64,000 nt of DNA from Kribbella antiqua (GTDB lineage Bacteria; Actinomycetota; Actinomycetes; Propionibacteriales; Kribbellaceae), in assembly GCF_004345665.1 (NCBI RefSeq), contig NZ_SLWR01000002.1:310001-374000 (forward strand), read 5' to 3'. This document shows positions 1 through 64,000 of this stretch, piece by piece (the first letter of the stretch is position 1; the number at the start of each line of letters is the position of its first letter). The position numbers and the translations under genes were made by a program. The notes beneath the pieces were generated by a model, which was not told the origin of the DNA, did not search any database, and worked only from the letters and a program-made list of their open reading frames with translations.

Positions 1-1
1 C

Positions 2-679
2 GCCGACGCACCCGCCGCCGACCTGCCCGGGATCGAACACCGCCTGGGGCGCCTGCGTCACAGGCGCGGGGAATGGGCACTCGCGGAGGCACATTTCCGC
101 GCTGCATTGGAAAACCTGCCGCCCGGACAACCTGCCGAGCAGGCTCGCATCACAGCCGACATGAGCCTCACCCGCCACAACGCCGGTGACGTGGCCGGTG
201 CGACGGAACTCGCCCGCCAGGCACTCGCGTTCGCCACCGATTCAGGTGACCGACGAGCCCTCGGCCAGGCACACAACATGCTCGGCATGCTCGCGACCGC
301 CGACGGCCGCATCGACGACGCCTTCCAGCATCTCAGGACCGGCCGCGACCTCGCTGAGCAGATCGGCGACCTGCCCGGCCGCGTCGCGGCGCTGAACAAC
401 CTCGCCCTCGCCCATCGTGCCCACGGAGAACTGGAACCCGCGCTCGAACTCGCCAACACCGCGCTCGCGCTTTGTACCGAGGAGGGCGACCGCCACCGCG
501 AGGCCGCGTTGCACAACAACCTCGCCGACCTGCACCACGCCCTCGGCCACCACGACGAGACGATGCGACACCTGAAGTCAGCGGTGGCGATCTTCGCCGA
601 GGTGGGCGCTCCGCACGGCACGAACATCGACCCCGCCGACGAACCCCGTCCAGAGCTATGGAAACTCGTCCGCTGGTAA
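2..679 (+). CDS. Tetratricopeptide repeat protein, 3' part (5' end outside window)
   Basis: The reading frame is open from base 2, so the gene begins upstream of the window and only about 225 C-terminal residues are visible. They consist of successive 34-40 residue helical hairpins with alternating Ala/Leu and Gly-Asp turns (for example ALNNLALAHRAHGELEPAL and ALHNNLADLHHALGHHDE), the TPR pattern. In actinomycetes such tails commonly end large AAA-ATPase, AfsR/SARP or cyclase-linked regulators, where they act as protein-binding scaffolds. Which N-terminal domain is present cannot be seen. The protein ends in a Trp-Lys-Leu-Val-Arg-Trp tail. Assignment of the TPR fold is firm; the molecular role is unknown. 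Confidence 0.8.
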   Translation, partial: ADAPAADLPGIEHRLGRLRHRRGEWALAEAHFRAALENLPPGQPAEQARITADMSLTRHNAGDVAGATELARQALAFATDSGDRRALGQAHNMLGMLATADGRIDDAFQHLRTGRDLAEQIGDLPGRVAALNNLALAHRAHGELEPALELANTALALCTEEGDRHREAALHNNLADLHHALGHHDETMRHLKSAVAIFAEVGAPHGTNIDPADEPRPELWKLVRW

Positions 680-1205
680 ACGGTCGAGCGCGCGGTTGAC
701 AATGGCGGCCCTCCGGAGGATGGTGAGCGACTTAGGGCGTTTGCGGTGCTGATCTCAGGCTTGTCCGTCGACGACAACAGTGGGAGCCGCCGTTCGGCGG
801 GCTCCTCGCAGGGAGCTCAGCCACACGACGGGACTGCCCATCTACTGGCCTGCCTTGCAAGCTCCGCCGCCCTCGTTGTTCGACGCCTGCGGCCTGAGTG
901 CCGACCGCGGAGCTCATCATCTTGCTGCGCCCCGCCCATGGAGGGAGTGGCGGGGCGCAGGAAGCACACCAAGCTCGCAGCCGCCGTATGACACCGACTC
1001 CGCCCGTTATGTGCCGCTAGTCGCGAGTGGATAGGTGGCCCACAGGTGGCCAGCCATGCATGCCCGGCACCCCTCCAGCTGGGCCGCCCCCAAGCGGGCT
1101 GGTCACCGTCACTGGCCTCTCGCGCAGGCCGCGCGACCGATCCCGGCGATGAAGCGGGTGGGGTCCAGGCCTGGACCATCTGACGGAGTGCGACCACTGT
1201 GAGGT
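680..1205. other. Intergenic stretch without a supportable gene
   Basis: No reading frame here shows domain similarity, a good ribosome binding site or convincing codon usage. Open frames on both strands are low-complexity Arg/Ser/Pro translations typical of out-of-frame GC-rich DNA. A TTGACA hexamer occurs near 694-699 but has no gene positioned to use it. It may be decayed coding sequence or a long leader for the acetyltransferase gene that follows. Confidence 0.5.
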
Positions 1206-2168
1206 GTGAATACCACCGCTGTACTACCGCACGACTGCACCGCCCGCCCACCTGAGCCAGCAGATGCCGAAGCATTGTTCGACATGCTCGCGGCTTACAA
1301 CACAGCGTTGATCGGAGTCGCGGACGGCACGGTGGACGAGGTCGCCGACCGCATCGTCGAGCCCGGCTTCGACCGCGGGACCGACGGCTTCCTGGTCCTC
1401 GCCGGGGACGGTCTGCCGGTCGGCTACGGGACGACCTTCGGCAGGGGCGACCGTGAAGTCGTCGGAATCCAGGTGTGGTCGCAACAGGCGGCGGTCGCCG
1501 ACTGGCTGTTCGAGCAGACGATGCATCGTGCCCGCGAGATGGGACGCGAACGCGGCCACGCCGAGATCACCGTCGACACCGAGGTGTACCGAGCCGACGA
1601 GTCACTGCGCACGCTGTTGTCCGATCACGATTTCACCGCGAGTACGACGTACCAGCGGATGCGGATCGATCACACCGGCCCGATCGCCACCCCGGAGGCG
1701 CCGGCCGGCGTCGTGGTCCGGCGCGGCGCCTTCGACGACGCCACCCGCTGGACTGCTCACCAGATCATCATCGAGTGCCTCCGTGGCCAGGTCGGCTTCG
1801 TCGCCCGGCCGCACGACGAGTGGATCGAGGCCCTCGACGGCACCTCCACCTTCGACTGGTCTCTGATCACCCTGCTCGAGATCGACGGGCGGGCGGTCGC
1901 GATACGCCTGTGCAGCGAGGAGTACGTCGAGACTGAGAAGTGCGGCCACATCGGCATGCTCGGCGTATTCGAGGAGTTCCGCGGGCGTGGTCTCGCGACG
2001 TTCCTGCTACGCGACGCCTTCGCCCGCGACGCGGCTGCCGGCCTCGCCGGCACCAACCTCAACGTCGACACCAACAACCCGACCCAGGCCCTCCGCCTCT
2101 ACCAGGCGGTCGGAATGAACCCCACCCTCATCTCCGACGGCTGGCGCCGCGTCCTCCCCGTCATCTGA
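1206..2168 (+). CDS. Tandem GNAT-family N-acetyltransferase
   Basis: The 320-residue protein contains two GNAT folds in tandem, roughly residues 14-150 and 160-310. The second carries the acetyl-CoA-binding motif A (the segment around GVFEEFRGRGLATFLLRDA, with the R/Q-x-x-G-x-G/A pattern) and a C-terminal N-x-x-x-x-x-x-Y-x-x-x-G-M segment typical of the family. The first copy is degenerate and probably structural. The likely reaction is transfer of acetyl from acetyl-CoA to an amine of a small molecule or peptide; the substrate cannot be predicted. The start is a GTG at 1206. The gene stands alone and is followed by a strong hairpin terminator. Confidence 0.85.
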   Translation: MNTTAVLPHDCTARPPEPADAEALFDMLAAYNTALIGVADGTVDEVADRIVEPGFDRGTDGFLVLAGDGLPVGYGTTFGRGDREVVGIQVWSQQAAVADWLFEQTMHRAREMGRERGHAEITVDTEVYRADESLRTLLSDHDFTASTTYQRMRIDHTGPIATPEAPAGVVVRRGAFDDATRWTAHQIIIECLRGQVGFVARPHDEWIEALDGTSTFDWSLITLLEIDGRAVAIRLCSEEYVETEKCGHIGMLGVFEEFRGRGLATFLLRDAFARDAAAGLAGTNLNVDTNNPTQALRLYQAVGMNPTLISDGWRRVLPVI

Positions 2169-2172
2169 GAGA

Positions 2173-2207
2173 GCTGGGCCTGCCGCAGGGGCTGCGACAG
2201 GCCCAGC
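2173..2207 (+). terminator. Hairpin terminator after the acetyltransferase gene
   Basis: A 10-bp outer stem (GCTGGGCCTG at 2173-2182 pairing with CAGGCCCAGC at 2198-2207) encloses a 5-bp inner stem (CGCAG 2184-2188 with CTGCG 2192-2196) around a GGG loop. It lies 5 bases after the stop codon. There is no T-tract, as is usual in high-GC actinomycetes. Confidence 0.7.
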
Positions 2208-2255
2208 GCTCCTACCCGCGGTGAGCGACGACATTCGCGGGGTCGCGGAGCATGG

Positions 2256-2290
2256 GTCTGGACCTGCCGCGGGAACCGGCAGATCCAGAC
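2256..2290 (-). terminator. Hairpin terminator after the AMIN-like gene
   Basis: GTCTGGA (2256-2262) pairs with TCCAGAC (2284-2290), and CTGCCG (2264-2269) with CGGCAG (2277-2282), separated by one mismatch. On the minus strand it lies directly after the stop codon at 2298. Together with the 2173-2207 hairpin it insulates two convergent genes. Confidence 0.7.
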
Positions 2291-2297
2291 GTGAGCC

Positions 2298-2909
2298 TTA
2301 CCAGCGGTGGGCGACGTCCACCACGATGCGGCTGGTGGAGTCTTGACCGGTGAGGGTGAAGACGCGGAACGGAAGACGGGCACGGACGCCGAGCCCGATC
2401 GTGGTCTCACCTTCGAAACTGCCGGCATCCGCGACCTGCCGGAAGGTCCGGTAGCCGCGTACGTTGGTCAGCTCGTTGTGGTTTGCCGGGTTGTAGGTGC
2501 TGTGGAAGTCGTCGTCGTACGACGGCACCGCGAGGACGATCTCCAGCTTGGCGCCTCCGCGCAGCGGCACGAGCTCCCCCTGTCCCACCGTGGAAACGTT
2601 GTTCACGTACTGCACCCGGAGCCAGGACGGCTTGCCCTTGACGTCGAACACGATGCGATCGAAGCAGGCGTGCCGGCCGGTCCGGACGTTCGTCAGCTGG
2701 CCGGCACCACGGATATTGCTTGCCTCGGGCAATGATCCCCAGCCGGTGGGGCACTTGCTGGTGGCGGCTGCCGTGACTACCGCCTTGGACGGGCCGGCCA
2801 GCGCCGGCACAGCGATCGCGCCCACCGGGACTGCGGCGACAGCCAGGATCGCGAATGCGGTGCGGATCGGTCGGTGGTTGGGCTTACGGATGGCGTGAAT
2901 CAACTTCAC
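2298..2909 (-). CDS. Secreted AMIN-like domain protein
   Basis: The protein has about 203 residues with an N-terminal signal peptide: a basic start (KLIHAIRKPNHRPIRT), then a hydrophobic AILAVAAVPVGAIAVPALA stretch ending in an Ala-x-Ala-type site. The mature part starts with a CPTGWGSLPE motif and a conserved FDRIVFDVKG strand. This is the pattern of actinobacterial AMIN-like secreted proteins of about 200 residues. AMIN domains bind cell-wall polymers in other bacteria; no enzymatic residues are visible here. The GTG at 2909 is preferred over the in-frame GTG at 2930 because a GGGGGG ribosome site lies 5 bases before it. The gene is monocistronic and divergent from the DUF4389 gene. Confidence 0.75.
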   Translation of the reverse strand: MKLIHAIRKPNHRPIRTAFAILAVAAVPVGAIAVPALAGPSKAVVTAAATSKCPTGWGSLPEASNIRGAGQLTNVRTGRHACFDRIVFDVKGKPSWLRVQYVNNVSTVGQGELVPLRGGAKLEIVLAVPSYDDDFHSTYNPANHNELTNVRGYRTFRQVADAGSFEGETTIGLGVRARLPFRVFTLTGQDSTSRIVVDVAHRW

Positions 2910-3220
2910 AATGTCCCCCCTTTGAGACACCTGTTAGATGCCCCCATTGGGTCGGAAGTTGACCTGACGCCGCAGTGATTTCAGGTGCCCGAGCAGGCAC
3001 CGGCAGCGATCGGTCTCAGGCATGGTTTGTGATCGGCGATCGATCGGTCTCGGGCCGTAGCGCATTCGTACTTTGTACGATAAGCTCCACCTTACTAAGT
3101 ACTGCCTCTCTGCCGGCGCACTGAGAGCACTCCGCCTCAAGGCCCGCTCCTGCGCATCCAACTCAGCGATCCACGATGCTCTCTGGTTTCACTCTGCAAG
3201 ACCGCTTGGAGATGGTGGTA
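2910..3220. other. Divergent intergenic region
   Basis: This region separates the AMIN-like gene (minus) from the DUF4389 gene (plus) and must hold both promoters. It contains an 11-bp direct repeat CGATCGGTCTC (3007-3017 and 3041-3051) and a perfect 15-bp palindrome at 3066-3080. Small open frames here (2934-3161, 3073-3267) lack recognisable features and are not called. Confidence 0.5.
3066..3080. promoter_or_regulatory. Palindromic operator-like site TCGTAC-TTT-GTACGA
   Basis: The arms TCGTAC and GTACGA are a perfect inverted repeat separated by TTT. GTAC-based palindromes of this size are typical operators for TetR/MarR-type repressors in actinomycetes. No such regulator gene is adjacent, so the binding protein would have to be encoded elsewhere, or the site is a relic. 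Confidence 0.4.
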
Positions 3221-3940
3221 GTGGCAACATCCATGACTTATCCGGTGCACGTGGACGCCGCGGTTGATCCGAGATCGTCCAGGTGGCTGTGGCTGGTCAA
3301 GTGGGTTCTCGTGATCCCGCATTACGTCGTACTGGTGCCTTTGTGGCTCGGCTTCATGGTCTCCTCTGTCGTCGCGTACTTCGCGATCCTCATCACCGGT
3401 CGCTACCCGCGTGCCATCTTCGACTACAACGTCGGCGTGCTCCGGTGGTCCTGGCGGGTCACCTACTACGCCTATGGAGCGCTCGGAACCGACCGGTATC
3501 CGCCGTTTACGCTGAAAGACGTCGAGGACTATCCGGCGCACCTGTCGGTCGACTACCCGGCACACCTGTCCCGTGGCCTGGCGCTGGTGAAGTGGTGGCT
3601 GCTCGCCATCCCGCACTACATCATTGTCAGCGTCTTCGTCGGCGGCGCAGTGTGGGGCTTCAATCGGTCCGACAGTTGGCAGTGGAGCCTCGGCGGCAGT
3701 GGCGGCCTCGTCGGCATCCTCGTGATCGTCGCCGCCGTCATCCTCGCAATCACCGGCGCCTATCCCCGGCCGTTGTACGACATCATTCTCGGGATGAACC
3801 GGTGGGCTCTACGGGTCGCGGGCTATGCAGCCCTGATGACCGACGTCTACTCGCCCTTCCGCCTCGACCTCGGCGGCAGCGACCCCGTCCTCGTCGTCCC
3901 GCCCAGCTCGGCCGAACGGGCTGACGACGCGCATGAGTGA
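3221..3940 (+). CDS. DUF4389 family membrane protein
   Basis: The 239-residue protein has two copies of the DUF4389 unit. Each starts with a W-L-x-x-K-W-x-L-x-I-P-H-Y motif (near residues 24-35 and 126-137), followed by a hydrophobic helix and a conserved G-x-Y-P-R / Y-D-x-x-x-G-x-x-R-W segment. Three to four transmembrane segments are visible. The family is common in actinomycetes and uncharacterised. The GTG at 3221 is chosen because GGAG lies 10 bases upstream and family members begin a few residues before the T-Y-P-V strand; an ATG at 3176 would add a non-conserved leader. Its function is unknown; an inner-membrane location is likely. Confidence 0.8.
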   Translation: MATSMTYPVHVDAAVDPRSSRWLWLVKWVLVIPHYVVLVPLWLGFMVSSVVAYFAILITGRYPRAIFDYNVGVLRWSWRVTYYAYGALGTDRYPPFTLKDVEDYPAHLSVDYPAHLSRGLALVKWWLLAIPHYIIVSVFVGGAVWGFNRSDSWQWSLGGSGGLVGILVIVAAVILAITGAYPRPLYDIILGMNRWALRVAGYAALMTDVYSPFRLDLGGSDPVLVVPPSSAERADDAHE

Positions 3941-3984
3941 GTTGAGCCCATGATCCGATCCGCAACACGGATCGCGGCCAAGGC

Positions 3985-4929
3985 ATGACCACTACTCCCC
4001 CGCACGTCATCTTCGGCACCGGGGCGATCGGCCTGGCCGCCTTCGAGGCACTCCGCCGCCGCGGCGAGACCGTCCGGCTCGTCAACCGCTCCGGCCACGC
4101 CCCGGTGCCCGACGGCGTCGAGGTCTTCGGTGGTGACGCCCTCGATCCAACCTTCACCGCCGCCGTCGCCGAAGGCGCCCGGGTGATCTACCAGACGCTC
4201 AACCCGCCGTACCCCGAGTGGAGCGAACAGTTCCCCGTCCTCCAGGCCGGCGTGCTCGCCGCGGCCGAAGCCACCGGCGCGCGCCTGGTCAGCATGGAGA
4301 ACGTCTACATGTACGGACGCCCCGCCGGCCGCCCGTTCACCGAGGACCGCCCCTACGACGCCCACACCAAGAAGGGGCAGCTCCGTGGGCGGATGGCCCG
4401 CGAACTCCTCGCAGCCCACGTGGCCGGACGTGTGCAGGTCGCGATCGGCCGGGCCTCGGACTACTTCGGACCACGCGGCGGCGCGCAATCCAATCTCGGC
4501 GACCGCGTCTTCTCCGCCGCCCTGGCCGGAAAGACCGCCACCGTGCTCGGCGACCCCGACCAACCACACACCTACACCTTCATCCCCGACATCGGTGAAG
4601 CCCTCGCAGTCCTCGGCGAACACCCTGACGCTCCAGGCCAGGTGTGGCACCTCCCGAACGACCCCGACACCCGCAGCACCCGGCAGCTCGTCGACATCGT
4701 CTACCAGCACGCTGGGCAACCCCGTGCCAAACTTCGCGCCATGCCGCCGCTGATGCTGCGCGCGCTCGGCCTGATCAACCCCACCGTGCGGGAACTCGGC
4801 GAAATCCAGTACCTGTTCGAGGAGCCGTTCATCGTCGACAGCAGCAAGATCGCGAACAAGCTCGGCGTCCAGCCCACTCCGGTCGACGTAGCCCTGAAGC
4901 AAACCCTCACGACGTACCGGCACGGATAA
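3985..4929 (+). CDS. NAD(P)-dependent epimerase/dehydratase-like protein
   Basis: The 314-residue protein is an extended short-chain dehydrogenase. Its N-terminal Rossmann strand carries FGTGAIGLAAFEAL (G-x-G-x-x-G, residues 10-15) for NAD(P) binding. The Y-x-x-x-K active-site pair is not obvious: a YMYGRP segment near residue 110 and a later K-K-G-Q replace it, as in atypical SDR/NmrA-like proteins. The C-terminal half resembles NAD-dependent epimerase family proteins used in sugar or small-molecule metabolism. It is followed at 95 bases by an AraC regulator in the same direction, which may control it. The substrate is unknown. Confidence 0.75.
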   Translation: MTTTPPHVIFGTGAIGLAAFEALRRRGETVRLVNRSGHAPVPDGVEVFGGDALDPTFTAAVAEGARVIYQTLNPPYPEWSEQFPVLQAGVLAAAEATGARLVSMENVYMYGRPAGRPFTEDRPYDAHTKKGQLRGRMARELLAAHVAGRVQVAIGRASDYFGPRGGAQSNLGDRVFSAALAGKTATVLGDPDQPHTYTFIPDIGEALAVLGEHPDAPGQVWHLPNDPDTRSTRQLVDIVYQHAGQPRAKLRAMPPLMLRALGLINPTVRELGEIQYLFEEPFIVDSSKIANKLGVQPTPVDVALKQTLTTYRHG

Positions 4930-5023
4930 CCCCGTCGCCTCATCGGCCGACGAGTGGTTGCTTGGGGCATCGATCTCGCCGGATGCGGTGGTCAGAGGCC
5001 GTCGGTCTTGGACTCTTGTCACC

Positions 5024-5827
5024 ATGCCGAACTGGTCGATCTACTTCACTCCAAGCCAGAGTGAACGCCAACTTGGACTCTTCGGTCTCGGCGCCGGCGA
5101 ACAGGAGAACCCCAAGGGACCAGCCCCGGAGCGCGCCCTCGGCTGTCATGCTCTCGTCTGGATCAGGGAAGGCCGCGGCCACCTTCTGCACGGCCCCGAC
5201 CGCCAGCTCCACCCAGTCGAGGCCCCGGCGATGCTGTGGCTGTACCCCGGCGTCCTGCACGGCTACCGCCCCGCCACCCGCTGGCGACAGGCCTGGACAC
5301 TCTTCAGCGGTCCTGCCACGGATGCGCTCACCACGCTGGGCCATCTCGACCCCACCCGGCAAGTACGCCGGTTCGCCGATCCCCGGCCCGTCGACAAAGC
5401 CTTCACCCGGCTCCTCCGCGTCGCCCGCGCACAGAACGGCGTACGGAACGGCGTGCAGACCATCGCGGCCCTGTACGACGTCATCGCCGAGGCAGCGCCG
5501 CCACCAGACGACGACATAGCAGCCCGGCTCGCCCGACTCGCCTGCGAACCCCTGTCCATCCGGGACTACGCAACAGAGCTCGGACTGACCCTCAGGGAGT
5601 TGCGCGACGCCATCAAGCGCACGACCGGCTCCACCCCACAGGAACTGGTCCTGACCACCAGGCTCAACACCGCCAAGGCGCTGCTCGCGGAGGAGGACCT
5701 GCCGGTGACGGCGATCGCCCGGGAGGTCGGGTACGACGACCCGGCGTACTTCAGCAGGCTGTTCACCGCCCGGGTCGGACAGTCACCGCGCGCCTTCCGG
5801 CGGTTCGGTTCGATGCCGCCCGAGTAG
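5024..5827 (+). CDS. AraC/XylS family transcriptional regulator
   Basis: The 267-residue protein has an N-terminal cupin-like ligand domain (about residues 10-110) and a C-terminal double helix-turn-helix (about residues 180-265). The latter contains the AraC signature around VTAIAREVGYDDPAYFSRLF and the closing G-x-S-P-R-A-F-R segment. It should bind DNA and activate or repress in response to a small ligand, probably controlling the upstream dehydrogenase gene. The ATG at 5024 fits the first conserved strand (MPNWSIYFTP); the frame is open further upstream without a better start. The family assignment is secure, the ligand unknown. Confidence 0.85.
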   Translation: MPNWSIYFTPSQSERQLGLFGLGAGEQENPKGPAPERALGCHALVWIREGRGHLLHGPDRQLHPVEAPAMLWLYPGVLHGYRPATRWRQAWTLFSGPATDALTTLGHLDPTRQVRRFADPRPVDKAFTRLLRVARAQNGVRNGVQTIAALYDVIAEAAPPPDDDIAARLARLACEPLSIRDYATELGLTLRELRDAIKRTTGSTPQELVLTTRLNTAKALLAEEDLPVTAIAREVGYDDPAYFSRLFTARVGQSPRAFRRFGSMPPE

Positions 5828-5840
5828 GCGGGCCTAGATG

Positions 5841-5870
5841 TTGACTGGGTGAATTGACGGTGGTGTTGAC
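5841..5870 (+). promoter_or_regulatory. Promoter region of the catabolic plus-strand operon with repeated TTGAC
   Basis: TTGAC occurs three times, at 5841, 5854 and 5866, spaced 13 and 12 bases, upstream of the ATG at 5918. The last copy could serve as a -35 element, with a weak -10 (GAATCC) 17 bases later. Spaced repeats of this kind may also be a regulator-binding array. The assignment is tentative. Confidence 0.35.
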
Positions 5871-5917
5871 TTTTCGTCGGATCCGTCGAATCCTGGAAGG
5901 GAGACGAGAGGATCCGG

Positions 5918-6670
5918 ATGAGTCACGTGCGTGTCGGGCTTGTTGTGCCCAGTTCGAATGTCACTGTCGAGACGGAGTTGCCGGCGGTGCTCGGCCGGCA
6001 TCCGGCGGCGACGTTCTCCTTCCATGGCAGCCGGATGCGGATGGCCAAGGTCTCCCCCGCGCAGCTCGCCGCGATGAACGCGCAGCGGGAGCGGTGTGTG
6101 ATGGAGCTCGGGGATGCCGATCCGGATGTGCTGCTCTACGCGTGTCTCGTCGCGTTGATGTCTGTCGGTCCTGGTGAGCACCAGCGCGTCGAAGGGTTGA
6201 TCGCCGAGCAGCTCGCCACGGGCGGGTCCGCGGCGTTGGTCAGGTCAAGTGCCGGCGCGCTGACCGAGGCTCTTCGGGCTATCCCGGCTCAGCGGATCGC
6301 GATCGTCACGCCGTACCTCAAGCCACTTGCCGAGAAGGTCGTGGCGTACCTCGAGGCGGAGGGTTTCGAGGTGGTGGATTGGCGCGCGTTGGAGGTCGAG
6401 GACAACCGTCAGGTCGGCTGCATCCCCGGCGACCAGGTGATGGCCGCCGCCCGCTCGTTGGAGTTGGCTCGCGCGGATGCTCTGGTGATCTCGGCCTGTG
6501 TGCAGATGCCTTCGTTGCCGCTGGTCGAATCCGCCGAGCAGGAGTTCGGACTTCCGGTGCTTTCGGCCGCGACGGCGGGCGCCTACAGCATTCTCAAGGC
6601 AGCCGGTCTGCCGATCGATATTCCCGGGGCAGGTTCGCTGCTCCGGCGCGAAGGAGGACTGTCCCGATGA
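5918..6670 (+). CDS. Maleate cis-trans isomerase family protein
   Basis: The 250-residue protein belongs to the Asp/Glu racemase superfamily, maleate isomerase/arylmalonate decarboxylase branch. It opens with the family motif LVVPSSNVTVETE. The two cysteines required for catalysis fall at Cys76 (LLYACLVAL) and Cys194 (ISACVQMPS), the same positions as in characterised maleate isomerases. The expected reaction is isomerisation of maleate or a related cis-dicarboxylate to the trans form, a late step in degradation of gentisate- or pyridine-type rings. It is the first gene of a four-gene operon in which each junction is an ATGA overlap. An AGGGAGACGAGAGGA segment supplies the ribosome site. It could instead act on another 2-substituted dicarboxylate. 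Confidence 0.85.
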   Translation: MSHVRVGLVVPSSNVTVETELPAVLGRHPAATFSFHGSRMRMAKVSPAQLAAMNAQRERCVMELGDADPDVLLYACLVALMSVGPGEHQRVEGLIAEQLATGGSAALVRSSAGALTEALRAIPAQRIAIVTPYLKPLAEKVVAYLEAEGFEVVDWRALEVEDNRQVGCIPGDQVMAAARSLELARADALVISACVQMPSLPLVESAEQEFGLPVLSAATAGAYSILKAAGLPIDIPGAGSLLRREGGLSR

Positions 6671-7293
6671 ACGACCTCGCCGGACGGCATCTGGCCCGCG
6701 GTGTCGACCACGCCGCCTTTCCCACTTTCGATCCGGTCGGGACGGTCCGGTTCTACCGCGATGTTCTCGGCTTCCCGGTCGTGCACTCGATCTGCGCCGC
6801 CGGCTGGGGCCCGGACGATCACCCGGACTTCATCCACTTCTTCTTCGACATCGGCAACGACGACCGCCTCGCGTTCTTCTACTACTTCGGGCTGCCGCGG
6901 CCGACGTCGGACGGGAAGGGTGATGTCTACGCGCGCTTCGACGACAGTACGCCGGATTGGTTCGTGAGATCGCGTCATCTGGCGATCCATGTGGACTCCG
7001 AGGACGCCTTGACCGAGTACCGTCGCCGGCTCGACCTGAGTGAATGGCCGGTCGAGATGCAGATCCAGCACGAAACGATCGAGTCGATCTACACCCACGA
7101 CCCGAACGGCTACATGGTCGAAATCACCCGGGCACTGCGTCCGGTGACTCCGCAGGAGGATCTGGACGCCAACCTCACCATCGACGCGCTCGTCGACATC
7201 GCGCAGCGCGAGGGCCACACGATGGACGACCTGCTGACGCGCAAGGCCGAGCTGATCGTGGAACGTGCTCCGTCGTGGGAGGTGCGCGTATGA
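6667..7293 (+). CDS. VOC family (glyoxalase/dioxygenase superfamily) protein
   Basis: The 208-residue protein has paired beta-alpha-beta-beta-beta units of the vicinal oxygen chelate fold. Candidate metal ligands are the His in GVDHAAF (about residue 14), the His of HLAIHVD (about residue 108) and the Glu of YMVEI (about residue 151, within HDPNGYMVEI). The set suits a mononuclear metal enzyme such as an extradiol ring-cleavage dioxygenase, lactoylglutathione lyase-like isomerase or epimerase. The ATG at 6667 overlaps the stop of the maleate isomerase gene. From context a ring-opening or isomerising step in the same pathway is plausible, but the reaction is not determined by sequence alone. 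Confidence 0.8.
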   Translation: MNDLAGRHLARGVDHAAFPTFDPVGTVRFYRDVLGFPVVHSICAAGWGPDDHPDFIHFFFDIGNDDRLAFFYYFGLPRPTSDGKGDVYARFDDSTPDWFVRSRHLAIHVDSEDALTEYRRRLDLSEWPVEMQIQHETIESIYTHDPNGYMVEITRALRPVTPQEDLDANLTIDALVDIAQREGHTMDDLLTRKAELIVERAPSWEVRV

Positions 7294-7535
7294 GCCGGCT
7301 GTACGTACTCGACGTACCGGAGAACACGTCGGTGGCGAAGGTCGCCGGCCAGTCCGACGGCGTCCAGGTGGACAAGCTCGGTCCCTACTTCGTCATCGAG
7401 TACGACGGTCCGATCGTCATCGACCGTCGAGCTACCGGCTGTCGTCACGCGGTCTGGTACAGCTGTGTCGCCGGACTGGCCGGGGGCCGGATCGTCCAAT
7501 GGGACAAGAACGCGCTGCGAGTGGACCCGCGATGA
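7290..7535 (+). CDS. Small conserved-looking protein of the catabolic operon (81 aa)
   Basis: This 81-residue protein is not recognised. Its ATG at 7290 overlaps the previous stop, and its own stop overlaps the ATG of the hydrolase gene at 7532, so it is certainly translated within the operon. It is soluble, beta-rich and has two cysteines (in GCRHAVWYSC). The size and position suggest an accessory or structural subunit of a neighbouring enzyme. No catalytic motif is visible. Confidence 0.7.
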   Translation: MSRLYVLDVPENTSVAKVAGQSDGVQVDKLGPYFVIEYDGPIVIDRRATGCRHAVWYSCVAGLAGGRIVQWDKNALRVDPR

Positions 7536-8755
7536 CGGCGACACAACTGGGCGCCGGCCGCTACTCGTCCACGATCGAGGGCCCGCACGGTGTCGCGACC
7601 AGCGTGCATGAGCTCAATACCAGCGACGACGCCAAGGTCACCGGCGTCCTGCGCGTGCCGCGAGGAGCGACGAGCGTCGTCACGATCATGCATCCGCGGC
7701 AGGACGTCACACACCACCCGCTGATTCCGTACCTGCTGACCATGGGGTACGGCGTGTGGACTCAGAGCTCCCGATCACCGAACAACGACCTCAACCTCCT
7801 ACATGAGCAGGCGATCATCGACTTCGCCGCCGGCCACGTTTTCCTGCGTGACAACGGCTTCGACGTCTATTCGCTCGGCCACTCAGGCGGTGGCACCCTC
7901 GCCGCCTTCTACTGCCAGCAGGCCGCTTTACCTCCTGGGCAACGTCTCACCACAACGCCGTCCGGCCGACCGGTTCCGTTGGCCGGCACCGCGATGCCGC
8001 TTCCCGACGGGTGCATCTTCCTCGCGCCGCACCCCGGCCAAGGTGCCCTCCTCCAGCGACTGATCGACCCATCGGTGATCGACGAATCCGATCCGCTCTC
8101 CATCGACCCCGACCTCGACCCGTTCAACCCCGCCAACGGATTCCGTCCGGCACCCGAGTCGAGCAACTACGACGACGCGTTCGTCACTCGCTACCGAGCC
8201 GCGCAAGCGGATCGCGTACGACGCCTGGACACGCAGGCTCGCGAGTACGTTGCGGATGCCCAGCAGGCGAACCGCGCTTTCAAGTCCGGCGGCGATCCGG
8301 CCGATCGGCGCCGCGCGATCGCGCCACGCCTGATGACCGTCTTCCGCACCGATGCCGATCTCCGCAACGTCGATCTCTCGCTCGATCGCAACGATCGCCC
8401 GTACGGCTCATTGTTCGGCCGGCGCCCCGACCTGACCAACTACGGCCTGGTCGGCTTCGGCCGCCTGTCGACCGCCGAGGCCTGGCTGTCCACCTGGTCG
8501 GCCCTGTCCACCAACGCCACCTTCCTCGACTGTGCTCCCGGCGTCACCGTCCCGACGCTGCTGCTGGAGTTCACCGGCGACCAAGCGTCGTACCCGACCG
8601 ACATCAGCGCGATGACCGCCGCACTGGCCGCCGCGGACCTGACCGTGCAGTCCGTCCCCGGCACCCACTTCGGCGGCCCGATCACGAAGGGGGCCGCGAC
8701 CGGCACGTCCTTGGCGGCACAGCGGATCGAGAGCTGGCTGAAGGCTCACGTCTGA
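7532..8755 (+). CDS. Alpha/beta hydrolase
   Basis: The 407-residue protein has an alpha/beta hydrolase core. The nucleophile elbow is GHSGGG (Ser about residue 114), and a C-terminal His in the GTHFGGP segment (about residue 383) is a good candidate for the catalytic His. The acid residue probably lies in the EFTGDQ strand about 30 residues earlier. A long insertion of about 150 residues between elbow and acid forms a cap. Such enzymes hydrolyse C-C, ester, thioester or amide bonds; in this operon the substrate may be a ring-cleavage or CoA-linked product. It is the last gene of the plus operon and its final 10 bases overlap the convergent TetR gene. Confidence 0.85.
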   Translation: MTATQLGAGRYSSTIEGPHGVATSVHELNTSDDAKVTGVLRVPRGATSVVTIMHPRQDVTHHPLIPYLLTMGYGVWTQSSRSPNNDLNLLHEQAIIDFAAGHVFLRDNGFDVYSLGHSGGGTLAAFYCQQAALPPGQRLTTTPSGRPVPLAGTAMPLPDGCIFLAPHPGQGALLQRLIDPSVIDESDPLSIDPDLDPFNPANGFRPAPESSNYDDAFVTRYRAAQADRVRRLDTQAREYVADAQQANRAFKSGGDPADRRRAIAPRLMTVFRTDADLRNVDLSLDRNDRPYGSLFGRRPDLTNYGLVGFGRLSTAEAWLSTWSALSTNATFLDCAPGVTVPTLLLEFTGDQASYPTDISAMTAALAAADLTVQSVPGTHFGGPITKGAATGTSLAAQRIESWLKAHV

Positions 8756-9474
8756 TCGGTGGTCAGGATCTTCTCGAGGTGCTCGACGTCCTGCTTGAGG
8801 CGTTCGATCGCCCGGGTCCGCGGGTCCACGCCCGGGTCTGCGTCGTCGGACGAGAGGACGGAGGCGACAGCCAGGTCGGCGATGGTCGTGGCGACCCGGC
8901 TGTTCTCCTCGGGCGTGCCGGGATGGTGCCACCAGGCGACCCAGTTGCATTGACCGATAACCGCGAGAGCAGCGATGCGCGGGTCGACCGGGCGGAACTC
9001 GCCGGACGCGACACCCGCCTCGATCACGGCGACGATCTCGTTGAGGACGTCGCGACGGCTCTGGTTGTACGGCCCGACGAGCTCCTCGGGGAGGTCTGCC
9101 TCGGAGCGGATCAGCAGCTGGAACTTGGCCGGTTCGCTCGCCTGTTGCAGCGCGATGGCGTGGGCGATCTCGCGTAGCTTCTGGGCCGCGCCGAGCTCGC
9201 TCTGCGCGCGGATGGCGCGCAGCGCACGCGCCGGTCCTTCGGCGAGCTCGCTGACCAGCTTGGCGAGGATCTCGTCCTTGTTCTTGACGTAGTGATAGAG
9301 CGCCGGCCGGGTCAGCCCGGTCGCGTCCGCGATATCCTTCAGGCTCGTCCCGGAGAACCCACGCTCCGCGAAGAGCCGGGTCGCCTCGGCGATGATCTGA
9401 CTCTCGACGAGATCGCGGCGGGTACTGCTCCGCACCCGCTCGTCGGCATCGGCGGGCTTCTTCGCTGACGTCAT
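8746..9474 (-). CDS. TetR family transcriptional regulator of the catabolic island
   Basis: The 242-residue protein has a TetR-type helix-turn-helix at about residues 25-70 (core GTSLKDIADATGLTRPALYHY) followed by an all-helical ligand domain. Unusually for a repressor it is the last gene of the operon it probably controls, 9 bases after the ligase gene. The best candidate targets are the two TGACAC-type inverted repeats over the hyuA promoter. The inducer is likely the aromatic substrate or its CoA ester (inference). The gene converges on and overlaps the hydrolase gene by 10 bases. Confidence 0.85.
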   Translation of the reverse strand: MTSAKKPADADERVRSSTRRDLVESQIIAEATRLFAERGFSGTSLKDIADATGLTRPALYHYVKNKDEILAKLVSELAEGPARALRAIRAQSELGAAQKLREIAHAIALQQASEPAKFQLLIRSEADLPEELVGPYNQSRRDVLNEIVAVIEAGVASGEFRPVDPRIAALAVIGQCNWVAWWHHPGTPEENSRVATTIADLAVASVLSSDDADPGVDPRTRAIERLKQDVEHLEKILTTDQT

Positions 9475-9483
9475 GGGCCGACT

Positions 9484-11124
9484 CTAACCGCCGGCCCTGG
9501 CTTGCAGAGCCGCGGCGACGCGGTCGCGGAGCTGTGACTTGTCGATCTTGCCGACGTTCGTCCTCGGCAGATCGTCCAACTGCTCGACCCGCTCGGGCCA
9601 CTTGAACTTCGCGACTCCCAGCGTTGCCATGTACTGCTGGACAGCCGGAAGGTCCACAGCCGCAGCGGCGACGACGTACGCGCACGACCGCTCTCCCAAC
9701 CGCGCATCGGGCATCGCGACAACGGCCGCCTGCTGGATGTCCGGGTGCCTGAGCAGCAGCAGTTCGATCTCCTCGGCATTGATCTTCTCGCCACCACGGT
9801 TGATCACGTCCTTGATGCGCCCCTCGATCAGCAGCTGCGGCCTACCGTCGTACGTCCCCCAGCGCGCCAGATCACCGGTGCGGTAGAACCCGTCCGACGT
9901 GAAGGCGACCGCGTTGCGTTCACCGGCCGCGTAGTACCCGGGGATCGTGTACGGACCGCGGCAGCACAGTTCACCGATCTCGCCGTACGGCGCCTCGGCC
10001 TCGGTGCCCGGGACCAGGATGCGCACCTCGTCGTACTCGCTCAGCGGTGTGCCGACGGTCCGCAGCCGTGCCTCGCGGGGATCGTCGAGCCGGCTCATGA
10101 CGAACAGGCCCTCGCCCATGCCGAACAGCTGCCCCGACCAGATCCCGCGACGCTCGAGCTCGTCGAACAACGTCTCCGGGACCTTCGTACCGGACAGGAT
10201 GACCTGGCGCAGCGCCGGCAGTTGATCGAGGAAGCCGGGCTGCAGGAGAGCGCCGAAGTGTCCGTGCCCGATCAACGCGGAATCGACGCCGGCGCGGGCC
10301 AGCAGTGCTGCCGAGGCCGCGGCGTCTGGCGTGCCGAGCACTAGGGTCGCTCCGCAGCTGTGGGCGGCGTGGATCGCGCAGGTGATGCCGGCGTTGTGGA
10401 TGACCGGGATGAGGTGACCGACGTTGGTCTCCGACGTCCAGCCGAGCCGACGAGCGTAGGCCGCGGCGTTGTACCAGTACTCCGCGTGCCGGCGTGGGAT
10501 GAGCTTCGGTACGCCGGTCGTGCCACCCGAAAGCTGCAGAGCCGCCAGATCGTCAGGTCCGACGCCGCGTTGGGCCGCGTCGATCCGGGGCCGGATAGCG
10601 TTCTCGCTGAGATCGGCACCGAGCGTTTCGAGCGAGGACGCCGCGGCACCGATGGTGACGAGGTGGCGCAGGGTCGGATGATCTGTGGCGATGTCGTGGG
10701 CGAAAGCGACCAGGTCGAACGGCAGACCGGCCTCTACCAGGTGAGCCGTCGCCGAACACTGCCGGCTGATCTCGGCGATCTCGTGCGCCCGATGAGCGGC
10801 GAGCGTCGCGACAGGTACCAGAGCGGCCTTGAGGCAGGCGTACCACGCGACCACGGTCTCCAACCGGTTGGTCACCTGGAAGATCACCCGATCGCCCGGC
10901 TCGAGCCCGAGATCGAGCAGCCCGGCGCCGATCCGATCGGTCTGCTCGTCGAGTTCGGCGTACGTCAGACTCCCCTGCTCGGCCACCACAGCAATACCGT
11001 CCGGATGCCGCTGCGCGACCGCGGTGAACTCCCGGGCGATGGAACGATTCCCCCACAGCCCGGCTTCCCGGTAGCGGTCGGCCAACTCCGGCCGGAACGG
11101 CGGCACAAGCTCGTCCGTGATCAT
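9484..11124 (-). CDS. Aryl-acid AMP ligase / aryl-CoA ligase (EntE/SdgA-like)
   Basis: The 546-residue class I adenylate-forming enzyme carries LQLSGGTTGVPKLIPR (P-loop-like A3 motif), an FYRTGDLARWG segment, INRGGEKINAEEIE, and the C-terminal RTNVGKIDK with the adenylation lysine. The A3 region is closest in style to 2,3-dihydroxybenzoate- and salicylate-activating enzymes. No carrier-protein gene is nearby, so the product is probably an aryl-CoA thioester rather than a carrier-bound acid. The ATG at 11124 overlaps the stop of the monooxygenase gene. A plausible pathway has this enzyme activate an aromatic acid that the neighbouring flavin hydroxylase then hydroxylates as the CoA ester. The exact acid is unknown. 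Confidence 0.85.
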   Translation of the reverse strand: MITDELVPPFRPELADRYREAGLWGNRSIAREFTAVAQRHPDGIAVVAEQGSLTYAELDEQTDRIGAGLLDLGLEPGDRVIFQVTNRLETVVAWYACLKAALVPVATLAAHRAHEIAEISRQCSATAHLVEAGLPFDLVAFAHDIATDHPTLRHLVTIGAAASSLETLGADLSENAIRPRIDAAQRGVGPDDLAALQLSGGTTGVPKLIPRRHAEYWYNAAAYARRLGWTSETNVGHLIPVIHNAGITCAIHAAHSCGATLVLGTPDAAASAALLARAGVDSALIGHGHFGALLQPGFLDQLPALRQVILSGTKVPETLFDELERRGIWSGQLFGMGEGLFVMSRLDDPREARLRTVGTPLSEYDEVRILVPGTEAEAPYGEIGELCCRGPYTIPGYYAAGERNAVAFTSDGFYRTGDLARWGTYDGRPQLLIEGRIKDVINRGGEKINAEEIELLLLRHPDIQQAAVVAMPDARLGERSCAYVVAAAAVDLPAVQQYMATLGVAKFKWPERVEQLDDLPRTNVGKIDKSQLRDRVAAALQARAGG

Positions 11125-12653
11125 GCGGCACCGCCCAGATCGACCAGGTCGACGCGCTCGGTGACTAGAGCGCCGACGGCGAGGTCGGTCGCACTCGGGT
11201 CGAGCTGCGCCACGACCAGCATGTCCGTCTCGCGCCGGATCCGCTCCGCCACGTCGAGCATCGTCAACACCGATCCAGTATCTGCGGCAGTCGTCAGCAG
11301 TACGCCGGACGCAGCCTCGTCCGCCCCGATCTCCTTCACGAGCGTATCCGCCGCCGATCCCCACGGATCGCTCAAGCTCACGCGCACCGGACGCAGACCA
11401 GGGATCTCCGAAGCCCGCACGCGGCGCGACCCGAAGGACTTGCCGAGCGGTTGCCGCAACACCCACTCATTACGGTTGCCGTCATCAACCTCCGACACGT
11501 CACACCGCGCGTACTGAGCAAGAGCCGTGCGTACGACGTCCGCCGCCGAGGTAGCGAACCGGTCGACCGAGACCTTCCCCGCCCGGGTCATGTACGAGAC
11601 GAGGAGTTGCTCCACCGGCAGATCGAGTCGCGTCGGGAACGAGTCCCACCAGCTCATACTCCGCGCCGCCGTCTCCTGAAGATGTTCGACGGCCGGCCGC
11701 CGTACCCGCTCGTACTCCGCCAGCGCCTCCTCGAGGTCGCTCGCGTCGGCGATTGCCGCGTCCAGCGCGATGCCGCCTTCCATCGCGAGCTTGGTGCCAG
11801 ACCCGATCGAGTAGTGCGCGGTGTGGGCCGCGTCGCCGAGGAGAACGACGTTGCCGTCGTGCCAGCGTTCGCAGCTGACTGTGCGGAACCGGAGCCAACG
11901 GGTCCGGTTCCCGATCAGCCGATGCCCGTGCAGATGTTCGGCAAAGGCATCGCCGAGATACCCGAGTGCGTCCTCATCACTCGCATCGAACGGCAGCCGC
12001 TCGGTGGTCACGTCGAATCCCGCCCGCCGCCACGTCTCCTCGTCGGTCTCGATCAGGAACGTGCTCCGATCACTCGCATAGGGATAGGCATGCGCGACAA
12101 AGGTCCCGTACTCGGTCCGCACCGGCGCGAACACCGCCCTGGGCAGCGCGACATCCGCGCCGGCCCACAGATAAAGGCCTTTGTGGACGTCGATCCGAGC
12201 GCCAAACACCTCAGCACGGGCATCCCGAGTCCCACTGTTGACGCCATCGGCGGCGATCACGAGCTCGGCGTCGAGCTCGGCCGCGGCGACCCGCGAGTTG
12301 TAGCTGAACTCGACTCCGGCATCGGCCGCGTGGCTGCGCAGTACGTCGAGCAACGTGGACCGGCCGATCGCGATCAGGTTGTCCAGCGCCAGACTCACCT
12401 GCCGGCCGCCGACCGCCATCGACATCTCGTGCGACCAGGAATTGGCGACGATCGCCGCGAAGGTCTCCGGATCCGCCGCTTCCAGGTTCTGCTGCGTGCG
12501 AGTTGCCAGACCGACACCGAAGCCGAAGGTACTCGCGGGCTCCGCCTGCTCGAAGACCCGCACCCGGCTGTGGGGATGCCGGAGCTTGAGGAGCCGGGCG
12601 GCGTACAGACCGCCCGGTCCCCCGCCCAGGACGTCCACGGAACGGAGCTTCAC
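11121..12653 (-). CDS. FAD-dependent aryl-CoA-type monooxygenase
   Basis: The 510-residue enzyme has an FAD-binding start LGGGPGGLYAARLLK and the second flavin motif LGDAAHTAHYSIGSGTK, which matches the salicylyl-CoA 5-hydroxylase/anthraniloyl-CoA monooxygenase branch of PHBH-fold enzymes. In bifunctional relatives an Old Yellow Enzyme barrel of about 370 residues follows. Here only about 110 C-terminal residues remain, reading like isolated barrel strands (VRVSLSDPW, LLTTAADTGS, DLVDLGGA), so the reductase half appears truncated and cannot bind FMN normally. The likely reaction is NADH-dependent ring hydroxylation of an aryl-CoA. The GTG at 12653 overlaps the hyuB stop codon. Confidence 0.8.
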   Translation of the reverse strand: MKLRSVDVLGGGPGGLYAARLLKLRHPHSRVRVFEQAEPASTFGFGVGLATRTQQNLEAADPETFAAIVANSWSHEMSMAVGGRQVSLALDNLIAIGRSTLLDVLRSHAADAGVEFSYNSRVAAAELDAELVIAADGVNSGTRDARAEVFGARIDVHKGLYLWAGADVALPRAVFAPVRTEYGTFVAHAYPYASDRSTFLIETDEETWRRAGFDVTTERLPFDASDEDALGYLGDAFAEHLHGHRLIGNRTRWLRFRTVSCERWHDGNVVLLGDAAHTAHYSIGSGTKLAMEGGIALDAAIADASDLEEALAEYERVRRPAVEHLQETAARSMSWWDSFPTRLDLPVEQLLVSYMTRAGKVSVDRFATSAADVVRTALAQYARCDVSEVDDGNRNEWVLRQPLGKSFGSRRVRASEIPGLRPVRVSLSDPWGSAADTLVKEIGADEAASGVLLTTAADTGSVLTMLDVAERIRRETDMLVVAQLDPSATDLAVGALVTERVDLVDLGGAA

Positions 12654-14965
12654 TGCGACCCGCCTGCGAGCGCGAACCGGCCGACATCCGACACATGATC
12701 GGCGTGTTCCTTCGGCACGACCGCGGAGTAGACAGCCGTCCAGCAACCAGGACAGCAGAGCTGCCGGAACACGATCTCGTCGTCGACATACGTCGCCGGG
12801 TCGGACGTGATCTGCGGACCGGCCTCTGTCGACGGGCCCTCGAAGACCGCAAGCGCGAGCTGCGTGCCGGTAGCGAGGTCGGCGAGCTGGTGACCGCAGT
12901 GCGCGCAGCCAACCTTGTTGCCCGCGACAACCAGATTGTCGTCCAGCCGTCGCGCGCTCTCCAGAGCGATCCGCGCAGCACCGTTTGTCTCTGGCGCAAC
13001 GGAACGTCGGCGTCGCTCGTCCCGCAACCGATCACGCAGTACGGCGGTTTCCTCGCCGTCGACCACCCCGTCGTACAGGACTACGCCGTACACCTGAAGC
13101 GCGGCCGCTGGTGAGACCTTCTGCTCCCGTACGTCGTCAGCCACGGCAGCCGGGTCGCGATGCAGCGGATCGCCGTACCCGCCGCCGCCCTGCCAGCTCA
13201 TGTACAGCACTTCACCCGGTGCAAGATAGGACTGCGCGTAACAGTTGCCTAGTTCAACTCCACCGCCGAAGTCCTCCAGCGACTGTGGAACCTTGCCCTG
13301 CTTGAGAAGCGCATGTACGTCGGCACCACGCGCGACCGCGTCGAGACCAGTGTTGCCTGGATAACCGCCGGCGAGACCGTTGTTCTGCGAGACCGCCTTA
13401 CCGGCCGATGCGAGCACCAGACCCGCCGGATTGTTCGATCCGTACAACGTCACCGCGACCGAGGCGCTGACGCCACCACGCTGGCGCCCGGGACCGCCCG
13501 AGTCGGGCTCCTCACGCCGCCACAGGGTGAGCAGTGGATAGAGGAACTCCGTCATCTCGACATCGGGGATGCGTCCCATCGGGATGCAGAACAGCCCGCC
13601 CGTATCCATGCCGTCCGCCTGCGGCCGGGCACCGAATCCGCCGGCCATCGGCTCCATCATCACGTTGAGGAACGGCATCGGGAACTCGCCACGTTCGTCG
13701 AGCCCGGCCACGACCGCCGTGTCCCAGGTACCGCAGCAGGCCGCCTGGACGCTCTTGCCGAGATCCACCGACTGATCGAGCAACTGTGACAGGCACTCCG
13801 CGACCAACGTGCCCGTGAGCCAGGCCGGGCCGATCGGACCACGACTGACGGCCGCGGGGAACGTCGCGTTGTTGATCGTCCCTTCCTCCGCCACCAGGTC
13901 GAAGCAGCGCATCAGACCGCCCGCCGACCAGGGGATGTCGTGGGCCAGGATCGGCAGCAACGCGAGCATCACGCCGCCACGCATGCCGGCGAAGGTGCAG
14001 TTGATGACGCCGCTCTGTGGATCGGTGCCGTGGAAGTCGAAGGTCAGGTGATCCTGTGTCTTCGTCATCGCGACGGTGATCTTGTGGACGCCGCGGTCGC
14101 CCTCGTGCGACTGGTCCTGGTACCCGGTCGCGCGCCAGGTTCCGTCGGGCAACGCGGTCAGCTTGCGCCGCAGCCGGCTCTCGGCGTCGGCCATCATCCG
14201 CTTCATGACCGCCTTGACCGTGTCCGCGCCGTACTGCTCGATGACATCGACGAGCCGTTTGCGGCCGACCGAGTTCGAGCCGATCTTCGCCCGGAGGTCG
14301 AGGTTGACCAGCATCGGCACGCGTGAGCGTCGTACCCAGGCATCGGCGACGTCGTTCTGCAGCTCGAAGTCGCGCACCACCTTGATCGGCGGCGTGGGCA
14401 GCGCTTCGGCGAACACGTCCTGCGCCGCTGGGGAGAACGAGCCCAGCCCGACGCCGCCGAGGTCCGGCTCGTGGCAGATCGCACTGGTCCAGGCGAACAG
14501 CTTGCCGTCGTGGAAGACCGGCTGGAACACGATCACGTCGCTCTGGTGCAGACCGCCGCCGACCCACGGGTCGTTGCACAGGAACATGTCGCCCTCGCGA
14601 ATGCCGGGGTTGTCGGCCCGGTGTTGCAGCGTCCAGTAGATCGCGAGGTCGACGGCACCGACGAGCATCGTGTTGTAGAGACCGACCTGCACCTCCTGGC
14701 CGACCTCGTCGCAGATCGCGAAGTCGAAGTCGTTCGCGTCGGTGACGATCGGCGAGCCGGACATCCGCTTCAGCGCCTCGCCCATCTCCTCGGTGACCGA
14801 CCACAGGCGGTGCCGGATCACCTCGTAGGTCAACGGATCGAGGTTGTCGATCTGCTCCTGCGTGACGGTGTGCACCGGCAGGGACGCGGGGAGCGCGGAG
14901 GCAAGCACCGCCGGGTCGACGGGACGGCTGGAGAAGTACTCCGAGCCGGGAATCTGCATCGACAT
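12650..14965 (-). CDS. Hydantoinase B/oxoprolinase-family subunit fused to an acetone-carboxylase-gamma-like zinc domain
   Basis: The 771-residue protein has a HyuB domain over about residues 35-600, with motifs such as FLCNDPWVGGGLHQSDV and the glycine-rich WQGGGGYGDPL closing segment. It pairs with HyuA just upstream. The last ~90 residues carry two Cys pairs (GCAHCGH and CCPGC) like the zinc-binding gamma subunit of acetone carboxylase and related aryl ketone carboxylases. That fusion suggests an ATP-dependent carboxylase or cyclic-amide hydrolase rather than a plain hydantoinase. The ATG at 14965 is 2 bases after the hyuA stop, with GGAGG ahead of it. The substrate could be an aromatic ketone or a lactam; sequence alone cannot decide. 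Confidence 0.85.
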   Translation of the reverse strand: MSMQIPGSEYFSSRPVDPAVLASALPASLPVHTVTQEQIDNLDPLTYEVIRHRLWSVTEEMGEALKRMSGSPIVTDANDFDFAICDEVGQEVQVGLYNTMLVGAVDLAIYWTLQHRADNPGIREGDMFLCNDPWVGGGLHQSDVIVFQPVFHDGKLFAWTSAICHEPDLGGVGLGSFSPAAQDVFAEALPTPPIKVVRDFELQNDVADAWVRRSRVPMLVNLDLRAKIGSNSVGRKRLVDVIEQYGADTVKAVMKRMMADAESRLRRKLTALPDGTWRATGYQDQSHEGDRGVHKITVAMTKTQDHLTFDFHGTDPQSGVINCTFAGMRGGVMLALLPILAHDIPWSAGGLMRCFDLVAEEGTINNATFPAAVSRGPIGPAWLTGTLVAECLSQLLDQSVDLGKSVQAACCGTWDTAVVAGLDERGEFPMPFLNVMMEPMAGGFGARPQADGMDTGGLFCIPMGRIPDVEMTEFLYPLLTLWRREEPDSGGPGRQRGGVSASVAVTLYGSNNPAGLVLASAGKAVSQNNGLAGGYPGNTGLDAVARGADVHALLKQGKVPQSLEDFGGGVELGNCYAQSYLAPGEVLYMSWQGGGGYGDPLHRDPAAVADDVREQKVSPAAALQVYGVVLYDGVVDGEETAVLRDRLRDERRRRSVAPETNGAARIALESARRLDDNLVVAGNKVGCAHCGHQLADLATGTQLALAVFEGPSTEAGPQITSDPATYVDDEIVFRQLCCPGCWTAVYSAVVPKEHADHVSDVGRFALAGGSQ

Positions 14966-14967
14966 GG

Positions 14968-17079
14968 TCAGGACCTCCGCTGGGTGTCGATCGTCAGGTT
15001 TCCGAGGTGGTCGACCACCCCGGTCATCTCCGGCGGTACGACGACAGTCGTGGTGGGCACCTCGATCACGGCGGGTCCGGTGATGACGTGGCCGGCCTTC
15101 AGCGCCCGATAGTCGTAGATCGGCGTCTCGACGTACCCGACCCGGGCATCGAGACAGACCTTCCTGGTCGAGTGCAACGCCGCGGACGGATCGGATCCGC
15201 CGGCGTCGGCGAGCTTCGGCAACGCGGGCGAGAACGGCAGCACCCCGGTTCCCCGGACGCGGAAGGTGATCGCCTGGATCCCAGCTGCGCTGAAGCCGGT
15301 GCCTTCGCCGTACAACTCGGCGTACCGCTTCTCGAACGCTGCGACGGTGTCGGCCATCATGGTCGCGTCGAGGGGCCCTTTCGGGACCTCGACCGACACC
15401 TCGGCCAATTGCGCGGTGTAGCGCAGATCCAGCGACCGCACGCACTCGATGCGCTCGAAGCTCAGTCCCTGCCGATCGAGGGCAGACCGTACCTGCTCCT
15501 CGAGTACGGCGAAGTTGTCCGCGGCCCGGACCGGATCGAACGGCATCGGCCCGGGATCGGACAACTCCGACGCCAGTACGACGTCCGACGACGCCAGGCC
15601 GTAAGCGGAGAACGCCGACGCGACCGGACCCAGCGGTACGACGACCTCCCGCACACCGACCTCGGCGGCGTACGACGCGCAGTACGCCGGGCCGGCACCA
15701 CCGAACGCGTACAGCACGAACGACCTCGGGTCATGACCGGCCTCGACGACTGTCTTGCGCAACAGGTCGCCGGTCTGGGCGTTCTGGATCGCGTAGATCG
15801 CGGCCGCGGCGTCCTCGACGCTGAGGCCGAGCGGACCGGCGATCTTCTCGCGGATCGCCCGCCGCGCCGCCTCGACGTTGAGCGCCTTGCGACCACCCAG
15901 GAGCCCGGACTCCGGGAGGATGCCGAGCACCAGGTTGGCATCGGTGTTGGTGGGCTCGGTGCCTCCAGTGTCGTAGCAGGCAGGGCCGGGCACCGACTGG
16001 GCGCTGCGTGGCCCGACCTGAAGGTTGCCACCGGCATCGATCCAGGCGATCGCGCCGCCGCCCGAGCCGATCGCGTGCACTTTCAGTGTCGGCACGTTGA
16101 CGGGATGGTGATTGATGATCGTGGTGCTGGCCCGAACCGGTTCGCCGTCCACGATCAGGCCGACCAGGAACGTCGTACCGCCGACGTCTGTGGTGATGAT
16201 GTTGCGGTGGGCAAGTTGCCGGCCCAGCGACACGGCACCGACGACACCACCGGTGAGCACCGAGCCGACCGTGCTGATGGCGGTCGACGGCGCCTCGCTC
16301 GCGGCGATCGCACCGCCGTTGCTCTGCATCACCAGGAGCGGACCCGCAAGCCCCTGCTCACGCAGCCGGCCTTCGAGGACACCCAGGTACTCGCCCAGTC
16401 CAGGACCGATCTGCGAACTCATGATCGTCGTCGCGTTGCGGGCGAACTCGCGGATCCGCGGACTCACCTCCGAGCTCAAGGCGACGAACACACCGGGATC
16501 GATCCCATGGATCAGCTCCCGGATCCGCCGCTCGTGCACCGGATTCTTGAACGACCACAACAGCGACACCGCGATCGAGCGGATCCCTTCCGCGAGCAGG
16601 CTGTTCACCGCCGTACGCACGGAGTCCTCGTCGAGCGGTACGACGATGTTGCCGTCGCGGTCGATCCGCTCGACCACCTCCAGCGCGTGCCGCTTGGGGA
16701 TCAGGCCGTGGTTCTTGCTCTGACCGAGCACGTTCTGCAGCTCGTCTGGTGACGACCCGAGATAGCGGCCCTCGACGTTCATGATGAAGATCGAGTCGCG
16801 GTGCCCGACCGTCGTGAGGAAACCGACCGGCGGCACGTTGCCCATCACCAGCGCGTTCAGCGACGACGTCGTACCGTGCGCGACGTGGTGCGTCTTGCCG
16901 AGCATCTCCGCCACCGGCTCGGCCAGCTGCTCGGCCAGTCCGGCGAGCGCCTCCATGACTCCGCGCGAGTAGTCGTCCGGCGTCGACGGCGCCTTGGCCG
17001 CGACAACCGTCCCCGCATCGTCATCCAACACCGCATCCGTGAACGTCCCACCGACATCCACTCCGATGACATAAGCCAT
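14968..17079 (-). CDS. Hydantoinase A/oxoprolinase-family ATP-dependent subunit (HyuA)
   Basis: The 703-residue protein starts with the actin-like ATP-binding motif YVIGVDVGGTFTDAVL and contains the family's DVGGTTFLVGL and GSGGGAIAWID segments, plus the C-terminal HyuA domain ending in a VVVPPEMTG strand. HyuA-type subunits phosphorylate a carbonyl group of the substrate with ATP, enabling hydrolysis or carboxylation with the HyuB partner. It is the first gene of the five-gene minus-strand operon hyuA-hyuB-monooxygenase-ligase-tetR. The promoter upstream has a TTGACG/TACGTT pair overlaid by tandem inverted repeats. The family is secure; the physiological substrate is not. Confidence 0.9.
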   Translation of the reverse strand: MAYVIGVDVGGTFTDAVLDDDAGTVVAAKAPSTPDDYSRGVMEALAGLAEQLAEPVAEMLGKTHHVAHGTTSSLNALVMGNVPPVGFLTTVGHRDSIFIMNVEGRYLGSSPDELQNVLGQSKNHGLIPKRHALEVVERIDRDGNIVVPLDEDSVRTAVNSLLAEGIRSIAVSLLWSFKNPVHERRIRELIHGIDPGVFVALSSEVSPRIREFARNATTIMSSQIGPGLGEYLGVLEGRLREQGLAGPLLVMQSNGGAIAASEAPSTAISTVGSVLTGGVVGAVSLGRQLAHRNIITTDVGGTTFLVGLIVDGEPVRASTTIINHHPVNVPTLKVHAIGSGGGAIAWIDAGGNLQVGPRSAQSVPGPACYDTGGTEPTNTDANLVLGILPESGLLGGRKALNVEAARRAIREKIAGPLGLSVEDAAAAIYAIQNAQTGDLLRKTVVEAGHDPRSFVLYAFGGAGPAYCASYAAEVGVREVVVPLGPVASAFSAYGLASSDVVLASELSDPGPMPFDPVRAADNFAVLEEQVRSALDRQGLSFERIECVRSLDLRYTAQLAEVSVEVPKGPLDATMMADTVAAFEKRYAELYGEGTGFSAAGIQAITFRVRGTGVLPFSPALPKLADAGGSDPSAALHSTRKVCLDARVGYVETPIYDYRALKAGHVITGPAVIEVPTTTVVVPPEMTGVVDHLGNLTIDTQRRS

Positions 17080-17106
17080 GGCGCCCTCTCTTCCGCTGAG
17101 AACACC

Positions 17107-17154
17107 AACGTAGACACATCTGACACCCGCGTCAATACTTTGACACGGCTGTCA
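17107..17154 (-). promoter_or_regulatory. hyuA promoter with two tandem 14-bp operator-like repeats
   Basis: On the minus strand TTGACG (17130-17135) and TACGTT (17107-17112) are separated by 17 bases and sit just ahead of hyuA. Two related imperfect inverted repeats overlap it: TGACACCCGCGTCA (17121-17134) and TGACACGGCTGTCA (17141-17154), with centres 20 bp apart. One covers the -35/spacer region and the other lies upstream, a layout expected for repression by a dimeric regulator such as the operon's own TetR protein. Confidence 0.6.
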
Positions 17155-17164
17155 GCAGAGCGAC

Positions 17165-18200
17165 CTACGTGTCGTAGAACTGGCCCGGGTTCTGGTACAT
17201 CCAGGCGATGCCGGCGACGCTCACGGGGGTGTCGAACAGGCGCAGGCTGTCGACGTCGGCGACGGAGTCGTCCGGGTCGTCGCCACCGATGACGATCTGG
17301 GTCGGGACCCGGAGGGCGCCGGCCAGGCGATCGAGCCCCAGGCGCCGCCGCCGGTGCTGTTGCCGGTCGAGGTGGTGTTCTGAGCGGTGGAGCCGACCCG
17401 GATGCCGACGTACGTCGGATTCATCGAGATGTGGACGGGAGTGAATTTGCCGACCGTGAGAGCCGCCGAACTGGTGACGGACTTGGTGCCGTAGGCAATC
17501 GTCACCCAGGTCGCGGTGACTGTGCGGTTGGAGTTGACGACCACTCGGACCCGGCAGTTCCCGGAGGCGTCGTCGATCGCGAGGATCGGCGCCGCACTGC
17601 CCGGTGTGGCGTCGAGCCGGACCCAGCCGGTGATCGCCAGCCGGTCGCAGTCGGGCAGGTTGACGGCCCCAGACGCTGCGGCCTCGGTTGCGGTCGACAC
17701 CAGCGCGCGACCGTACATGCCGTAGGCGTAACCCGCAGACCGAGCGGGGGTCAGATGGCGACCGTAGATGCCCCGATCGGAGGCGTCGTTGTCGAAGGGG
17801 TAAATCGCCAGTTGGAGGTCGACTTGCTCTTGCTGGACAACGGTTGCCCAGTACGACGATTCGATCGGGTCGTTCCACCAGCGGAAGTCGTCGACGACGC
17901 CATGGAGCGCCTCGTTCTCCTCGAGTACGTTCCGGCCGACGTCAGCGGTGACTTCGCCCGTGTACTCGAGGTTGGTGGTCAGCTCGTTCTCGGACAGCAC
18001 CGCGACCCCGTCGACGACGATCTTCACCGTCTCGGCTCCGGGGCCAGAGGTCCGGTTGACCACGAGCATGAGGTGATGGGGGGCGCCGTCGCGGATGCTG
18101 GTGGTCGTGGCGTACGTCGTACCCGCGATCCGGGCCTCGACGTTCCCGGCCGCCTCCCTGCCGTTAGCTGGGCATCGTACCCACAGGTCGACCAGCGTGG
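17165..18200 (-). pseudogene. Frameshifted remnant of a secreted LamG/concanavalin-like protein
   Basis: The minus strand encodes a LamG-type beta-sandwich. The main frame runs from about 18200 to about 17335 (segments ADVGRNVLEENEALHGVVDD, DRLAITGWVRLDATPG), then is interrupted. The expected end (RVPTQIVIGGDDPDDSVADV to WMYQNPGQFYDT) continues in another frame to a TAG at 17165. The shift lies near 17330-17350. Upstream there is no start codon with a signal peptide; a TGA at about 18204 blocks the frame. The gene is therefore truncated at the 5' end and frameshifted. It is probably the decayed tail of a multi-domain secreted glycan-binding protein or glycoside hydrolase. A sequencing error could explain the frameshift but not the missing N-terminus. 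Confidence 0.65.
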
Positions 18201-18266
18201 TCAGAGTTCAGCGCAGACACTCGCCGAGGGTGGTGACAGACATCGGATCTGTGGTGCAGTGGAGAC

Positions 18267-19853
18267 ATGACGTCGATGGACGGCACTGAATCCCTGCTGA
18301 GAGCGACGGCGGTGAGCAAGAGCTTCCCCGGGGTCAAGGCGCTGTCCGACGTGCACCTCGAGCTGCGTCACAACGAGGTGCTGGCCCTGGTCGGTGAGAA
18401 CGGCGCCGGGAAGTCCACCCTCATGAAGCTGCTGTCCGGCATCTACACCGCCGACGAGGGCGAGTTCTTCCTCAACGGTGAGCGCTTCGAGCCGGCCAGT
18501 CCGCGGCACGCGCAGGAGCTGGGCATCAGCATCATCCACCAGGAGTTCAACCTGATGCCCGACCTGACCGTCGCGCAGAACATCTTCATCGGCCGCGAAC
18601 CCCGCGCCGGCGGCTTCTTCCTCAGCGAGCGCAAGCTCAACGCCCGCGCCGCGGACCTGATCGAGCGCCTGCAACTCCCGCTCGAGCCCTGGTCCCCCGT
18701 CGGCGGCCTCACCGTCGCCAAGCAGCAGATGGTCGAGATCGCCAAGGCGCTGTCGTACGACGCCCGCGTGCTGATCATGGACGAACCGACGGCCGCCCTG
18801 AACGAGGCCGAGGTCACCACGCTGCACGCTCTGATCCGGCGGTTCAAGAGCGCGGACACCGGCGTCATCTACATCTCGCATCGAATGGACGAACTCAAGA
18901 AGATCGCCGATCGGATCACGGTGCTGCGGGACGGCCAGTACGTCGACACCGTCGACACCGCCGCCACCTCCATGAAGGAGGTCATCAGCCTGATGGTCGG
19001 GCGCGCGCTGCGGACCGACGCCCAACCCGAGGGAGTGCGGGAGGATCGTGAGGTCCTGCTCTCCGTCGAGGGCCTCTCCACCAAGGCACTCCTCAAGAAT
19101 GTGAGCTTCGAGCTACGTCAGGGCGAGATCCTCGGCTTCGCCGGCCTGATGGGAGCCGGTCGCACCGAGATGGCACGTGCTGTCGTCGGCGCCGACAAGG
19201 CCGACAGCGGGTCCATCAGAGTGCGCGGCCGGCCGGTCAGGATCCAGAGCCCGGCCGATGCCGCGAAGCACCGGATCGGCTACCTGTCGGAGGACCGCAA
19301 GCAGTTCGGCCTGATGCTCGAGCAGGACGTGAACGCCAACATCACGGTCAGCTCGCTGAGCGAGCTGTTCTCGTCGTTCGGGTTCATGAAGGACCGGGCC
19401 ATGCGGGCGAAGTCCCGGCAGTACGTCGACTCGCTGCGGATCAAGACCCCGTCGATCTTGCAGACGGCGAAGTACCTGTCCGGTGGGAATCAGCAGAAGG
19501 TCGTGATCGCCAAGTGGCTGCTGAAGAACTGCGACATCCTCATCTTCGACGAGCCGACCCGCGGTATCGACGTCGGTGCCAAAGAGGAGATCTACCGGCT
19601 GCTCAACGACCTGGCGGCGCAGGGCAAGTCGATCATCATGATCTCGTCGGAGCTCGAAGAGGTGCTCCGGATGGCGCACCGGATCGTGGTGATGAGCGAG
19701 GGCCGCGTCACCGGAACGCTCAGCGCCGCCGAAGCGACGCAGGAGACAGTCATGCACTACGCGACTCTGCGGCCTGACGAGAATCCCGAAGACGCGGCAG
19801 AACTCGGACTGGAGCTCGACGATCCAGCCCGCACGGTTGACGGAAGCAGGTAG
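18267..19853 (+). CDS. Sugar ABC transporter ATP-binding protein (RbsA/MglA type)
   Basis: The 528-residue protein contains two fused ABC ATPase domains, as in ribose/galactose importers. The first has Walker [14 protein letters not shown] (near residue 37), a degenerate LTVAKQQMVEIAKAL signature and Walker [14 protein letters not shown]. The second lacks a classic Walker A but has the [15 protein letters not shown] signature and [14 protein letters not shown]. It energises uptake of a monosaccharide through the permease encoded 3 bases downstream. The lipoprotein binding component follows. The operon order is ATPase-permease-binding protein. No operator was recognised upstream, where the LamG remnant lies divergently. 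Confidence 0.93.
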   Translation: MTSMDGTESLLRATAVSKSFPGVKALSDVHLELRHNEVLALVGENGAGKSTLMKLLSGIYTADEGEFFLNGERFEPASPRHAQELGISIIHQEFNLMPDLTVAQNIFIGREPRAGGFFLSERKLNARAADLIERLQLPLEPWSPVGGLTVAKQQMVEIAKALSYDARVLIMDEPTAALNEAEVTTLHALIRRFKSADTGVIYISHRMDELKKIADRITVLRDGQYVDTVDTAATSMKEVISLMVGRALRTDAQPEGVREDREVLLSVEGLSTKALLKNVSFELRQGEILGFAGLMGAGRTEMARAVVGADKADSGSIRVRGRPVRIQSPADAAKHRIGYLSEDRKQFGLMLEQDVNANITVSSLSELFSSFGFMKDRAMRAKSRQYVDSLRIKTPSILQTAKYLSGGNQQKVVIAKWLLKNCDILIFDEPTRGIDVGAKEEIYRLLNDLAAQGKSIIMISSELEEVLRMAHRIVVMSEGRVTGTLSAAEATQETVMHYATLRPDENPEDAAELGLELDDPARTVDGSR

Positions 19854-19856
19854 CCG

Positions 19857-20852
19857 ATGACCACACCCACAGCAACAACAGAGACGCAGCCGGTTGCGGG
19901 CGGGGTGTCCCTCAGCCTGCGGGATCGCCTGCAGCAGTTCCTCGCGTTCGCCAGCCTGCTGGTCATCTTCGTCGTCTTCTCGATCGCCAACTCGAACTTC
20001 CTCACCTACGGCAACGTGCTGGCGATCCTTTACTCGACCGTGGTGATCGGCACCCTGGCGCTGGGTACGACGTTCGTCATCATCACCGGCGGCATCGACC
20101 TGAGCATCGGCACCGGGATGGCCCTGTGCGCGGTGATGTCCGGGGTGATGATCGTCAACCTCGGCGTCCCGCTGGCGCTCGGCGTACTCGGCACGATCCT
20201 GTTCGGCGGACTCCTCGGACTGATCAACGGCTTCAACGTCGCGATCCTGAAGATCCCGCCGTTCATCGCGACCCTGGCGATGATGCTGGTCGCCCAGGGG
20301 CTGGCGCTGGTGCTCTCGCACAGCACTCCGATCTACTTCAACGACGTACCGGCGTACTCGAAGATCTCTCGCGGCAACCTGATCCCTGACTTCCCGAACG
20401 CGGTGATCGTCCTCACCGCGATGGCGGTGATCGCGGCCGTGCTGCTGAACAAGACGATCCTCGGCCGGTACACGTACTCGATCGGCAGCAACGAGGAGGC
20501 GACCGGGCTGTCGGGGATCGACGTACGGAAGTGGAAGATCATCGTCTACACCTTCGCGGGCCTGTTCATCGGCCTCGCCGGGGTGATGATCTCGGCCCGG
20601 CTGGGATCCGCACAGCCGGCCACCGGGATGGGCTACGAGTTGCAGGCCATCGCGGCCGTCGTGATCGGCGGTACGTCGCTGGCCGGCGGCAAGGGGTCCG
20701 TCGTCGGCACCATGATCGGCGCGCTGATCATCTCCGTGCTGAACAACGGCCTGCAGATCATGTCCATCCCGCAGGAATGGCAGAACGTCATCCTCGGCTG
20801 CGTCATCCTGGTCGCGGTCTACGCCGACATGATGCGCAAGAAGCAAACCTGA
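19857..20852 (+). CDS. Sugar ABC transporter permease (RbsC type)
   Basis: The 331-residue membrane protein has about 8-10 hydrophobic helices and the family signatures GGIDLSIGTGMAL and IGGTSLAGGKGSVVGTMIGA. It belongs to the branched-chain/ribose permease family, which works as a homodimer with a fused double ATPase. It is encoded 3 bases after the ATPase and 41 bases before the binding protein, so it is certainly co-transcribed. The hydrophilic N-terminus (TTPTATTETQPVAG) is cytoplasmic. The transported sugar cannot be inferred. Confidence 0.92.
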   Translation: MTTPTATTETQPVAGGVSLSLRDRLQQFLAFASLLVIFVVFSIANSNFLTYGNVLAILYSTVVIGTLALGTTFVIITGGIDLSIGTGMALCAVMSGVMIVNLGVPLALGVLGTILFGGLLGLINGFNVAILKIPPFIATLAMMLVAQGLALVLSHSTPIYFNDVPAYSKISRGNLIPDFPNAVIVLTAMAVIAAVLLNKTILGRYTYSIGSNEEATGLSGIDVRKWKIIVYTFAGLFIGLAGVMISARLGSAQPATGMGYELQAIAAVVIGGTSLAGGKGSVVGTMIGALIISVLNNGLQIMSIPQEWQNVILGCVILVAVYADMMRKKQT

Positions 20853-20893
20853 CGAATCCGCGAGCATCAACCGGAGATGGGAGCTGGATCGAA

Positions 20894-21862
20894 ATGAACA
20901 GAAGGCAGTTCGGGGCGGCACTGGTGGCCGCCACGATGACGCTGGCGGCCGCGGCGTGCGGCGGCGACGAGGACGGTGCCGCCGGTGGCGGCGACCAGAA
21001 GTACATCGCGATCGTTTCGAAGGGTTTCCAGCACCAGTTCTGGCAGGCCGTGAAGAAGGGCGCCGAGCAGCAGGCCGCGAAGGAGGGCGCCCGGATCACC
21101 TTCGAGGGCCCGGCGACCGAGGCCGACATCGAGGCCCAGGTGACGATGCTGACCAACGCGATCGCCAAGAACCCGGACGCCATCGGCTTCGCCGCGCTGG
21201 ACAGCAAGGCCGCCGCACCGTTGCTGGAGGACGCGAAGTCGAGGAACATCCCGGTGATCGCGTTCGACTCCGGCGTCGAGGGTGACATCCCGGTCACCAC
21301 GGCTGCCACCGACAACAAGGCAGCGGCCGCCGAGGCGGCCAAGCACCTGTCCGAACTGCTCGGCGGCAAGGGCAAGGTGGCGCTGGTGGTGCACGACCAG
21401 ACCAGCAAGACCGGCATCGACCGGCGGGACGGCTTCGTCGAGTGGATGAAGGCGAACGCGCCGGGCATCACCCTGCTACCACCGCAGTACGGCGGTGGCG
21501 ACCAGGCCAAGTCGGCCGACATCACCAAGTCGATCATCGCGTCGAACCCGGATGTGGCCGGCATCTACGGCGCCAACGAAGGCTCGGCGATCGGCGTCGT
21601 CAAGGGCATCGAGGAAGCCGGCAAGAAGGGCATCAAGATCGTCGGCTTCGACTCCGGCAAGGCCCAGATCGACGCCATCAAGGACGGCACGATGGCCGGC
21701 GCGATCACCCAGAACCCGGTCGGCATCGGCGAGCAGACCGTCGCCGCGGCGATGAAGGTGATCCGTGGCGAGAGCGTGCCGAAGGTGATCGACACCGGCT
21801 TCTTCTGGTACGACAAGACCAACATCGACGACCCCAAGATCGCCGCCGTCCTCTACCAGTGA
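20894..21862 (+). CDS. Sugar ABC transporter substrate-binding lipoprotein (RbsB type)
   Basis: The 322-residue protein begins with a twin-Arg/lipoprotein-like leader (MNRRQFGAAL, then AAAACGG lipobox, Cys about residue 21). The mature part is a periplasmic-binding-protein type I fold of the ribose/galactose group: IAIVSKGFQHQFWQAVKKGA at the start, an IPVIAFDSGV hinge strand and the GVVKGIEEAGKKGIKIVGFD segment. It delivers the sugar to the permease encoded upstream. The end lies 7 bases from the convergent lacI-type gene. Its paralogue downstream (25850-26989) serves the second transporter. Confidence 0.92.
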   Translation: MNRRQFGAALVAATMTLAAAACGGDEDGAAGGGDQKYIAIVSKGFQHQFWQAVKKGAEQQAAKEGARITFEGPATEADIEAQVTMLTNAIAKNPDAIGFAALDSKAAAPLLEDAKSRNIPVIAFDSGVEGDIPVTTAATDNKAAAAEAAKHLSELLGGKGKVALVVHDQTSKTGIDRRDGFVEWMKANAPGITLLPPQYGGGDQAKSADITKSIIASNPDVAGIYGANEGSAIGVVKGIEEAGKKGIKIVGFDSGKAQIDAIKDGTMAGAITQNPVGIGEQTVAAAMKVIRGESVPKVIDTGFFWYDKTNIDDPKIAAVLYQ

Positions 21863-21869
21863 TCGATCT

Positions 21870-22928
21870 CTACGACACGCGGGGTGGTGGGGCGGTCGTA
21901 CGGCGGACCAGCAGGCGCGGTTGCACCGGCTCTGGCTGGATCGACGTGCCGCTGATTCGGGCGAGGACCGCCTGAACCACCCGCCGCCCCAGTTCGGCGA
22001 AGTCCTGCCGGACGGTCGTCAGCGGCGGTACGTAGTACGGCGCCTCGGGGACGTCGTCGAATCCGACCACGCTGATGTCGTCCGGCACCCGGATCCCGGC
22101 TTCGTCGAACGCGCTGAGCAGCCCCAGCGCCATCTGATCGTTGGCGACGAAGACGGCGGTGACTTCCTCTCCCCCACGACGGCGTGCGATGAGCTCGCGA
22201 CCGGCCAAGTAGCCGGTCGGCGGCCACCAGTCACCGGGCAGTACGGGCGGAACGGGAGCGCCGGCCGACTCGAGCTCGAGCCGCCAGCGGCGTTCCCGGG
22301 CATCCGCCTCGAGCGCGTTGGCCGGGCCTCTCACATGATGAACAGTGCGGTGACCGAGGTCGAGCAGGTGCCGCGTGGCGAGCGCGGCGCCTGCCTCCTG
22401 GTCGACCCAGACCGCGAGGTCCTGCCCCCCACGCTCCGCCTGTACGGCGATCAGCGGCACCCTCGGACTGACGTCGGGCAACGCACGGACCGCACCCTCA
22501 TAGGTGCTCAACGCAACGATGGCGTCGACGGACTGCGTCGCCAGCCGCTCGACGGCAACGATCAGGCTGCCGGCGGTGTCGTCGTCGAGCACCGACACGG
22601 TCAGGAAGTAGCCGGCCTCGCGGGCCGCGTGTTCCAGACCGAGCAGTGTCTGTGCGGGTCCGTACTGGCTGATGTTGGCGATCGCGAGCCCGATCGTGCG
22701 AGATGACCCGGTCACCAGGGCCCGTGCCGCGCTGTTAGGGCGGTAACCGAGCTCGGCGATCGCGTCCAGGACCTTCTTCCGGGTCGCCGCCGCCACGTTC
22801 GGTTGCTCGTTGATCACCCTCGACACCGTCTGGTGCGACACGCCGGCACGGGCGGCAACGTCCGACATACCGAGGGACCGGGTCGCCCCGGGAACTGCAG
22901 GTCCCGAAACCGTGACGGGGCGATCCAT
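21870..22928 (-). CDS. LacI family transcriptional regulator
   Basis: The 352-residue protein has the LacI helix-turn-helix and hinge at residues 19-70 (MSDVAARAGVSHQTVSRVIN), followed by a sugar-binding-protein-like domain ending with the ISVVGFDDVPEAPY segment. It is the last gene of the minus operon chvE-like/mmsA/mmsB/lacI, 12 bases after the permease. Tandem LacI-type 14-bp sites lie upstream of the first gene, so it probably autoregulates the operon in response to the transported sugar. Control of the convergent transporter operon is also possible, but no matching site was seen there. Confidence 0.9.
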   Translation of the reverse strand: MDRPVTVSGPAVPGATRSLGMSDVAARAGVSHQTVSRVINEQPNVAAATRKKVLDAIAELGYRPNSAARALVTGSSRTIGLAIANISQYGPAQTLLGLEHAAREAGYFLTVSVLDDDTAGSLIVAVERLATQSVDAIVALSTYEGAVRALPDVSPRVPLIAVQAERGGQDLAVWVDQEAGAALATRHLLDLGHRTVHHVRGPANALEADARERRWRLELESAGAPVPPVLPGDWWPPTGYLAGRELIARRRGGEEVTAVFVANDQMALGLLSAFDEAGIRVPDDISVVGFDDVPEAPYYVPPLTTVRQDFAELGRRVVQAVLARISGTSIQPEPVQPRLLVRRTTAPPPRVS

Positions 22929-22940
22929 GAGGCTCCTTCG

Positions 22941-24236
22941 TCAGCGTGATGCGCCGGCGCGGCGCTTGTTGTAGATGTCGAAGGCAACGGCCAGCAGCAG
23001 CACCAGGCCCTTCACGACGGACTGCGTCGACTGGTCGACACCCATCAACTGCATTCCGTTGCTCATGACCGCCATGATCAGACCGCCGACCATCGCACCG
23101 ACCACCGTGCCGACGCCGCCCGCGACGGCCGCGCCGCCGATGAACGCCGCCGCGATGGCGTCTAGCTCGAACATGTTACCGGCGGCAGGCTGGGCACCGT
23201 TGGACCGGGACGAGTAGATGACCCCGGCGATGCCGGCCAGGAACCCCATGTTGACGAAGATCCAGAAGTTGACCTTGCGGACCTTCACCCCGGACAGCAT
23301 CGCGGCGGACAGGTTGCCGCCGATCGCGTACACCTGGCGACCGAAGACGGTGTTCTTCGTCATCAGCCCGTAGGCGATCACGAGGACAGCCAGAATGATC
23401 AGTACGATCGGCAGACCGCGGGCATGGGCGAGTTGCCAGGCGAAGTACATGACGACCGCTGCGACCAGCACCACCCGGGTGACGAACAGCGGGAACGACT
23501 CCACCGGCTGCTCGTAGCGGATCCGCGCCAGCCGGGTGCGGAACACGCTGACCGCGTACCCGGCGGCGGCGATCGCGGCGATGAGCAGGGTGAAGGCGTC
23601 GTACCCCTGCCCGCCGATCAGGCCGTTCAGGAAGCCGCTGGCGACCTTCTGGTACTCGCCCGGGAACGGGGACAGCGAGACGTTGTCCAGCACCTGCAAG
23701 GTCAGGCCCCGGAACAGCAACATGCCCGCCAGCGTCACGATGAACGCCGGCATACCGACGTAGGCGACCCAGAAACCATGCCAGGCGCCGACCGCGGTTC
23801 CCACTGCCACGGCCGCCACGATGCCGACCCACCAGGGTTGGTCATGCTGGATCACCAGTACGGCGGACACCGCACCGGTCAACGCGACGATCGACCCGAC
23901 CGACAGGTCGATATGGCCGGCGATGATCAGGATCACCATGCCGATCGCGAGCACCAGGATGTACGAGTACTGGAGCACGATGTTGGTGATGTTGCCCGGG
24001 CTGAGCAGGACGCCGTCGGTCAGGGCGGCGAACAACGCCACGATCACCACGAAGGCGATGTAGATGCCGCTCTGCCGCAGGTTGCGCGTGATCAGCGCGA
24101 ACGGATCGCTGGTGCCGACGTGCAGCGCGGCGGCTGAGGCGCTCTCTGCCGACTCGTTCTGGGCCGCCGCGTTCTGGGCCGATCCGCCGTCCGCCGGCGC
24201 ATCCTGCGGCCGAGCGGTTGGTTTGGTGCTGGTCAT
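22941..24236 (-). CDS. mmsB: Multiple-monosaccharide ABC transporter permease (MmsB/GguB type)
   Basis: The 431-residue permease is longer than the RbsC type. It has a cytoplasmic, Ala-rich N-terminus of about 55 residues and around 10 transmembrane helices, with family motifs [20 protein letters not shown] and [19 protein letters not shown]. Together with the GguA-type ATPase and the ChvE-type binding protein it forms a broad-range pentose/hexose importer. Its start ATG overlaps the stop codon of the ATPase gene by 4 bases. The gene name follows the family and is a prediction. Confidence 0.88.
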
Positions 24237-25771
24237 CCGGCGAGCTCCTTCTCCATCGTCATGAGCGCCATGAGGTTTTCCTGAGTTGCCTCGCCGATCG
24301 GCAACTCGCCAGTGATCCGGCCGGCCGACAAGGTGTAGATCCGGTCGCAGATTCCCAGCAGTTCCGGGAGTTCGGAGGAGATCACGATGACCGCCTTCCC
24401 CTGGGCCACGAGCCGGTTGATGATCGTGTAGATCTCATACTTCGCTCCGACGTCGATACCGCGCGTGGGCTCGTCCAGGATGAGCACGTCCGGATCGGTG
24501 AAGAGCCATTTCGACAGCACGACCTTCTGCTGGTTGCCGCCGGACAAGGTGCCGACGGTGTCCAGCACGGTGCGCGTCTTGATGTTCATGTCGCGCCGTC
24601 CCTGCTCGGCGACCTTGATCTCCTCGTTGCCGTTGACCCAGCCGGCCCGCGCCAGCTTGCCGAGCGCGGCGGCGGAGACGTTGGCCCGGACGTCGGCGAT
24701 CAGGTTGAGGCCGTACCGCTTGCGATCCTCGGTGGCGTAGGCGATGCCGTTGTCGATCGCCTCGGCGACGGTGCGCGCCCGGACCTCCTTGCCGTGCATG
24801 TACAGGCGGCCGCTGATGTTGCGTCCGTACGAGCGCCCGAAGACACTCATCGCGAGTTCGGTCCGTCCGGCGCCCATCAGCCCGGCGATGCCGACGACCT
24901 CACCGGCGCGCACGTTCAGCGCGGCATGGTCGACGACCTTGCGCGGCTGCACCGGATGCCAGACCGACCAGTCCTCGATCCGGAGCACTTCCGGCCCCGG
25001 CTCGGAGACCCGGTCGGGGTAGAAGCTGTCGAGGTCGCGTCCCACCATGCCGCGGATGATCCGCTCCTGGGTGACGTCTCCGGAGCTCATGTCGAGCGTC
25101 TCGACCGTGTGTCCGTCCCGGATCACCGTGGTGGAGTCGGCGATCGCGGTGATCTCGCTCAGCTTGTGGGAGATCATGATGCAGGTGATCCCGCGGTCCC
25201 GCAGCCGCCGGAGCAGGTCGAGCAGGTGTGCCGAGTCGACGTCGTTGAGTGCGGCGGTCGGCTCGTCCAGGATCAGCAACCGGACGTCCTTCGACAACGC
25301 CTTCGCGATCTCGACCAGCTGCTGCTTGCCGACACCGAGCTGGATCACCGGGGACACCGGGTTCTCGTCCAGTCCGACGGAGGTCAGCAGCTCGCGGGCC
25401 TCGGCGTTGGTCTTGTTCCAGTCGATCAGCCCGCCGCGGCCGCGGCGTTCGTTGCCGAGAAAGATGTTCTCCGCGATCGACAGGTAGGGCACCAGCGCCA
25501 GCTCCTGATGGATGATGACGACGCCGACGGCTTCGCTGTCGCGGATGCCGGCGAAGTGGACGGGCTTCCCGTCGAACCAGATCTCGCCGTCGTAACTACC
25601 GGTCGGATAGACACCGGACAGCACTTTCATCAGGGTCGACTTGCCGGCACCGTTCTCTCCACAGATCGCGTGGATCTCCCCTCGCTTGACGGCGAGCGTG
25701 ACGTCCTCGAGAGCTTTGACACCGGGGAAAGTCTTCGTGATACCCCGCATCTCGAGCAGCACGTCGTTCAT
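24233..25771 (-). CDS. mmsA: Multiple-monosaccharide ABC transporter ATP-binding protein (MmsA/GguA type)
   Basis: The 512-residue double ABC ATPase has Walker [17 protein letters not shown] near residue 38, the first-domain signature [15 protein letters not shown], Walker [14 protein letters not shown], and the second-domain [15 protein letters not shown] with [14 protein letters not shown]. The [20 protein letters not shown] stretch is typical of the GguA group. It is co-transcribed with the upstream binding-protein gene (78-base gap containing a strong hairpin) and the downstream permease gene (4-base overlap). The hairpin could set the relative amounts of the binding protein and the ATPase. 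Confidence 0.9.
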
Positions 25772-25807
25772 ACATCCTCCTTCGCGATCAGACCGTCCAT
25801 CAGCTCA

Positions 25808-25845
25808 CGGCCGGGCCCGGCGGTCACTGCCGCCGGGCCCGGCCG
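25808..25845 (-). promoter_or_regulatory. Strong intra-operon hairpin between binding-protein and ATPase genes
   Basis: A perfect 16-bp stem (arms 25808-25823 and 25830-25845) with a 6-base loop TCACTG lies between the chvE-like stop codon and mmsA. It is long enough to act as a partial terminator or as a 3' stabiliser of the binding-protein mRNA, a known way to make binding proteins more abundant than ATPases in ABC operons. Confidence 0.7.
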
Positions 25846-25849
25846 GTTG

Positions 25850-26989
25850 TCACTTCGTCTGACCGGACGCGACCTCGGCGGTCGTGAAGTAGCCGGAGTC
25901 GACGAGTTCCTTCTGGATGTCTTCCTTGAAGACGGTCTGGATCGGCAGCAGGTACGCCGGGACGACCTTGACGCCGTTGTCGTACGACTTGGTGTCGTTG
26001 GCTTCCGGCTGCTTCTTCTGCAGGAACGCCTCCGCCGCGTTGACGGCCTGCTCGGCCAGCAGCCGGGTGTCCTTGAAGATCGTGGAGCTCTGCACACCGG
26101 TGTTGATGAGCTTGACCGACGCGATCTCGGCGTCCTGACCAGTGACCACCGGAATCGGGTTGGCCGCGGTGCCGTAGCCCGCGTTCTGCAACGCGGTGAT
26201 GATGCCGCGCGAGATGCCGTCGTACGGCGAGAGGACGCCGGCGACCTTGGAGCCGTCGTTGTACGCCGCGGTCAGCACGTCCTCCATCCGCTTCTGCGCC
26301 GCCTCCTGCTGCCAGCGCAGGATCGCGACCTGCTCGAGGTTGGTCTGCTTCGACTTGACGACCAGCGAGCCGTTGTCGAGGTACGGCTTCAGGGTGTCCA
26401 TGGCGCCCTGGAAGAAGAAGTGCGTGTTGTTGTCGTCCAGCGAGCCGGCGAAGACCTCGATGTTGAACGGCCCGGTCTTGGTGCCCTTCGAGCCGTCCTT
26501 GTTCTCCAGGCCGAGCCCACGCAGGAGTGCCTTGGCCTGGGCGACGCCGACCTTGTAGTTGTCGAAGCTGACGTAGAAGTCGACGTTCTTGCTGCCGCGG
26601 ATCAGCCGGTCGTACGCGATCACCGGGATCTTCTGGTCGGCCGCCGTCTGCAGCTGGCTGCTCAGCGCGGTGCCGTCGATCGCGGCGATGATCAGTACGT
26701 CGGCGCCCTGGGTGATCATCTGATCCACCTGCTGCGACTGCGTCGGGATGTCGTCGTTCGCGTACTGCAGATCGACCTTGTAGCCCTTCGCCTCGAGCTT
26801 CTCCTTCACCGCCTTGCCGTCGGCGATCCAGCGCTCGGACGTCTGGGTCGGCATCGACACGCCGATGGTCAGATCCTTCGGGTCCTGACTGGCGGTGTCC
26901 GTGGTCGCGCCCGCTCCTTGCCCGCCGCACGCCGCGACGCCGAGCAGCAGCAGGGCTCCACTCAGAGTGGCCAGAAACCTCTTCTTCAC
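25850..26989 (-). CDS. chvE: Multiple-monosaccharide-binding lipoprotein (ChvE type)
   Basis: The 379-residue exported protein has a lysine-rich N-terminus (KKRFLATLSGALLLLG), the lipobox GVAACGG (Cys about residue 21) and a type I sugar-binding fold. It carries IGVSMPTQTSERWIADGKAV, typical of the ChvE/MmsE group, and the PVVTGQDAEIASVKLINTGV segment that lines the sugar site. It captures one or several monosaccharides outside the membrane for the mmsA/mmsB transporter. The start is a GTG at 26989 behind a GAGGGG ribosome site. It is the first gene of the operon and faces tandem LacI-type operators. Confidence 0.9.
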   Translation of the reverse strand: MKKRFLATLSGALLLLGVAACGGQGAGATTDTASQDPKDLTIGVSMPTQTSERWIADGKAVKEKLEAKGYKVDLQYANDDIPTQSQQVDQMITQGADVLIIAAIDGTALSSQLQTAADQKIPVIAYDRLIRGSKNVDFYVSFDNYKVGVAQAKALLRGLGLENKDGSKGTKTGPFNIEVFAGSLDDNNTHFFFQGAMDTLKPYLDNGSLVVKSKQTNLEQVAILRWQQEAAQKRMEDVLTAAYNDGSKVAGVLSPYDGISRGIITALQNAGYGTAANPIPVVTGQDAEIASVKLINTGVQSSTIFKDTRLLAEQAVNAAEAFLQKKQPEANDTKSYDNGVKVVPAYLLPIQTVFKEDIQKELVDSGYFTTAEVASGQTK

Positions 26990-27420
26990 AAGTATCCCCT
27001 CACAGGCCCCGATCGGTTGTTAGCGTTCACAGTGTTGGCGTTAACATGCGGACTGGTCAAGACATCAACCAGAGATCCTGGCGTCACATTCTCGTAACGA
27101 CAGCCCGCCGGATCCTCTCGATGCGCCGGGCGGAAAGCCGTTACCTGGAAGGGATTTTCATCTCGCGGAGGGCTTCCCGGAGAGGTCTGGCAGCCGATCC
27201 GGGCGACCATCCTGGGTGGACTGTGGCAGATCCTCACCACCGCTGGACACGTTAACAACTGAAACATACTCACTGGGCCGAACGCGATCGTGCTGTGCCG
27301 TTGCCGTTACCCGGCCGATGGAGTGGCCAGTACTGGAAGTTGTCCACTACTGACCTGTCTGGGGGCCGCGGCGGGGTCTCACTCTGGAGCAAAGAAAGCC
27401 GCCCCAGGAGGTCACCGCCC
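26990..27420. other. Divergent intergenic region between chvE-like and RHS genes
   Basis: It holds the promoter of the sugar transporter operon with two LacI-type sites near 27018-27046, a third partial site near 27244-27257 (the half CGTTAACA), and the promoter of the RHS gene. No gene-like frame is supported here. Confidence 0.6.
27018..27046. promoter_or_regulatory. Tandem LacI-family operator-like sites
   Basis: TGTTAGCGTTCACA (27018-27031) and TGTTGGCGTTAACA (27033-27046) both resemble the TGTTA-N-CG-N-TAACA palindrome bound by LacI-family sugar regulators. Their centres are 15 bases apart and they sit 29-57 bases ahead of the chvE-like start. The lacI gene at the end of the same operon is the obvious candidate regulator. 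Confidence 0.65.
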
Positions 27421-30400
27421 ATGACCCGTTATTGGAAGTCCCGATTACATCGTCCTTATCCAGGCCCCCGGTCAGCGCGCTTGATCGGCGTCACCGTCGG
27501 TCTGGCGCTGGTTGCCGCCGTACTTCAGATTCCCCAGGATTCCGACGCCGTACAGGCCGAGGATGTGGCCGCGGCCGCGGAAGTCCAGCTCGAACGTGCT
27601 GACGAGGCAGCGGCTCTTGTCACCGCCCGGATGACAGGCAAGCCGGTGCTGATCACCGGCAAGACCACCGAGACCACTGAGTACCGCGCGCTGCCATCGG
27701 GCCGGATCGAGGCGACCGTCGCCGCCGGTCCGGTCCGGATGCGCGACGAGGACGACGAGTGGATCGACGTCGACGTGACGCTGGAACGTCAGACCGACGG
27801 TTCGGTCGCTCCCAGAGCCCACCCATACGGGCTCAAGCTTGCTGGTGCCACCACCGGCAAGGGAAACCACGAATTGGTCGCCGTCGGGACAACCGGCGCG
27901 CGGTCCAGCCTCGGCTGGTCCGGACCGTTGCCGGCCCCCGAACTCGACGGCAACACCGCCACCTACCGCGAGGTGAAGCCCGGGGTGGACCTCGTCGTCG
28001 AGGCGACCCGGACGGGTTACCAACAGCACCTTCTGGTGAAGAACAAGGCGGCTGCTGCCCAGGTCAAGCAGCTCCGGATGCCGTGGAGGACCGACGGCAT
28101 GACCACCAGGCTCGACGGCAAGGGTGGTCTGTCCGTCCGATCCACAAAGGGCGGGCCGAGTCGCGACGTACCGGCTCCGGTGATGTGGGACTCGACCGTC
28201 GACCAGGCCTCCGGTGAGCACACGCGCAGGGCTCCGGTCGGGCTCGGCCTGGCCAAGGACGCCCTGGTCCTGACGCCGGACACCGGCTTCCTCAGCGACC
28301 CGAAGACCGTCTACCCGGTGACGATCGACCCGTCGCAGAGCTCGGGTGCGAACTTCGACACGTTCGTCCAGAACACCTATACCAGCGACCAGTCCGCGGC
28401 GACCGAGCTCAAGCTCGGCACGTACGACGGCGGCACCAACAAGGCCAGGTCGTATCTGCGGTTCGACAACCAGGAATGGCTGTGGGACAAGCAGATCCAG
28501 GCCGCCACGCTGAACCTGTGGGAGAGCCACTCGTACTCCTGTGCGGCGGCGGGCTGGGAGGCGTGGCGCACCGCGGACGTCTCCAACACGGCGCGTTGGA
28601 CCGTGCAGCCGGCAACCCTGGAGAAGGTCGGTACGTCGACCCAGACGAAGGGCTTCTCGGACTCCTGCGGGGACGGCTGGGTGACGATCCCGGTGACGGC
28701 CGCGTTCCAGTACACGGCAACAAACCACGCGACCAAGACGAATATCGGGATCAAGGCCGCCAGCGAGACCGACAGCACTGGCTGGAAGCGATTCGCCTCC
28801 CGGGAGGCCGCGGCCAATCCGCCATCGGTGACGATCACCTACCAGACCAAGACCGCCGTGATCGCCCAGGCGACCGCGCCGGAGACTGTCTGCGGAACCG
28901 GCGCCACACGTCCGTACATCTCCAGCCGCACGCCTCAGTTGCGGGCGCAGATCAGCGACGGTCTCGGCGCTCCGGTGTACGGAAACTTCGAGTGGCAGCC
29001 GATCGGCGGAGCCACCACCGCCGCCACCGAGGGCCCCGGCGCATCCGGCGCCTGGATGGGCACCGCCATCCCCAGCGGCGCTTTCGCCGAGGGCGGCAGC
29101 TACGCCTGGCGCGTGCAGGGCACCGACAGTACGACGCCCGGCGCGTGGTCGAACTGGTGTGAATTCACCGTCGACACCATCGCACCCTCAGCCGCACCGA
29201 CTGTCTCGTCCACGACATACCCGGTCGGCCAGTGGTCAGGTGGAGCCGGTACGGCCGGGACTTTCACCTTCGGCGCCTCGGGTGTCGCCGATGTGGTGGC
29301 TTACGAGTACGGCGTCGACACCAACCCGCCGGACGAGGTGATCAACGCCGCCACTCCGGGGGCGACCACCAGCATCAGCATCACCCCGACCGCGGACGGA
29401 CCGCACACGTTGTGGGTCCGGACCAGGGACCGGGCCGGTAACCGGTCGCCGCTGACGGCGTACGAGTTCGCTGTCGGTGGTGGTGCGGTGATCGCACCGA
29501 AGACCGGTGACATCAGCGCTGCCAAGACAGCGATCGTCGGCGTGGGCCGCAGTACCGCCACCGCCGTCACGTACCAGTGGCGTCGCGGTGACACCGACAC
29601 GTGGGTGACGATCCCGGCTGCCCATGTCCAGGTCGCCGCCGGTGGTGGTGCGGTGACGTGGCCGCTGCCGAGCAGTGGCAACGGACAATTCCCGAAGCTG
29701 AACTGGAACCTGGAGGCCACGCTGGCCGCGATCGACGCCCAGTCGATCCCGCGCGACGGTCCGGTCCAGATCCGGGGCAACTTCACCGGTGGCACAGCCG
29801 CATCGTCGGGTGCGGTCAAGCTCACCTTCGACCGCAACCTCGCGACCGCGGCCACTGAAGAGATCGGTCCCGGTGAGGTGAACCTGCTGACCGGAAACGT
29901 CACCCTGTCCGACACCGATGTCTCGGTGGACTCCTACGGCAGCGATCTGACCGTCAACCGGACCTACAACACCCGTCAGTCGGCCAAGACCGACGACTCG
30001 GGCATGTTCGGACCGGGCTGGATCTCCGGTGCGGTCGTGGACGAGGCCCAGACGCCGTACACGTCCCTCGATGTCTTCGGCACCCTGATCCAGGTCGGAA
30101 CACCCGATGGCGACACCGTCGGCTTCACAGCTCGGGACGGCGTCAACTTCGATCCCGAGGTGGGTCAGGCTTCGCTGAAGCTGACTTACGCGAGTACGAC
30201 GGACACGTACAAACTCACCGACGAGCAGGGCTCGATCGTGACGTTCGGCCGGGTCACGGGAACGACTGCGGGCCAGTACTACCCGACGGCGACGACGCTG
30301 CCAGGCAGCAACCAGATCACGACGTACAACTGGGAGAAGGTGACGATCGGCGGTGTCGAGGTGGTACGGCCGATCCGCATGCTGGCGCCCGTTCCGGATG

Positions 30401-33400
30401 GTGTCAGTTGCGCGACGATGGCACGTGGCTGCCGGGCGCTGAACTTCACCTATGCCACAACGACGACGGCCACCGGAACCACTGAGGGCGACTACATCGG
30501 ACGGGTGAAGGAGATCTCCTTCACTGCTTGGGATCCGGACCTTGCGACGCCGGCTCTGCGGACTGTGCCGGTCGCACGGTACAGCTACGACAATGCAGGC
30601 CGGCTGCGGTCGACCTGGGACCCACGGCTGGACTCCGGCACCACCCACATCGGAGACACCTACAGCTACCAGGCCGACGGTGTGCTCTCGACGATCAAGT
30701 CGGCCGGGCAGGAGCCTTGGCAGCTGACCTACACCACGCTGCCGAACGACCCCGCCATCGGCCGACTGCACAAGGTGTCCCGCTCCGCGCTGGCCGCAGG
30801 CACCGCTGTCGAAACCGTTGTCTACAAGGTTCCGGTGTCCGGAGCAGGTGCACCGAACGACCTGTCTCCTGGACAGACCAAGCGGTGGGGCCAGCCTGAG
30901 GCTCCGACTGACGCCGCGGCAGTCTTCCCGCCTGACCAGGTGCCCAGTGGCAACCCGGCAACCGGTGCGCTGCCGTCGAGCTACGAGCGGGCAACCGTCA
31001 CCTACCTGGACGCCAACGGCCGGGAGGTCAACAAGGCGGCACCGGGCGGCAACATCAATGCCACCTGGTACGACGGTTTCAGCAACTCCGTTCGCTCATT
31101 GACGGCGGAGAACCGCAATCGGGCCCTGAACCAGTCGCAGTCGGACAACGACGCCGCGGAACAGAGCCTGGCGCAGGCCTACTCCACCGTGAACACCTAC
31201 TCCCTGGACGGAGAACGGCTCGAGACCACACTGGAGCCTGAGACCGAGGTCCGGCTCAGCACCGGCGCCACCGCAAGGGGCAGGCAACTCACCCGCAACA
31301 CCTACGACCAGGGCGCGCCCGCGTCAGGCGGTCCGTTCAATCTGGTCACCACCACGGAGACGCAGGTCCGGCTATGGGGTGCGGGCGGTACAGCGGTCGA
31401 GACAGATCGCCGGGTCACGACGACGTCGTACAACTGGTCGCTGCGGATGCCGACGGCAACGACCACCGACCCGGGCGGGCTCGGCCAGACCGTGCGTACG
31501 ACGCTTGACCCTGTCACCGGTCTCGAAACCTCGACGACCCAGGTCGCCGGCGGTACGACGACCAACACCCCGGCCACGCAGAAGACGATCTACTACCGGG
31601 CCACCGCCGGATCGGGCTACAGCGAGTGCGATCTGCGGCCGGAGTGGGCGAACCTGGTCTGCCGGCTCCAGCCGGGCGGTCAGGCGGCCAGCGGGCCGGA
31701 GCTGCCGGTGAAGGTCCAGACGTACGACATGTTCAACCAGCAACGCCTACTGGTCGAGAAGACCAGCGCCGGCACGCTGCGGACCAGTACGACGAAGTAC
31801 GACGCGGCCGGCCGGATCGTGGAGGTCTCCACCGTGGCGGCCGCGGGTCTCGGTACGGCGGTTCCGACCCTGCGCACCGTCTACGACCCGCTCAACGGCA
31901 ACATCGTCAGGTCCCAGTCGGTGGTCGACGGTGTCGTCACGGCCGAGATCGTTCGCGGCTACGACACGCTCGGCCGGATCACGTCGTACAAGGATGCCGA
32001 TGGCAACGTATCCACCACGACGTACGACCTGCTCGGCCGGGTGGCGACCAGTTCGGACGGCAAGGCCAACCGGACGTACGGCTACGACTACCGCGGTCTG
32101 CTCACCTCGGTGACCGACAGCCACACCGGCACCTACACCGGTAGCTACAACGCCGACGGGCACCTCGTCAGCGAGACCTGGCCGAACGGCATCAAGGTCG
32201 ACACCCGGTACGACGAAGCCGGCGAGGAGGCCGGCATCACCTACACCAAGCCCGGGTGTTCCACAGGTGACTGCACGCTGTTCAGCGAATCGCAGACCGC
32301 GACAGCGCACGGCCAGACGGCCAGGCGGGTGTCCACGCTGTCCAGCCAGGTCTACCACCAGGATGCGGCCGGCCGGGTCACGTCGGTGGAGGAGACCAAG
32401 GGTGAGAAATGTGTGACCCGGACCTACGGGTTCAGCACTGCCACGGACAGGACGAGTGTCACCGAGTACGGTCCGGCTGCTGACGGCAGTTGCCAGACCA
32501 CCACTCCGGCAAGCTCGCGGACGTGGACGTACGACACAGCCAACCGGGTGAACACGGCCGGCTACGTGTACGACGCTCTCGGCCGGACCACCACCGTGCC
32601 GGACATCGACACCGGCGCACCCGCGGCCGGGAACGTGACGGCGACCTACCACGCGGACGACCTGGTCGACACAGTCACTCAGGGCGGTCGTACGACGGAC
32701 TACACCATCGATGTCACCGGCGAGCGGATCCGATCCTGGACCGACAACTCGACCGGTGAGGTGGTGACGAACGTCAACCACTACGACGAGGACACGGATT
32801 CGCCGGCCTGGACCCAGGAAGGCGAGAGCCGGTTCACCCGGGTCGTCGCCGGCCTGGCCGGAATGACCGCGATCATCGACAGCGACAGCGGCGTACCGGA
32901 CTGGCAGATCGCAGATCTGTCCGGCGACATCGTGGCCACGGTCCACAGTGGTGACGAAGGGCTGTCCAGCACCAGCGAGTCCGACGAGTACGGCCAGGTC
33001 AGCGACCCCGAGGCCGTCGGAAAGCAGCGCTACGGCTGGCTCGGCACGCAACAGCGAGCCGCGGACGCACCGTCCGGGATCGTCCTGATGGGTGTCCGGC
33101 TCTACAACCCGACAACCGGGCGCTTCCTGCAGCTCGACCCCGTCTACGGCGCCAGCTGCAACGCGTACGAGTACACCTGCGCCGACCCGGTGGACAAGGT
33201 CGACCTGGACGGCAAGTGGCCGTGCTGGAGCAAGAAATGCTTGCTCAAAGCGGCCGCGAAGAAGTGGAAGGCACTCAAGAAGAAGATCAAGAAGAACAAG
33301 GTCGTGCGCTGGGTCTGGCGCAAGGTCGTCAAGAACCAGTACGTCAGAGCCTGCGCCAGGGGCGCCGGTCTGGGGATGTTGAGGAAGTCCTTCTGGGCCA

Positions 33401-33540
33401 AGTTCCACCGGGCCCCGTACAAGATCGGCCGCTGGGGCGCGCAAGGCTGCGCGGTCGGCGTCATCCAGAAGTACGTCTGGAAGAAGGTTCGGCAGTGGAG
33501 GCCGAAGTACCCCTTCCCGCATTGGGGCAGTTACGGATAA
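27421..33540 (+). CDS. Giant secreted RHS-repeat protein with cationic C-terminal tail
   Basis: The 2,039-residue protein has a hydrophobic export segment at residues 22-37 and a DNRLRE-type beta domain (about 320-470). Ig-like sections follow, then the DUF6531-like start of the RHS shell near residue 820 (YGSDLTVNRTYNTRQ). Dozens of Y-D-x-x-G-R repeats run from about 1055 to 1880, and the closing hallmark RLYNPTTGRFLQLDP is near 1895. After the DLDGKWP boundary (about 1928) a 105-residue tail is rich in Lys, Arg and Trp with four cysteines. RHS shells encapsulate a C-terminal effector, often a toxin. The ATG at 27421 follows AGGAGGT; no immunity gene follows, only a terminator. Confidence 0.88.
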   Translation: MTRYWKSRLHRPYPGPRSARLIGVTVGLALVAAVLQIPQDSDAVQAEDVAAAAEVQLERADEAAALVTARMTGKPVLITGKTTETTEYRALPSGRIEATVAAGPVRMRDEDDEWIDVDVTLERQTDGSVAPRAHPYGLKLAGATTGKGNHELVAVGTTGARSSLGWSGPLPAPELDGNTATYREVKPGVDLVVEATRTGYQQHLLVKNKAAAAQVKQLRMPWRTDGMTTRLDGKGGLSVRSTKGGPSRDVPAPVMWDSTVDQASGEHTRRAPVGLGLAKDALVLTPDTGFLSDPKTVYPVTIDPSQSSGANFDTFVQNTYTSDQSAATELKLGTYDGGTNKARSYLRFDNQEWLWDKQIQAATLNLWESHSYSCAAAGWEAWRTADVSNTARWTVQPATLEKVGTSTQTKGFSDSCGDGWVTIPVTAAFQYTATNHATKTNIGIKAASETDSTGWKRFASREAAANPPSVTITYQTKTAVIAQATAPETVCGTGATRPYISSRTPQLRAQISDGLGAPVYGNFEWQPIGGATTAATEGPGASGAWMGTAIPSGAFAEGGSYAWRVQGTDSTTPGAWSNWCEFTVDTIAPSAAPTVSSTTYPVGQWSGGAGTAGTFTFGASGVADVVAYEYGVDTNPPDEVINAATPGATTSISITPTADGPHTLWVRTRDRAGNRSPLTAYEFAVGGGAVIAPKTGDISAAKTAIVGVGRSTATAVTYQWRRGDTDTWVTIPAAHVQVAAGGGAVTWPLPSSGNGQFPKLNWNLEATLAAIDAQSIPRDGPVQIRGNFTGGTAASSGAVKLTFDRNLATAATEEIGPGEVNLLTGNVTLSDTDVSVDSYGSDLTVNRTYNTRQSAKTDDSGMFGPGWISGAVVDEAQTPYTSLDVFGTLIQVGTPDGDTVGFTARDGVNFDPEVGQASLKLTYASTTDTYKLTDEQGSIVTFGRVTGTTAGQYYPTATTLPGSNQITTYNWEKVTIGGVEVVRPIRMLAPVPDGVSCATMARGCRALNFTYATTTTATGTTEGDYIGRVKEISFTAWDPDLATPALRTVPVARYSYDNAGRLRSTWDPRLDSGTTHIGDTYSYQADGVLSTIKSAGQEPWQLTYTTLPNDPAIGRLHKVSRSALAAGTAVETVVYKVPVSGAGAPNDLSPGQTKRWGQPEAPTDAAAVFPPDQVPSGNPATGALPSSYERATVTYLDANGREVNKAAPGGNINATWYDGFSNSVRSLTAENRNRALNQSQSDNDAAEQSLAQAYSTVNTYSLDGERLETTLEPETEVRLSTGATARGRQLTRNTYDQGAPASGGPFNLVTTTETQVRLWGAGGTAVETDRRVTTTSYNWSLRMPTATTTDPGGLGQTVRTTLDPVTGLETSTTQVAGGTTTNTPATQKTIYYRATAGSGYSECDLRPEWANLVCRLQPGGQAASGPELPVKVQTYDMFNQQRLLVEKTSAGTLRTSTTKYDAAGRIVEVSTVAAAGLGTAVPTLRTVYDPLNGNIVRSQSVVDGVVTAEIVRGYDTLGRITSYKDADGNVSTTTYDLLGRVATSSDGKANRTYGYDYRGLLTSVTDSHTGTYTGSYNADGHLVSETWPNGIKVDTRYDEAGEEAGITYTKPGCSTGDCTLFSESQTATAHGQTARRVSTLSSQVYHQDAAGRVTSVEETKGEKCVTRTYGFSTATDRTSVTEYGPAADGSCQTTTPASSRTWTYDTANRVNTAGYVYDALGRTTTVPDIDTGAPAAGNVTATYHADDLVDTVTQGGRTTDYTIDVTGERIRSWTDNSTGEVVTNVNHYDEDTDSPAWTQEGESRFTRVVAGLAGMTAIIDSDSGVPDWQIADLSGDIVATVHSGDEGLSSTSESDEYGQVSDPEAVGKQRYGWLGTQQRAADAPSGIVLMGVRLYNPTTGRFLQLDPVYGASCNAYEYTCADPVDKVDLDGKWPCWSKKCLLKAAAKKWKALKKKIKKNKVVRWVWRKVVKNQYVRACARGAGLGMLRKSFWAKFHRAPYKIGRWGAQGCAVGVIQKYVWKKVRQWRPKYPFPHWGSYG

Positions 33541-33566
33541 GCCGCCGCTGATCCGCTGATCCACCG

Positions 33567-33598
33567 CCCCGGGCGGCCCGCAACTGGGCCGCCCGGGG
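33567..33598. terminator. Bidirectional hairpin between convergent RHS and GH27 genes
   Basis: CCCCGGGCGGCCC (33567-33579) pairs perfectly with GGGCCGCCCGGGG (33586-33598) around a 6-base loop. It lies 26 bases after the RHS stop and 24 bases from the stop of the opposing alpha-galactosidase gene, so it can end both transcripts. Confidence 0.75.
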
Positions 33599-33622
33599 TC
33601 GGGTCAGTAGGGCGGCGAGGCG

Positions 33623-36058
33623 TCAGGGTTTGGTGATGGTGTAGCGGATTGTGTCGTTGCGGAGTACGTCGCCTGAGACCTTGACGATGCGCAGGGTGTG
33701 CTGGCCGTCCTTCAGGCCGGTGGCGGTGAAAGCCTGCCGGGCTGTGACCCGGGCATCGTTGTGGAGGTCCACGCGGCGTACGAGCTTGCCGTCGAGGTAG
33801 ACATCGGCTTCGCCCTGGTCCGGGGCGAGGGCCGTGTCCCACTCGACGCCGTTGCCGGAGAAGGTGAAGTTGATCGCCGCGCCGTTGGCGGTCGCGTAGT
33901 GGACGTCGTCGCGGTAGTCGCCCCGGAACCGGAAGTCGAGCGCCGCGCTGCCGGCCGGCAGAGTGGACAGGTACGCCTTGCTGATCGTAACGGTCGAGCC
34001 GTCGACCGTGTAGTCGGTCCCCTTCACCAGGTCCTGGCCGCCCTTCGAGACGCCGGCCAGCTCGCCCGGGTCGCGACCGATCTGGACGCTCACATCGGCC
34101 GGAGCGGACTTGTCGAAGGTCGCCTTGTCCGGGGTGAGCAGGCTTTCCTGCCGGACGTTGAGCTTGTCGAGCAGCATGAACTGGCCGGACTTCTTCACGC
34201 CACGGATCGTGTGGTTCCCGTTCGGCAGGTCCGAGCTGCTGTAGACGACCTGCTGCGGTTTGTTGTGTCCCTGCGCCGGATCCAGGTACGTACTCACGGT
34301 CTGCTTGAACTGACCGTCGATGTAGATGTCCACGTCACCCTGACCACCGTCGGTCTCGGTCACGTAGTCGATCCCGGTGCCGACGAACGAGTACGAGAAC
34401 GAGTCGCCGTTGGTCTCCGTCCACTGCACGTCGTCCTGGTAGTCGCCGAGACCACGTCCGCCGCTGTAGTTCCACGAGCCGGTGTAGACGATCTGCGAGT
34501 TGTTGTTGTTGATCTCGACGGTCCGGGTGCCGACATCAGCGGCTTGCGCGGCCGAATCCGTCACGGCGACGGTCAGGGCCTGCGACACGGCCGGGACCTC
34601 GTAGTTGTCGTTGCGCTGCCAGGTTCCGTCGTACGAGACCCGCAGGTCGTCGTCGTTGACGCGGATCGCCGAGTTCTTCTGCGGGGTCACCTTGAACAGC
34701 CGGGTGCCGTGGACCGGCACGTTCTGAGCGGTGTAGCCGGAGGTGAACTGGCCGAGGTCCTTGTGTGCCCACAGGTCGCGGACGCGAGCCGCGCCGTCCA
34801 GTCCGAGGTCCGCCCAGTTCACCGTCATGTCCGCGTCGGCCTGCCCGAGGTTGAAGAGGGCAACGGTGTACGTGCCGTCACCGTTGAGCGCGAACCAGGT
34901 CTGCCGGTTCGTCTTCATCGACAGCGGTTGCGCGGGCCGTCCGGCCTGGTCGACACCGATCGCCTCGCGGTTCGTGAGCAACTCGAGGCCGTACGAGTCG
35001 AGCCGGGTCAGGTCGTTGCCGACGTACATCGGAGCGGCCGAGATCGCCCACAGCGTTGCCGCTGTACGACGTTCGTCCTTGGTCAGCCCGTCCATCTGGC
35101 CGTTGCCCACATCCAGCGAGTCCAGGTCGTTCCAGCCGCCCGGCCCAGCGTGGCGCCACCAGTCCGCCAGCTTCGGGAACAGCCGGTTGATGTTCGGCCA
35201 GGCCGTGAGCGCCTGACCGGGGCAGTAGCACTCCACGTCCCACTCGATCCGCCAGCCGTTGGCGTACTGCTTCCAGTAGTCCGCGTAGTTGATGTCCAGA
35301 GCCCACGACAGTTCGAGCCAGATCTTGTGCCGAGCCAGTGCCTGCGACCACGCCTTGACGTCGCCGCGAGCGTCGAGCGAAAGATCGCTGATCCCCGATC
35401 CCGGCGTCACGCTGTCGAACTTGAGGAAGTCGACGCCCCAGGCGCCGTACAGATCGGCGATCGAGTCGATGTACTTCTGGGCGCACGGTTTCGAGAAGTC
35501 GATCCGGTAGCCGATACCCCAGTAGTCCGCCTTCTGCAGCGGTTGGACGGCGAGGTCGCCGGTCTTGCACTCGGGGGCGCCGTACACCGGAAGGTTGGCG
35601 TCGATCAGCGCCTTCGTGATGCCGGGGATGCCGTAGAGCCCGACCTTCTGGCCGTTGGCGTGGATGTGGTCGATCACCGCCTGCAGGCCGTTCGGGTACA
35701 GCGTCTTGCTCGGCACCGGCCGGCCGTACTCGTCGTTGCTGCCGTTCCACCCAGCGTCGATGTTGATGTGGTCGTAGCCGTACGGCTGGAGCTTCTGATG
35801 CATCGCGTCGGACTGCTCGATCAGCTTGGCCGCCGAGATCCAGCCCGGGCCGTCCCCGCTGTACACCTGCATGCTGTAACTGCTCCAGCCCATGTAGGGC
35901 TTGAGCGCCTGCTCCCCCGCCGGTCCGCCGGTAGCACTCGCCGCGGTGGCGATCGCGGCCGGCGCCGGTACGGCGGACGACGGCGCAGCCAAGCCGGCCG
36001 GAATCAGCCCGGCGACTGCGAGACCCACAAGCGCGCCTCGTAGAGCCCATCTGGTCAT
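33623..36058 (-). CDS. Secreted GH27 alpha-galactosidase with duplicated beta modules and an X2 domain
   Basis: The 811-residue exported enzyme has a signal peptide (MTRWALRGALVGLAVAGLIP to about residue 35). A GH27 (beta/alpha)8 barrel spans about 50-400, with Asp215 in FLKFDSV as likely nucleophile and Asp274 in WRIEWDVE as likely acid/base. A C-terminal beta domain to about 470 follows, then two related carbohydrate-binding-like modules (about 490-635 and 713-811) flanking an X2/Ig-like domain (about 644-712). It should release alpha-linked galactose from plant galactomannan or oligosaccharides outside the cell. The gene is monocistronic, with a sigma-70-like promoter about 80-105 bases upstream. 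Confidence 0.87.
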   Translation of the reverse strand: MTRWALRGALVGLAVAGLIPAGLAAPSSAVPAPAAIATAASATGGPAGEQALKPYMGWSSYSMQVYSGDGPGWISAAKLIEQSDAMHQKLQPYGYDHINIDAGWNGSNDEYGRPVPSKTLYPNGLQAVIDHIHANGQKVGLYGIPGITKALIDANLPVYGAPECKTGDLAVQPLQKADYWGIGYRIDFSKPCAQKYIDSIADLYGAWGVDFLKFDSVTPGSGISDLSLDARGDVKAWSQALARHKIWLELSWALDINYADYWKQYANGWRIEWDVECYCPGQALTAWPNINRLFPKLADWWRHAGPGGWNDLDSLDVGNGQMDGLTKDERRTAATLWAISAAPMYVGNDLTRLDSYGLELLTNREAIGVDQAGRPAQPLSMKTNRQTWFALNGDGTYTVALFNLGQADADMTVNWADLGLDGAARVRDLWAHKDLGQFTSGYTAQNVPVHGTRLFKVTPQKNSAIRVNDDDLRVSYDGTWQRNDNYEVPAVSQALTVAVTDSAAQAADVGTRTVEINNNNSQIVYTGSWNYSGGRGLGDYQDDVQWTETNGDSFSYSFVGTGIDYVTETDGGQGDVDIYIDGQFKQTVSTYLDPAQGHNKPQQVVYSSSDLPNGNHTIRGVKKSGQFMLLDKLNVRQESLLTPDKATFDKSAPADVSVQIGRDPGELAGVSKGGQDLVKGTDYTVDGSTVTISKAYLSTLPAGSAALDFRFRGDYRDDVHYATANGAAINFTFSGNGVEWDTALAPDQGEADVYLDGKLVRRVDLHNDARVTARQAFTATGLKDGQHTLRIVKVSGDVLRNDTIRYTITKP

Positions 36059-36136
36059 GAGCGGTGACCTCTCTGACGATCTGACCGCCGAGCCCCAAGG
36101 TTCCCGGCACGAACCCGAGAACTCGGATCCGATAGG

Positions 36137-36165
36137 ATATTGGAACCTTTACTTAACCCTGTCAA
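36137..36165 (-). promoter_or_regulatory. Sigma-70-type promoter of the alpha-galactosidase gene
   Basis: On the minus strand TTGACA (36160-36165) is followed after 17 bases by CAATAT (36137-36142), about 80 bases before the GH27 start. The region is AT-richer than its surroundings, as expected of a promoter. No clear operator was seen. Confidence 0.55.
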
Positions 36166-36222
36166 GATATCAGCGAGATCCACCCTGGGCATATCGTCGG
36201 CCCTGGACGCGTTCTTGGTGAC

Positions 36223-36642
36223 ATGAGTGATTGGAATACGCAGACCATCACCGAGTTCCGGGCGAACGAGGGCCGGGTCGGTGGTCCCTTCGAAGGCGCA
36301 CCGATGGTCTTGCTGCACCATCGCGGCCGCAAGAGTGGGCGGGAGTACGTCGCCCCGACCATGTACCTCCCACACGACACCGACCCCGATACCATCTACG
36401 TCTTCGCATCCAAGGGCGGAGCACCCACCAACCCGGACTGGTACGTCAATCTGACGGCCGCGGGCAAAGCCACCATCGAGCGTGGAACCGAGACGTACGA
36501 CGTCATCGTCCACGAGCTGACCGGCGCCGAACGCGACCGCGTCTACGCCGAGCAGGCCCGCCGCTACCCGGGTTTCGCCAAGTACGAACGCCAGACCGCC
36601 GGCATCCGCACGATCCCGGTCCTCGAGCTTCGGCGCGGCTGA
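36223..36642 (+). CDS. Deazaflavin (F420)-dependent nitroreductase-family protein (DDN-like)
   Basis: The 139-residue single-domain split beta-barrel belongs to the Ddn-type F420-dependent oxidoreductase family of actinomycetes. Conserved segments are LLHHRGRKSGREYVAPTMYL and GGAPTNPDWYVNLTAAGKAT, which contribute to F420 phosphate and deazaflavin binding. Members reduce quinones, furanocoumarins or other activated double bonds with F420H2. It starts at an ATG at 36223 and stands alone between a divergent GH27 gene and a convergent propeller gene. The physiological substrate is unknown. Confidence 0.88.
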   Translation: MSDWNTQTITEFRANEGRVGGPFEGAPMVLLHHRGRKSGREYVAPTMYLPHDTDPDTIYVFASKGGAPTNPDWYVNLTAAGKATIERGTETYDVIVHELTGAERDRVYAEQARRYPGFAKYERQTAGIRTIPVLELRRG

Positions 36643-36643
36643 T

Positions 36644-38965
36644 CTAGGCCACGGTCACCGTGCCGCGGATCGGGGTGGCTGAGCCGGTCCACCAGAGGAG
36701 GCTGCCGTCGGCGTCGGAGCCGGTGAGGGTCCAGGTGTAGCGGCCCTTGGGGACCAGGCGGCCGGCGGAATCCCTGCCGTTCCACGCGACCCGGGCGGCT
36801 CCGACAGTGGTCGCACACGACAACGTCCGCTTCACCGTCGCACCGCTGGTGATCGTGATCTTGCAGGTCGGCAGGGCCTTGCTGATCGCGAACTCCGGCG
36901 TCCACTGATCGCTCTTCCCGTCGCCGTTCGGGGTCAACGTGGCGGATCCGAGCGCGTTGCCGAGGTAGCGCGGTCTTGCCGTGAACGCCGCCACCGGCGT
37001 CAGCTTGGCGATCCTGTCGAGCCCGGACCAGGCGACGCTCTCGTCGAAGGCGTCGTACGGCGTATCGGTCGGGCCGATCGCCGTCACGGTCGACGTACCG
37101 AGTCGCCAGGCCCTGAGGACGCGCGGATCATCGAGCGTCTGCTGGGTGTCGTGGAACAGATAGCCGCTGGTGAGCCGGATCGATCCGGTGTGCTGGCTGG
37201 CCCGTTCCACCACCGCCGAGCCGGTCATGATGCGGTACCCGATCTTCGACGTGGCGCAGTTGCCGTAGTTGTCGTTGCCGGTACAGGTGGCCCAGCCGAC
37301 GATCGAGCCGTTGACGTCCAGCCCGACGACCCGGGGGGTGCCCACGCCCTTCACCTGAACCACGGCGCCGCTGGAGAGATCCTTGCGGTAGATGCGATTC
37401 GATGAGTCGGCGTAGACCAGGTAACTACCCCACAGAGCGGCGGGCCGGTCACCTGCGAAAGCTCCCAGGTCTGTGTTCAAGCCGGTACGGACGTCGAAGA
37501 GCATCAACCGCAGGTTGTCGTAGGTGTCCCAGCAGATGCCGGGATCACAATTGACGCCGGTGTACAAGCCCTTGACCCACAGGAACCGGGACCCTGACAG
37601 CCGGAACGGCAGTGAGTTGAGTCGCTGGACCACCGCCACCTTCGCCTGCCCGTCGAACATCCTGGTCTTCACGCCGTCGTCGGTGATCAGCCATAGATCG
37701 CCACCCTTGTCCACATACGCCGTACGGCGGCCGTCGCGGGCGATCCGGCTGTCCCCGACCTCAGCGACGGTCTTCTGCGCAGCAAGGCTGAAGGCAGTGC
37801 CCGACTTGGTGAAAGTCCTTCTGCTCAAGGTCAGCCGCGGCGCTTCGCCGACCTGGCCCTGGTTGTCGACGTACGCGACAGTGGACGCACCGATCGCCAC
37901 GTTCCGCGTCTCCGGGGGCAGCAGGCCCACGGTGGCGATGCGGGTCCGCGGCTGGCCGGACGCGACGACCTGCATCGCGTCGATGCCGGGCGAAGCGCCG
38001 TACGTGTCGACGAGGAACCGGCTGCCGTCGCTGGCCACGCTGACCGAGCCGTCGAGCGCACTGCCCGCGCCGATCGTTCCGGCGCGGCACTGGGTCCACA
38101 TGTCGTCGCACCCGGCCCATCCGGTCGCGGCACCGGCGATGGCCGTCGTGTGGACCCGGAAGTCGTCCACCCGCGACACCGTCGCCGGCCCACCGGTCGT
38201 GGAGGAACGGACGACGTAGCTCGACTTGATACCGGGCTCGTCGTAGGCGAGCTGCGCCCAGGTGACCACGGCACCGGCAAGGTCGAAGCCCTGCGCGTAA
38301 CGGCTCCGGCCGCCGGTCTGGATCACCTGCGGCTGGTCGGGAGCGGCGTACGAGCGGTACTCGAGGGTCAGGGAACCGTCGGATGCCTCGTTCGCAACCA
38401 CGACGTACCCCGTCTGGTCCGCGGCGGCGAGGGTGTAGGTCCCAATGCCCGGTGCTTGGCCGATGACGCGGCAGCCCGTAGCGTCGGCCGCGACCCGCTG
38501 GCCGTCCTCCGACAGCCAACCGAACGACGTGAACGCCGCGCCCTGCGCCGATCGGAACGACGTCGCCGGTTGCGGCGCGTCGTCGCACCGGCGAACGGTC
38601 GTGCTGCCGACGGTCAGGTACCTGATCTTCCCGTCCGGGTTGAACGGCGCGTACGCCTTGTCACCCGCGAGGAAGCGGAAATCCGAGGACACCTCGTACG
38701 GCGCTCCCCCGGCCGGCTTCAGGTAGGTGAACTTGTAGGCCCCCTCGTACGGCGGCCGTTCCACCGAATACAGCATCCCCGCGGAGGAAGCCCCGAGAAT
38801 CGTGATCCGCGGCATCAGCGACGGGATCCGGTTGACGCTCACCGTCCCCGCCGGATCCGCGAGCGTCTGCGCCTGCCCTGCCGGTGCGATGACGACCAAC
38901 CCCACCGCCAACGCCACGACAACCCCCGCAGCCGCCCCCAGCCACCGCCTGCCTCTCCCAGCCAT
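36644..38965 (-). CDS. Secreted beta-propeller protein with FlgD-like Ig domain
   Basis: The 773-residue protein has a signal peptide (GAAAGVVVALAVGLVVIAPAGQAQ). A long region of repeated short beta strands of TolB/WD40-like character spans about 60-660 (for example LTVGSTTVRRCDD and RIARDGRRTAYVDKGGDLWLI). A C-terminal FlgD Ig-like domain starts at about residue 675, introduced by LTPNGDGKSD. Ten Cys residues, many in close pairs, suggest disulfides outside the cell. No catalytic residues are seen; it is probably a surface-binding or scaffold protein. It converges on the F420 oxidoreductase gene with only 1 base between stop codons. Confidence 0.7.
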   Translation of the reverse strand: MAGRGRRWLGAAAGVVVALAVGLVVIAPAGQAQTLADPAGTVSVNRIPSLMPRITILGASSAGMLYSVERPPYEGAYKFTYLKPAGGAPYEVSSDFRFLAGDKAYAPFNPDGKIRYLTVGSTTVRRCDDAPQPATSFRSAQGAAFTSFGWLSEDGQRVAADATGCRVIGQAPGIGTYTLAAADQTGYVVVANEASDGSLTLEYRSYAAPDQPQVIQTGGRSRYAQGFDLAGAVVTWAQLAYDEPGIKSSYVVRSSTTGGPATVSRVDDFRVHTTAIAGAATGWAGCDDMWTQCRAGTIGAGSALDGSVSVASDGSRFLVDTYGASPGIDAMQVVASGQPRTRIATVGLLPPETRNVAIGASTVAYVDNQGQVGEAPRLTLSRRTFTKSGTAFSLAAQKTVAEVGDSRIARDGRRTAYVDKGGDLWLITDDGVKTRMFDGQAKVAVVQRLNSLPFRLSGSRFLWVKGLYTGVNCDPGICWDTYDNLRLMLFDVRTGLNTDLGAFAGDRPAALWGSYLVYADSSNRIYRKDLSSGAVVQVKGVGTPRVVGLDVNGSIVGWATCTGNDNYGNCATSKIGYRIMTGSAVVERASQHTGSIRLTSGYLFHDTQQTLDDPRVLRAWRLGTSTVTAIGPTDTPYDAFDESVAWSGLDRIAKLTPVAAFTARPRYLGNALGSATLTPNGDGKSDQWTPEFAISKALPTCKITITSGATVKRTLSCATTVGAARVAWNGRDSAGRLVPKGRYTWTLTGSDADGSLLWWTGSATPIRGTVTVA

Positions 38966-39036
38966 GCCCGCTCCTCACCCCTAGCCCTACCAACCCTGAT
39001 GCAGACCGCACACCAAAAGTTGCGCAGCCCAGAACC

Positions 39037-39639
39037 CTAGGGTTCGAGCAGGTCTTTCAACGCGGCCGTCATGGCGGCGACGAGGTCGCGGTTCGGGTCG
39101 ATGAGCCATTGGAGTTGGAGGCCGTCCCAGACGGCGACCAGGGACTCCGCGATGGAGTAGGGGTCTCGGGGGTTGGAGATGCGGCCCTGCTCCTGGTCTT
39201 GGCGGATGTCGTCGGCCAGCGTGGCGATCGTCAGTTCGTACCGACGCCGGAACCACTCGTGCGCCGGGTGATCCGATGCTGACGACTCCGCGGCCATGAG
39301 GGCGAGCAGTCTCAGCATTTCGGGCCGGTCGATGTTCCGGCGCACGAACTGCAAGACGGCGTAGGCGACGCCCTCGTTCCTCCGGTCGGTCTGGAACGAG
39401 TCGGCGTGGGCGGAATCGGCGCTCTCGAGGACAGCCACCAGGAGGTCGCTCTTGCTCGGGAAGTGATGGACGACGGCGGTCAGACTCAGGTCGAGCTGCT
39501 TCGCGATCTCCCGCAGCGACCCACCTCGGTAGCCGCGGGCCGAGAAGACGGAGGCCGCGGAAGCGACGATCTCGGCCTGGCGGCGCGCGCTCTTGGCGTA
39601 CGGGCCGCGCCGCGGTCGACTCGCTGTCTGATCGCTCAT
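39037..39639 (-). CDS. TetR family regulator divergent from the beta-glucuronidase operon
   Basis: The 200-residue protein has a helix-turn-helix at about residues 19-62 (GGSLREIAKQLDLSLTAVVHHF) and a TetR C-terminal ligand domain. It is transcribed away from the ABC importer/GH2 operon with a 133-base shared control region, the standard arrangement for a local repressor responding to the imported glycoside. The operator could not be located with confidence in that region. Confidence 0.87.
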   Translation of the reverse strand: MSDQTASRPRRGPYAKSARRQAEIVASAASVFSARGYRGGSLREIAKQLDLSLTAVVHHFPSKSDLLVAVLESADSAHADSFQTDRRNEGVAYAVLQFVRRNIDRPEMLRLLALMAAESSASDHPAHEWFRRRYELTIATLADDIRQDQEQGRISNPRDPYSIAESLVAVWDGLQLQWLIDPNRDLVAAMTAALKDLLEP

Positions 39640-39772
39640 GGTCGCAACCCTATGCGCCCGTCCGCCCGTTGCCGGTGAAATTCGTCCGAACCAAAATATG
39701 GCACTTGTACTGTTTTCGCGGTACCGTCCTGGTCACCCACTACCCGACGTACGGCGAGAGGACGGGACCTGG

Positions 39773-41059
39773 ATGTTCACCTCAAACGTTGCGAAGACAC
39801 TCGTCGGCGGTGTCGCCGTCGCACTACTCCTGGCCGGCTGCGGCCGGTCCGACGCCCCGGCGGCGCAGGCCGCGGCCGGCAATCCGATCGACTCCAACCC
39901 CGCGAGCGGCACCATCACGGTGTGGGCGATGGGTACCGAGGGCGAACTTTTGCCCAAGCTGGCCGCCCAGTTCAGCAAGGAGAATCCCGGCGCGAAGGTG
40001 CAGGTGACAGCGGTTCCCTGGCAGGACTACGCCAAGAAGGTGCAGACGGCGATCGCCTCTGGAGACACACCTGACGCCACCATGGTGGGTGCGGTCGACC
40101 TCGCGGCGTTCGCGTCCACCGGCGGACTGGACAAGGTCCCGTCCGGCCTCGTCGACACCAGCGCCTTCTACCCGGGCGCCGCTCAGAGCACCACGTTCGA
40201 GGGAGCGTCGTACGGCGTCCCGTGGTACGTCGAGACGCGCTCGCTCTTCTACCGCAAGGACCTGGCGCAGGCCGCCGGAGTCTCCGCACCCAAGACCTGG
40301 GACGAGTACGGCCCGTTCCTCCAGGCCCTGCAGAAGCAAGGAGCCAAGTGGGGGCTTTCGCTGCCCACCGGCGCCACGGGGACGTGGCAGGGCGTCGTGC
40401 CGTTCATGTGGCAGGCGGGAGCCGAAATCATGAGTGCGGACGGGAAGAAGTTCACCTTCGACACCCCCGAGGCGCGCAAGGGACTCGAGTTCTACCAGCA
40501 GTTCATCACCTCGAAGATCTCCAGCCCGAACGGCCCGGTGAGCCTCGGCGAGATCGAGCCGCAGTTCGTCGCCGGATCCACTGCCGCGCTCATCTCCGGT
40601 CCCTGGGAGGAAGGTCTGCTGAAGTCCGCCGGCGGCGCAGCTTTCGTCGACGACAAGGTGGGCATCGCTCCGCTTCCGTCGGGACCGAAGTCCAACGCCA
40701 GCTACATCGGCGGCGGCCAGTGGTCGGTGTTCAAGGACGCCAAGAACCGCGACGGCGCCTGGAAGTTCATCCGGTGGATGGCCGGTCCTGAGGTGCAGAA
40801 GACCTGGTACTCCCTGTCCGGAGACCTGCCGTCGGTCCAGTCGGCGTGGAACGAAGGAAAGCTGGCGACCGACCCGGCTCTCGGTGTCTTTCGCACCCAG
40901 CTCAAGACGGCGCAGCCCGGCCCCACCACGACGACCTGGCGGCAGGTGACGGCGGTGCTGGACGCCGAGTTCGAGAAGGTCGCGAAGGGCGTCTCGTCAC
41001 CGGAAGCAGCCCTTCAGGAGATCCAGAAGAGGGCGGCTGCGATCGGCACCGGGGAGTAG
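39773..41059 (+). CDS. Sugar ABC transporter substrate-binding lipoprotein (family 1)
   Basis: The 428-residue protein has a lipobox ALLLAGCG (Cys about residue 23) and the extracellular solute-binding family 1 fold: ITVWAMGTEGELLPKLAAQF near the start, VPWYVETRSLFYRKDL and WSVFKDAKNRDGAWKFIRWM. It should bind an oligosaccharide or glucuronide for the two permeases encoded next. The frame is open further upstream, but the ATG at 39773 directly precedes the signal sequence. It is the first gene of a four-gene operon that ends in a beta-glucuronidase. The ATPase must be encoded elsewhere, probably a shared MsiK-type protein. Confidence 0.92.
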   Translation: MFTSNVAKTLVGGVAVALLLAGCGRSDAPAAQAAAGNPIDSNPASGTITVWAMGTEGELLPKLAAQFSKENPGAKVQVTAVPWQDYAKKVQTAIASGDTPDATMVGAVDLAAFASTGGLDKVPSGLVDTSAFYPGAAQSTTFEGASYGVPWYVETRSLFYRKDLAQAAGVSAPKTWDEYGPFLQALQKQGAKWGLSLPTGATGTWQGVVPFMWQAGAEIMSADGKKFTFDTPEARKGLEFYQQFITSKISSPNGPVSLGEIEPQFVAGSTAALISGPWEEGLLKSAGGAAFVDDKVGIAPLPSGPKSNASYIGGGQWSVFKDAKNRDGAWKFIRWMAGPEVQKTWYSLSGDLPSVQSAWNEGKLATDPALGVFRTQLKTAQPGPTTTTWRQVTAVLDAEFEKVAKGVSSPEAALQEIQKRAAAIGTGE

Positions 41060-41061
41060 GC

Positions 41062-42006
41062 ATGACGACTCTTGCTCCCGCCAAAGCCGTACCGACTGCT
41101 GGACCGCCGCGAACGGAACCGCCACGGTCTCGGGGCCGCGCCCGGCGGACGTTGATCGCGTGGGCCTTCTGCGCACCCTTCATCGTGCTGTTCGGCACCT
41201 TCGGTGTGGAGCCGGTCTTCTCGTCGCTATCGATGAGCGTCACCGACATCACAGCCCGGGACATCAGGACGCCGTTCAGCGTCGACTTCGTCGGCCTGGC
41301 GCACTACACCGCGCTCTTCCAGGATCCGACGTTTCTGCGGGCGGCGGTCAACACGCTGTACTTCGTCGTGGTGGGAATCCCGCTGACGATGATCATCGCC
41401 CTGACGATCGCCGTCGCACTCAACTCGGGAATCCGGCGCGCGAAGGGACTCTTCCGGGTCGGGTACTTCGCTCCAGTGGTGACCAGCGTTGTGGCGGTCG
41501 CGGTGGTGTGGAGGTACCTCTACGAGCCGGACGGCATGATCAACTCAGTCCTGGCCGTCGCGGGGATCCACGGGCCGGACTGGTTGAACGACCCGAACTG
41601 GGCCATGCCCGCGCTCATCCTGATGGCGGTCTGGCGTCACTTCGGCATCCCGATGGTGATCTTCCTGGCCGGTCTGCAGTCCATTCCGGCGGACTTGCTC
41701 GAGGCGGCCCGCGTTGACGGCGCCACTCGCTGGCAAGCCTTCCGCAGTATCACCTTGCCGCTGCTCAGACCGACGACCCTGGTGGTCGCCGTACTGCTGA
41801 GCATCGGTTATCTGCAGTTCTTCGAGGAGCCGTTCGTGATGACGAGTGGTGGCCCGCTGGGCAGCACGACTTCGATCAGCTACTACGCCTACGAGCAGTT
41901 TGGCTTCGGCAACTACGGGATGGCCTCCGCCGCGTCGTACGTGCTGGTGGCTGCGATCGCACTGCTCAGCCTCCTGCAATTCCGTATCTTCCGAGCGAAG
42001 GCATGA
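41062..42006 (+). CDS. Sugar ABC transporter permease (MalF type)
   Basis: The 314-residue protein has six predicted membrane helices, the first at about residues 32-52, and the cytoplasmic EAA loop motif LLEAARVDGATRWQAFRSI that contacts the ATPase. It belongs to the CUT1 family handling oligosaccharides. The ATG lies 2 bases after the binding protein stop, and the second permease follows after a 1-base gap. The two permeases form a heterodimer. Confidence 0.92.
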   Translation: MTTLAPAKAVPTAGPPRTEPPRSRGRARRTLIAWAFCAPFIVLFGTFGVEPVFSSLSMSVTDITARDIRTPFSVDFVGLAHYTALFQDPTFLRAAVNTLYFVVVGIPLTMIIALTIAVALNSGIRRAKGLFRVGYFAPVVTSVVAVAVVWRYLYEPDGMINSVLAVAGIHGPDWLNDPNWAMPALILMAVWRHFGIPMVIFLAGLQSIPADLLEAARVDGATRWQAFRSITLPLLRPTTLVVAVLLSIGYLQFFEEPFVMTSGGPLGSTTSISYYAYEQFGFGNYGMASAASYVLVAAIALLSLLQFRIFRAKA

Positions 42007-42007
42007 C

Positions 42008-42823
42008 ATGAGGCCCGCCCGCGTACTCCTGTACGGCGCTCTGGCGCTAGGACTGCTCGCGACACTTGCGCCGTTCGCGTGGATGTTACTGGGATCGGTC
42101 AAGCCGACCGGCGAGATCGTCGCGAATCCCAGCGTCTGGCTGCCCCGCTCTCCGACCATCGGAAACTTCGAGCAGTTGCTGTCGAAGCAGAACTTCGCGC
42201 TGTACTTCGTCAACAGCACGGTGGTCGCCGTGACGTGTGTGCTGGGGAATCTGCTCTTCAGTTCGATGGCAGGCTATGCCTTTGCCAAGCTGGAGTTCGC
42301 CGGAAAGAAGCTCCTGTTCGGCCTCGTCCTCACGATGCTGATCATCCCCGGCGTCACCACCTTCGTGCCGCTGTTCGTCCTCGTCAGCAACATGGGACTG
42401 AGCAACTCCTATCTCGGGTTGATCCTGCCCTTCCTGGTGGCACCGCTCGGTGTGTTCCTCATGCGCCAGTTCATCCGGGACATTCCGGATTCGCTGCTCG
42501 AAGCTGCTCGCCTCGACGGCGCCGGCGACGCCCGCATCTTCCTCAGAGTCATCGTCCCGCTCTGCCGGCCCCCGCTGGCGACACTCGCGATCCTGACCTT
42601 CCTCGGCCAGTGGAACAACTTCCTCTGGCCATTGGTGATCGCACAGACCGAAGACCACTACACGTTGCCGGTCGCGCTCGCGCTCTTCTCGGTAGGTGCC
42701 AACGGCACCAATTACGGTCTGCTGCTCGCCGGTGCCGTCACCGTCGTCACACCGATCGTCCTGCTCTTCCTGGCCCTGCAGAGACAGTTCATCCAGGGCA
42801 TCGCCAATACCGGCCTGAAATAA
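42008..42823 (+). CDS. Sugar ABC transporter permease (MalG type)
   Basis: The 271-residue partner permease of the CUT1 family has a first helix at residues 6-28 and the EAA motif SLLEAARLDGAGDARIFLRV. Six membrane helices are visible. It forms a heterodimer with the preceding permease and is followed 13 bases later by the GH2 gene, with an AAGGAG ribosome site for that gene just after its stop. No ATPase gene is present in the operon. Confidence 0.92.
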   Translation: MRPARVLLYGALALGLLATLAPFAWMLLGSVKPTGEIVANPSVWLPRSPTIGNFEQLLSKQNFALYFVNSTVVAVTCVLGNLLFSSMAGYAFAKLEFAGKKLLFGLVLTMLIIPGVTTFVPLFVLVSNMGLSNSYLGLILPFLVAPLGVFLMRQFIRDIPDSLLEAARLDGAGDARIFLRVIVPLCRPPLATLAILTFLGQWNNFLWPLVIAQTEDHYTLPVALALFSVGANGTNYGLLLAGAVTVVTPIVLLFLALQRQFIQGIANTGLK

Positions 42824-42836
42824 GGAGAAACCGAAG

Positions 42837-44615
42837 ATGCTTCGTCCGCAGGACGGACCCACCCGCGAACGACGGTCACTGGCCGGCCTGTGGCGATTCC
42901 GGCTCGATGCCGAGGGAGCCGGCCGCACCGAAGGCTGGTGGCGCTCGACCCTCGCGGCCGCCGAGGACATGCCGGTGCCGGCCAGCTACAACGACATCTA
43001 CCCCGACACGGCAGTCCGGGATCACGTCGGCGATGCCTGGTACCAGACGAGCGTGTGGGTGCCGGATCAGTGGGCAGACCAGCGCGTCGTACTGCGCTTC
43101 GATGCCGCAACCCACCGCGCGATCGTCTGGGTCAATGACACGGAGGTTGCCGAGCACGAAGGCGGTTACACCCCCTTCGAAGCAGATGTCACCGAGCACC
43201 TCCGACCAGGAGCTGAGAACCGGGTCACGGTCGTGATGAACAACGAACTGAGCTGGTCGACGATCCCGCCGGGCACCATCGAGGAGCGGCCAGATGGCCG
43301 GCGGGTGCAGCGCTACTTCCACGATTTCTTCAACTACGCGGGACTGCACCGGCCGGTCTGGCTCTACACCACTCCCCCGGCGTACATCAGCGACATCACC
43401 GTGACCACCAGCTTCGACGACACCACCGGCGTGATCGACTATCGGGTGGACAGTACCGGCGACGTCCGCGTGGTGCTGCGCGATGCTTCAGGCTCCGAAG
43501 TTGCCTCCGCCGACGGCTCGGCCGGCTTTCTGCGAGTGCCCGATGTACATCCCTGGGCCCCTGGCGACGGGTACCTCTACGAGCTCGAGGCCTCGCTGCT
43601 CAACCAGTCCGGGGAAGTCGTCGACAGTTACCGGCAGCCGGTCGGCGTACGCACGGTCGAGGTACGCGGAAAGCAGTTCCTGATCAACGGAACGCCCTTC
43701 TATTTCAAGGGATTCGGCAAGCATGAGGACGCGGCGGTCCGCGGCAAGGGGCACGACGACGTACTGATGGTGCATGACTTCGCGCTGCTCGATTGGATCG
43801 GCGCGAACTCCTTTCGTACGTCGCACTACCCGCACGCGGAGGACGTTCTCGACTACGCCGACCGGCACGGCGTGGTCGTCATCGGCGAGACGCCGGCCGT
43901 CGGCCTCAACCTCAACATCGGCGGCGGAGTCTTCAAGTCCGGCGAACGAGTGCCGACCTTCGCAGCGGACAGGGTCAGCGACGACACCCAGCACAATCAT
44001 CTCCGGGCGATCCAGGAACTGGTCGCTCGCGACAAGAACCATCCCAGCGTCGTGCTGTGGTGCGTCGCCAACGAACCCGACAACGTCCAGCCAGAAGCGC
44101 GTGACTACTTTGCCCCGCTGGTGGCGGAAACCCGCCGCCTCGACCCGACTCGGCCAGTGGCCTACGCCAACGCACTGCTCGCACCGCCGGACCAGTGCGT
44201 GATCACCGACCTGTTCGACGTCGTCCTGCTCAACCGCTACTACGGCTGGTACTTCGGTCCCGGCGACCTGCAGACGGCCGAGACCTCCCTGGAGACCGAA
44301 CTGCGCCAATGGGCCGAGCTGCACGGCAAGCCCATCATCATCACCGAGTACGGCGCGGACACCTATCCCGGCCTCCGTGACATCGTGCCCAGCCCGTGGA
44401 CCGAGGAGTACCAGACCGAGCTGCTCGACGTGTATCACCGCGTCTTCGACCGGGTCGACGCAGTGGTCGGCGAACAGGTCTGGACCTTCGCCGATTTCGC
44501 CACAATGCCAGGCGTTTTCCGCGTCGACGGCAACAAGAAAGGCGTCTTCACTCGCGACCGCCGACCCAAATCCGCTGCCTTCCAGCTCCGCACCCGCTGG
44601 CTCGAATGCGAATGA
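42837..44615 (+). CDS. Glycoside hydrolase family 2, beta-glucuronidase-like
   Basis: The 592-residue cytoplasmic enzyme has no signal peptide. It has the GH2 order: jelly-roll sugar-binding domain (about 10-185), Ig-like domain (190-280) and a barrel (285-590). Catalytic acid/base Glu413 lies in VANEPDNV and nucleophile Glu504 in ITEYGADTY; the NEPDN and TEYGADT contexts are those of beta-glucuronidases rather than beta-galactosidases. It probably hydrolyses glucuronides or short glucurono-oligosaccharides imported by the ABC system of the same operon. The length matches the UidA group. The substrate range is a prediction. Confidence 0.87.
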   Translation: MLRPQDGPTRERRSLAGLWRFRLDAEGAGRTEGWWRSTLAAAEDMPVPASYNDIYPDTAVRDHVGDAWYQTSVWVPDQWADQRVVLRFDAATHRAIVWVNDTEVAEHEGGYTPFEADVTEHLRPGAENRVTVVMNNELSWSTIPPGTIEERPDGRRVQRYFHDFFNYAGLHRPVWLYTTPPAYISDITVTTSFDDTTGVIDYRVDSTGDVRVVLRDASGSEVASADGSAGFLRVPDVHPWAPGDGYLYELEASLLNQSGEVVDSYRQPVGVRTVEVRGKQFLINGTPFYFKGFGKHEDAAVRGKGHDDVLMVHDFALLDWIGANSFRTSHYPHAEDVLDYADRHGVVVIGETPAVGLNLNIGGGVFKSGERVPTFAADRVSDDTQHNHLRAIQELVARDKNHPSVVLWCVANEPDNVQPEARDYFAPLVAETRRLDPTRPVAYANALLAPPDQCVITDLFDVVLLNRYYGWYFGPGDLQTAETSLETELRQWAELHGKPIIITEYGADTYPGLRDIVPSPWTEEYQTELLDVYHRVFDRVDAVVGEQVWTFADFATMPGVFRVDGNKKGVFTRDRRPKSAAFQLRTRWLECE

Positions 44616-44735
44616 TTGCTTCAAGCGGTGAGTGTGGAGAAGTTCGGTAATTGGATGTATCTGGCGGTCTGCTCACGCGGTCTGTCCCAATGAGAGCCCT
44701 GAACAGGAGGGGCCCGAACTTGGGGGAAACCCAGC

Positions 44736-45167
44736 ATGGCAGAGACTGATTTCGATGGCCTTCCGGGCCTCGACGGCGCAGTGACCGCGGTAGCGATCAT
44801 CGATCATGACGGTAACCCGAACCGGGTTGTCGACGACCAGTTCCCGTTCGACGTGACCGTCAAGTGGAGCGTCACGCCGCCGGCCACGGCCGCGCTGCTC
44901 GATGGCAAGTGGACCATCAAGGTGTACGCGGAGTCGATGGGGCCCGGTCCCGAGAAGCTGATCGGCACCGCCACCGAGGCCGCCAACGGCGGGCCCGCGT
45001 ACAGCACGAAGATCACCGTCCCGGTCAGCACGCTGCCGTCCGACGTACCGCCGGACTCGGGCGCCTACAAGCTCCTCGTGGTCATCACGTACCGGAACAC
45101 GCTCGGCGTGCTGACCGAGATGGCCGCGTTCAGCGAGGGCCCGATGTTCCTGCTCCGCCGTCCCTGA
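44736..45167 (+). CDS. Hypothetical beta-rich protein at the head of the CHAT/S8 island
   Basis: The 143-residue acidic protein has no signal peptide or membrane segment. Alternating hydrophobic strands (FPFDVTVKWSV, GKWTIKVYAESMG, STKITVPVSTL, YKLLVVITYR) suggest an Ig-like or immunoglobulin/fibronectin-type beta sandwich. The family is not recognised. The gene starts with ATG at 44736 behind an AGGAGG some 25 bases away, and precedes the sigma-factor gene by about 156 bases in the same direction. Its position suggests it belongs with the sigma factor, CHAT protease and subtilisin genes that follow; its role is unknown. Confidence 0.65.
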   Translation: MAETDFDGLPGLDGAVTAVAIIDHDGNPNRVVDDQFPFDVTVKWSVTPPATAALLDGKWTIKVYAESMGPGPEKLIGTATEAANGGPAYSTKITVPVSTLPSDVPPDSGAYKLLVVITYRNTLGVLTEMAAFSEGPMFLLRRP

Positions 45168-45323
45168 GGACGCGGAGCCTGCAACGCGCGGATGCACGGC
45201 ACCCGGAGGAGGGGTCGAGTGGGGTGCGTCGGCGCCGCCTGGCGGCGGCATGATCAGGGGGAGATGTCGCCGCCAGGTCACCAGCACAACGGGATGCACA
45301 GCGGACCCAACCCGGGAGCCGGA

Positions 45324-45938
45324 ATGGAAGATGACGCCACACCGGTCACAGCGCTGGTGGTCGCCGCCACCGGTGGCGAACAGCAGGCGTGGCGCGAGCT
45401 CGTCGGCAGGTACGCACCGTTGCTCGTATCCGTCATCCGGCGGTTCCGGCTGACGCCGAGCGAAACCGAGGACGTCGCGCAGACCGTGTGGCTTCGGCTG
45501 GTCGAGCACCTGGGCAGCCTGCAGGAACCGCAGGCCATCGCGGGATGGATCATCACGACCGCACGTCGCGAGTCGATCCGGCACCTGTCCTCCAAACGCC
45601 CCAACGACCCGCTGGATCCCGAGCACAAGTCGATCGCGGCCGACAGTGGTGAACCGGAGGAACGCATCTTCCGGGCTGAGCGGCACGAGGTCCTCCTGGC
45701 CGGACTGGCCGAGCTGCCGAGCCGCCAGCGAGAGCTGCTGTTGCTGCTGATGGAAGATCCGCAGCCGTCGTACGTCGAGATCAGCCAAAGCACAGGTATT
45801 CCGGTCGGCAGCATCGGGCCGACCAGGTCGCGCGCACTCGAACGATTGCGCAGATCGCCGCCGGTCATGGCCTACATGGCGGCGGACCGCCCCGAACCGT
45901 CAGGAGGTGATCGGCATGACGCAGCGACGCTGGGATGA
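45324..45938 (+). CDS. RNA polymerase sigma-70 (ECF-like) factor
   Basis: The 204-residue protein has a sigma region 2 at about residues 25-90 (RRFRLTPSETEDVAQTVWLRLVEHLG, here the DVAQTVWLRL core) and a region 4 helix-turn-helix at about 135-190 with the PSYVEISQSTGIPVGSIGPTRS pattern for -35 recognition (core IPVGSIGPTRSRALERL). It directs RNA polymerase to a dedicated promoter set. The ATG at 45324 is preferred: GGGAG lies 7 bases ahead, and the upstream frame is basic and unconserved. Its 3' end overlaps the next gene by 23 bases, which implies coupled translation. No classical zinc anti-sigma gene is present. Confidence 0.88.
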   Translation: MEDDATPVTALVVAATGGEQQAWRELVGRYAPLLVSVIRRFRLTPSETEDVAQTVWLRLVEHLGSLQEPQAIAGWIITTARRESIRHLSSKRPNDPLDPEHKSIAADSGEPEERIFRAERHEVLLAGLAELPSRQRELLLLLMEDPQPSYVEISQSTGIPVGSIGPTRSRALERLRRSPPVMAYMAADRPEPSGGDRHDAATLG

Positions 45939-46371
45939 CGACGAGCGCCTCTTCGACGATCTTTCCGAAGCCGTCCGCGACACCGCACCGTTGGCACGAA
46001 CGATCGCCGAGCACGCCGCGGGCGCCCTGTCCTGGCAGACGATCGACGAGGACCTGCTGGCAACCCTGACCTTCGACTCCTCGCTCGAGCCGGCTCTCGC
46101 GAACCGGGCCGACCCCGATGACACCCGCGTGCTGGTGTTCAGCTCCACGCCGCTGTCGATGGAGCTGGAGGTGATGCACGACCAAGTGGTCGGCCAGATC
46201 TTGCCGCCCAGTGCGGGCGAGGTTCGCATCGAAGTCTCCGACGGCGCGGAGTACCGCGTCACCGTCAACGAATCGGGCTTCTTCGAACTGCCGGCGCTGC
46301 CCGCCGGTCCGGTTCGACTGCGCTGCGACACGGCGACCGGGCGAGTGGTCACCGACTGGGTGCGGCTGTGA
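45916..46371 (+). CDS. Sigma-factor partner protein of unknown family (151 aa)
   Basis: The 151-residue acidic protein is translated from ATG 45916, 7 bases after a perfect AGGAGGTG ribosome site inside the sigma gene. The N-terminal half is helical; the C-terminal ~70 residues form a short beta domain (EVRIEVSDGAEYRVTVNESG, FFELPALPAGPVRLRC) like a carboxypeptidase-regulatory or SpaA-type sandwich. No HxxxCxxC anti-sigma motif and no membrane helix are present. Overlap with the sigma gene suggests stoichiometric partnership, perhaps as a non-canonical anti-sigma or activity sensor; this is inference. It ends 25 bases from the convergent CHAT gene. Confidence 0.7.
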   Translation: MTQRRWDDDERLFDDLSEAVRDTAPLARTIAEHAAGALSWQTIDEDLLATLTFDSSLEPALANRADPDDTRVLVFSSTPLSMELEVMHDQVVGQILPPSAGEVRIEVSDGAEYRVTVNESGFFELPALPAGPVRLRCDTATGRVVTDWVRL

Positions 46372-46396
46372 TCCGCGCTCAGGCTCCCAATGCCGC

Positions 46397-49000
46397 TCAA
46401 GCTCCCAGTGCGATGAAGGACTGCGCCGCCGTACGGGCCGATCGGCCGACGCCGGCGGATGCCCGGGCCTGGGCGAGCGCCTCGGCAAGATCGTCCCCGG
46501 CCCGCAGCCTGCCATGCAGGCCGAGCATCAGCGGCACCGTCGCCGGGTCGTTCACCGGTACGACGCTCGCCACCACCCCGGACGACCCGAGTGCGACCAA
46601 CGCGCTGACCAGACCGAGCAGCTCGTCCGCACCGCTGGGTCCACCGAGCGCGGAGCTGCAACTCGACAGGACCACTCGGTGCGGCGCCCGTTCCAGCCGT
46701 TCGAGGTCGTACACAGTGAGTGGCCCGTCTCCCAGTTCGAGCGCCGAGAACAGCGGGCTGTCGGCGCGGAACCTGCCGTGGGCCGCGACATGCACCAACG
46801 ACGCCCCGTCCATCGCTTCCAGCACGGCTTCCGCGGTCGCATCGGCATCAGTGAGCACGACCGCGTCCGGGTACAGCTCCGCGAGCCGCCGTACCTCCTC
46901 CAAACCGGTCGACAACTGGGGACCACCGATCAGCACCACCCGATCAGTGGCCGGCGGTACGGCGTTCTGTGCGCGCAGCCACGCCGCGGCCGATGGGGCC
47001 ACCGAGGTCGGGCGGTGCCGTAACGAGGGCAGCAGGCTCCACGGGACCGCGTGTAGCCGGCCCGTCGGTACGACGACCACTGGGCCGTCGTCCAGGTGCT
47101 TGACCGCCTCGCCCAGCAGCGCGGTCTCGAGCCGGACTCCGATCTCATCGAGGTCGAGTTCGTGCGTGCCGCGGCCGGCCGCTTCGCGGCGCAGGGCGAA
47201 CAGCGCGTGGGACAGCCGATGAGTCGCCTGCTGGGTCGGACCGACCGGCTTGAGGTGGACCCGGCCACGCGCCGCCACGATGGCGTACAGCTGGTCGTCG
47301 ACGTCGGTGAGCTCGACCAGGCTGCGGTCCCCGAGGCGATCGAGCAGGTCTGCGCTGTGGAACCGGTCGGGCCGGCCACCAGCGGCCCCGGGCGTCAGCA
47401 GCACCCGACGGCGTACGACGGATTCGAGGCGGCGGCACTCGCGCTGCAGCGGGCCGGATCCGAGCCGCTGGTCGTAGCCGGCCTCCAGCCGATGGGTCAG
47501 GCTGCGCAGCGCGGCGAGGTCGGCGACCAGGTCATCGCCCGCCTGCGGCCGGACGGGTGGGATGGCGAGCACGGTGGCACGCCAGCGTTCGCTCCATTCG
47601 AGGACTTGGCGGGCGTTGCCGCGCTGGACGGCGTACCGGAGTGCGATCGCGGCGAGCTCGGCACCCTGGGCGGTGGCAAGCACGCGCAGTTCGGTGGCGC
47701 CGAGGGTTCGCATGTAGATCTCGATCAGGCTCAGTCCCTGGCGGCAGGCGGCCAGCATCGCGCGCGACCGGCCGTCCCCTCGGTGCAGCGCGGCTTGGGC
47801 GAGCCAGCCGGCACCGCGCGCCCGCAGGCCGCGGTTCCGGGCTCCGGCCGCGACCTTCAGGTGATGCCGGGCTTCCGTCGCGTCGGACCGCGCGAGCGCG
47901 AGCCAGCCGGTCAGCAGATGCGCCTCGGCCGCGAGGTCCGGGTCGAGGCCGTCGAGTTCGGCGCTGAGCCGTCGTCCGGTGCGCAGGAGACGAGCCGTCC
48001 GGTCGCCTCCTGCGTAGCGGGACTGGATCAGCGCAAGCTCCGCGCGTGCCGCCCACCAGGGACGCTGCTGGCGGCGGAACAACTTCATCGCGTCGCGACT
48101 TCGGCTCTCGGCCAGGTCCAGAGCGCCGGAGGCGTGCGCCGCCAGTCCGGCGCAATAAAGCAACTCGGCGCGTCGCACCGCCGAGCCACGCTGCTGCTCG
48201 ATCCGCTCGAGCGCGCTGTTGATCTCCGTGAGTGCGTCACGCGCCAAGCCGGCCGCCAACAGGACCAGGCACTTGTTGGCGAACAGGTCCGGCTCGAGGA
48301 CGCCGAGCTCGTCGACCAGCCGTTGTGCGTCGTCGAGGAACCGCATCGCCGTCGGCAGGTCACCACGCGCGAATGCTGCGGCACCACGCGCCTGCCGGGT
48401 GTCGGCGTACTCGACCTGCTGACCAGATTTCGCGAACAGCTCCTCGCTGCGGGCGTAGTCCTCGTCGGCGCGCTCGATCGCGCCCATCGCGAGCAACACC
48501 ATCGCGCGGTGCGTCAGCGCCCGGGCCTCCCAGACCAGGTCACCGGTGTCGCTCAGGAACGCGACAGCCTGCTCGGCGTCGGCCAGCGCCTCGGCATAGT
48601 GACCGAGCAGCGCTCCCCGCACCCAGGCTCGGCGGATCAGGATGCGCCCGGCCAGCACACCGGTCCGGCCCGGCACGACCGAGTCGAGCGCGGCCAGCCC
48701 ACGGTTGGTGTGACCTGCCATCACCAGGGCCACGCCGAGAGTCGCCAGGATCTCTGCCTCCCGGTCCGGATCGGCAGCCTTGCGAATGTGCCGGGACGCC
48801 GCCTTGAGCTCCGTCACCGCCTCGTGGATGTCACCGAAGTCGCGGAGGACGACGCCCGCCGCGTGGTGGGCCGCCGCCGCCTCGGCGTCCGACGGCGAGT
48901 TCGCGAGAACGTCGCGCGCGAGCCTGAGGGCGTCAGCGGGTCGCGAGAGCGCAAGCGCGTGCAGCTCGTCGGCATCCACAGCACAACCTGCCCTCCCCAT
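46397..49000 (-). CDS. TPR-CHAT domain protein (caspase-like peptidase)
   Basis: The 867-residue protein has helical TPR-type repeats over about residues 10-480 and a C-terminal CHAT domain over about 540-867. The caspase-like dyad is intact: His741 in VHVAAHG and Cys781 in VLSSCSSA, 40 residues apart as in active CHAT/caspase-fold peptidases. The TPR part would sense or bind a partner. The start is uncertain: ATG 49000 is used, a TTG at 49030 and a GTG at about 48979 are alternatives. It is divergent from the S8 protease gene with only about 56 bases between, so they share a control region. The expected role is a regulated cysteine peptidase in a signalling or defence cascade. Confidence 0.87.
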   Translation of the reverse strand: MGRAGCAVDADELHALALSRPADALRLARDVLANSPSDAEAAAAHHAAGVVLRDFGDIHEAVTELKAASRHIRKAADPDREAEILATLGVALVMAGHTNRGLAALDSVVPGRTGVLAGRILIRRAWVRGALLGHYAEALADAEQAVAFLSDTGDLVWEARALTHRAMVLLAMGAIERADEDYARSEELFAKSGQQVEYADTRQARGAAAFARGDLPTAMRFLDDAQRLVDELGVLEPDLFANKCLVLLAAGLARDALTEINSALERIEQQRGSAVRRAELLYCAGLAAHASGALDLAESRSRDAMKLFRRQQRPWWAARAELALIQSRYAGGDRTARLLRTGRRLSAELDGLDPDLAAEAHLLTGWLALARSDATEARHHLKVAAGARNRGLRARGAGWLAQAALHRGDGRSRAMLAACRQGLSLIEIYMRTLGATELRVLATAQGAELAAIALRYAVQRGNARQVLEWSERWRATVLAIPPVRPQAGDDLVADLAALRSLTHRLEAGYDQRLGSGPLQRECRRLESVVRRRVLLTPGAAGGRPDRFHSADLLDRLGDRSLVELTDVDDQLYAIVAARGRVHLKPVGPTQQATHRLSHALFALRREAAGRGTHELDLDEIGVRLETALLGEAVKHLDDGPVVVVPTGRLHAVPWSLLPSLRHRPTSVAPSAAAWLRAQNAVPPATDRVVLIGGPQLSTGLEEVRRLAELYPDAVVLTDADATAEAVLEAMDGASLVHVAAHGRFRADSPLFSALELGDGPLTVYDLERLERAPHRVVLSSCSSALGGPSGADELLGLVSALVALGSSGVVASVVPVNDPATVPLMLGLHGRLRAGDDLAEALAQARASAGVGRSARTAAQSFIALGA

Positions 49001-49056
49001 ACCCGGACGTTGTCCGATCGTAATACGCAATCAATCACCGTGGCGGAGGGGACGAA

Positions 49057-50520
49057 ATGACAGCATTCCAACGCTTGAAAGACGCGCTACGCCTCATCCT
49101 GGCGGATTCCGAAGGTGACGGGCCACAGCGTTGGCACGGTACGACGGCCGCCTACCCACACAACTGGGAGGAACTGGAGTACGTCGAATACTTTTACCGC
49201 CGGGACACCATTCTCGTCCGCACCGGAGACGTCGACCTGGTGCTCTACGCACTGCGGAACGCGCCGCCGGGTGACGAAAGCGGGCCGATCATTCCCGAGG
49301 AAGTCGGGATCGATCTGCTACCCGTGATCGACGGTGTCACCGGCCTGGTGTGGCGCTACGGCCGAACCCTCGCGTCGGCGAAGTCGGGGCGGGCGAGGTA
49401 TGGCGGCAAGGAGGTCGGCCGTGGGTACGGCGAACGACCCGACGATGACGATCCACTGTCGGCACCTAACGTTCTGCGTCGCCTGGACGAGCGAGTCGGC
49501 ATCGGGACGGCGACTCCGAACCATGCGCTCCCGTTGTGCGGCAACGGGCATCCCTGTCCGGCGACGGAGCCGGCCGAGGTGCCGAGCAAGTCGGTGAGCC
49601 CGATGCCGCCGGTGAGCAGCGGGATCTGTTGCGGGAAGCACGGATGGGACGGCGACGGCGTGCTGGTCGGTGTCGTGGACGAGGGCCTGATCGAGGCTGC
49701 GCCGCTGATGTGGCCGTGGATGGCCGGCGTGCACGGTGACGCCGAGAACCCCTACGACGCAACGACCGGAGAGATCCGCCCGTATGCCTGCCACGGGACG
49801 TTCGTGGCCGGTTGTGTTCGCTGTACGGCGCCGAAGGCCGAGGTCTGCGTCAAGCGGGCAGAGCCCATTTACCTGCACGAGGACGCGGGGATGGCCTACG
49901 AGGACGAGATCATCCGGCGGATGAGCGACCTGCTCGACCTGGGCGCGGACGTCATCGTCTGCGAGTTCGACGGCAGCACCCGGCTCCATCTCCCGATGCT
50001 CACGTTCGACGCCTTCTACGACAAGCGTTTGCGCAACCTGAACGTCGTCGTGGTCGCACCGGCCGGAAATGACGACACCCGGCTGCCGACCTTCCCGGCG
50101 GCGTACTCGTGGGTGATCGGGGTCGGCGCCTTGTCCGCGGACGCCAACAGGCGCGCGTACTTCTCCAACTACGGCGGCTGGGTCGACGTCTACGCTCCCG
50201 GCGTGGACTTGGTCAACGCCTTCGCGGTCGGTGACTACACGTGTATCGAAGAGCCCCACGAGCACCGGCACTTCGAGGGAATCGCGAACTGGAGTGGTAC
50301 GTCGTTCTCGACGCCGCTGGTGGCCGGGATGATCGCGGCACGGATGTCCGCGACGGGTGAAAACGCTCCGCAGGCGGCCCAGGCATTGCTGCGGCTCGCC
50401 CGCAGCCAGGCCTTGCCGGGGGTCGGCCCCGTGCTTTTGCCACACCAGGTGTGCGGCACTCCCCGCGAACCGTGCCATGCCGGGTGCGATTGCGCGTGCG
50501 GGTGCGCGGTGTTGTCATGA
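49057..50520 (+). CDS. Subtilisin-like S8 serine peptidase with unusual N-terminal extension
   Basis: The 487-residue protein has an intact S8 triad: Asp208 (GVVDEGL), His246 (CHGTFVAG, with Phe for the usual His) and Ser416 (GTSFSTPLVAG), plus the oxyanion Asn in VAPAGND. There is no signal peptide, so it is probably intracellular, unlike most subtilisins. The first ~190 residues are not a recognisable propeptide and may bind a regulator or the CHAT partner. The C-terminus has a Cys-rich tail (residues 469-483, CHAGCDCACGCAV). It is divergent from the CHAT gene; the ribosome site GGAGGGG precedes ATG 49057. A processing cascade between the two proteases is plausible. Confidence 0.88.
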   Translation: MTAFQRLKDALRLILADSEGDGPQRWHGTTAAYPHNWEELEYVEYFYRRDTILVRTGDVDLVLYALRNAPPGDESGPIIPEEVGIDLLPVIDGVTGLVWRYGRTLASAKSGRARYGGKEVGRGYGERPDDDDPLSAPNVLRRLDERVGIGTATPNHALPLCGNGHPCPATEPAEVPSKSVSPMPPVSSGICCGKHGWDGDGVLVGVVDEGLIEAAPLMWPWMAGVHGDAENPYDATTGEIRPYACHGTFVAGCVRCTAPKAEVCVKRAEPIYLHEDAGMAYEDEIIRRMSDLLDLGADVIVCEFDGSTRLHLPMLTFDAFYDKRLRNLNVVVVAPAGNDDTRLPTFPAAYSWVIGVGALSADANRRAYFSNYGGWVDVYAPGVDLVNAFAVGDYTCIEEPHEHRHFEGIANWSGTSFSTPLVAGMIAARMSATGENAPQAAQALLRLARSQALPGVGPVLLPHQVCGTPREPCHAGCDCACGCAVLS

Positions 50521-50523
50521 CGT

Positions 50524-50718
50524 ATGGCCAGAACGCATCGGATGGAGTGCACGGCCAGCCCTGCTGGTCTGCTGTTCGAGTGTCTTGACGGCTGCGGCCG
50601 CCGGATCGTGGTGGACGGGGCAAGCGGAGACCTCACCATCATCGACCACGGCGACCGCGCAGCCCTCCACCAAGCCTCCAACGGCGGAGTCGACCTCCAC
50701 CCCACCACCATCGACTGA
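50524..50718 (+). CDS. Small Cys-containing protein (64 aa)
   Basis: The 64-residue protein follows the S8 gene by 3 bases. It contains MECTASPAGLLFECLDGCGR, giving three cysteines in a short zinc-ribbon-like start, then a VDGASGDLTIID strand and a HGDRAALHQASNGGVDL segment. I recall similar short actinobacterial proteins but cannot name a family. Co-transcription with the protease is likely. It could be an inhibitor, a substrate or a DNA-binding accessory; nothing in the sequence decides. Confidence 0.6.
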   Translation: MARTHRMECTASPAGLLFECLDGCGRRIVVDGASGDLTIIDHGDRAALHQASNGGVDLHPTTID

Positions 50719-50813
50719 CAGCTCACGGCAGGCGGTCAAAAATCTGCTCGTGTTCGGCGCGGATCGGCGCGTAATGTCGGCTGGGACGGGTTTCGTGCCG
50801 AGGGGGACCGATC

Positions 50814-52412
50814 GTGAGCCAGCCTGCTGCCCAGTCCGACTATCCCGACAACATCGACGCCGCCGTGCTGAAGATCGCCGGCGTGGTGGTGCTCGGGGCC
50901 ATCATGTCGATTCTCGACATCACCGTGGTCAACGTCGCCTTGCCGACCTTCCAGGACGAGTTCGGTACGCCCGAGAGTCCGATCGCCTACTCCCATGTCG
51001 CCTGGACGGTCACGGCGTACACGCTCGCGCTCGCGACCGTGATTCCGTTGACCGGCTGGGCGGCCGACCGGTTCGGCACCAAGCGGCTCTATATGACCGC
51101 GATCTTCCTGTTCACCGCCGGATCGGCGCTGTGTGCGACCGCGTCGAGCATCGACATGCTGATCGGCTTCCGCGTCCTGCAGGGACTGGGCGGCGGCATG
51201 CTGATGCCGCTCGGCATGACCATCATGACCCGGGCCGCGGGACCACACCGGATGGGCCGGCTGATGGCCATCCTCGGCGTACCGATGCTGCTCGGCCCTA
51301 TCCTGGGACCGATCCTGGGCGGCTGGCTGATCCAGGTGGCGAGCTGGCACTGGATCTTCCTGATCAACGTGCCGCTCGGCGCGATCGCGCTGGTCTACGC
51401 CTGGTTCGCGCTGGCCAAGGACAGCCCCGAGCCGTCGGAGTCGTTCGACTTCCTCGGCATGGCGCTGATGTCCCCCGGGCTCGCGCTGTTCCTCTTCGGC
51501 ATCTCCTCGCTGCCCGCCGAGGGCGGCGACTTCGGCGCGCCGCGCGTGTGGGTCTCGACGCTGATCGGCGTACTACTGATGGCGACCTTCGTCTGGCACT
51601 CCTTCCGGCCGCAGCACCCGCTGCTCGACCTCCGGCTGTTCCGCGACCGGAATCTCACCGTGTCGATCGTGACGATGTTCTTGTTCGCCGCCGCGTTCTT
51701 CGGTGGGCTCCTGCTGGTGCCGACGTACTTCCAGCAGATCCGCGGTGAGTCGACACTGCACGCGGGTCTTCTGGTCGCGCCCCAAGGACTCGGGGCCATG
51801 GTGACCATGCCGATCGCGGGGAGGCTGGTCGACAAGTTCCCGGTGGGACGCATCGCGCCCTTCGGCATCGCGCTGATCGTCGTCGGCATGTTCGGGTTGA
51901 CCCAGGTCACGGCCACCACGCCGTACCCGTTGCTGATCGGGATGCTGGTCGTGATGGGCTTCGGTATGGGCGCCACGATGATGCCGCTGTTCACCTCGGC
52001 CCTGCGGACCCTCTCCGGCGCCCAGGTCGCGCGCGGCTCGACGCTGCTCAACATCAGCCAGCAGATCGCCTCCTCGTGCGGTGTGGCGACGATGTCCGTC
52101 ATCCTCACCAACCAGCTCAACGACTCACCGATCATCCCCGGCACGCAGAGCATCCCCGGGCTGGGCGACGGACTCCGCGAGACCCAGGCGGCGATCCTGT
52201 CCAACACCCGCCCGGAGAACCTTGCCCAGCTCCACATCGACCCGGCCGCCATCGCGCGCGGGCTGGTCGACGCCGCCTCGGCGTTCTCGCACACCTACTG
52301 GGTCGCGTGGGCACTGGTCGCGCTGACCTTGGTGCCGGCCCTGATGCTCCCCCGAAAACACGAGACGACACGCCTCGTCGGCAAGGACGTGCCGCCTGCC
52401 GTGGTCGACTGA
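50814..52412 (+). CDS. DHA2-family MFS multidrug exporter (EmrB/QacA type)
   Basis: The 532-residue membrane protein has 14 predicted helices. It carries the motif D1/C region with SILDITVVNVALPTFQ in helix 1, the A motif GWAADRFGTKRLYM, and motif C GVPMLLGPILGPILGGWLI in helix 5, all typical of drug/H+ antiporters of the 14-TMS group. It probably exports toxic small molecules or an endogenous product such as the nearby lanthipeptide, though the latter is only suggested by distance. The start is a GTG at 50814. No regulator gene is adjacent. Confidence 0.92.
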   Translation: MSQPAAQSDYPDNIDAAVLKIAGVVVLGAIMSILDITVVNVALPTFQDEFGTPESPIAYSHVAWTVTAYTLALATVIPLTGWAADRFGTKRLYMTAIFLFTAGSALCATASSIDMLIGFRVLQGLGGGMLMPLGMTIMTRAAGPHRMGRLMAILGVPMLLGPILGPILGGWLIQVASWHWIFLINVPLGAIALVYAWFALAKDSPEPSESFDFLGMALMSPGLALFLFGISSLPAEGGDFGAPRVWVSTLIGVLLMATFVWHSFRPQHPLLDLRLFRDRNLTVSIVTMFLFAAAFFGGLLLVPTYFQQIRGESTLHAGLLVAPQGLGAMVTMPIAGRLVDKFPVGRIAPFGIALIVVGMFGLTQVTATTPYPLLIGMLVVMGFGMGATMMPLFTSALRTLSGAQVARGSTLLNISQQIASSCGVATMSVILTNQLNDSPIIPGTQSIPGLGDGLRETQAAILSNTRPENLAQLHIDPAAIARGLVDAASAFSHTYWVAWALVALTLVPALMLPRKHETTRLVGKDVPPAVVD

Positions 52413-52454
52413 CCGTACGGCGTTCATGGCACTGCGATCAGGAGGACTTCTTCG

Positions 52455-53441
52455 ATGACTGCCCTGCGTGTGCTCTTCCTCGGCGGGACCGGTGTGATCA
52501 GCTCGGCGTGCTCCTGGCGTGCCATCGAATCGGGGCTCGACCTGACGGTCGTCAACCGTGGCAAGACCTCGACCCGCCCACTCCCGGACGAGGCACGCCA
52601 ACTCACCGCCGACATCAACGACCCAGTGGCCTTCGCGGCCGTCGCCGCCGAGGACTTCGATGTCGTCGTCGACTGGCTGGCGTTCACGCCGGACCAGGTG
52701 CGCGCTCGCACCAATGCGCTGCGCGGACACGTCGGCCAGTACGTGTTCATCAGCTCCGCCTCGGCGTACCAAACACCACCGACCCGCCTGCCGATCACCG
52801 AGTCCACCCCATTGCGGAACCCGTTCTGGCAGTACTCGCGGAACAAGATCGCGTGCGAGGACCTCCTCACCCGGCTGTACCGCGACGAGGGCTACCCGGT
52901 GACGATCGTGCGGCCGTCCCACACCTACGACCGCACGCTGATCCCGTTCAACGGCGGCTGGACGATCGTCGAGCGGATGCGCCGCGGCCGGCCCATCGTC
53001 GTACACGGCGACGGAAGCTCGCTGTGGACCTTGACGCACCATCGCGACTTCGCCCGCGGACTGGTCCCGCTGCTCGGCCACCCGCGCACCCTCGGTGACG
53101 CCTTCCAGATCACCTCCGACGACGTCCTCACCTGGGACCAGATCGCGAACGCGCTCGCCGCCGCGGCCGGGACGTCGGCACAGATCGTCCACGTCCCGTC
53201 GGACGCCATCGCCGCCGTCAACCCCGCGTGGGGCGACAGCCTCCTCGGCGACAAGACCCATTCCGCGGTCTTCGACAACACCAAGCTCCGGCAGGTGGTC
53301 CCGGACTTCGTTGCCACCATCCCGTTCGAAACGGGTGCCCGCGAGATCATCGCCTGGCACGACGAAGACCCGGCCCGGCGCCAGATCGACCACACCATCG
53401 ACGAGGCAATGGACACCCTCATCGCCCGCTACCCGAGCTGA
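52455..53441 (+). CDS. NAD-dependent epimerase/dehydratase family protein
   Basis: The 328-residue extended SDR starts with the strand VLFLGGTGVISSACSW, where G-G-T-G-x-I-S replaces the canonical GxxGxxG, and continues with the FISSASAYQTP segment and YSRNKIACEDLL, which holds the Tyr-x-x-x-Lys pair (Y-S-R-N-K). It should oxidise or epimerise a nucleotide sugar or similar alcohol. It begins with a good AGGAGG 9 bases before ATG 52455, 42 bases after the exporter. The substrate is unknown. Confidence 0.85.
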   Translation: MTALRVLFLGGTGVISSACSWRAIESGLDLTVVNRGKTSTRPLPDEARQLTADINDPVAFAAVAAEDFDVVVDWLAFTPDQVRARTNALRGHVGQYVFISSASAYQTPPTRLPITESTPLRNPFWQYSRNKIACEDLLTRLYRDEGYPVTIVRPSHTYDRTLIPFNGGWTIVERMRRGRPIVVHGDGSSLWTLTHHRDFARGLVPLLGHPRTLGDAFQITSDDVLTWDQIANALAAAAGTSAQIVHVPSDAIAAVNPAWGDSLLGDKTHSAVFDNTKLRQVVPDFVATIPFETGAREIIAWHDEDPARRQIDHTIDEAMDTLIARYPS

Positions 53442-53478
53442 CGCGGTTTGTCGGCGTACCCGGGTAGTGTCCTGGCCT

Positions 53479-55476
53479 GTGGACGTTGGGGAGCGCATTC
53501 AGGAACTTGCCGATCAGATCGTCGTACTGCGTGACGCCTACTACCGGGGTTCGCCGACGGTGGCGGACGCGGAGTACGACGCGATCGAGGACGAGCTGCG
53601 GGCACTGATCGATGCCAAGCCGGAGCTGGCGCCCGATCCGAACCCGCTGGACCAGGTGGGTGCGCCCGCGGTGCTGCACGCGCCCGTCCGGCACTCCCGG
53701 CCGATGCTGTCACTGGAGAAGGCGACCCGCCCCGAACAGGTCGAGGCCTTCTTCAGCCGCTTTCCCGGCCAGCCGGTGGTCGTCATGCCGAAGCTGGACG
53801 GCCTGTCCCTGGCCCTGGTCTACGAGAACGGGCGGCTGGCCCGAGCGGTCACCCGCGGCGACGGGACGACCGGCGACGACGTGACCCCGCTCGTGCGGGC
53901 GCTCACCGACGGAGTTCCCGACCGGCTCGACGTACAGGATCGCACCGAGGTCCGCGGTGAGGCGGTCATGTTGCGCTCCACCTTCGCCGCCTACAACGCC
54001 GCCCACCCCGACAAGCCGTTGATCAACCCGAGAAACGCCGCCGCCGGCACGCTGCGCGCCAAGGATCCGGCCACCGTCGCCGAGCGACGTCTGCAGTTCC
54101 TGGCCTTCGACCTGCTCAGCGACCGAGACGACGCCGACGCCGATCTCGAGCGCGCGCTGCAGACGATGGGATTCACCGTCGCCGGCATGCGGCACTGCAA
54201 TGACGCCGCGGCGGCGCAGGCGGTGATCTCCACGATCGAGCAGGAACGCAACGAGCTCGACTACGACCTGGATGGCGCCGTGCTGCGGCTGGCCGATCGC
54301 AACGCCTTCGCCGCCGCGGGCACGCGCTCCAGCTCGCCGCGCGGCGCGTTGGCGTACAAGTTCGCCGCCGAGGAGAAGACGACCGTGCTGGCCGACGTGG
54401 TCTGGGACGTCGGCAAGACCGGCAAGATCGCGCCGGTCGCCTGGCTCGAGCCCGTCTTCGTCGGCGGTACGACGGTCACCCGCGCAACGCTGGCCAACCA
54501 GGAAGTGATCCGCGCCCGCGACATCAAGATCGGCGACACGGTCCTGGTACGCCGGGCTGGTGACGTGATCCCGTTCGTCGCGGGCGTCCTCGACGCGTCC
54601 AAGCGCACCGGAGCGGAGCGGGACATCGTGCCGCCGAGCGTGTGCCCGTCGTGCGAGCAGCCCCTGACCGAGCAAGGCAACAGCCGCGAACTGTTCTGCA
54701 CCAACGTCTCCTGCCCCGCCCAGACCGTACGGCGGCTGATCCACTGGGCGTCCCGGGCAGCCGCCGACATCGACGCCATCGGCGGGGTCTGGATCGAACG
54801 ACTGGCCGACGCCGGGATCCTCGAGAACCCGTCGGACTTCTACCAGCTGACCGCTGAAGAGCTGCTGAAGTTCGACCGCATCGGCGAGGTCTCGGCCGCC
54901 CGGATGATCGACTCGATCGACGCGAGCCGCCAGGTCGGCCTCCGCCGTGCTCTGATCGGCCTCGCGATCCCGATGGCGTCCGAAGGCACCGCGGCCAGGC
55001 TGTGCCGGGCCGGATTCGCCTCCCTCGAAGAGGTCGCCGACGCAGGCGTCGACGGACTCGTCGCCGTCGACGACATCGGCCAAAAGGTCGCCGCCTCATT
55101 GATCGAACACCTCGCCCGGCTACGACCCGAGCTCGAACGACTCCGCGCGGCCGGCGTCTCGCTCGACGTACGCGAGGAAGACCTGCCACCGGTCGTCGCG
55201 GCCGGTGCACCGCTGGCCGGGAAGACAGTGGTCGTCACCGGCGCCATCAGCGACCCACGCTCCGGCGAAAAGGTCGCCCGCCCGGCCTTCCAGCGACTCT
55301 GTGAGAGGGCCGGCGCGACCATCGCCTCGTCGGTCTCGGCCAGCACCGACCTGCTCATCACCGGCGCCGACGTCGGCGCCGCCAAACTCACCAAGGCCGA
55401 AAAACTCGGCGTCACCGTCGTCGACCAATCCGAGATCTGGCAACAACTCCAAGCCGCCGACCTACTCCCCCGCTGA
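53479..55476 (+). CDS. ligA: NAD-dependent DNA ligase
   Basis: The 665-residue protein has the full LigA order: domain Ia (1-60), adenylation domain with Lys105 in MPKLDGLSL as nucleotidyl acceptor and NPRNAAAGTLR, OB fold (about 310-395), Cys4 zinc finger (CPSCEQ ... CTNVSCP), helix-hairpin-helix region and a C-terminal BRCT domain starting GKTVVVTGAISD. It seals nicks using NAD. The start is a GTG at 53479. In a catabolic/accessory neighbourhood with an unusual HhH segment (GLAIPMASEGTAARL rather than the usual LGIRHVG), it may be a secondary ligase rather than the housekeeping copy; this cannot be settled without the rest of the genome. Confidence 0.92.
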   Translation: MDVGERIQELADQIVVLRDAYYRGSPTVADAEYDAIEDELRALIDAKPELAPDPNPLDQVGAPAVLHAPVRHSRPMLSLEKATRPEQVEAFFSRFPGQPVVVMPKLDGLSLALVYENGRLARAVTRGDGTTGDDVTPLVRALTDGVPDRLDVQDRTEVRGEAVMLRSTFAAYNAAHPDKPLINPRNAAAGTLRAKDPATVAERRLQFLAFDLLSDRDDADADLERALQTMGFTVAGMRHCNDAAAAQAVISTIEQERNELDYDLDGAVLRLADRNAFAAAGTRSSSPRGALAYKFAAEEKTTVLADVVWDVGKTGKIAPVAWLEPVFVGGTTVTRATLANQEVIRARDIKIGDTVLVRRAGDVIPFVAGVLDASKRTGAERDIVPPSVCPSCEQPLTEQGNSRELFCTNVSCPAQTVRRLIHWASRAAADIDAIGGVWIERLADAGILENPSDFYQLTAEELLKFDRIGEVSAARMIDSIDASRQVGLRRALIGLAIPMASEGTAARLCRAGFASLEEVADAGVDGLVAVDDIGQKVAASLIEHLARLRPELERLRAAGVSLDVREEDLPPVVAAGAPLAGKTVVVTGAISDPRSGEKVARPAFQRLCERAGATIASSVSASTDLLITGADVGAAKLTKAEKLGVTVVDQSEIWQQLQAADLLPR

Positions 55477-55528
55477 CCCCGAGCCCGGCGTTCTGTGGGC
55501 CAGGCAGCGCCGGTGCTGCATTGACGCG

Positions 55529-55544
55529 TGTGATCCAGATCACT
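55529..55544. promoter_or_regulatory. CRP/GlxR-like palindrome upstream of the lanthipeptide genes
   Basis: TGTGATCCAGATCACT fits the TGTGA-N6-TCACA consensus of CRP-family regulators with a single mismatch at the last base; the arms GTGATC and GATCAC are a perfect inverted repeat. A TATACG -10-like hexamer follows at 55553-55558 and the precursor start is at 55586. The spacing suggests that binding could control this promoter. Confidence 0.55.
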
Positions 55545-55585
55545 ACGGTGGGTATACGTATCTCGTTGCGGGGGGTGAAGTAGGC

Positions 55586-55903
55586 ATGCCCGACGATGTA
55601 GTCACCGTCAGACTGCGCCTGGCGCAGCTCGTGGCCCAAGCTGAAACAGACGAAGAGTTCCGGCAGCGACTCGCTGACGATCCGGCGGCCGTCCTGGCCG
55701 AGAACGACATTCCCGATGGTGCGGTCGACGAGTATTCGCAGGCCATTCAGGGAGTGCGCTCGAGTGCCGAAAGCTTCGAGGCGGCGGACGACGACCCGAC
55801 CAGCTGCATCCACACGGCCGGGTGCAACGACTTCACCTGCATCGCGACCATCTGCGGACCCACCTGCTTCGTGACGATCAAGATTGACGCACCTGACGCG
55901 TGA
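55586..55903 (+). CDS. Lanthipeptide precursor with NHLP-like leader
   Basis: The 105-residue peptide has a leader of about 70 residues. Its DEEFRQRLADDPAAVLAEN segment (residues 22-40) resembles nitrile-hydratase-like (NHLP) leader peptides. The core, from about residue 71, holds five cysteines (74, 80, 85, 90, 94) and Thr/Ser at 72, 73, 77, 84, 88, 93 and 97 for dehydration and ring closure. The core contains the CGPTC motif at 90-94. It is encoded directly ahead of, and overlapping, a LanL-type synthetase gene. The ATG at 55586 follows a GGGGGG ribosome site. The predicted product is a polycyclic lanthipeptide of about 25-30 residues; topology and activity are unknown. Confidence 0.85.
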   Translation: MPDDVVTVRLRLAQLVAQAETDEEFRQRLADDPAAVLAENDIPDGAVDEYSQAIQGVRSSAESFEAADDDPTSCIHTAGCNDFTCIATICGPTCFVTIKIDAPDA

Positions 55904-58541
55904 GGCAACCGACCGCTGGCTTCTGGACGCGGTAGCAAAGGCGGTCGGCGAGCGTACGAATCAGTGGCGGGTGACGCCGGCGGAAGACTCCCTGCACCCG
56001 TGGATCTTCGCGCTGCCCGCAGATACCGCGCTTCAGCAACAGGGCTGGAAGCTTCACGTCTCCAGTTATGTGTCGACGGCGGCGGAGACTCTTCGGCGCG
56101 TACTTCCTCCGCTCGTCGACGCGGGCGTCGCATTCAAGGTCGTCGGATCCGCGGCCTGGCTCGGCGGACTGAATCGAGGCTCTGCGGGGCTGTCGCAAGT
56201 CGGGAAGTTCATCACGGCCTATCCGCGCGACGACTCCTCCGCCGTGGATCTGGCGATCGCTCTGGATCAGGCCACCCGCGGCCTGCGCGGCCCGCGGATA
56301 CCATCGGATCGTCCGGTGGCTGACGGCGGTGTCGTGTTCTACCGGTACGGCGGCTTCGGCGACCTGTGCATGCAGACCCGCCTCGGTGAAGTCGTACTCG
56401 CGGTAGTCGCCCCGGACGGCCGCCTGATCCCGGATCGACGCGGTACGGCGCCCACAGCGCCGTACTGGGTGAGCGACCCGTTTCAGGCCCGCGGCCTTGG
56501 CTCGACGTACTCGCTCGGGGCGACAGTCGCGGAACGCTATCGGCCGGTGTCGATACTGGCGCGGTCGCCGGACACCGTTGTCCAGTTGGGACTTGACCTG
56601 GTCACACCACGGGTGTGCGTCCTCAAACGCGCTCGGCGACGTCCCGCGGATCACGATGTCGCCGTCGAGGACGGGGGCATCCTGCTCCGTCGCGAGGTCG
56701 AGCTTCTGCAGCGCCTGACGGGCCAGGGAGTGACGGCGACCTTGTACGACGTGGTCGAGAGCGGCGATGAATTGATCCTCGTCACCGAGGACCTGGGCGG
56801 GGAGACTCTCGACCAGCACGTGCGCAAGCTGATGACCACGGGCTCGCTGCCGTCCACCGCGCGGGTCGTGGAGCTCGCCGTAGCGATTGCCGACGCCCTC
56901 GCCGCGATCCACGACCGCGGGCACATCCACGGCGATCTCAAGTCGGCGAATGTCGTGCTCGACTCCGACGGCCGGATCAAGCTCATCGACTTCGAGCTGG
57001 CCTATGCCATCGGTTCCGGCGAGCGACCCGCAGGCGCGGGGACGCGCGGCTACGTCTCGCCCGAATGCAGGGGCGGCGCGACCGCATCGGTCTCCGACGA
57101 CATCTACGCGCTGGGAGCGGTCCTCTATCTGCTGATCACCGGCGCGGAACCGTCGCGCGCGCCGTACATCGAGAACCTGCTGGATCGACCACCCCTGCAG
57201 CTCAATCCGGAAGCCAGACGCCCGCTCATCGACGTGATGGCGCGATGTCTCAGCGCCGATCGCTACAGTTCCGCTCGCGACGTACGGCGGGCGTTGCTGG
57301 AGGCAACGGCCATGCCCGCCGACCCGCCAGGCGCGGTCACTGGGCGGCTGGTGGAGCCCGAGCGTGCCCTTGAACAGGCGCGCCGAGCAGGCGACCTCCT
57401 CTGTGCCGAGGCCGAAACCACCGACGCCGGACTGATCTGGCGCAGCAGGTACTTCGTCGGCAAGGGAATCGTCGGTCGTGACATCAACACCGGCATGGCG
57501 GGCACGATCCTCGCGCTGGCCGAGCTGGTCGACGAGTTCGGGGTGGAGACGCACCGGGACGTCCTTCGGGCCGGCGCGCGTACCCTTCAGGCCTTGCCGC
57601 CGATTCCGGGCGATCCGGCCTTCGGGCTCTATGTCGGAGACATGGGAGTCGTCGCGGCGCTTCTTCGCGCGGGCCAGGTCTTGCCGGACGACGAACTGGT
57701 CCGAGCCGCGGCCCACCGCGCGAGTCAGCACCCGGCCGCACAGCCCGATGACTCCCCCGACCTGTTCCACGGCATCGCCGGCCGCCTCTTGACCGAGCTC
57801 CTCCTCTGGGACGAAACTAGCGACGCCACGACCCTCGAGCGGGCCGTCGCGTACGGCGATGCACTCCTCGAGCGGCGCGAAGGCGGTCCCGGTGAGGCCT
57901 ACTGGCGCATCCCACCCGGGTATGCCGACCTCAGCGGCAAGAGCTACCTCGGCTACGCCCACGGAGCCGCCGGCATCGCCGACGCCCTCCTCGATCTTGC
58001 GGAGGTTACGGGAGAGCAGAAGTACGCGCGTACGGCGACCATGGCGATGGCGTGGATCACTCGCCAGGCGGTGTCTTTTCACAGCGGACTCGCCTGGCCG
58101 GCGACCGAGGGACAGCGGCCATCCCCACCCTTCTGGTGTCACGGCGCGACCGGCATCGGTCGGCTGTTCCTACACGCTCTGCCCGAGACGGCTGAGAGCC
58201 TGCAAGCGATCTGCCGCTCCGTAGCTTCGGCGGCTAGATGGGCCGGGCCGACGCTGTGCCACGGGCTGGCCGGCAACGCCGAGTTCCTCCTGGACGCCGG
58301 CCGGGCCCTGGCCGATGACGAACTACTGGTGAAGGCCAACGAGCTGATGTCGCTCGTCGACGCGTATGGGGTCGACGCCGCGGAAGGCAGGGGGTGGATC
58401 TCCGAAGCGCCTCGGCAGATCAACCCGGACTACCTGGTTGGCTTCGCCGGCATACCGCTGGTCCTGTTAAGGCTGGCCAGGCCGGACCGCCGCTACCAAC
58501 TCAGCCGTGCGGGCTTCAGGTACCGGTCGCGGCGGCCCTGA
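55884..58541 (+). CDS. Class IV (LanL-type) lanthipeptide synthetase
   Basis: The 885-residue enzyme has an N-terminal phosphoSer/Thr lyase region (about 1-230, start WKLHVSSYVS) and a kinase domain with Asp351 in HIHGDLKSANV and Asp369 in LIDFELA. A C-terminal LanC-like cyclase contains zinc ligands Cys752 (FWCHGATG), Cys792 and His793 (LCHGLAGN), plus the YAHGAAG motif. The complete zinc site distinguishes it from class III enzymes, which lack it. It phosphorylates, dehydrates and cyclises the precursor encoded just upstream. The TTG at 55884 is the only start that keeps the first conserved strand; it overlaps the precursor gene by 20 bases. No transporter or protease gene is adjacent. Confidence 0.9.
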   Translation: MTHLTREATDRWLLDAVAKAVGERTNQWRVTPAEDSLHPWIFALPADTALQQQGWKLHVSSYVSTAAETLRRVLPPLVDAGVAFKVVGSAAWLGGLNRGSAGLSQVGKFITAYPRDDSSAVDLAIALDQATRGLRGPRIPSDRPVADGGVVFYRYGGFGDLCMQTRLGEVVLAVVAPDGRLIPDRRGTAPTAPYWVSDPFQARGLGSTYSLGATVAERYRPVSILARSPDTVVQLGLDLVTPRVCVLKRARRRPADHDVAVEDGGILLRREVELLQRLTGQGVTATLYDVVESGDELILVTEDLGGETLDQHVRKLMTTGSLPSTARVVELAVAIADALAAIHDRGHIHGDLKSANVVLDSDGRIKLIDFELAYAIGSGERPAGAGTRGYVSPECRGGATASVSDDIYALGAVLYLLITGAEPSRAPYIENLLDRPPLQLNPEARRPLIDVMARCLSADRYSSARDVRRALLEATAMPADPPGAVTGRLVEPERALEQARRAGDLLCAEAETTDAGLIWRSRYFVGKGIVGRDINTGMAGTILALAELVDEFGVETHRDVLRAGARTLQALPPIPGDPAFGLYVGDMGVVAALLRAGQVLPDDELVRAAAHRASQHPAAQPDDSPDLFHGIAGRLLTELLLWDETSDATTLERAVAYGDALLERREGGPGEAYWRIPPGYADLSGKSYLGYAHGAAGIADALLDLAEVTGEQKYARTATMAMAWITRQAVSFHSGLAWPATEGQRPSPPFWCHGATGIGRLFLHALPETAESLQAICRSVASAARWAGPTLCHGLAGNAEFLLDAGRALADDELLVKANELMSLVDAYGVDAAEGRGWISEAPRQINPDYLVGFAGIPLVLLRLARPDRRYQLSRAGFRYRSRRP

Positions 58542-58545
58542 CGAG

Positions 58546-61500
58546 TCAGCCTTGGGCTTGGTGGAAGATGAAGGTGCTTCCGCCGATGAGTTCTCCCTTG
58601 GTGGTCAGTTGCTGGATGACGTAGCGCGGTGCCGTCTCGGTCTGCTGGTCGGTGCCGGTTGCCAGCAGGAGGATCTGCTCCCGGCTGTTGGCTCTGATGG
58701 TCAGCGGCAGGTCGACGTATTCCGCCGTACGGCCGACGCGGTACTGGCGGGTCAGGTCGAACGTCTTGACCAGTTGATCCCAGGACTTCTCCGGACGCAT
58801 CTCGTCCACGAGCCAGCGACTCTGCAACCGCTTCAGATCGGCGGCGGAGAACTTGGAGCTGGTCAGCCCGCGCACACCTTCGAGTTTCTGGACACGCTTG
58901 CTGAGCGCCTTGGAGAACAACATCGAAAGGCGTACGCCGGGATCGTCGAGCGAGGGCAGCCGCATCAGATGGCGCAGTTTCCGCGTGCTGGTCGCGTAGA
59001 AGTAGAACGGAATCGGGCGGAAGACACTCGGCAGCAGGTTGACGACGTGCAGGTTCTTGAGCCCGGCGCGTTTCTCGGCGGTGACCAGTTGGGCGATGTC
59101 GAACACCTTGGCCGCGGTGGGGATCGGGTCGGATGGGCTGTCGATGACCACCAGCATGCAGGTGTGGGTGTCCGCTCCGACCGGCGGCGTCCAGTTCCAT
59201 TCGAGTACGGTCGGTCGCAGCGGCTCGAGCGTCGCGATCGTCTGGGGCGAACCGACGGCCGTCCAGTTGGCGTCGCCGGGACTGTTCGGCCAGGTGGTCC
59301 AGAAGTCGGCGGGCAGGTCGGGAAGTCCCGCTGATGCTCCCGCCACCATGATTTTCACGGTCACGTCGGCGGCGGCGACCGGTCCACGGTTGTGCACCTG
59401 CACGTAGACCCGGTTCTGGTTGCCGGCCTCGGGACTCTCGTGCACGAGTTTGGTCTCGAAGGTCAGGTAGTTCACCTCGGTGGGCTGCAACTGCCAGTTC
59501 GGTGGCGCGTCGGTCTTGATGTCGGCGCATTCCCACCAGTAGCACGCGTCGTCGAGGTCGACGTACCGCGTCGGATCCTTCCAGGCAGCGGTGGCGGTCC
59601 CGCTCGGAGCGCGGCCGCTGTCCATGACGTGGTCGCGCACGAACAGGTCGACCAGCGGCTGCGTGGTCAGATCGGTCCGGATCTCCCACAAGCCACGTCC
59701 ATGCGTTGCCGCGCGCAACAGATTTCCACCCGTACGGCGGCGCAGGTCGTAGATGGCCGTGTTCGGCAACCCCTGCGAGTAGTTCACCCAGCTCGTCCCG
59801 CAGTTGGTCGTACGGAACACGCCGATGTCGGTGCCCACGAACCATTCGGTGGTGCTCGCCAGGCTCAGCGCGTACATCGGTACGTCGGGGAGGCCACCGC
59901 TGACCGCCGTCCAGGTCGCCGTACCCGAGGCGGGCACAGTGCCGCGCCAGACATGGTTGGCGAGGCCGAACCCGCTGAACGCGACCACGACGGTGTTGTC
60001 GTCGCCGGGAAGGCTGTGGACGTCCCAGATCCACTGAGCGGTGGGCAGCGGCGCGGCATGCAGTACGCGCGCCGTCCACGTCCCGCCGGACAGGTCGAGG
60101 CGATAGACCTGCCCACTGGTCGTCGCGCAGTAGATGAGCGAGTCGTTCGAGAACGACACCGCCGACACTCTCCCGATGATCCCGGGTAGCCCCACTCCGG
60201 AACCGGGCCAGCCGCCGTTGCCCATCGCGTCGTCGATGTTGATCACATTGGTTGCCCACGCCAACCGTTCCGAGTTCGGGCTGATCGCGGCCGGCGGATA
60301 GAACAGGCCGTTGCCGTTCAACCCGGTGGAGACCGGGACATAGGTTCCGAACTCACCGCCCGCCGTGCTCAGCCTGGGCGTGTTCGAGAAGAACGAGTGG
60401 GTCAGGTTGTTGCCGTTCACCTTGCTGATCACGCAGTAACCGCCGTCGCCGTCCGCGCTGTGATAGTGGACCGCGCTGTTGCGGTACTGCTGGGTGCCGT
60501 TGTCCTGCGTGCCGCACTGAACGAGCGCGTCCGACACCGGATGGTTGTCGATCGCCTCGTACTGCATGAGGCACAGGCCCTCGTTGGGCGTGTCGTCCCA
60601 CGTCGTCCCGCCGTCGGAGCTGAGGAAGAACCCGCCGTCGTTGCCGCTGTAGATCCGCTGGTTCAGCGTTGGGTGGAAGCCGAACGTGTGGCTGTCGGGG
60701 TGGATGTCGCCCCCGATGTTGGCGACGCTCCAGGTGTTGGTGACCGTGTTGCGCTGGCACTTGTACAGCTCGACACCGCTGACGTAGACGACGTCGGGAG
60801 TGGTCGGATCGACGTTGACGTCGCTGGTGAATGCGCCGAACAGCTGGATGGTCGGGCTGTCGGTGCACAGCTGCCACGTCGTTCCTGCGGCCGAACTCGT
60901 TCGGTATACGCCCAGGAAGGTGTCGTCGTTCTTCGCGATCAGCGCGTACTTGTGGGCCGGGCTGCTGGCCGACTGCTTCAAGCTGATGCGGCTCGTGGAT
61001 GACCCGGTCGGCAGACCGTTGGTCAGCTGCGTGAACGTGGGGTTGGCGGCTAGTGCGTTCGTACTGCGGTAGATGCCGCTACCGAAGAAGGCCGCGTACA
61101 CAGTGTTTCCCGTGGCGTCACCAGTGTCGACCAGTACGTCGGTACACGCGATGACGGATGCCGAGATCGCCGGAAGACCGCCACCTGACAATGCTGTCCA
61201 GGTGACGCCGTCGAGCGTCCGGCACAGCCCACGACTCGTCGCTGCGAAGGCGTGGTTGGCGTCGGCGCGATCGACCGCGATCCGGTAGAAGCTGTGGTTG
61301 GCGAGCAGCGCCGTACCGTTGTTCACCCACGTCGTACCGCCGTCGCTGCTGCGCACGACGCCGATACCGAGGTAGACACCGGGGGCGGAGTTCAACGCGA
61401 AGGCTGTGCTGTAGAGCTGCACGTTGCCTTCGCCGGTGCCGGCGTAGAGAACCTGCGGGTTGTCGACGCCGATGGCCAGTGCGCCGATGGCGAGCGAGGG

Positions 61501-61977
61501 CTGGTCGTCGCCGAGGGCTGCCCAGGTTTGACCGCCGTCGTCCGTTCGCCACACGCCGCCGCGGCTGGTGCCGATGTAGATCGTGTCGCCGTTGGTGGGG
61601 TGTGGTGCGATCGCGGTCACGCGGCCGCTGATCAGCACGCGAGCGCCGCCGTACGTCTGTCCGTTCGGCACGGCCAGCGGGCCCAACGGGGTCCAGTTGG
61701 GCAGCGCCGCATTCACCGGCATGCCGAGCGGACCGGCGTCGACGGCCTCCGGTCCGACGGCGTCCCGCGCTTGCAGGGCTTGCAGCCTCAGCAGCGCGGG
61801 GTTCTCCTCCGGTGGCACGGCCGCCACGGCGGCAGCGCCCAACTCCTCGGACTCATCCACGTGCACCGCGGCGAAGTCGAGGGCGAAACGCCCCACCAGT
61901 TTCTTGGTGTCCTTCTTCGGCCGCCGGCGAGCGGCGGTTGCTTTCCTGGCTGCTGTCTTCTTCGTTGCGGGGCTCAC
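58546..61977 (-). CDS. Large Asp-box/VPS10-like propeller protein with histone-like N-terminus
   Basis: The 1,143-residue protein starts with about 25 residues that are Lys/Arg/Ala-rich (KKTAARKATAARRRPKKDTK), like an actinobacterial histone-H1-type tail. A beta-propeller region over about 75-790 follows, with Asp-box motifs such as RTDDGGQTW, RSSDGGTTW and LSSDGGTTW of the VPS10/sialidase type. A C-terminal region follows of about 350 residues with an Ig-like domain and a helix-rich segment. There is no signal peptide, so it is probably cytosolic. Function unknown; a binding scaffold is suggested. It is co-transcribed with the small membrane-protein gene upstream and its end is 4 bases from the convergent LanL gene. 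Confidence 0.7.
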   Translation of the reverse strand: MSPATKKTAARKATAARRRPKKDTKKLVGRFALDFAAVHVDESEELGAAAVAAVPPEENPALLRLQALQARDAVGPEAVDAGPLGMPVNAALPNWTPLGPLAVPNGQTYGGARVLISGRVTAIAPHPTNGDTIYIGTSRGGVWRTDDGGQTWAALGDDQPSLAIGALAIGVDNPQVLYAGTGEGNVQLYSTAFALNSAPGVYLGIGVVRSSDGGTTWVNNGTALLANHSFYRIAVDRADANHAFAATSRGLCRTLDGVTWTALSGGGLPAISASVIACTDVLVDTGDATGNTVYAAFFGSGIYRSTNALAANPTFTQLTNGLPTGSSTSRISLKQSASSPAHKYALIAKNDDTFLGVYRTSSAAGTTWQLCTDSPTIQLFGAFTSDVNVDPTTPDVVYVSGVELYKCQRNTVTNTWSVANIGGDIHPDSHTFGFHPTLNQRIYSGNDGGFFLSSDGGTTWDDTPNEGLCLMQYEAIDNHPVSDALVQCGTQDNGTQQYRNSAVHYHSADGDGGYCVISKVNGNNLTHSFFSNTPRLSTAGGEFGTYVPVSTGLNGNGLFYPPAAISPNSERLAWATNVINIDDAMGNGGWPGSGVGLPGIIGRVSAVSFSNDSLIYCATTSGQVYRLDLSGGTWTARVLHAAPLPTAQWIWDVHSLPGDDNTVVVAFSGFGLANHVWRGTVPASGTATWTAVSGGLPDVPMYALSLASTTEWFVGTDIGVFRTTNCGTSWVNYSQGLPNTAIYDLRRRTGGNLLRAATHGRGLWEIRTDLTTQPLVDLFVRDHVMDSGRAPSGTATAAWKDPTRYVDLDDACYWWECADIKTDAPPNWQLQPTEVNYLTFETKLVHESPEAGNQNRVYVQVHNRGPVAAADVTVKIMVAGASAGLPDLPADFWTTWPNSPGDANWTAVGSPQTIATLEPLRPTVLEWNWTPPVGADTHTCMLVVIDSPSDPIPTAAKVFDIAQLVTAEKRAGLKNLHVVNLLPSVFRPIPFYFYATSTRKLRHLMRLPSLDDPGVRLSMLFSKALSKRVQKLEGVRGLTSSKFSAADLKRLQSRWLVDEMRPEKSWDQLVKTFDLTRQYRVGRTAEYVDLPLTIRANSREQILLLATGTDQQTETAPRYVIQQLTTKGELIGGSTFIFHQAQG

Positions 61978-62225
61978 GACCGTGGTCCCTTCTCAGCCGC
62001 GAGCCGACGTACGACGAAGTGCCTTCGCGACAAGAGCCCGCTCGTCAGCGCGACAACCCCCAGTACGGCGACGATCCCCCACTCCGCACTACCACTCCCC
62101 CCGTCAGGCTCGAGCCCGAGCTCCTCGATCCAACGCGGGAAGACGGCGGTAACCACCGCCGCCAATCCGAACAACCCAGCAAAGAATGCCTCGACTTTCC
62201 ACCAGCCACTGCGAACCCGATTCAT
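61974..62225 (-). CDS. Small membrane protein (83 aa)
   Basis: The 83-residue protein has two hydrophobic segments (about residues 10-30, VEAFFAGLFGLAAVVTAVF, and 48-65, WGIVAVLGVVALTSGLL) with a basic N-terminus and a basic C-terminal tail (RRHFVVRRLAAEKG). It starts at ATG 62225 after a GGGGGAG ribosome site. Its stop overlaps the propeller gene start in an ATGA arrangement, so both are one transcriptional unit. It could anchor the large propeller protein; the family is not recognised. Confidence 0.6.
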   Translation of the reverse strand: MNRVRSGWWKVEAFFAGLFGLAAVVTAVFPRWIEELGLEPDGGSGSAEWGIVAVLGVVALTSGLLSRRHFVVRRLAAEKGPRS

Positions 62226-62379
62226 TTCTCCCCCTTGACGCGGCCGCGAAAAGGCCATCCCTCCCAAAGTGGCCCGCCCAACAGCACACGTCAACGGCTC
62301 GTCTGATCCAGCCGACCGCGAGATACGTCGTACCGTGAGACGGGCCTCGTGGTGGCGGGGATGGTGAAATACTGCGGCG

Positions 62380-63009
62380 GTGTCTTTACTCGAGTTGTCG
62401 CCCGACCAGTTGCTCACGACAACCAGGACCGTTCGGAAGCGGTTGGATCTCGAGCGGCCGGTTTCGCGGGAGTTGATTCGCGAGCTGATCGAGATCGCCG
62501 TACAGGCGCCGTCAGGAGGTAACGGGCAGACGTGGCACTGGCTGGTGATCACGGATCCGGAGAAGCGGGCCGTCATCGGTGAGTACTACCGGCGCTCGCT
62601 CCAGCAGTACTTCGCCGACCGCGACGCCATTGCAGGGACAAGCGCTGATGACGTGCAGGGGAGGGTGCGGAGCAGTTCGGCGTACCTCGGTGAGCACATG
62701 GGCGACGTGCCCGCTCTGGTCATCCCGTGCATCGAGGCCGCGAACCTGCCGGAGGGGAATCAGGCCGGGCTGTGGGGTTCGATCCTCCCAGCCGCCTGGA
62801 GCTACATGCTGGCCGCACGATCCCGCGGGTTGGGTACGGCGTGGACGACGTTGCACCTCAGATACGAGCGTGAGATCAGCGAACTACTCAAGCTCCCGGA
62901 CAACCTCCGCCAGGCCGTCCTCATCCCCACCGCGTACTCGATCGGCACAAACTTCAAGCCGGCACCCCGCAAACCGCTCGACGACATCCTTCACTTCGAC
63001 ACCTGGTAA
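62380..63009 (+). CDS. Nitroreductase family protein
   Basis: The 209-residue FMN-dependent enzyme has the nitroreductase fold: RTVRKRLDLERPVSRELI and QAPSGGNGQTWHWLVI (FMN contact) near the N-terminus and the GLGTAWTTLHL segment. It should use NAD(P)H to reduce nitro, quinone or other small acceptors, as a homodimer. The start is a GTG at 62380. It faces the propeller/membrane-protein operon divergently with about 154 bases between. Native substrate unknown. Confidence 0.88.
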   Translation: MSLLELSPDQLLTTTRTVRKRLDLERPVSRELIRELIEIAVQAPSGGNGQTWHWLVITDPEKRAVIGEYYRRSLQQYFADRDAIAGTSADDVQGRVRSSSAYLGEHMGDVPALVIPCIEAANLPEGNQAGLWGSILPAAWSYMLAARSRGLGTAWTTLHLRYEREISELLKLPDNLRQAVLIPTAYSIGTNFKPAPRKPLDDILHFDTW

Positions 63010-63036
63010 TTGCCGATCAGTCTGTGCATCGACGTG

Positions 63037-63714
63037 TCAGCCGAAGAGGTCGAGGCCGTTGCCGATCACGACGGTGGCGAGGACCAGCAGGAGGACGACG
63101 GTGATCGTGTTCAGGTTGGTCAAGAGCCAGGTCTCGAGGATCTTCAGGCTCCGTGCGGACTTCTCCGGTCCGCTGATCGCGACCGCCAGCAGCGGCACGA
63201 GAACTGTCAGCGAGGCGGCGGAGACGAACACCGCCGCGGCACCGATCAATGGGGCGGGGCCGAGACCGGATCCTCCGATGTAGCTGCCGGCACTCAGGAC
63301 GAGCGGAAGGTTCTTCAGGTTCGCGAGGGCAGCGGCGGCTCCAGTCACCACCAGGCCGGGTGCGGAGAGTGTCGCGATGCGATCGACGATTGCCGGCCGT
63401 GGCGGAGGTGCGCCAGGGGCCGGGCGCTTACGCCAGTACCGGACGGCAAGAGCTCCGAACAAGATGCCGACGGCCAACTGGAGCAGCGCGGTTCCGTCCC
63501 GCGCCGCCTCCTCGTGGTCGTCCGCGACCGCGTCGGTGAGCCAAGCGACGAGTCCGATGGCGATGGTCAGGGCGCCGAGCCACCCGCCGGCGAAGCAGAG
63601 TCCCGCTCGCACCGGCCGGCCGGACATCAGTACCAGCACGACGCAGACCATCGGGACCGGGCTCAAGGCAATCGCCATCGCCTGTGGAAGGACCGCACCA
63701 ACGACGGGCCACAT
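63037..63714 (-). CDS. GAP-family membrane protein
   Basis: The 225-residue protein has six predicted transmembrane helices and the start AVLPQAMAIALSPVPMVCVVL, typical of the GAP/Sap (sulfolipid-1-addressing) family related to LysE-type exporters. Members move lipids or small molecules across the membrane in actinomycetes. The ATG at 63714 is 2 bases after the stop of the upstream small gene, so the two form an operon. The substrate is unknown. Confidence 0.82.
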   Translation of the reverse strand: MWPVVGAVLPQAMAIALSPVPMVCVVLVLMSGRPVRAGLCFAGGWLGALTIAIGLVAWLTDAVADDHEEAARDGTALLQLAVGILFGALAVRYWRKRPAPGAPPPRPAIVDRIATLSAPGLVVTGAAAALANLKNLPLVLSAGSYIGGSGLGPAPLIGAAAVFVSAASLTVLVPLLAVAISGPEKSARSLKILETWLLTNLNTITVVLLLVLATVVIGNGLDLFG

Positions 63715-63716
63715 GG

Positions 63717-63938
63717 TCAGGGACTGTTCGGCGGCCGGGCCGGCGGGACTTGCATGACTTCGAGGATGTTGATCCCGAGCATGTCGAGGTGATTGAGAAT
63801 GCCGGCCAGCGCCGCCTGGTCGGCGAGGTAGCCGTGCAGGACTGTCTGCGCGGGCTCTGGATCGGCGGTCAGCGAAGGGAACGCGTCGGTCAGATCGCGC
63901 GACAAGGCCCCCTGCACCCGGATGACGTAGTGGCCCAT
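63717..63938 (-). CDS. Small conserved protein upstream of the GAP-family gene (73 aa)
   Basis: The 73-residue protein reads HYVIRVQGALSRDLTDAFPS at its start and HGYLADQAALAGILNHLDML followed by a GINILEVMQV strand. Such short proteins, forming an alpha/beta sandwich with a helix-strand pattern, are found in many actinomycetes, but I know no function for the family. The ATG at 63938 follows a GGGGCG site and suits the conserved MGHYVIRVQG start. The stop is 2 bases before the GAP-family gene. Confidence 0.7.
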   Translation of the reverse strand: MGHYVIRVQGALSRDLTDAFPSLTADPEPAQTVLHGYLADQAALAGILNHLDMLGINILEVMQVPPARPPNSP

Positions 63939-64000
63939 GGGACGCCCCTTTCGGCACGACTCTGCTGCCCCCGGCATCGGGAAGCATCACCCTTCCTGGG

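Follow-up and report, generated by a model that had tools for sequence, protein, structure and literature searches.

Organization of the locus

Two overlapping genes on the forward strand lie directly behind ligA in the window, by which we mean the whole stretch of 64,000 nucleotides of Kribbella antiqua DNA that was analysed. The first gene (positions 55586 to 55903) starts on ATG and encodes a candidate precursor peptide of 105 residues with homologues in relatives, and the second (55884 to 58541) encodes a class IV-type lanthionine synthetase of 885 residues. As originally predicted, the synthetase gene starts on a TTG inside the precursor gene, the two overlapping by 20 nt. This TTG is the first start codon past an in-frame stop, and conservation among relatives sets in at W12, so a later synthetase start fits poorly. 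Simple scans of the locus returned no sigma-70-like promoter or terminator, and Rfam at gathering thresholds returned no RNA element between 54900 and 59500.

The synthetase contains a phospho-Ser/Thr lyase domain (RamC_N, 55989 to 56489; Pfam PF25816, 1.6e-47), a protein kinase domain (56619 to 57158; PF00069, 1.8e-27) and a LanC-like cyclase domain (LANC_like, 57474 to 58490; PF05147, 1.3e-41). Lys248, Asp351 and Asp369 are present at the positions taken for the catalytic ones of the kinase, and alignment places the zinc ligands at Cys752 (58137 to 58139) and at Cys792 and His793 (58257 to 58262). The LanL-like enzyme with a zinc-complete cyclase that had been proposed from the sequence is therefore borne out by its domains and residues. 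The protein scores 577 bits with the LanL model NF038150, under the equivalog cut-off of 650, which is a curated naming threshold and not a functional feature, and 360 bits with the class III LanKC model NF038151. A class III identity is ruled out by the zinc ligands, and a class II identity by the absence of a LanM domain (DUF4135) among the Pfam matches. The AlphaFold model (mean pLDDT 75) is matched best by the class IV enzyme CuvL (8cav/8car) and then by class III enzymes; the whole-chain superposition is loose (TM about 0.54, rmsd 13 Å), so the comparison supports the domain make-up only. No close relative came from a plasmid collection, where the best match covers 94% of the query at 32% identity.

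The core region of the precursor (residues 72-105, 55799 to 55900) carries cysteines at positions 74, 80, 85, 90 and 94 and Ser/Thr at 72, 73, 77, 84, 88, 93 and 97, so that the predicted five cysteines and seven Thr/Ser are all found within residues 72-97. The low-confidence fold model of the precursor (mean pLDDT 53.5) leaves the core unstructured and places helices within residues 3-61. Identity to the precursors of four relatives is 62, 62, 55 and 54%. Among the five close precursors, dN is lower than dS in 10/10 pairs, with dN/dS of 0.22-0.26 in the four pairs that include the window and 0.23-0.54 in the other six; codon comparison thus indicates that the precursor gene is under purifying selection.

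Precursors of the window and three actinobacterial relatives have C-[NS]-D-F-T-C-x4-C-G-P-T-C-[YF]-[IV]-T in common. The variant C-T-D-T-T-C-x4-C-P-G-T-C occurs in two further loci (L094 and L217), and C-x-D-x-T-C-x4-C-x2-T-C-x2-T describes the core in most of the seven actinobacterial loci. The Kitasatospora locus (L007) has a second, divergently oriented precursor gene. Its first copy and the window precursor have five core cysteines; the second copy and the precursors of L005 and L006 have four. Judged from the conserved core, a new polycyclic scaffold is a plausible product of the window locus.

An NHLP-like segment in the leader

Residues 12-41 of the precursor (55619 to 55708) form a leader segment, helical in the low-confidence model, that resembles nitrile-hydratase-like leader peptides. 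Four NHLP-clan models match it (NF038399 with E 6e-6, TIGR04351 with 9e-6, TIGR03793 with 9e-5, and TIGR04509) over residues about 11-41, one reaching residue 69, and all four matches fall below the curated cut-offs (26.2 versus 40 for NF038399, 22.3 versus 50.9 for TIGR03793). Three much weaker Pfam matches point in the same direction (Frankia_peptide, NHase_alpha and DurB-like, E 0.002-0.1). The VenA, SflA and ALQxL family models, which do match some control precursors, gave no match to the window precursor. Unrelated weak Pfam matches to the precursor, such as Keratin_B2_2, were seen as well.

The third match of the precursor search was a genuine NHLP cluster (G364, locus L042), which we used as the NHLP reference; no LanL was seen within its 2.8 kb piece. 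Profile comparison by hhalign gave 91.8% probability over 28 columns between the profile of the window's precursor and this cluster, a comparison resting on few sequences. Two control sets of ordinary class IV precursors gave 0.7% and 0.3% with this NHLP reference, and compared with the precursor alignment of the window they gave 3.5% and 1.0%. By these profile comparisons the NHLP likeness of the leader is greater than chance. The match is confined to the first half of the NHLP profile, the window precursor having neither the later half nor the Gly-Gly before the core; the leader is thus a truncated NHLP-like one. The leader, described as NHLP-type in the original prediction, is therefore better read as containing an NHLP-like segment.

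A synthetase branch paired with NHLP-like precursors

Species genomes searched with short synthetase patterns yielded relatives at 61% identity in two Streptomyces and one Kitasatospora, together with two in Chloroflexota at 35-36% identity; in 5/5 of these a precursor gene lies upstream of the synthetase gene. A homologous precursor adjoins the synthetase in L005, L006 and L007, the two genes of L007 overlapping by 8 nt; L094 has the genes in reverse order, with an overlap at ATGA. Among 394 genomes of the class, with at most two places scored per genome, at least 27 places reached 506 bits or more for LanL, and NHLP-like precursors stand at three of the 27 (the window, G169 and G180). Eight precursors from the remaining places matched the VenA model once, SflA twice, ALQxL once and an NHLP model never. 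In a tree of 39 synthetases, a single branch with support 100/100 separates all eight enzymes with NHLP-like precursors from the rest.

We built a leader model from six branch loci and two genuine NHLPs. Run on the small open reading frames of 138 pieces, it matched only in branch loci and in the genuine NHLP cluster. Later searches with a synthetase profile covered 350 Chloroflexota genomes and 296 genomes of the window's phylum and returned new branch-like synthetases scoring at least 894 in G973, G1150, G1090, G1097 (two), G1062 and G1196 (1168), together with a split synthetase gene in G1150 (518); the next scores were at most 603. NHLP-like precursors are present in 8/8 of these later loci (L206-L212 and L217), none of which had been used for the leader model; that of L217 was found with reading frames cut to 150 aa. 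A scan of 218 pieces again gave leader matches only from branch loci and L042.

Altogether, 16/16 branch loci have a leader-model match, six of them being in the model and two (L006 and L009) being near-copies. Conversely, the 64 distinct class III/IV-type places outside the branch (65 pieces, 29 of them with flanks of only about 1.5 kb) gave no match at E up to 0.05. An NHLP-like precursor is missing from the four Chloroflexota loci that scored lower (L213-L216), three of which have a different kind of short leader. The two genes thus co-occur as the original prediction supposed, and a synthetase deprived of such a precursor, the observation named beforehand as speaking against the system, was seen at 0/16 branch loci. 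Among 29 branch precursors, NF038399 matches 20, TIGR04509 15 and TIGR03793 14 at E up to 0.01; nine are not matched by NF038399 at E 0.01, and the match of L094 is weak (E 0.013). Each NHLP match inspected individually lies under its curated cut-off. Seven NCBIfam families match branch precursors, and VenA, SflA and ALQxL are not among them.

Enlarged trees keep the branch, as 14 of 40 rows (100/100) and as 14 of 38 rows (98/99), separate from class III and from the class IV enzymes associated with VenA and SflA. Rows free of zinc ligands form a supported group of their own from which L209 stands apart; in these unrooted trees the NHLP branch joins neither of the two other LanL groups. Of the 14 branch rows examined, 13 retain the zinc ligands, L209 being the exception. 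L097 and L217_b lie on long branches, that of L217_b very long. The second L217 precursor, that of L217_b and NHLP-like by eye only, was missed by the leader model and was included in the precursor alignment, which omits two weak reading frames (L210 3203-3646 and L207 12908-13177) and one L208 duplicate. The L208 synthetase, split into two frames, is in no tree, nor is L098 (G161, 506 bits), which was part of the leader scan. Near-copies L077, L078, L083, L102 and L104 were left out of the 40-row tree, from which L213-L217 are absent; the 38-row tree also leaves out L215, L100, L101, L076, L081, L089, L005 and L009 as near-copies and adds L213, L214, L216 and L217. The survey comprised 1982 genome look-ups, some genomes being consulted more than once. 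Taken together, profiles and trees indicate that there is a separate synthetase branch paired with NHLP-like precursors, in two bacterial phyla.

Candidate precursor arrays and associated genes in Chloroflexota

Chloroflexota loci have up to seven candidate precursor reading frames per synthetase: seven in L210, the seventh weak (E 0.017), and five in L211. Whereas NHLP/Nif11 leaders carry V-x-G-G before the core, 20/23 distinct Chloroflexota precursor candidates have [DE]-V-x-G-Y at this point. Cores vary between the loci, L211 having C-T-V-T-C-I-L-T-x-C-T-I-T-S-L types and L210 others.

A compact S8 subtilase, 59-67% identical to that of L209, lies near the synthetase in 9/9 Chloroflexota loci (L008, L009, L206-L212), a GAF-type protein in 8/9 (all except L207) and an MFS exporter in 5/9 (L009, L208-L211), some pieces ending early. 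We ran Pfam on six of the subtilases, one GAF protein and three MFS proteins. At E 1e-10, subtilase and GAF homologues are absent from the seven actinobacterial pieces (the window, L005, L006, L007, L094, L097 and L217) and from four Chloroflexota pieces outside the branch, and the seven actinobacterial loci have no MFS exporter of the Chloroflexota type. Two of the non-branch loci (L214 and L215) show distant MFS matches at 23-25%. With a subtilase beside the synthetases, the Chloroflexota leaders are probably cut by a serine protease dedicated to them.

Genomic neighbourhood and distribution of the window locus

The claim that no protease or transporter is linked to the window locus holds in part. 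Searched with the subtilase, GAF and MFS proteins of the Chloroflexota operon, the window as a whole gave no match at E 1e-10. At 3-6.5 kb upstream of the locus lie genes for a subtilase (49057-50520) and an MFS transporter (50814-52412). We rejected these two as protease and exporter of the locus because they have counterparts in sister genomes that lack it. The MFS gene adjoins ligA in 10/29 sister pieces compared, all from genomes without the locus, and the subtilase family occurs in 20/38 genus genomes, the window's own included, some members at only 48-52% identity. Identity between the window subtilase and that of the Chloroflexota operon is 25%, and the window MFS gene gave no meaningful match. 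Five Peptidase_M1 places in the window genome, a family to which AplP presumably belongs, are compatible with AplP-like cleavage and not specific for it.

Similarity to the 29 sister pieces ends abruptly within 14 nt of the ligA stop, which suggests that the locus was acquired locally. Branch members are rare. The window's genus has one among 38 genomes (1975 bits, against 263 for the next best), the family of G169 one among 35 (G169 alone) and the genus of G180 one among 392 (G180 alone, 1152 bits; next best 525).

Proposed biosynthesis and alternative explanations

We consider it about 80% probable that the window holds a minimal class IV lanthipeptide locus, in which a LanL of a distinct branch acts on a precursor with an NHLP-like helical leader. 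The precursor and synthetase cistrons would be translated together, the overlap keeping both proteins in proportion; such translational coupling is inferred from the gene overlap, and the two genes are closely spaced in relatives as well. The helical leader (residues about 12-41) would then dock on the synthetase, the kinase would phosphorylate Ser/Thr of the core, and the lyase would eliminate the phosphate to give Dha/Dhb. Addition of the core Cys thiols by the zinc cyclase could close several (Me)Lan rings around the C-D-F-T-C...C-G-P-T-C core, and a protease encoded elsewhere in the genome may remove the leader, releasing a ringed peptide that may be bioactive.

One alternative concerns the ring-closing step: the enzyme may be a LanL that makes something other than a set of (Me)Lan rings, the cysteines forming disulfides, contributing to labionin or remaining partly free. 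T-C pairs cannot easily close on themselves, the four-Cys cores (L005, L006 and the second L007 copy) have no Ser/Thr shortly before the first Cys, and the branch member L209 has lost its zinc ligands. We nevertheless regard such a product as unlikely, given the ligands retained in all other branch rows and the joint conservation of core Cys and Thr positions from the window through L094 and L217.

It is also conceivable, and in our judgement quite improbable, that the locus is an ordinary class IV system in which a short acidic, helical segment has converged on NHLP likeness. Only about 28-30 positions match, below the curated cut-offs, and class III/IV leaders are presumably helical as well. 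Convergence does not readily account for the low scores of ordinary class IV precursors against both the NHLP profile and the window alignment, for a pairing limited to one synthetase branch and seen again in every locus outside the leader model, or for the [DE]-V-x-G-Y ahead of most Chloroflexota cores. That this organism carries the locus in an inactive or decaying state, as the TTG start, the lack of a promoter or terminator in simple scans and the single occurrence in the genus might suggest, is more improbable still, since both frames are intact, kinase and zinc residues are kept, and synonymous changes are well above replacement changes relative to all four relatives' precursors.

Beyond the minimal class IV locus itself, a wider scenario has, in our estimate, an even chance of being correct. 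A separate kinase-lyase-zinc-cyclase lineage would have adopted NHLP-clan leaders. In Chloroflexota, each synthetase would serve as many as seven precursors whose leaders are conserved and whose cores differ, a compact subtilase of its own cutting near V-x-G-Y and, in some loci, an MFS exporter taking part, so that a prochlorosin-like logic of one enzyme and many substrates would have been reached independently in class IV. The window would represent a stripped-down, two-gene actinobacterial form dedicated to one conserved polycyclic product.

Relation to known systems

Characterized class IV systems (venezuelin VenA/VenL, SflA, SgbA/SgbL and the CuvL structure) likewise have a single lyase-kinase-zinc cyclase synthetase beside a small precursor gene. 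The ven cluster, in the portion of its description consulted, also comes without a protease gene (Goto 2010, PMC2843593), and AplP-like enzymes encoded elsewhere can remove class III and IV leaders, according to part of PMC10885120. Unlike in the VenA and SflA systems, the window leader is longer and NHLP-like and the synthetase belongs to a separate branch; its zinc set is C/C/H as in the VenA-associated group, whereas the SflA-associated group has C/C/C. Class III enzymes (LanKC) share the RamC-like lyase, the kinase and the LanC-like domain. In the relevant excerpt of PMC7296275 they are without zinc ligands, which are intact in the window enzyme, and the trees separate the two.

In the portion of Walker 2020 (PMC7268733) used here, NHLP leaders are assigned to class II families II 2, 13, 17, 25 and 29. 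Those systems share with the window an NHLP-related leader that guides, or here would guide, lanthionine formation; they use a LanM synthetase, whereas the window has kinase and lyase instead and no Gly-Gly site. Proteusins and other NHLP RiPPs, with YcaO or LanM-type enzymes in the excerpts of PMC10676384 and PMC12455567 consulted, likewise combine an NHLP-clan leader with an unrelated modifying enzyme. In the window, the sole modifying enzyme seen is a LanL-type synthetase, and about half of the NHLP profile is matched. Within the main texts searched, some of them in part, we found no report of a class IV enzyme combined with an NHLP leader. The pairing appears to be new as a variant of class IV biosynthesis; priority is not proven.

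NHLP leaders are common to unrelated modifying enzymes and could therefore serve as modular engineering handles. With a class IV synthetase that uses such a leader, kinase-lyase dehydration would join this toolbox. Leader recognition becomes testable by swaps between VenL-like and NHLP-type LanLs. A 2025 review, as far as its consulted sections go, places class IV in Actinobacteria and Firmicutes only (PMC12328550), and a Chondromyces example appears in part of PMC9576775. With the Chloroflexota arrays, class IV would reach a phylum missing from those sections of the review, and these arrays may show many-substrate behaviour; the conserved actinobacterial core offers a concrete target for product isolation.

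Gene neighbourhoods of the synthetase

Among the nine Chloroflexota loci examined (L008, L009 and L206-L212), a compact S8 subtilase is encoded near the NHLP-type synthetase in every case, accompanied by a GAF protein in eight and by an MFS exporter in five.

In the region 50766-55490 of the window, the 3' side of ligA is a junction that varies within the genus. The MFS gene is found 3' of ligA in four genomes (G020, G033, G010 and G002) and ahead of it in six other sister pieces; in the window the lanthipeptide locus comes after ligA. Immediately downstream of this locus and convergent with it is a gene on the minus strand (58546-61977) for a 1143-aa protein, which has a weak sortilin/VPS10-like match below the cut-off and no evident link to the lanthipeptide locus.

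Precursors and synthetase arrangements

The genuine NHLP cluster L042 (G364) contains three clustered NHLP-type precursors with hydrophobic tails, in which Cys is conserved after the leader segment. The actinobacterial locus L007 encodes an additional precursor of the 4-Cys type in divergent orientation (8798-9055, minus strand). The precursor next to the L007 synthetase is of the 5-Cys type, and the two are perhaps a two-peptide system.

The Chloroflexota synthetase of L208 (4755-7470, minus strand) is broken into two frames and adjoined by two precursor ORFs sharing an identical 74-residue sequence, which ends in FDSWGCV as in L008 and L009. The actinobacterial L217 (G1196) carries a tandem pair of synthetases with one candidate precursor each, one of these having the core type of L094.

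Zinc ligands and family assignment

The L209 synthetase (5923-8724, plus strand) belongs to the zinc-bearing branch, yet its cyclase has lost its zinc ligands: both ligand Cys are replaced, by V and N, and the His is retained. The cores of its two precursors are poor in Cys.

Outside the branch, L095 (G071) scores 652 against the LanL model NF038150, above the NCBIfam cut-off of 650; its zinc ligands are absent, and our trees place it among zinc-less class III-like rows. NF038150 may therefore misname some enzymes.
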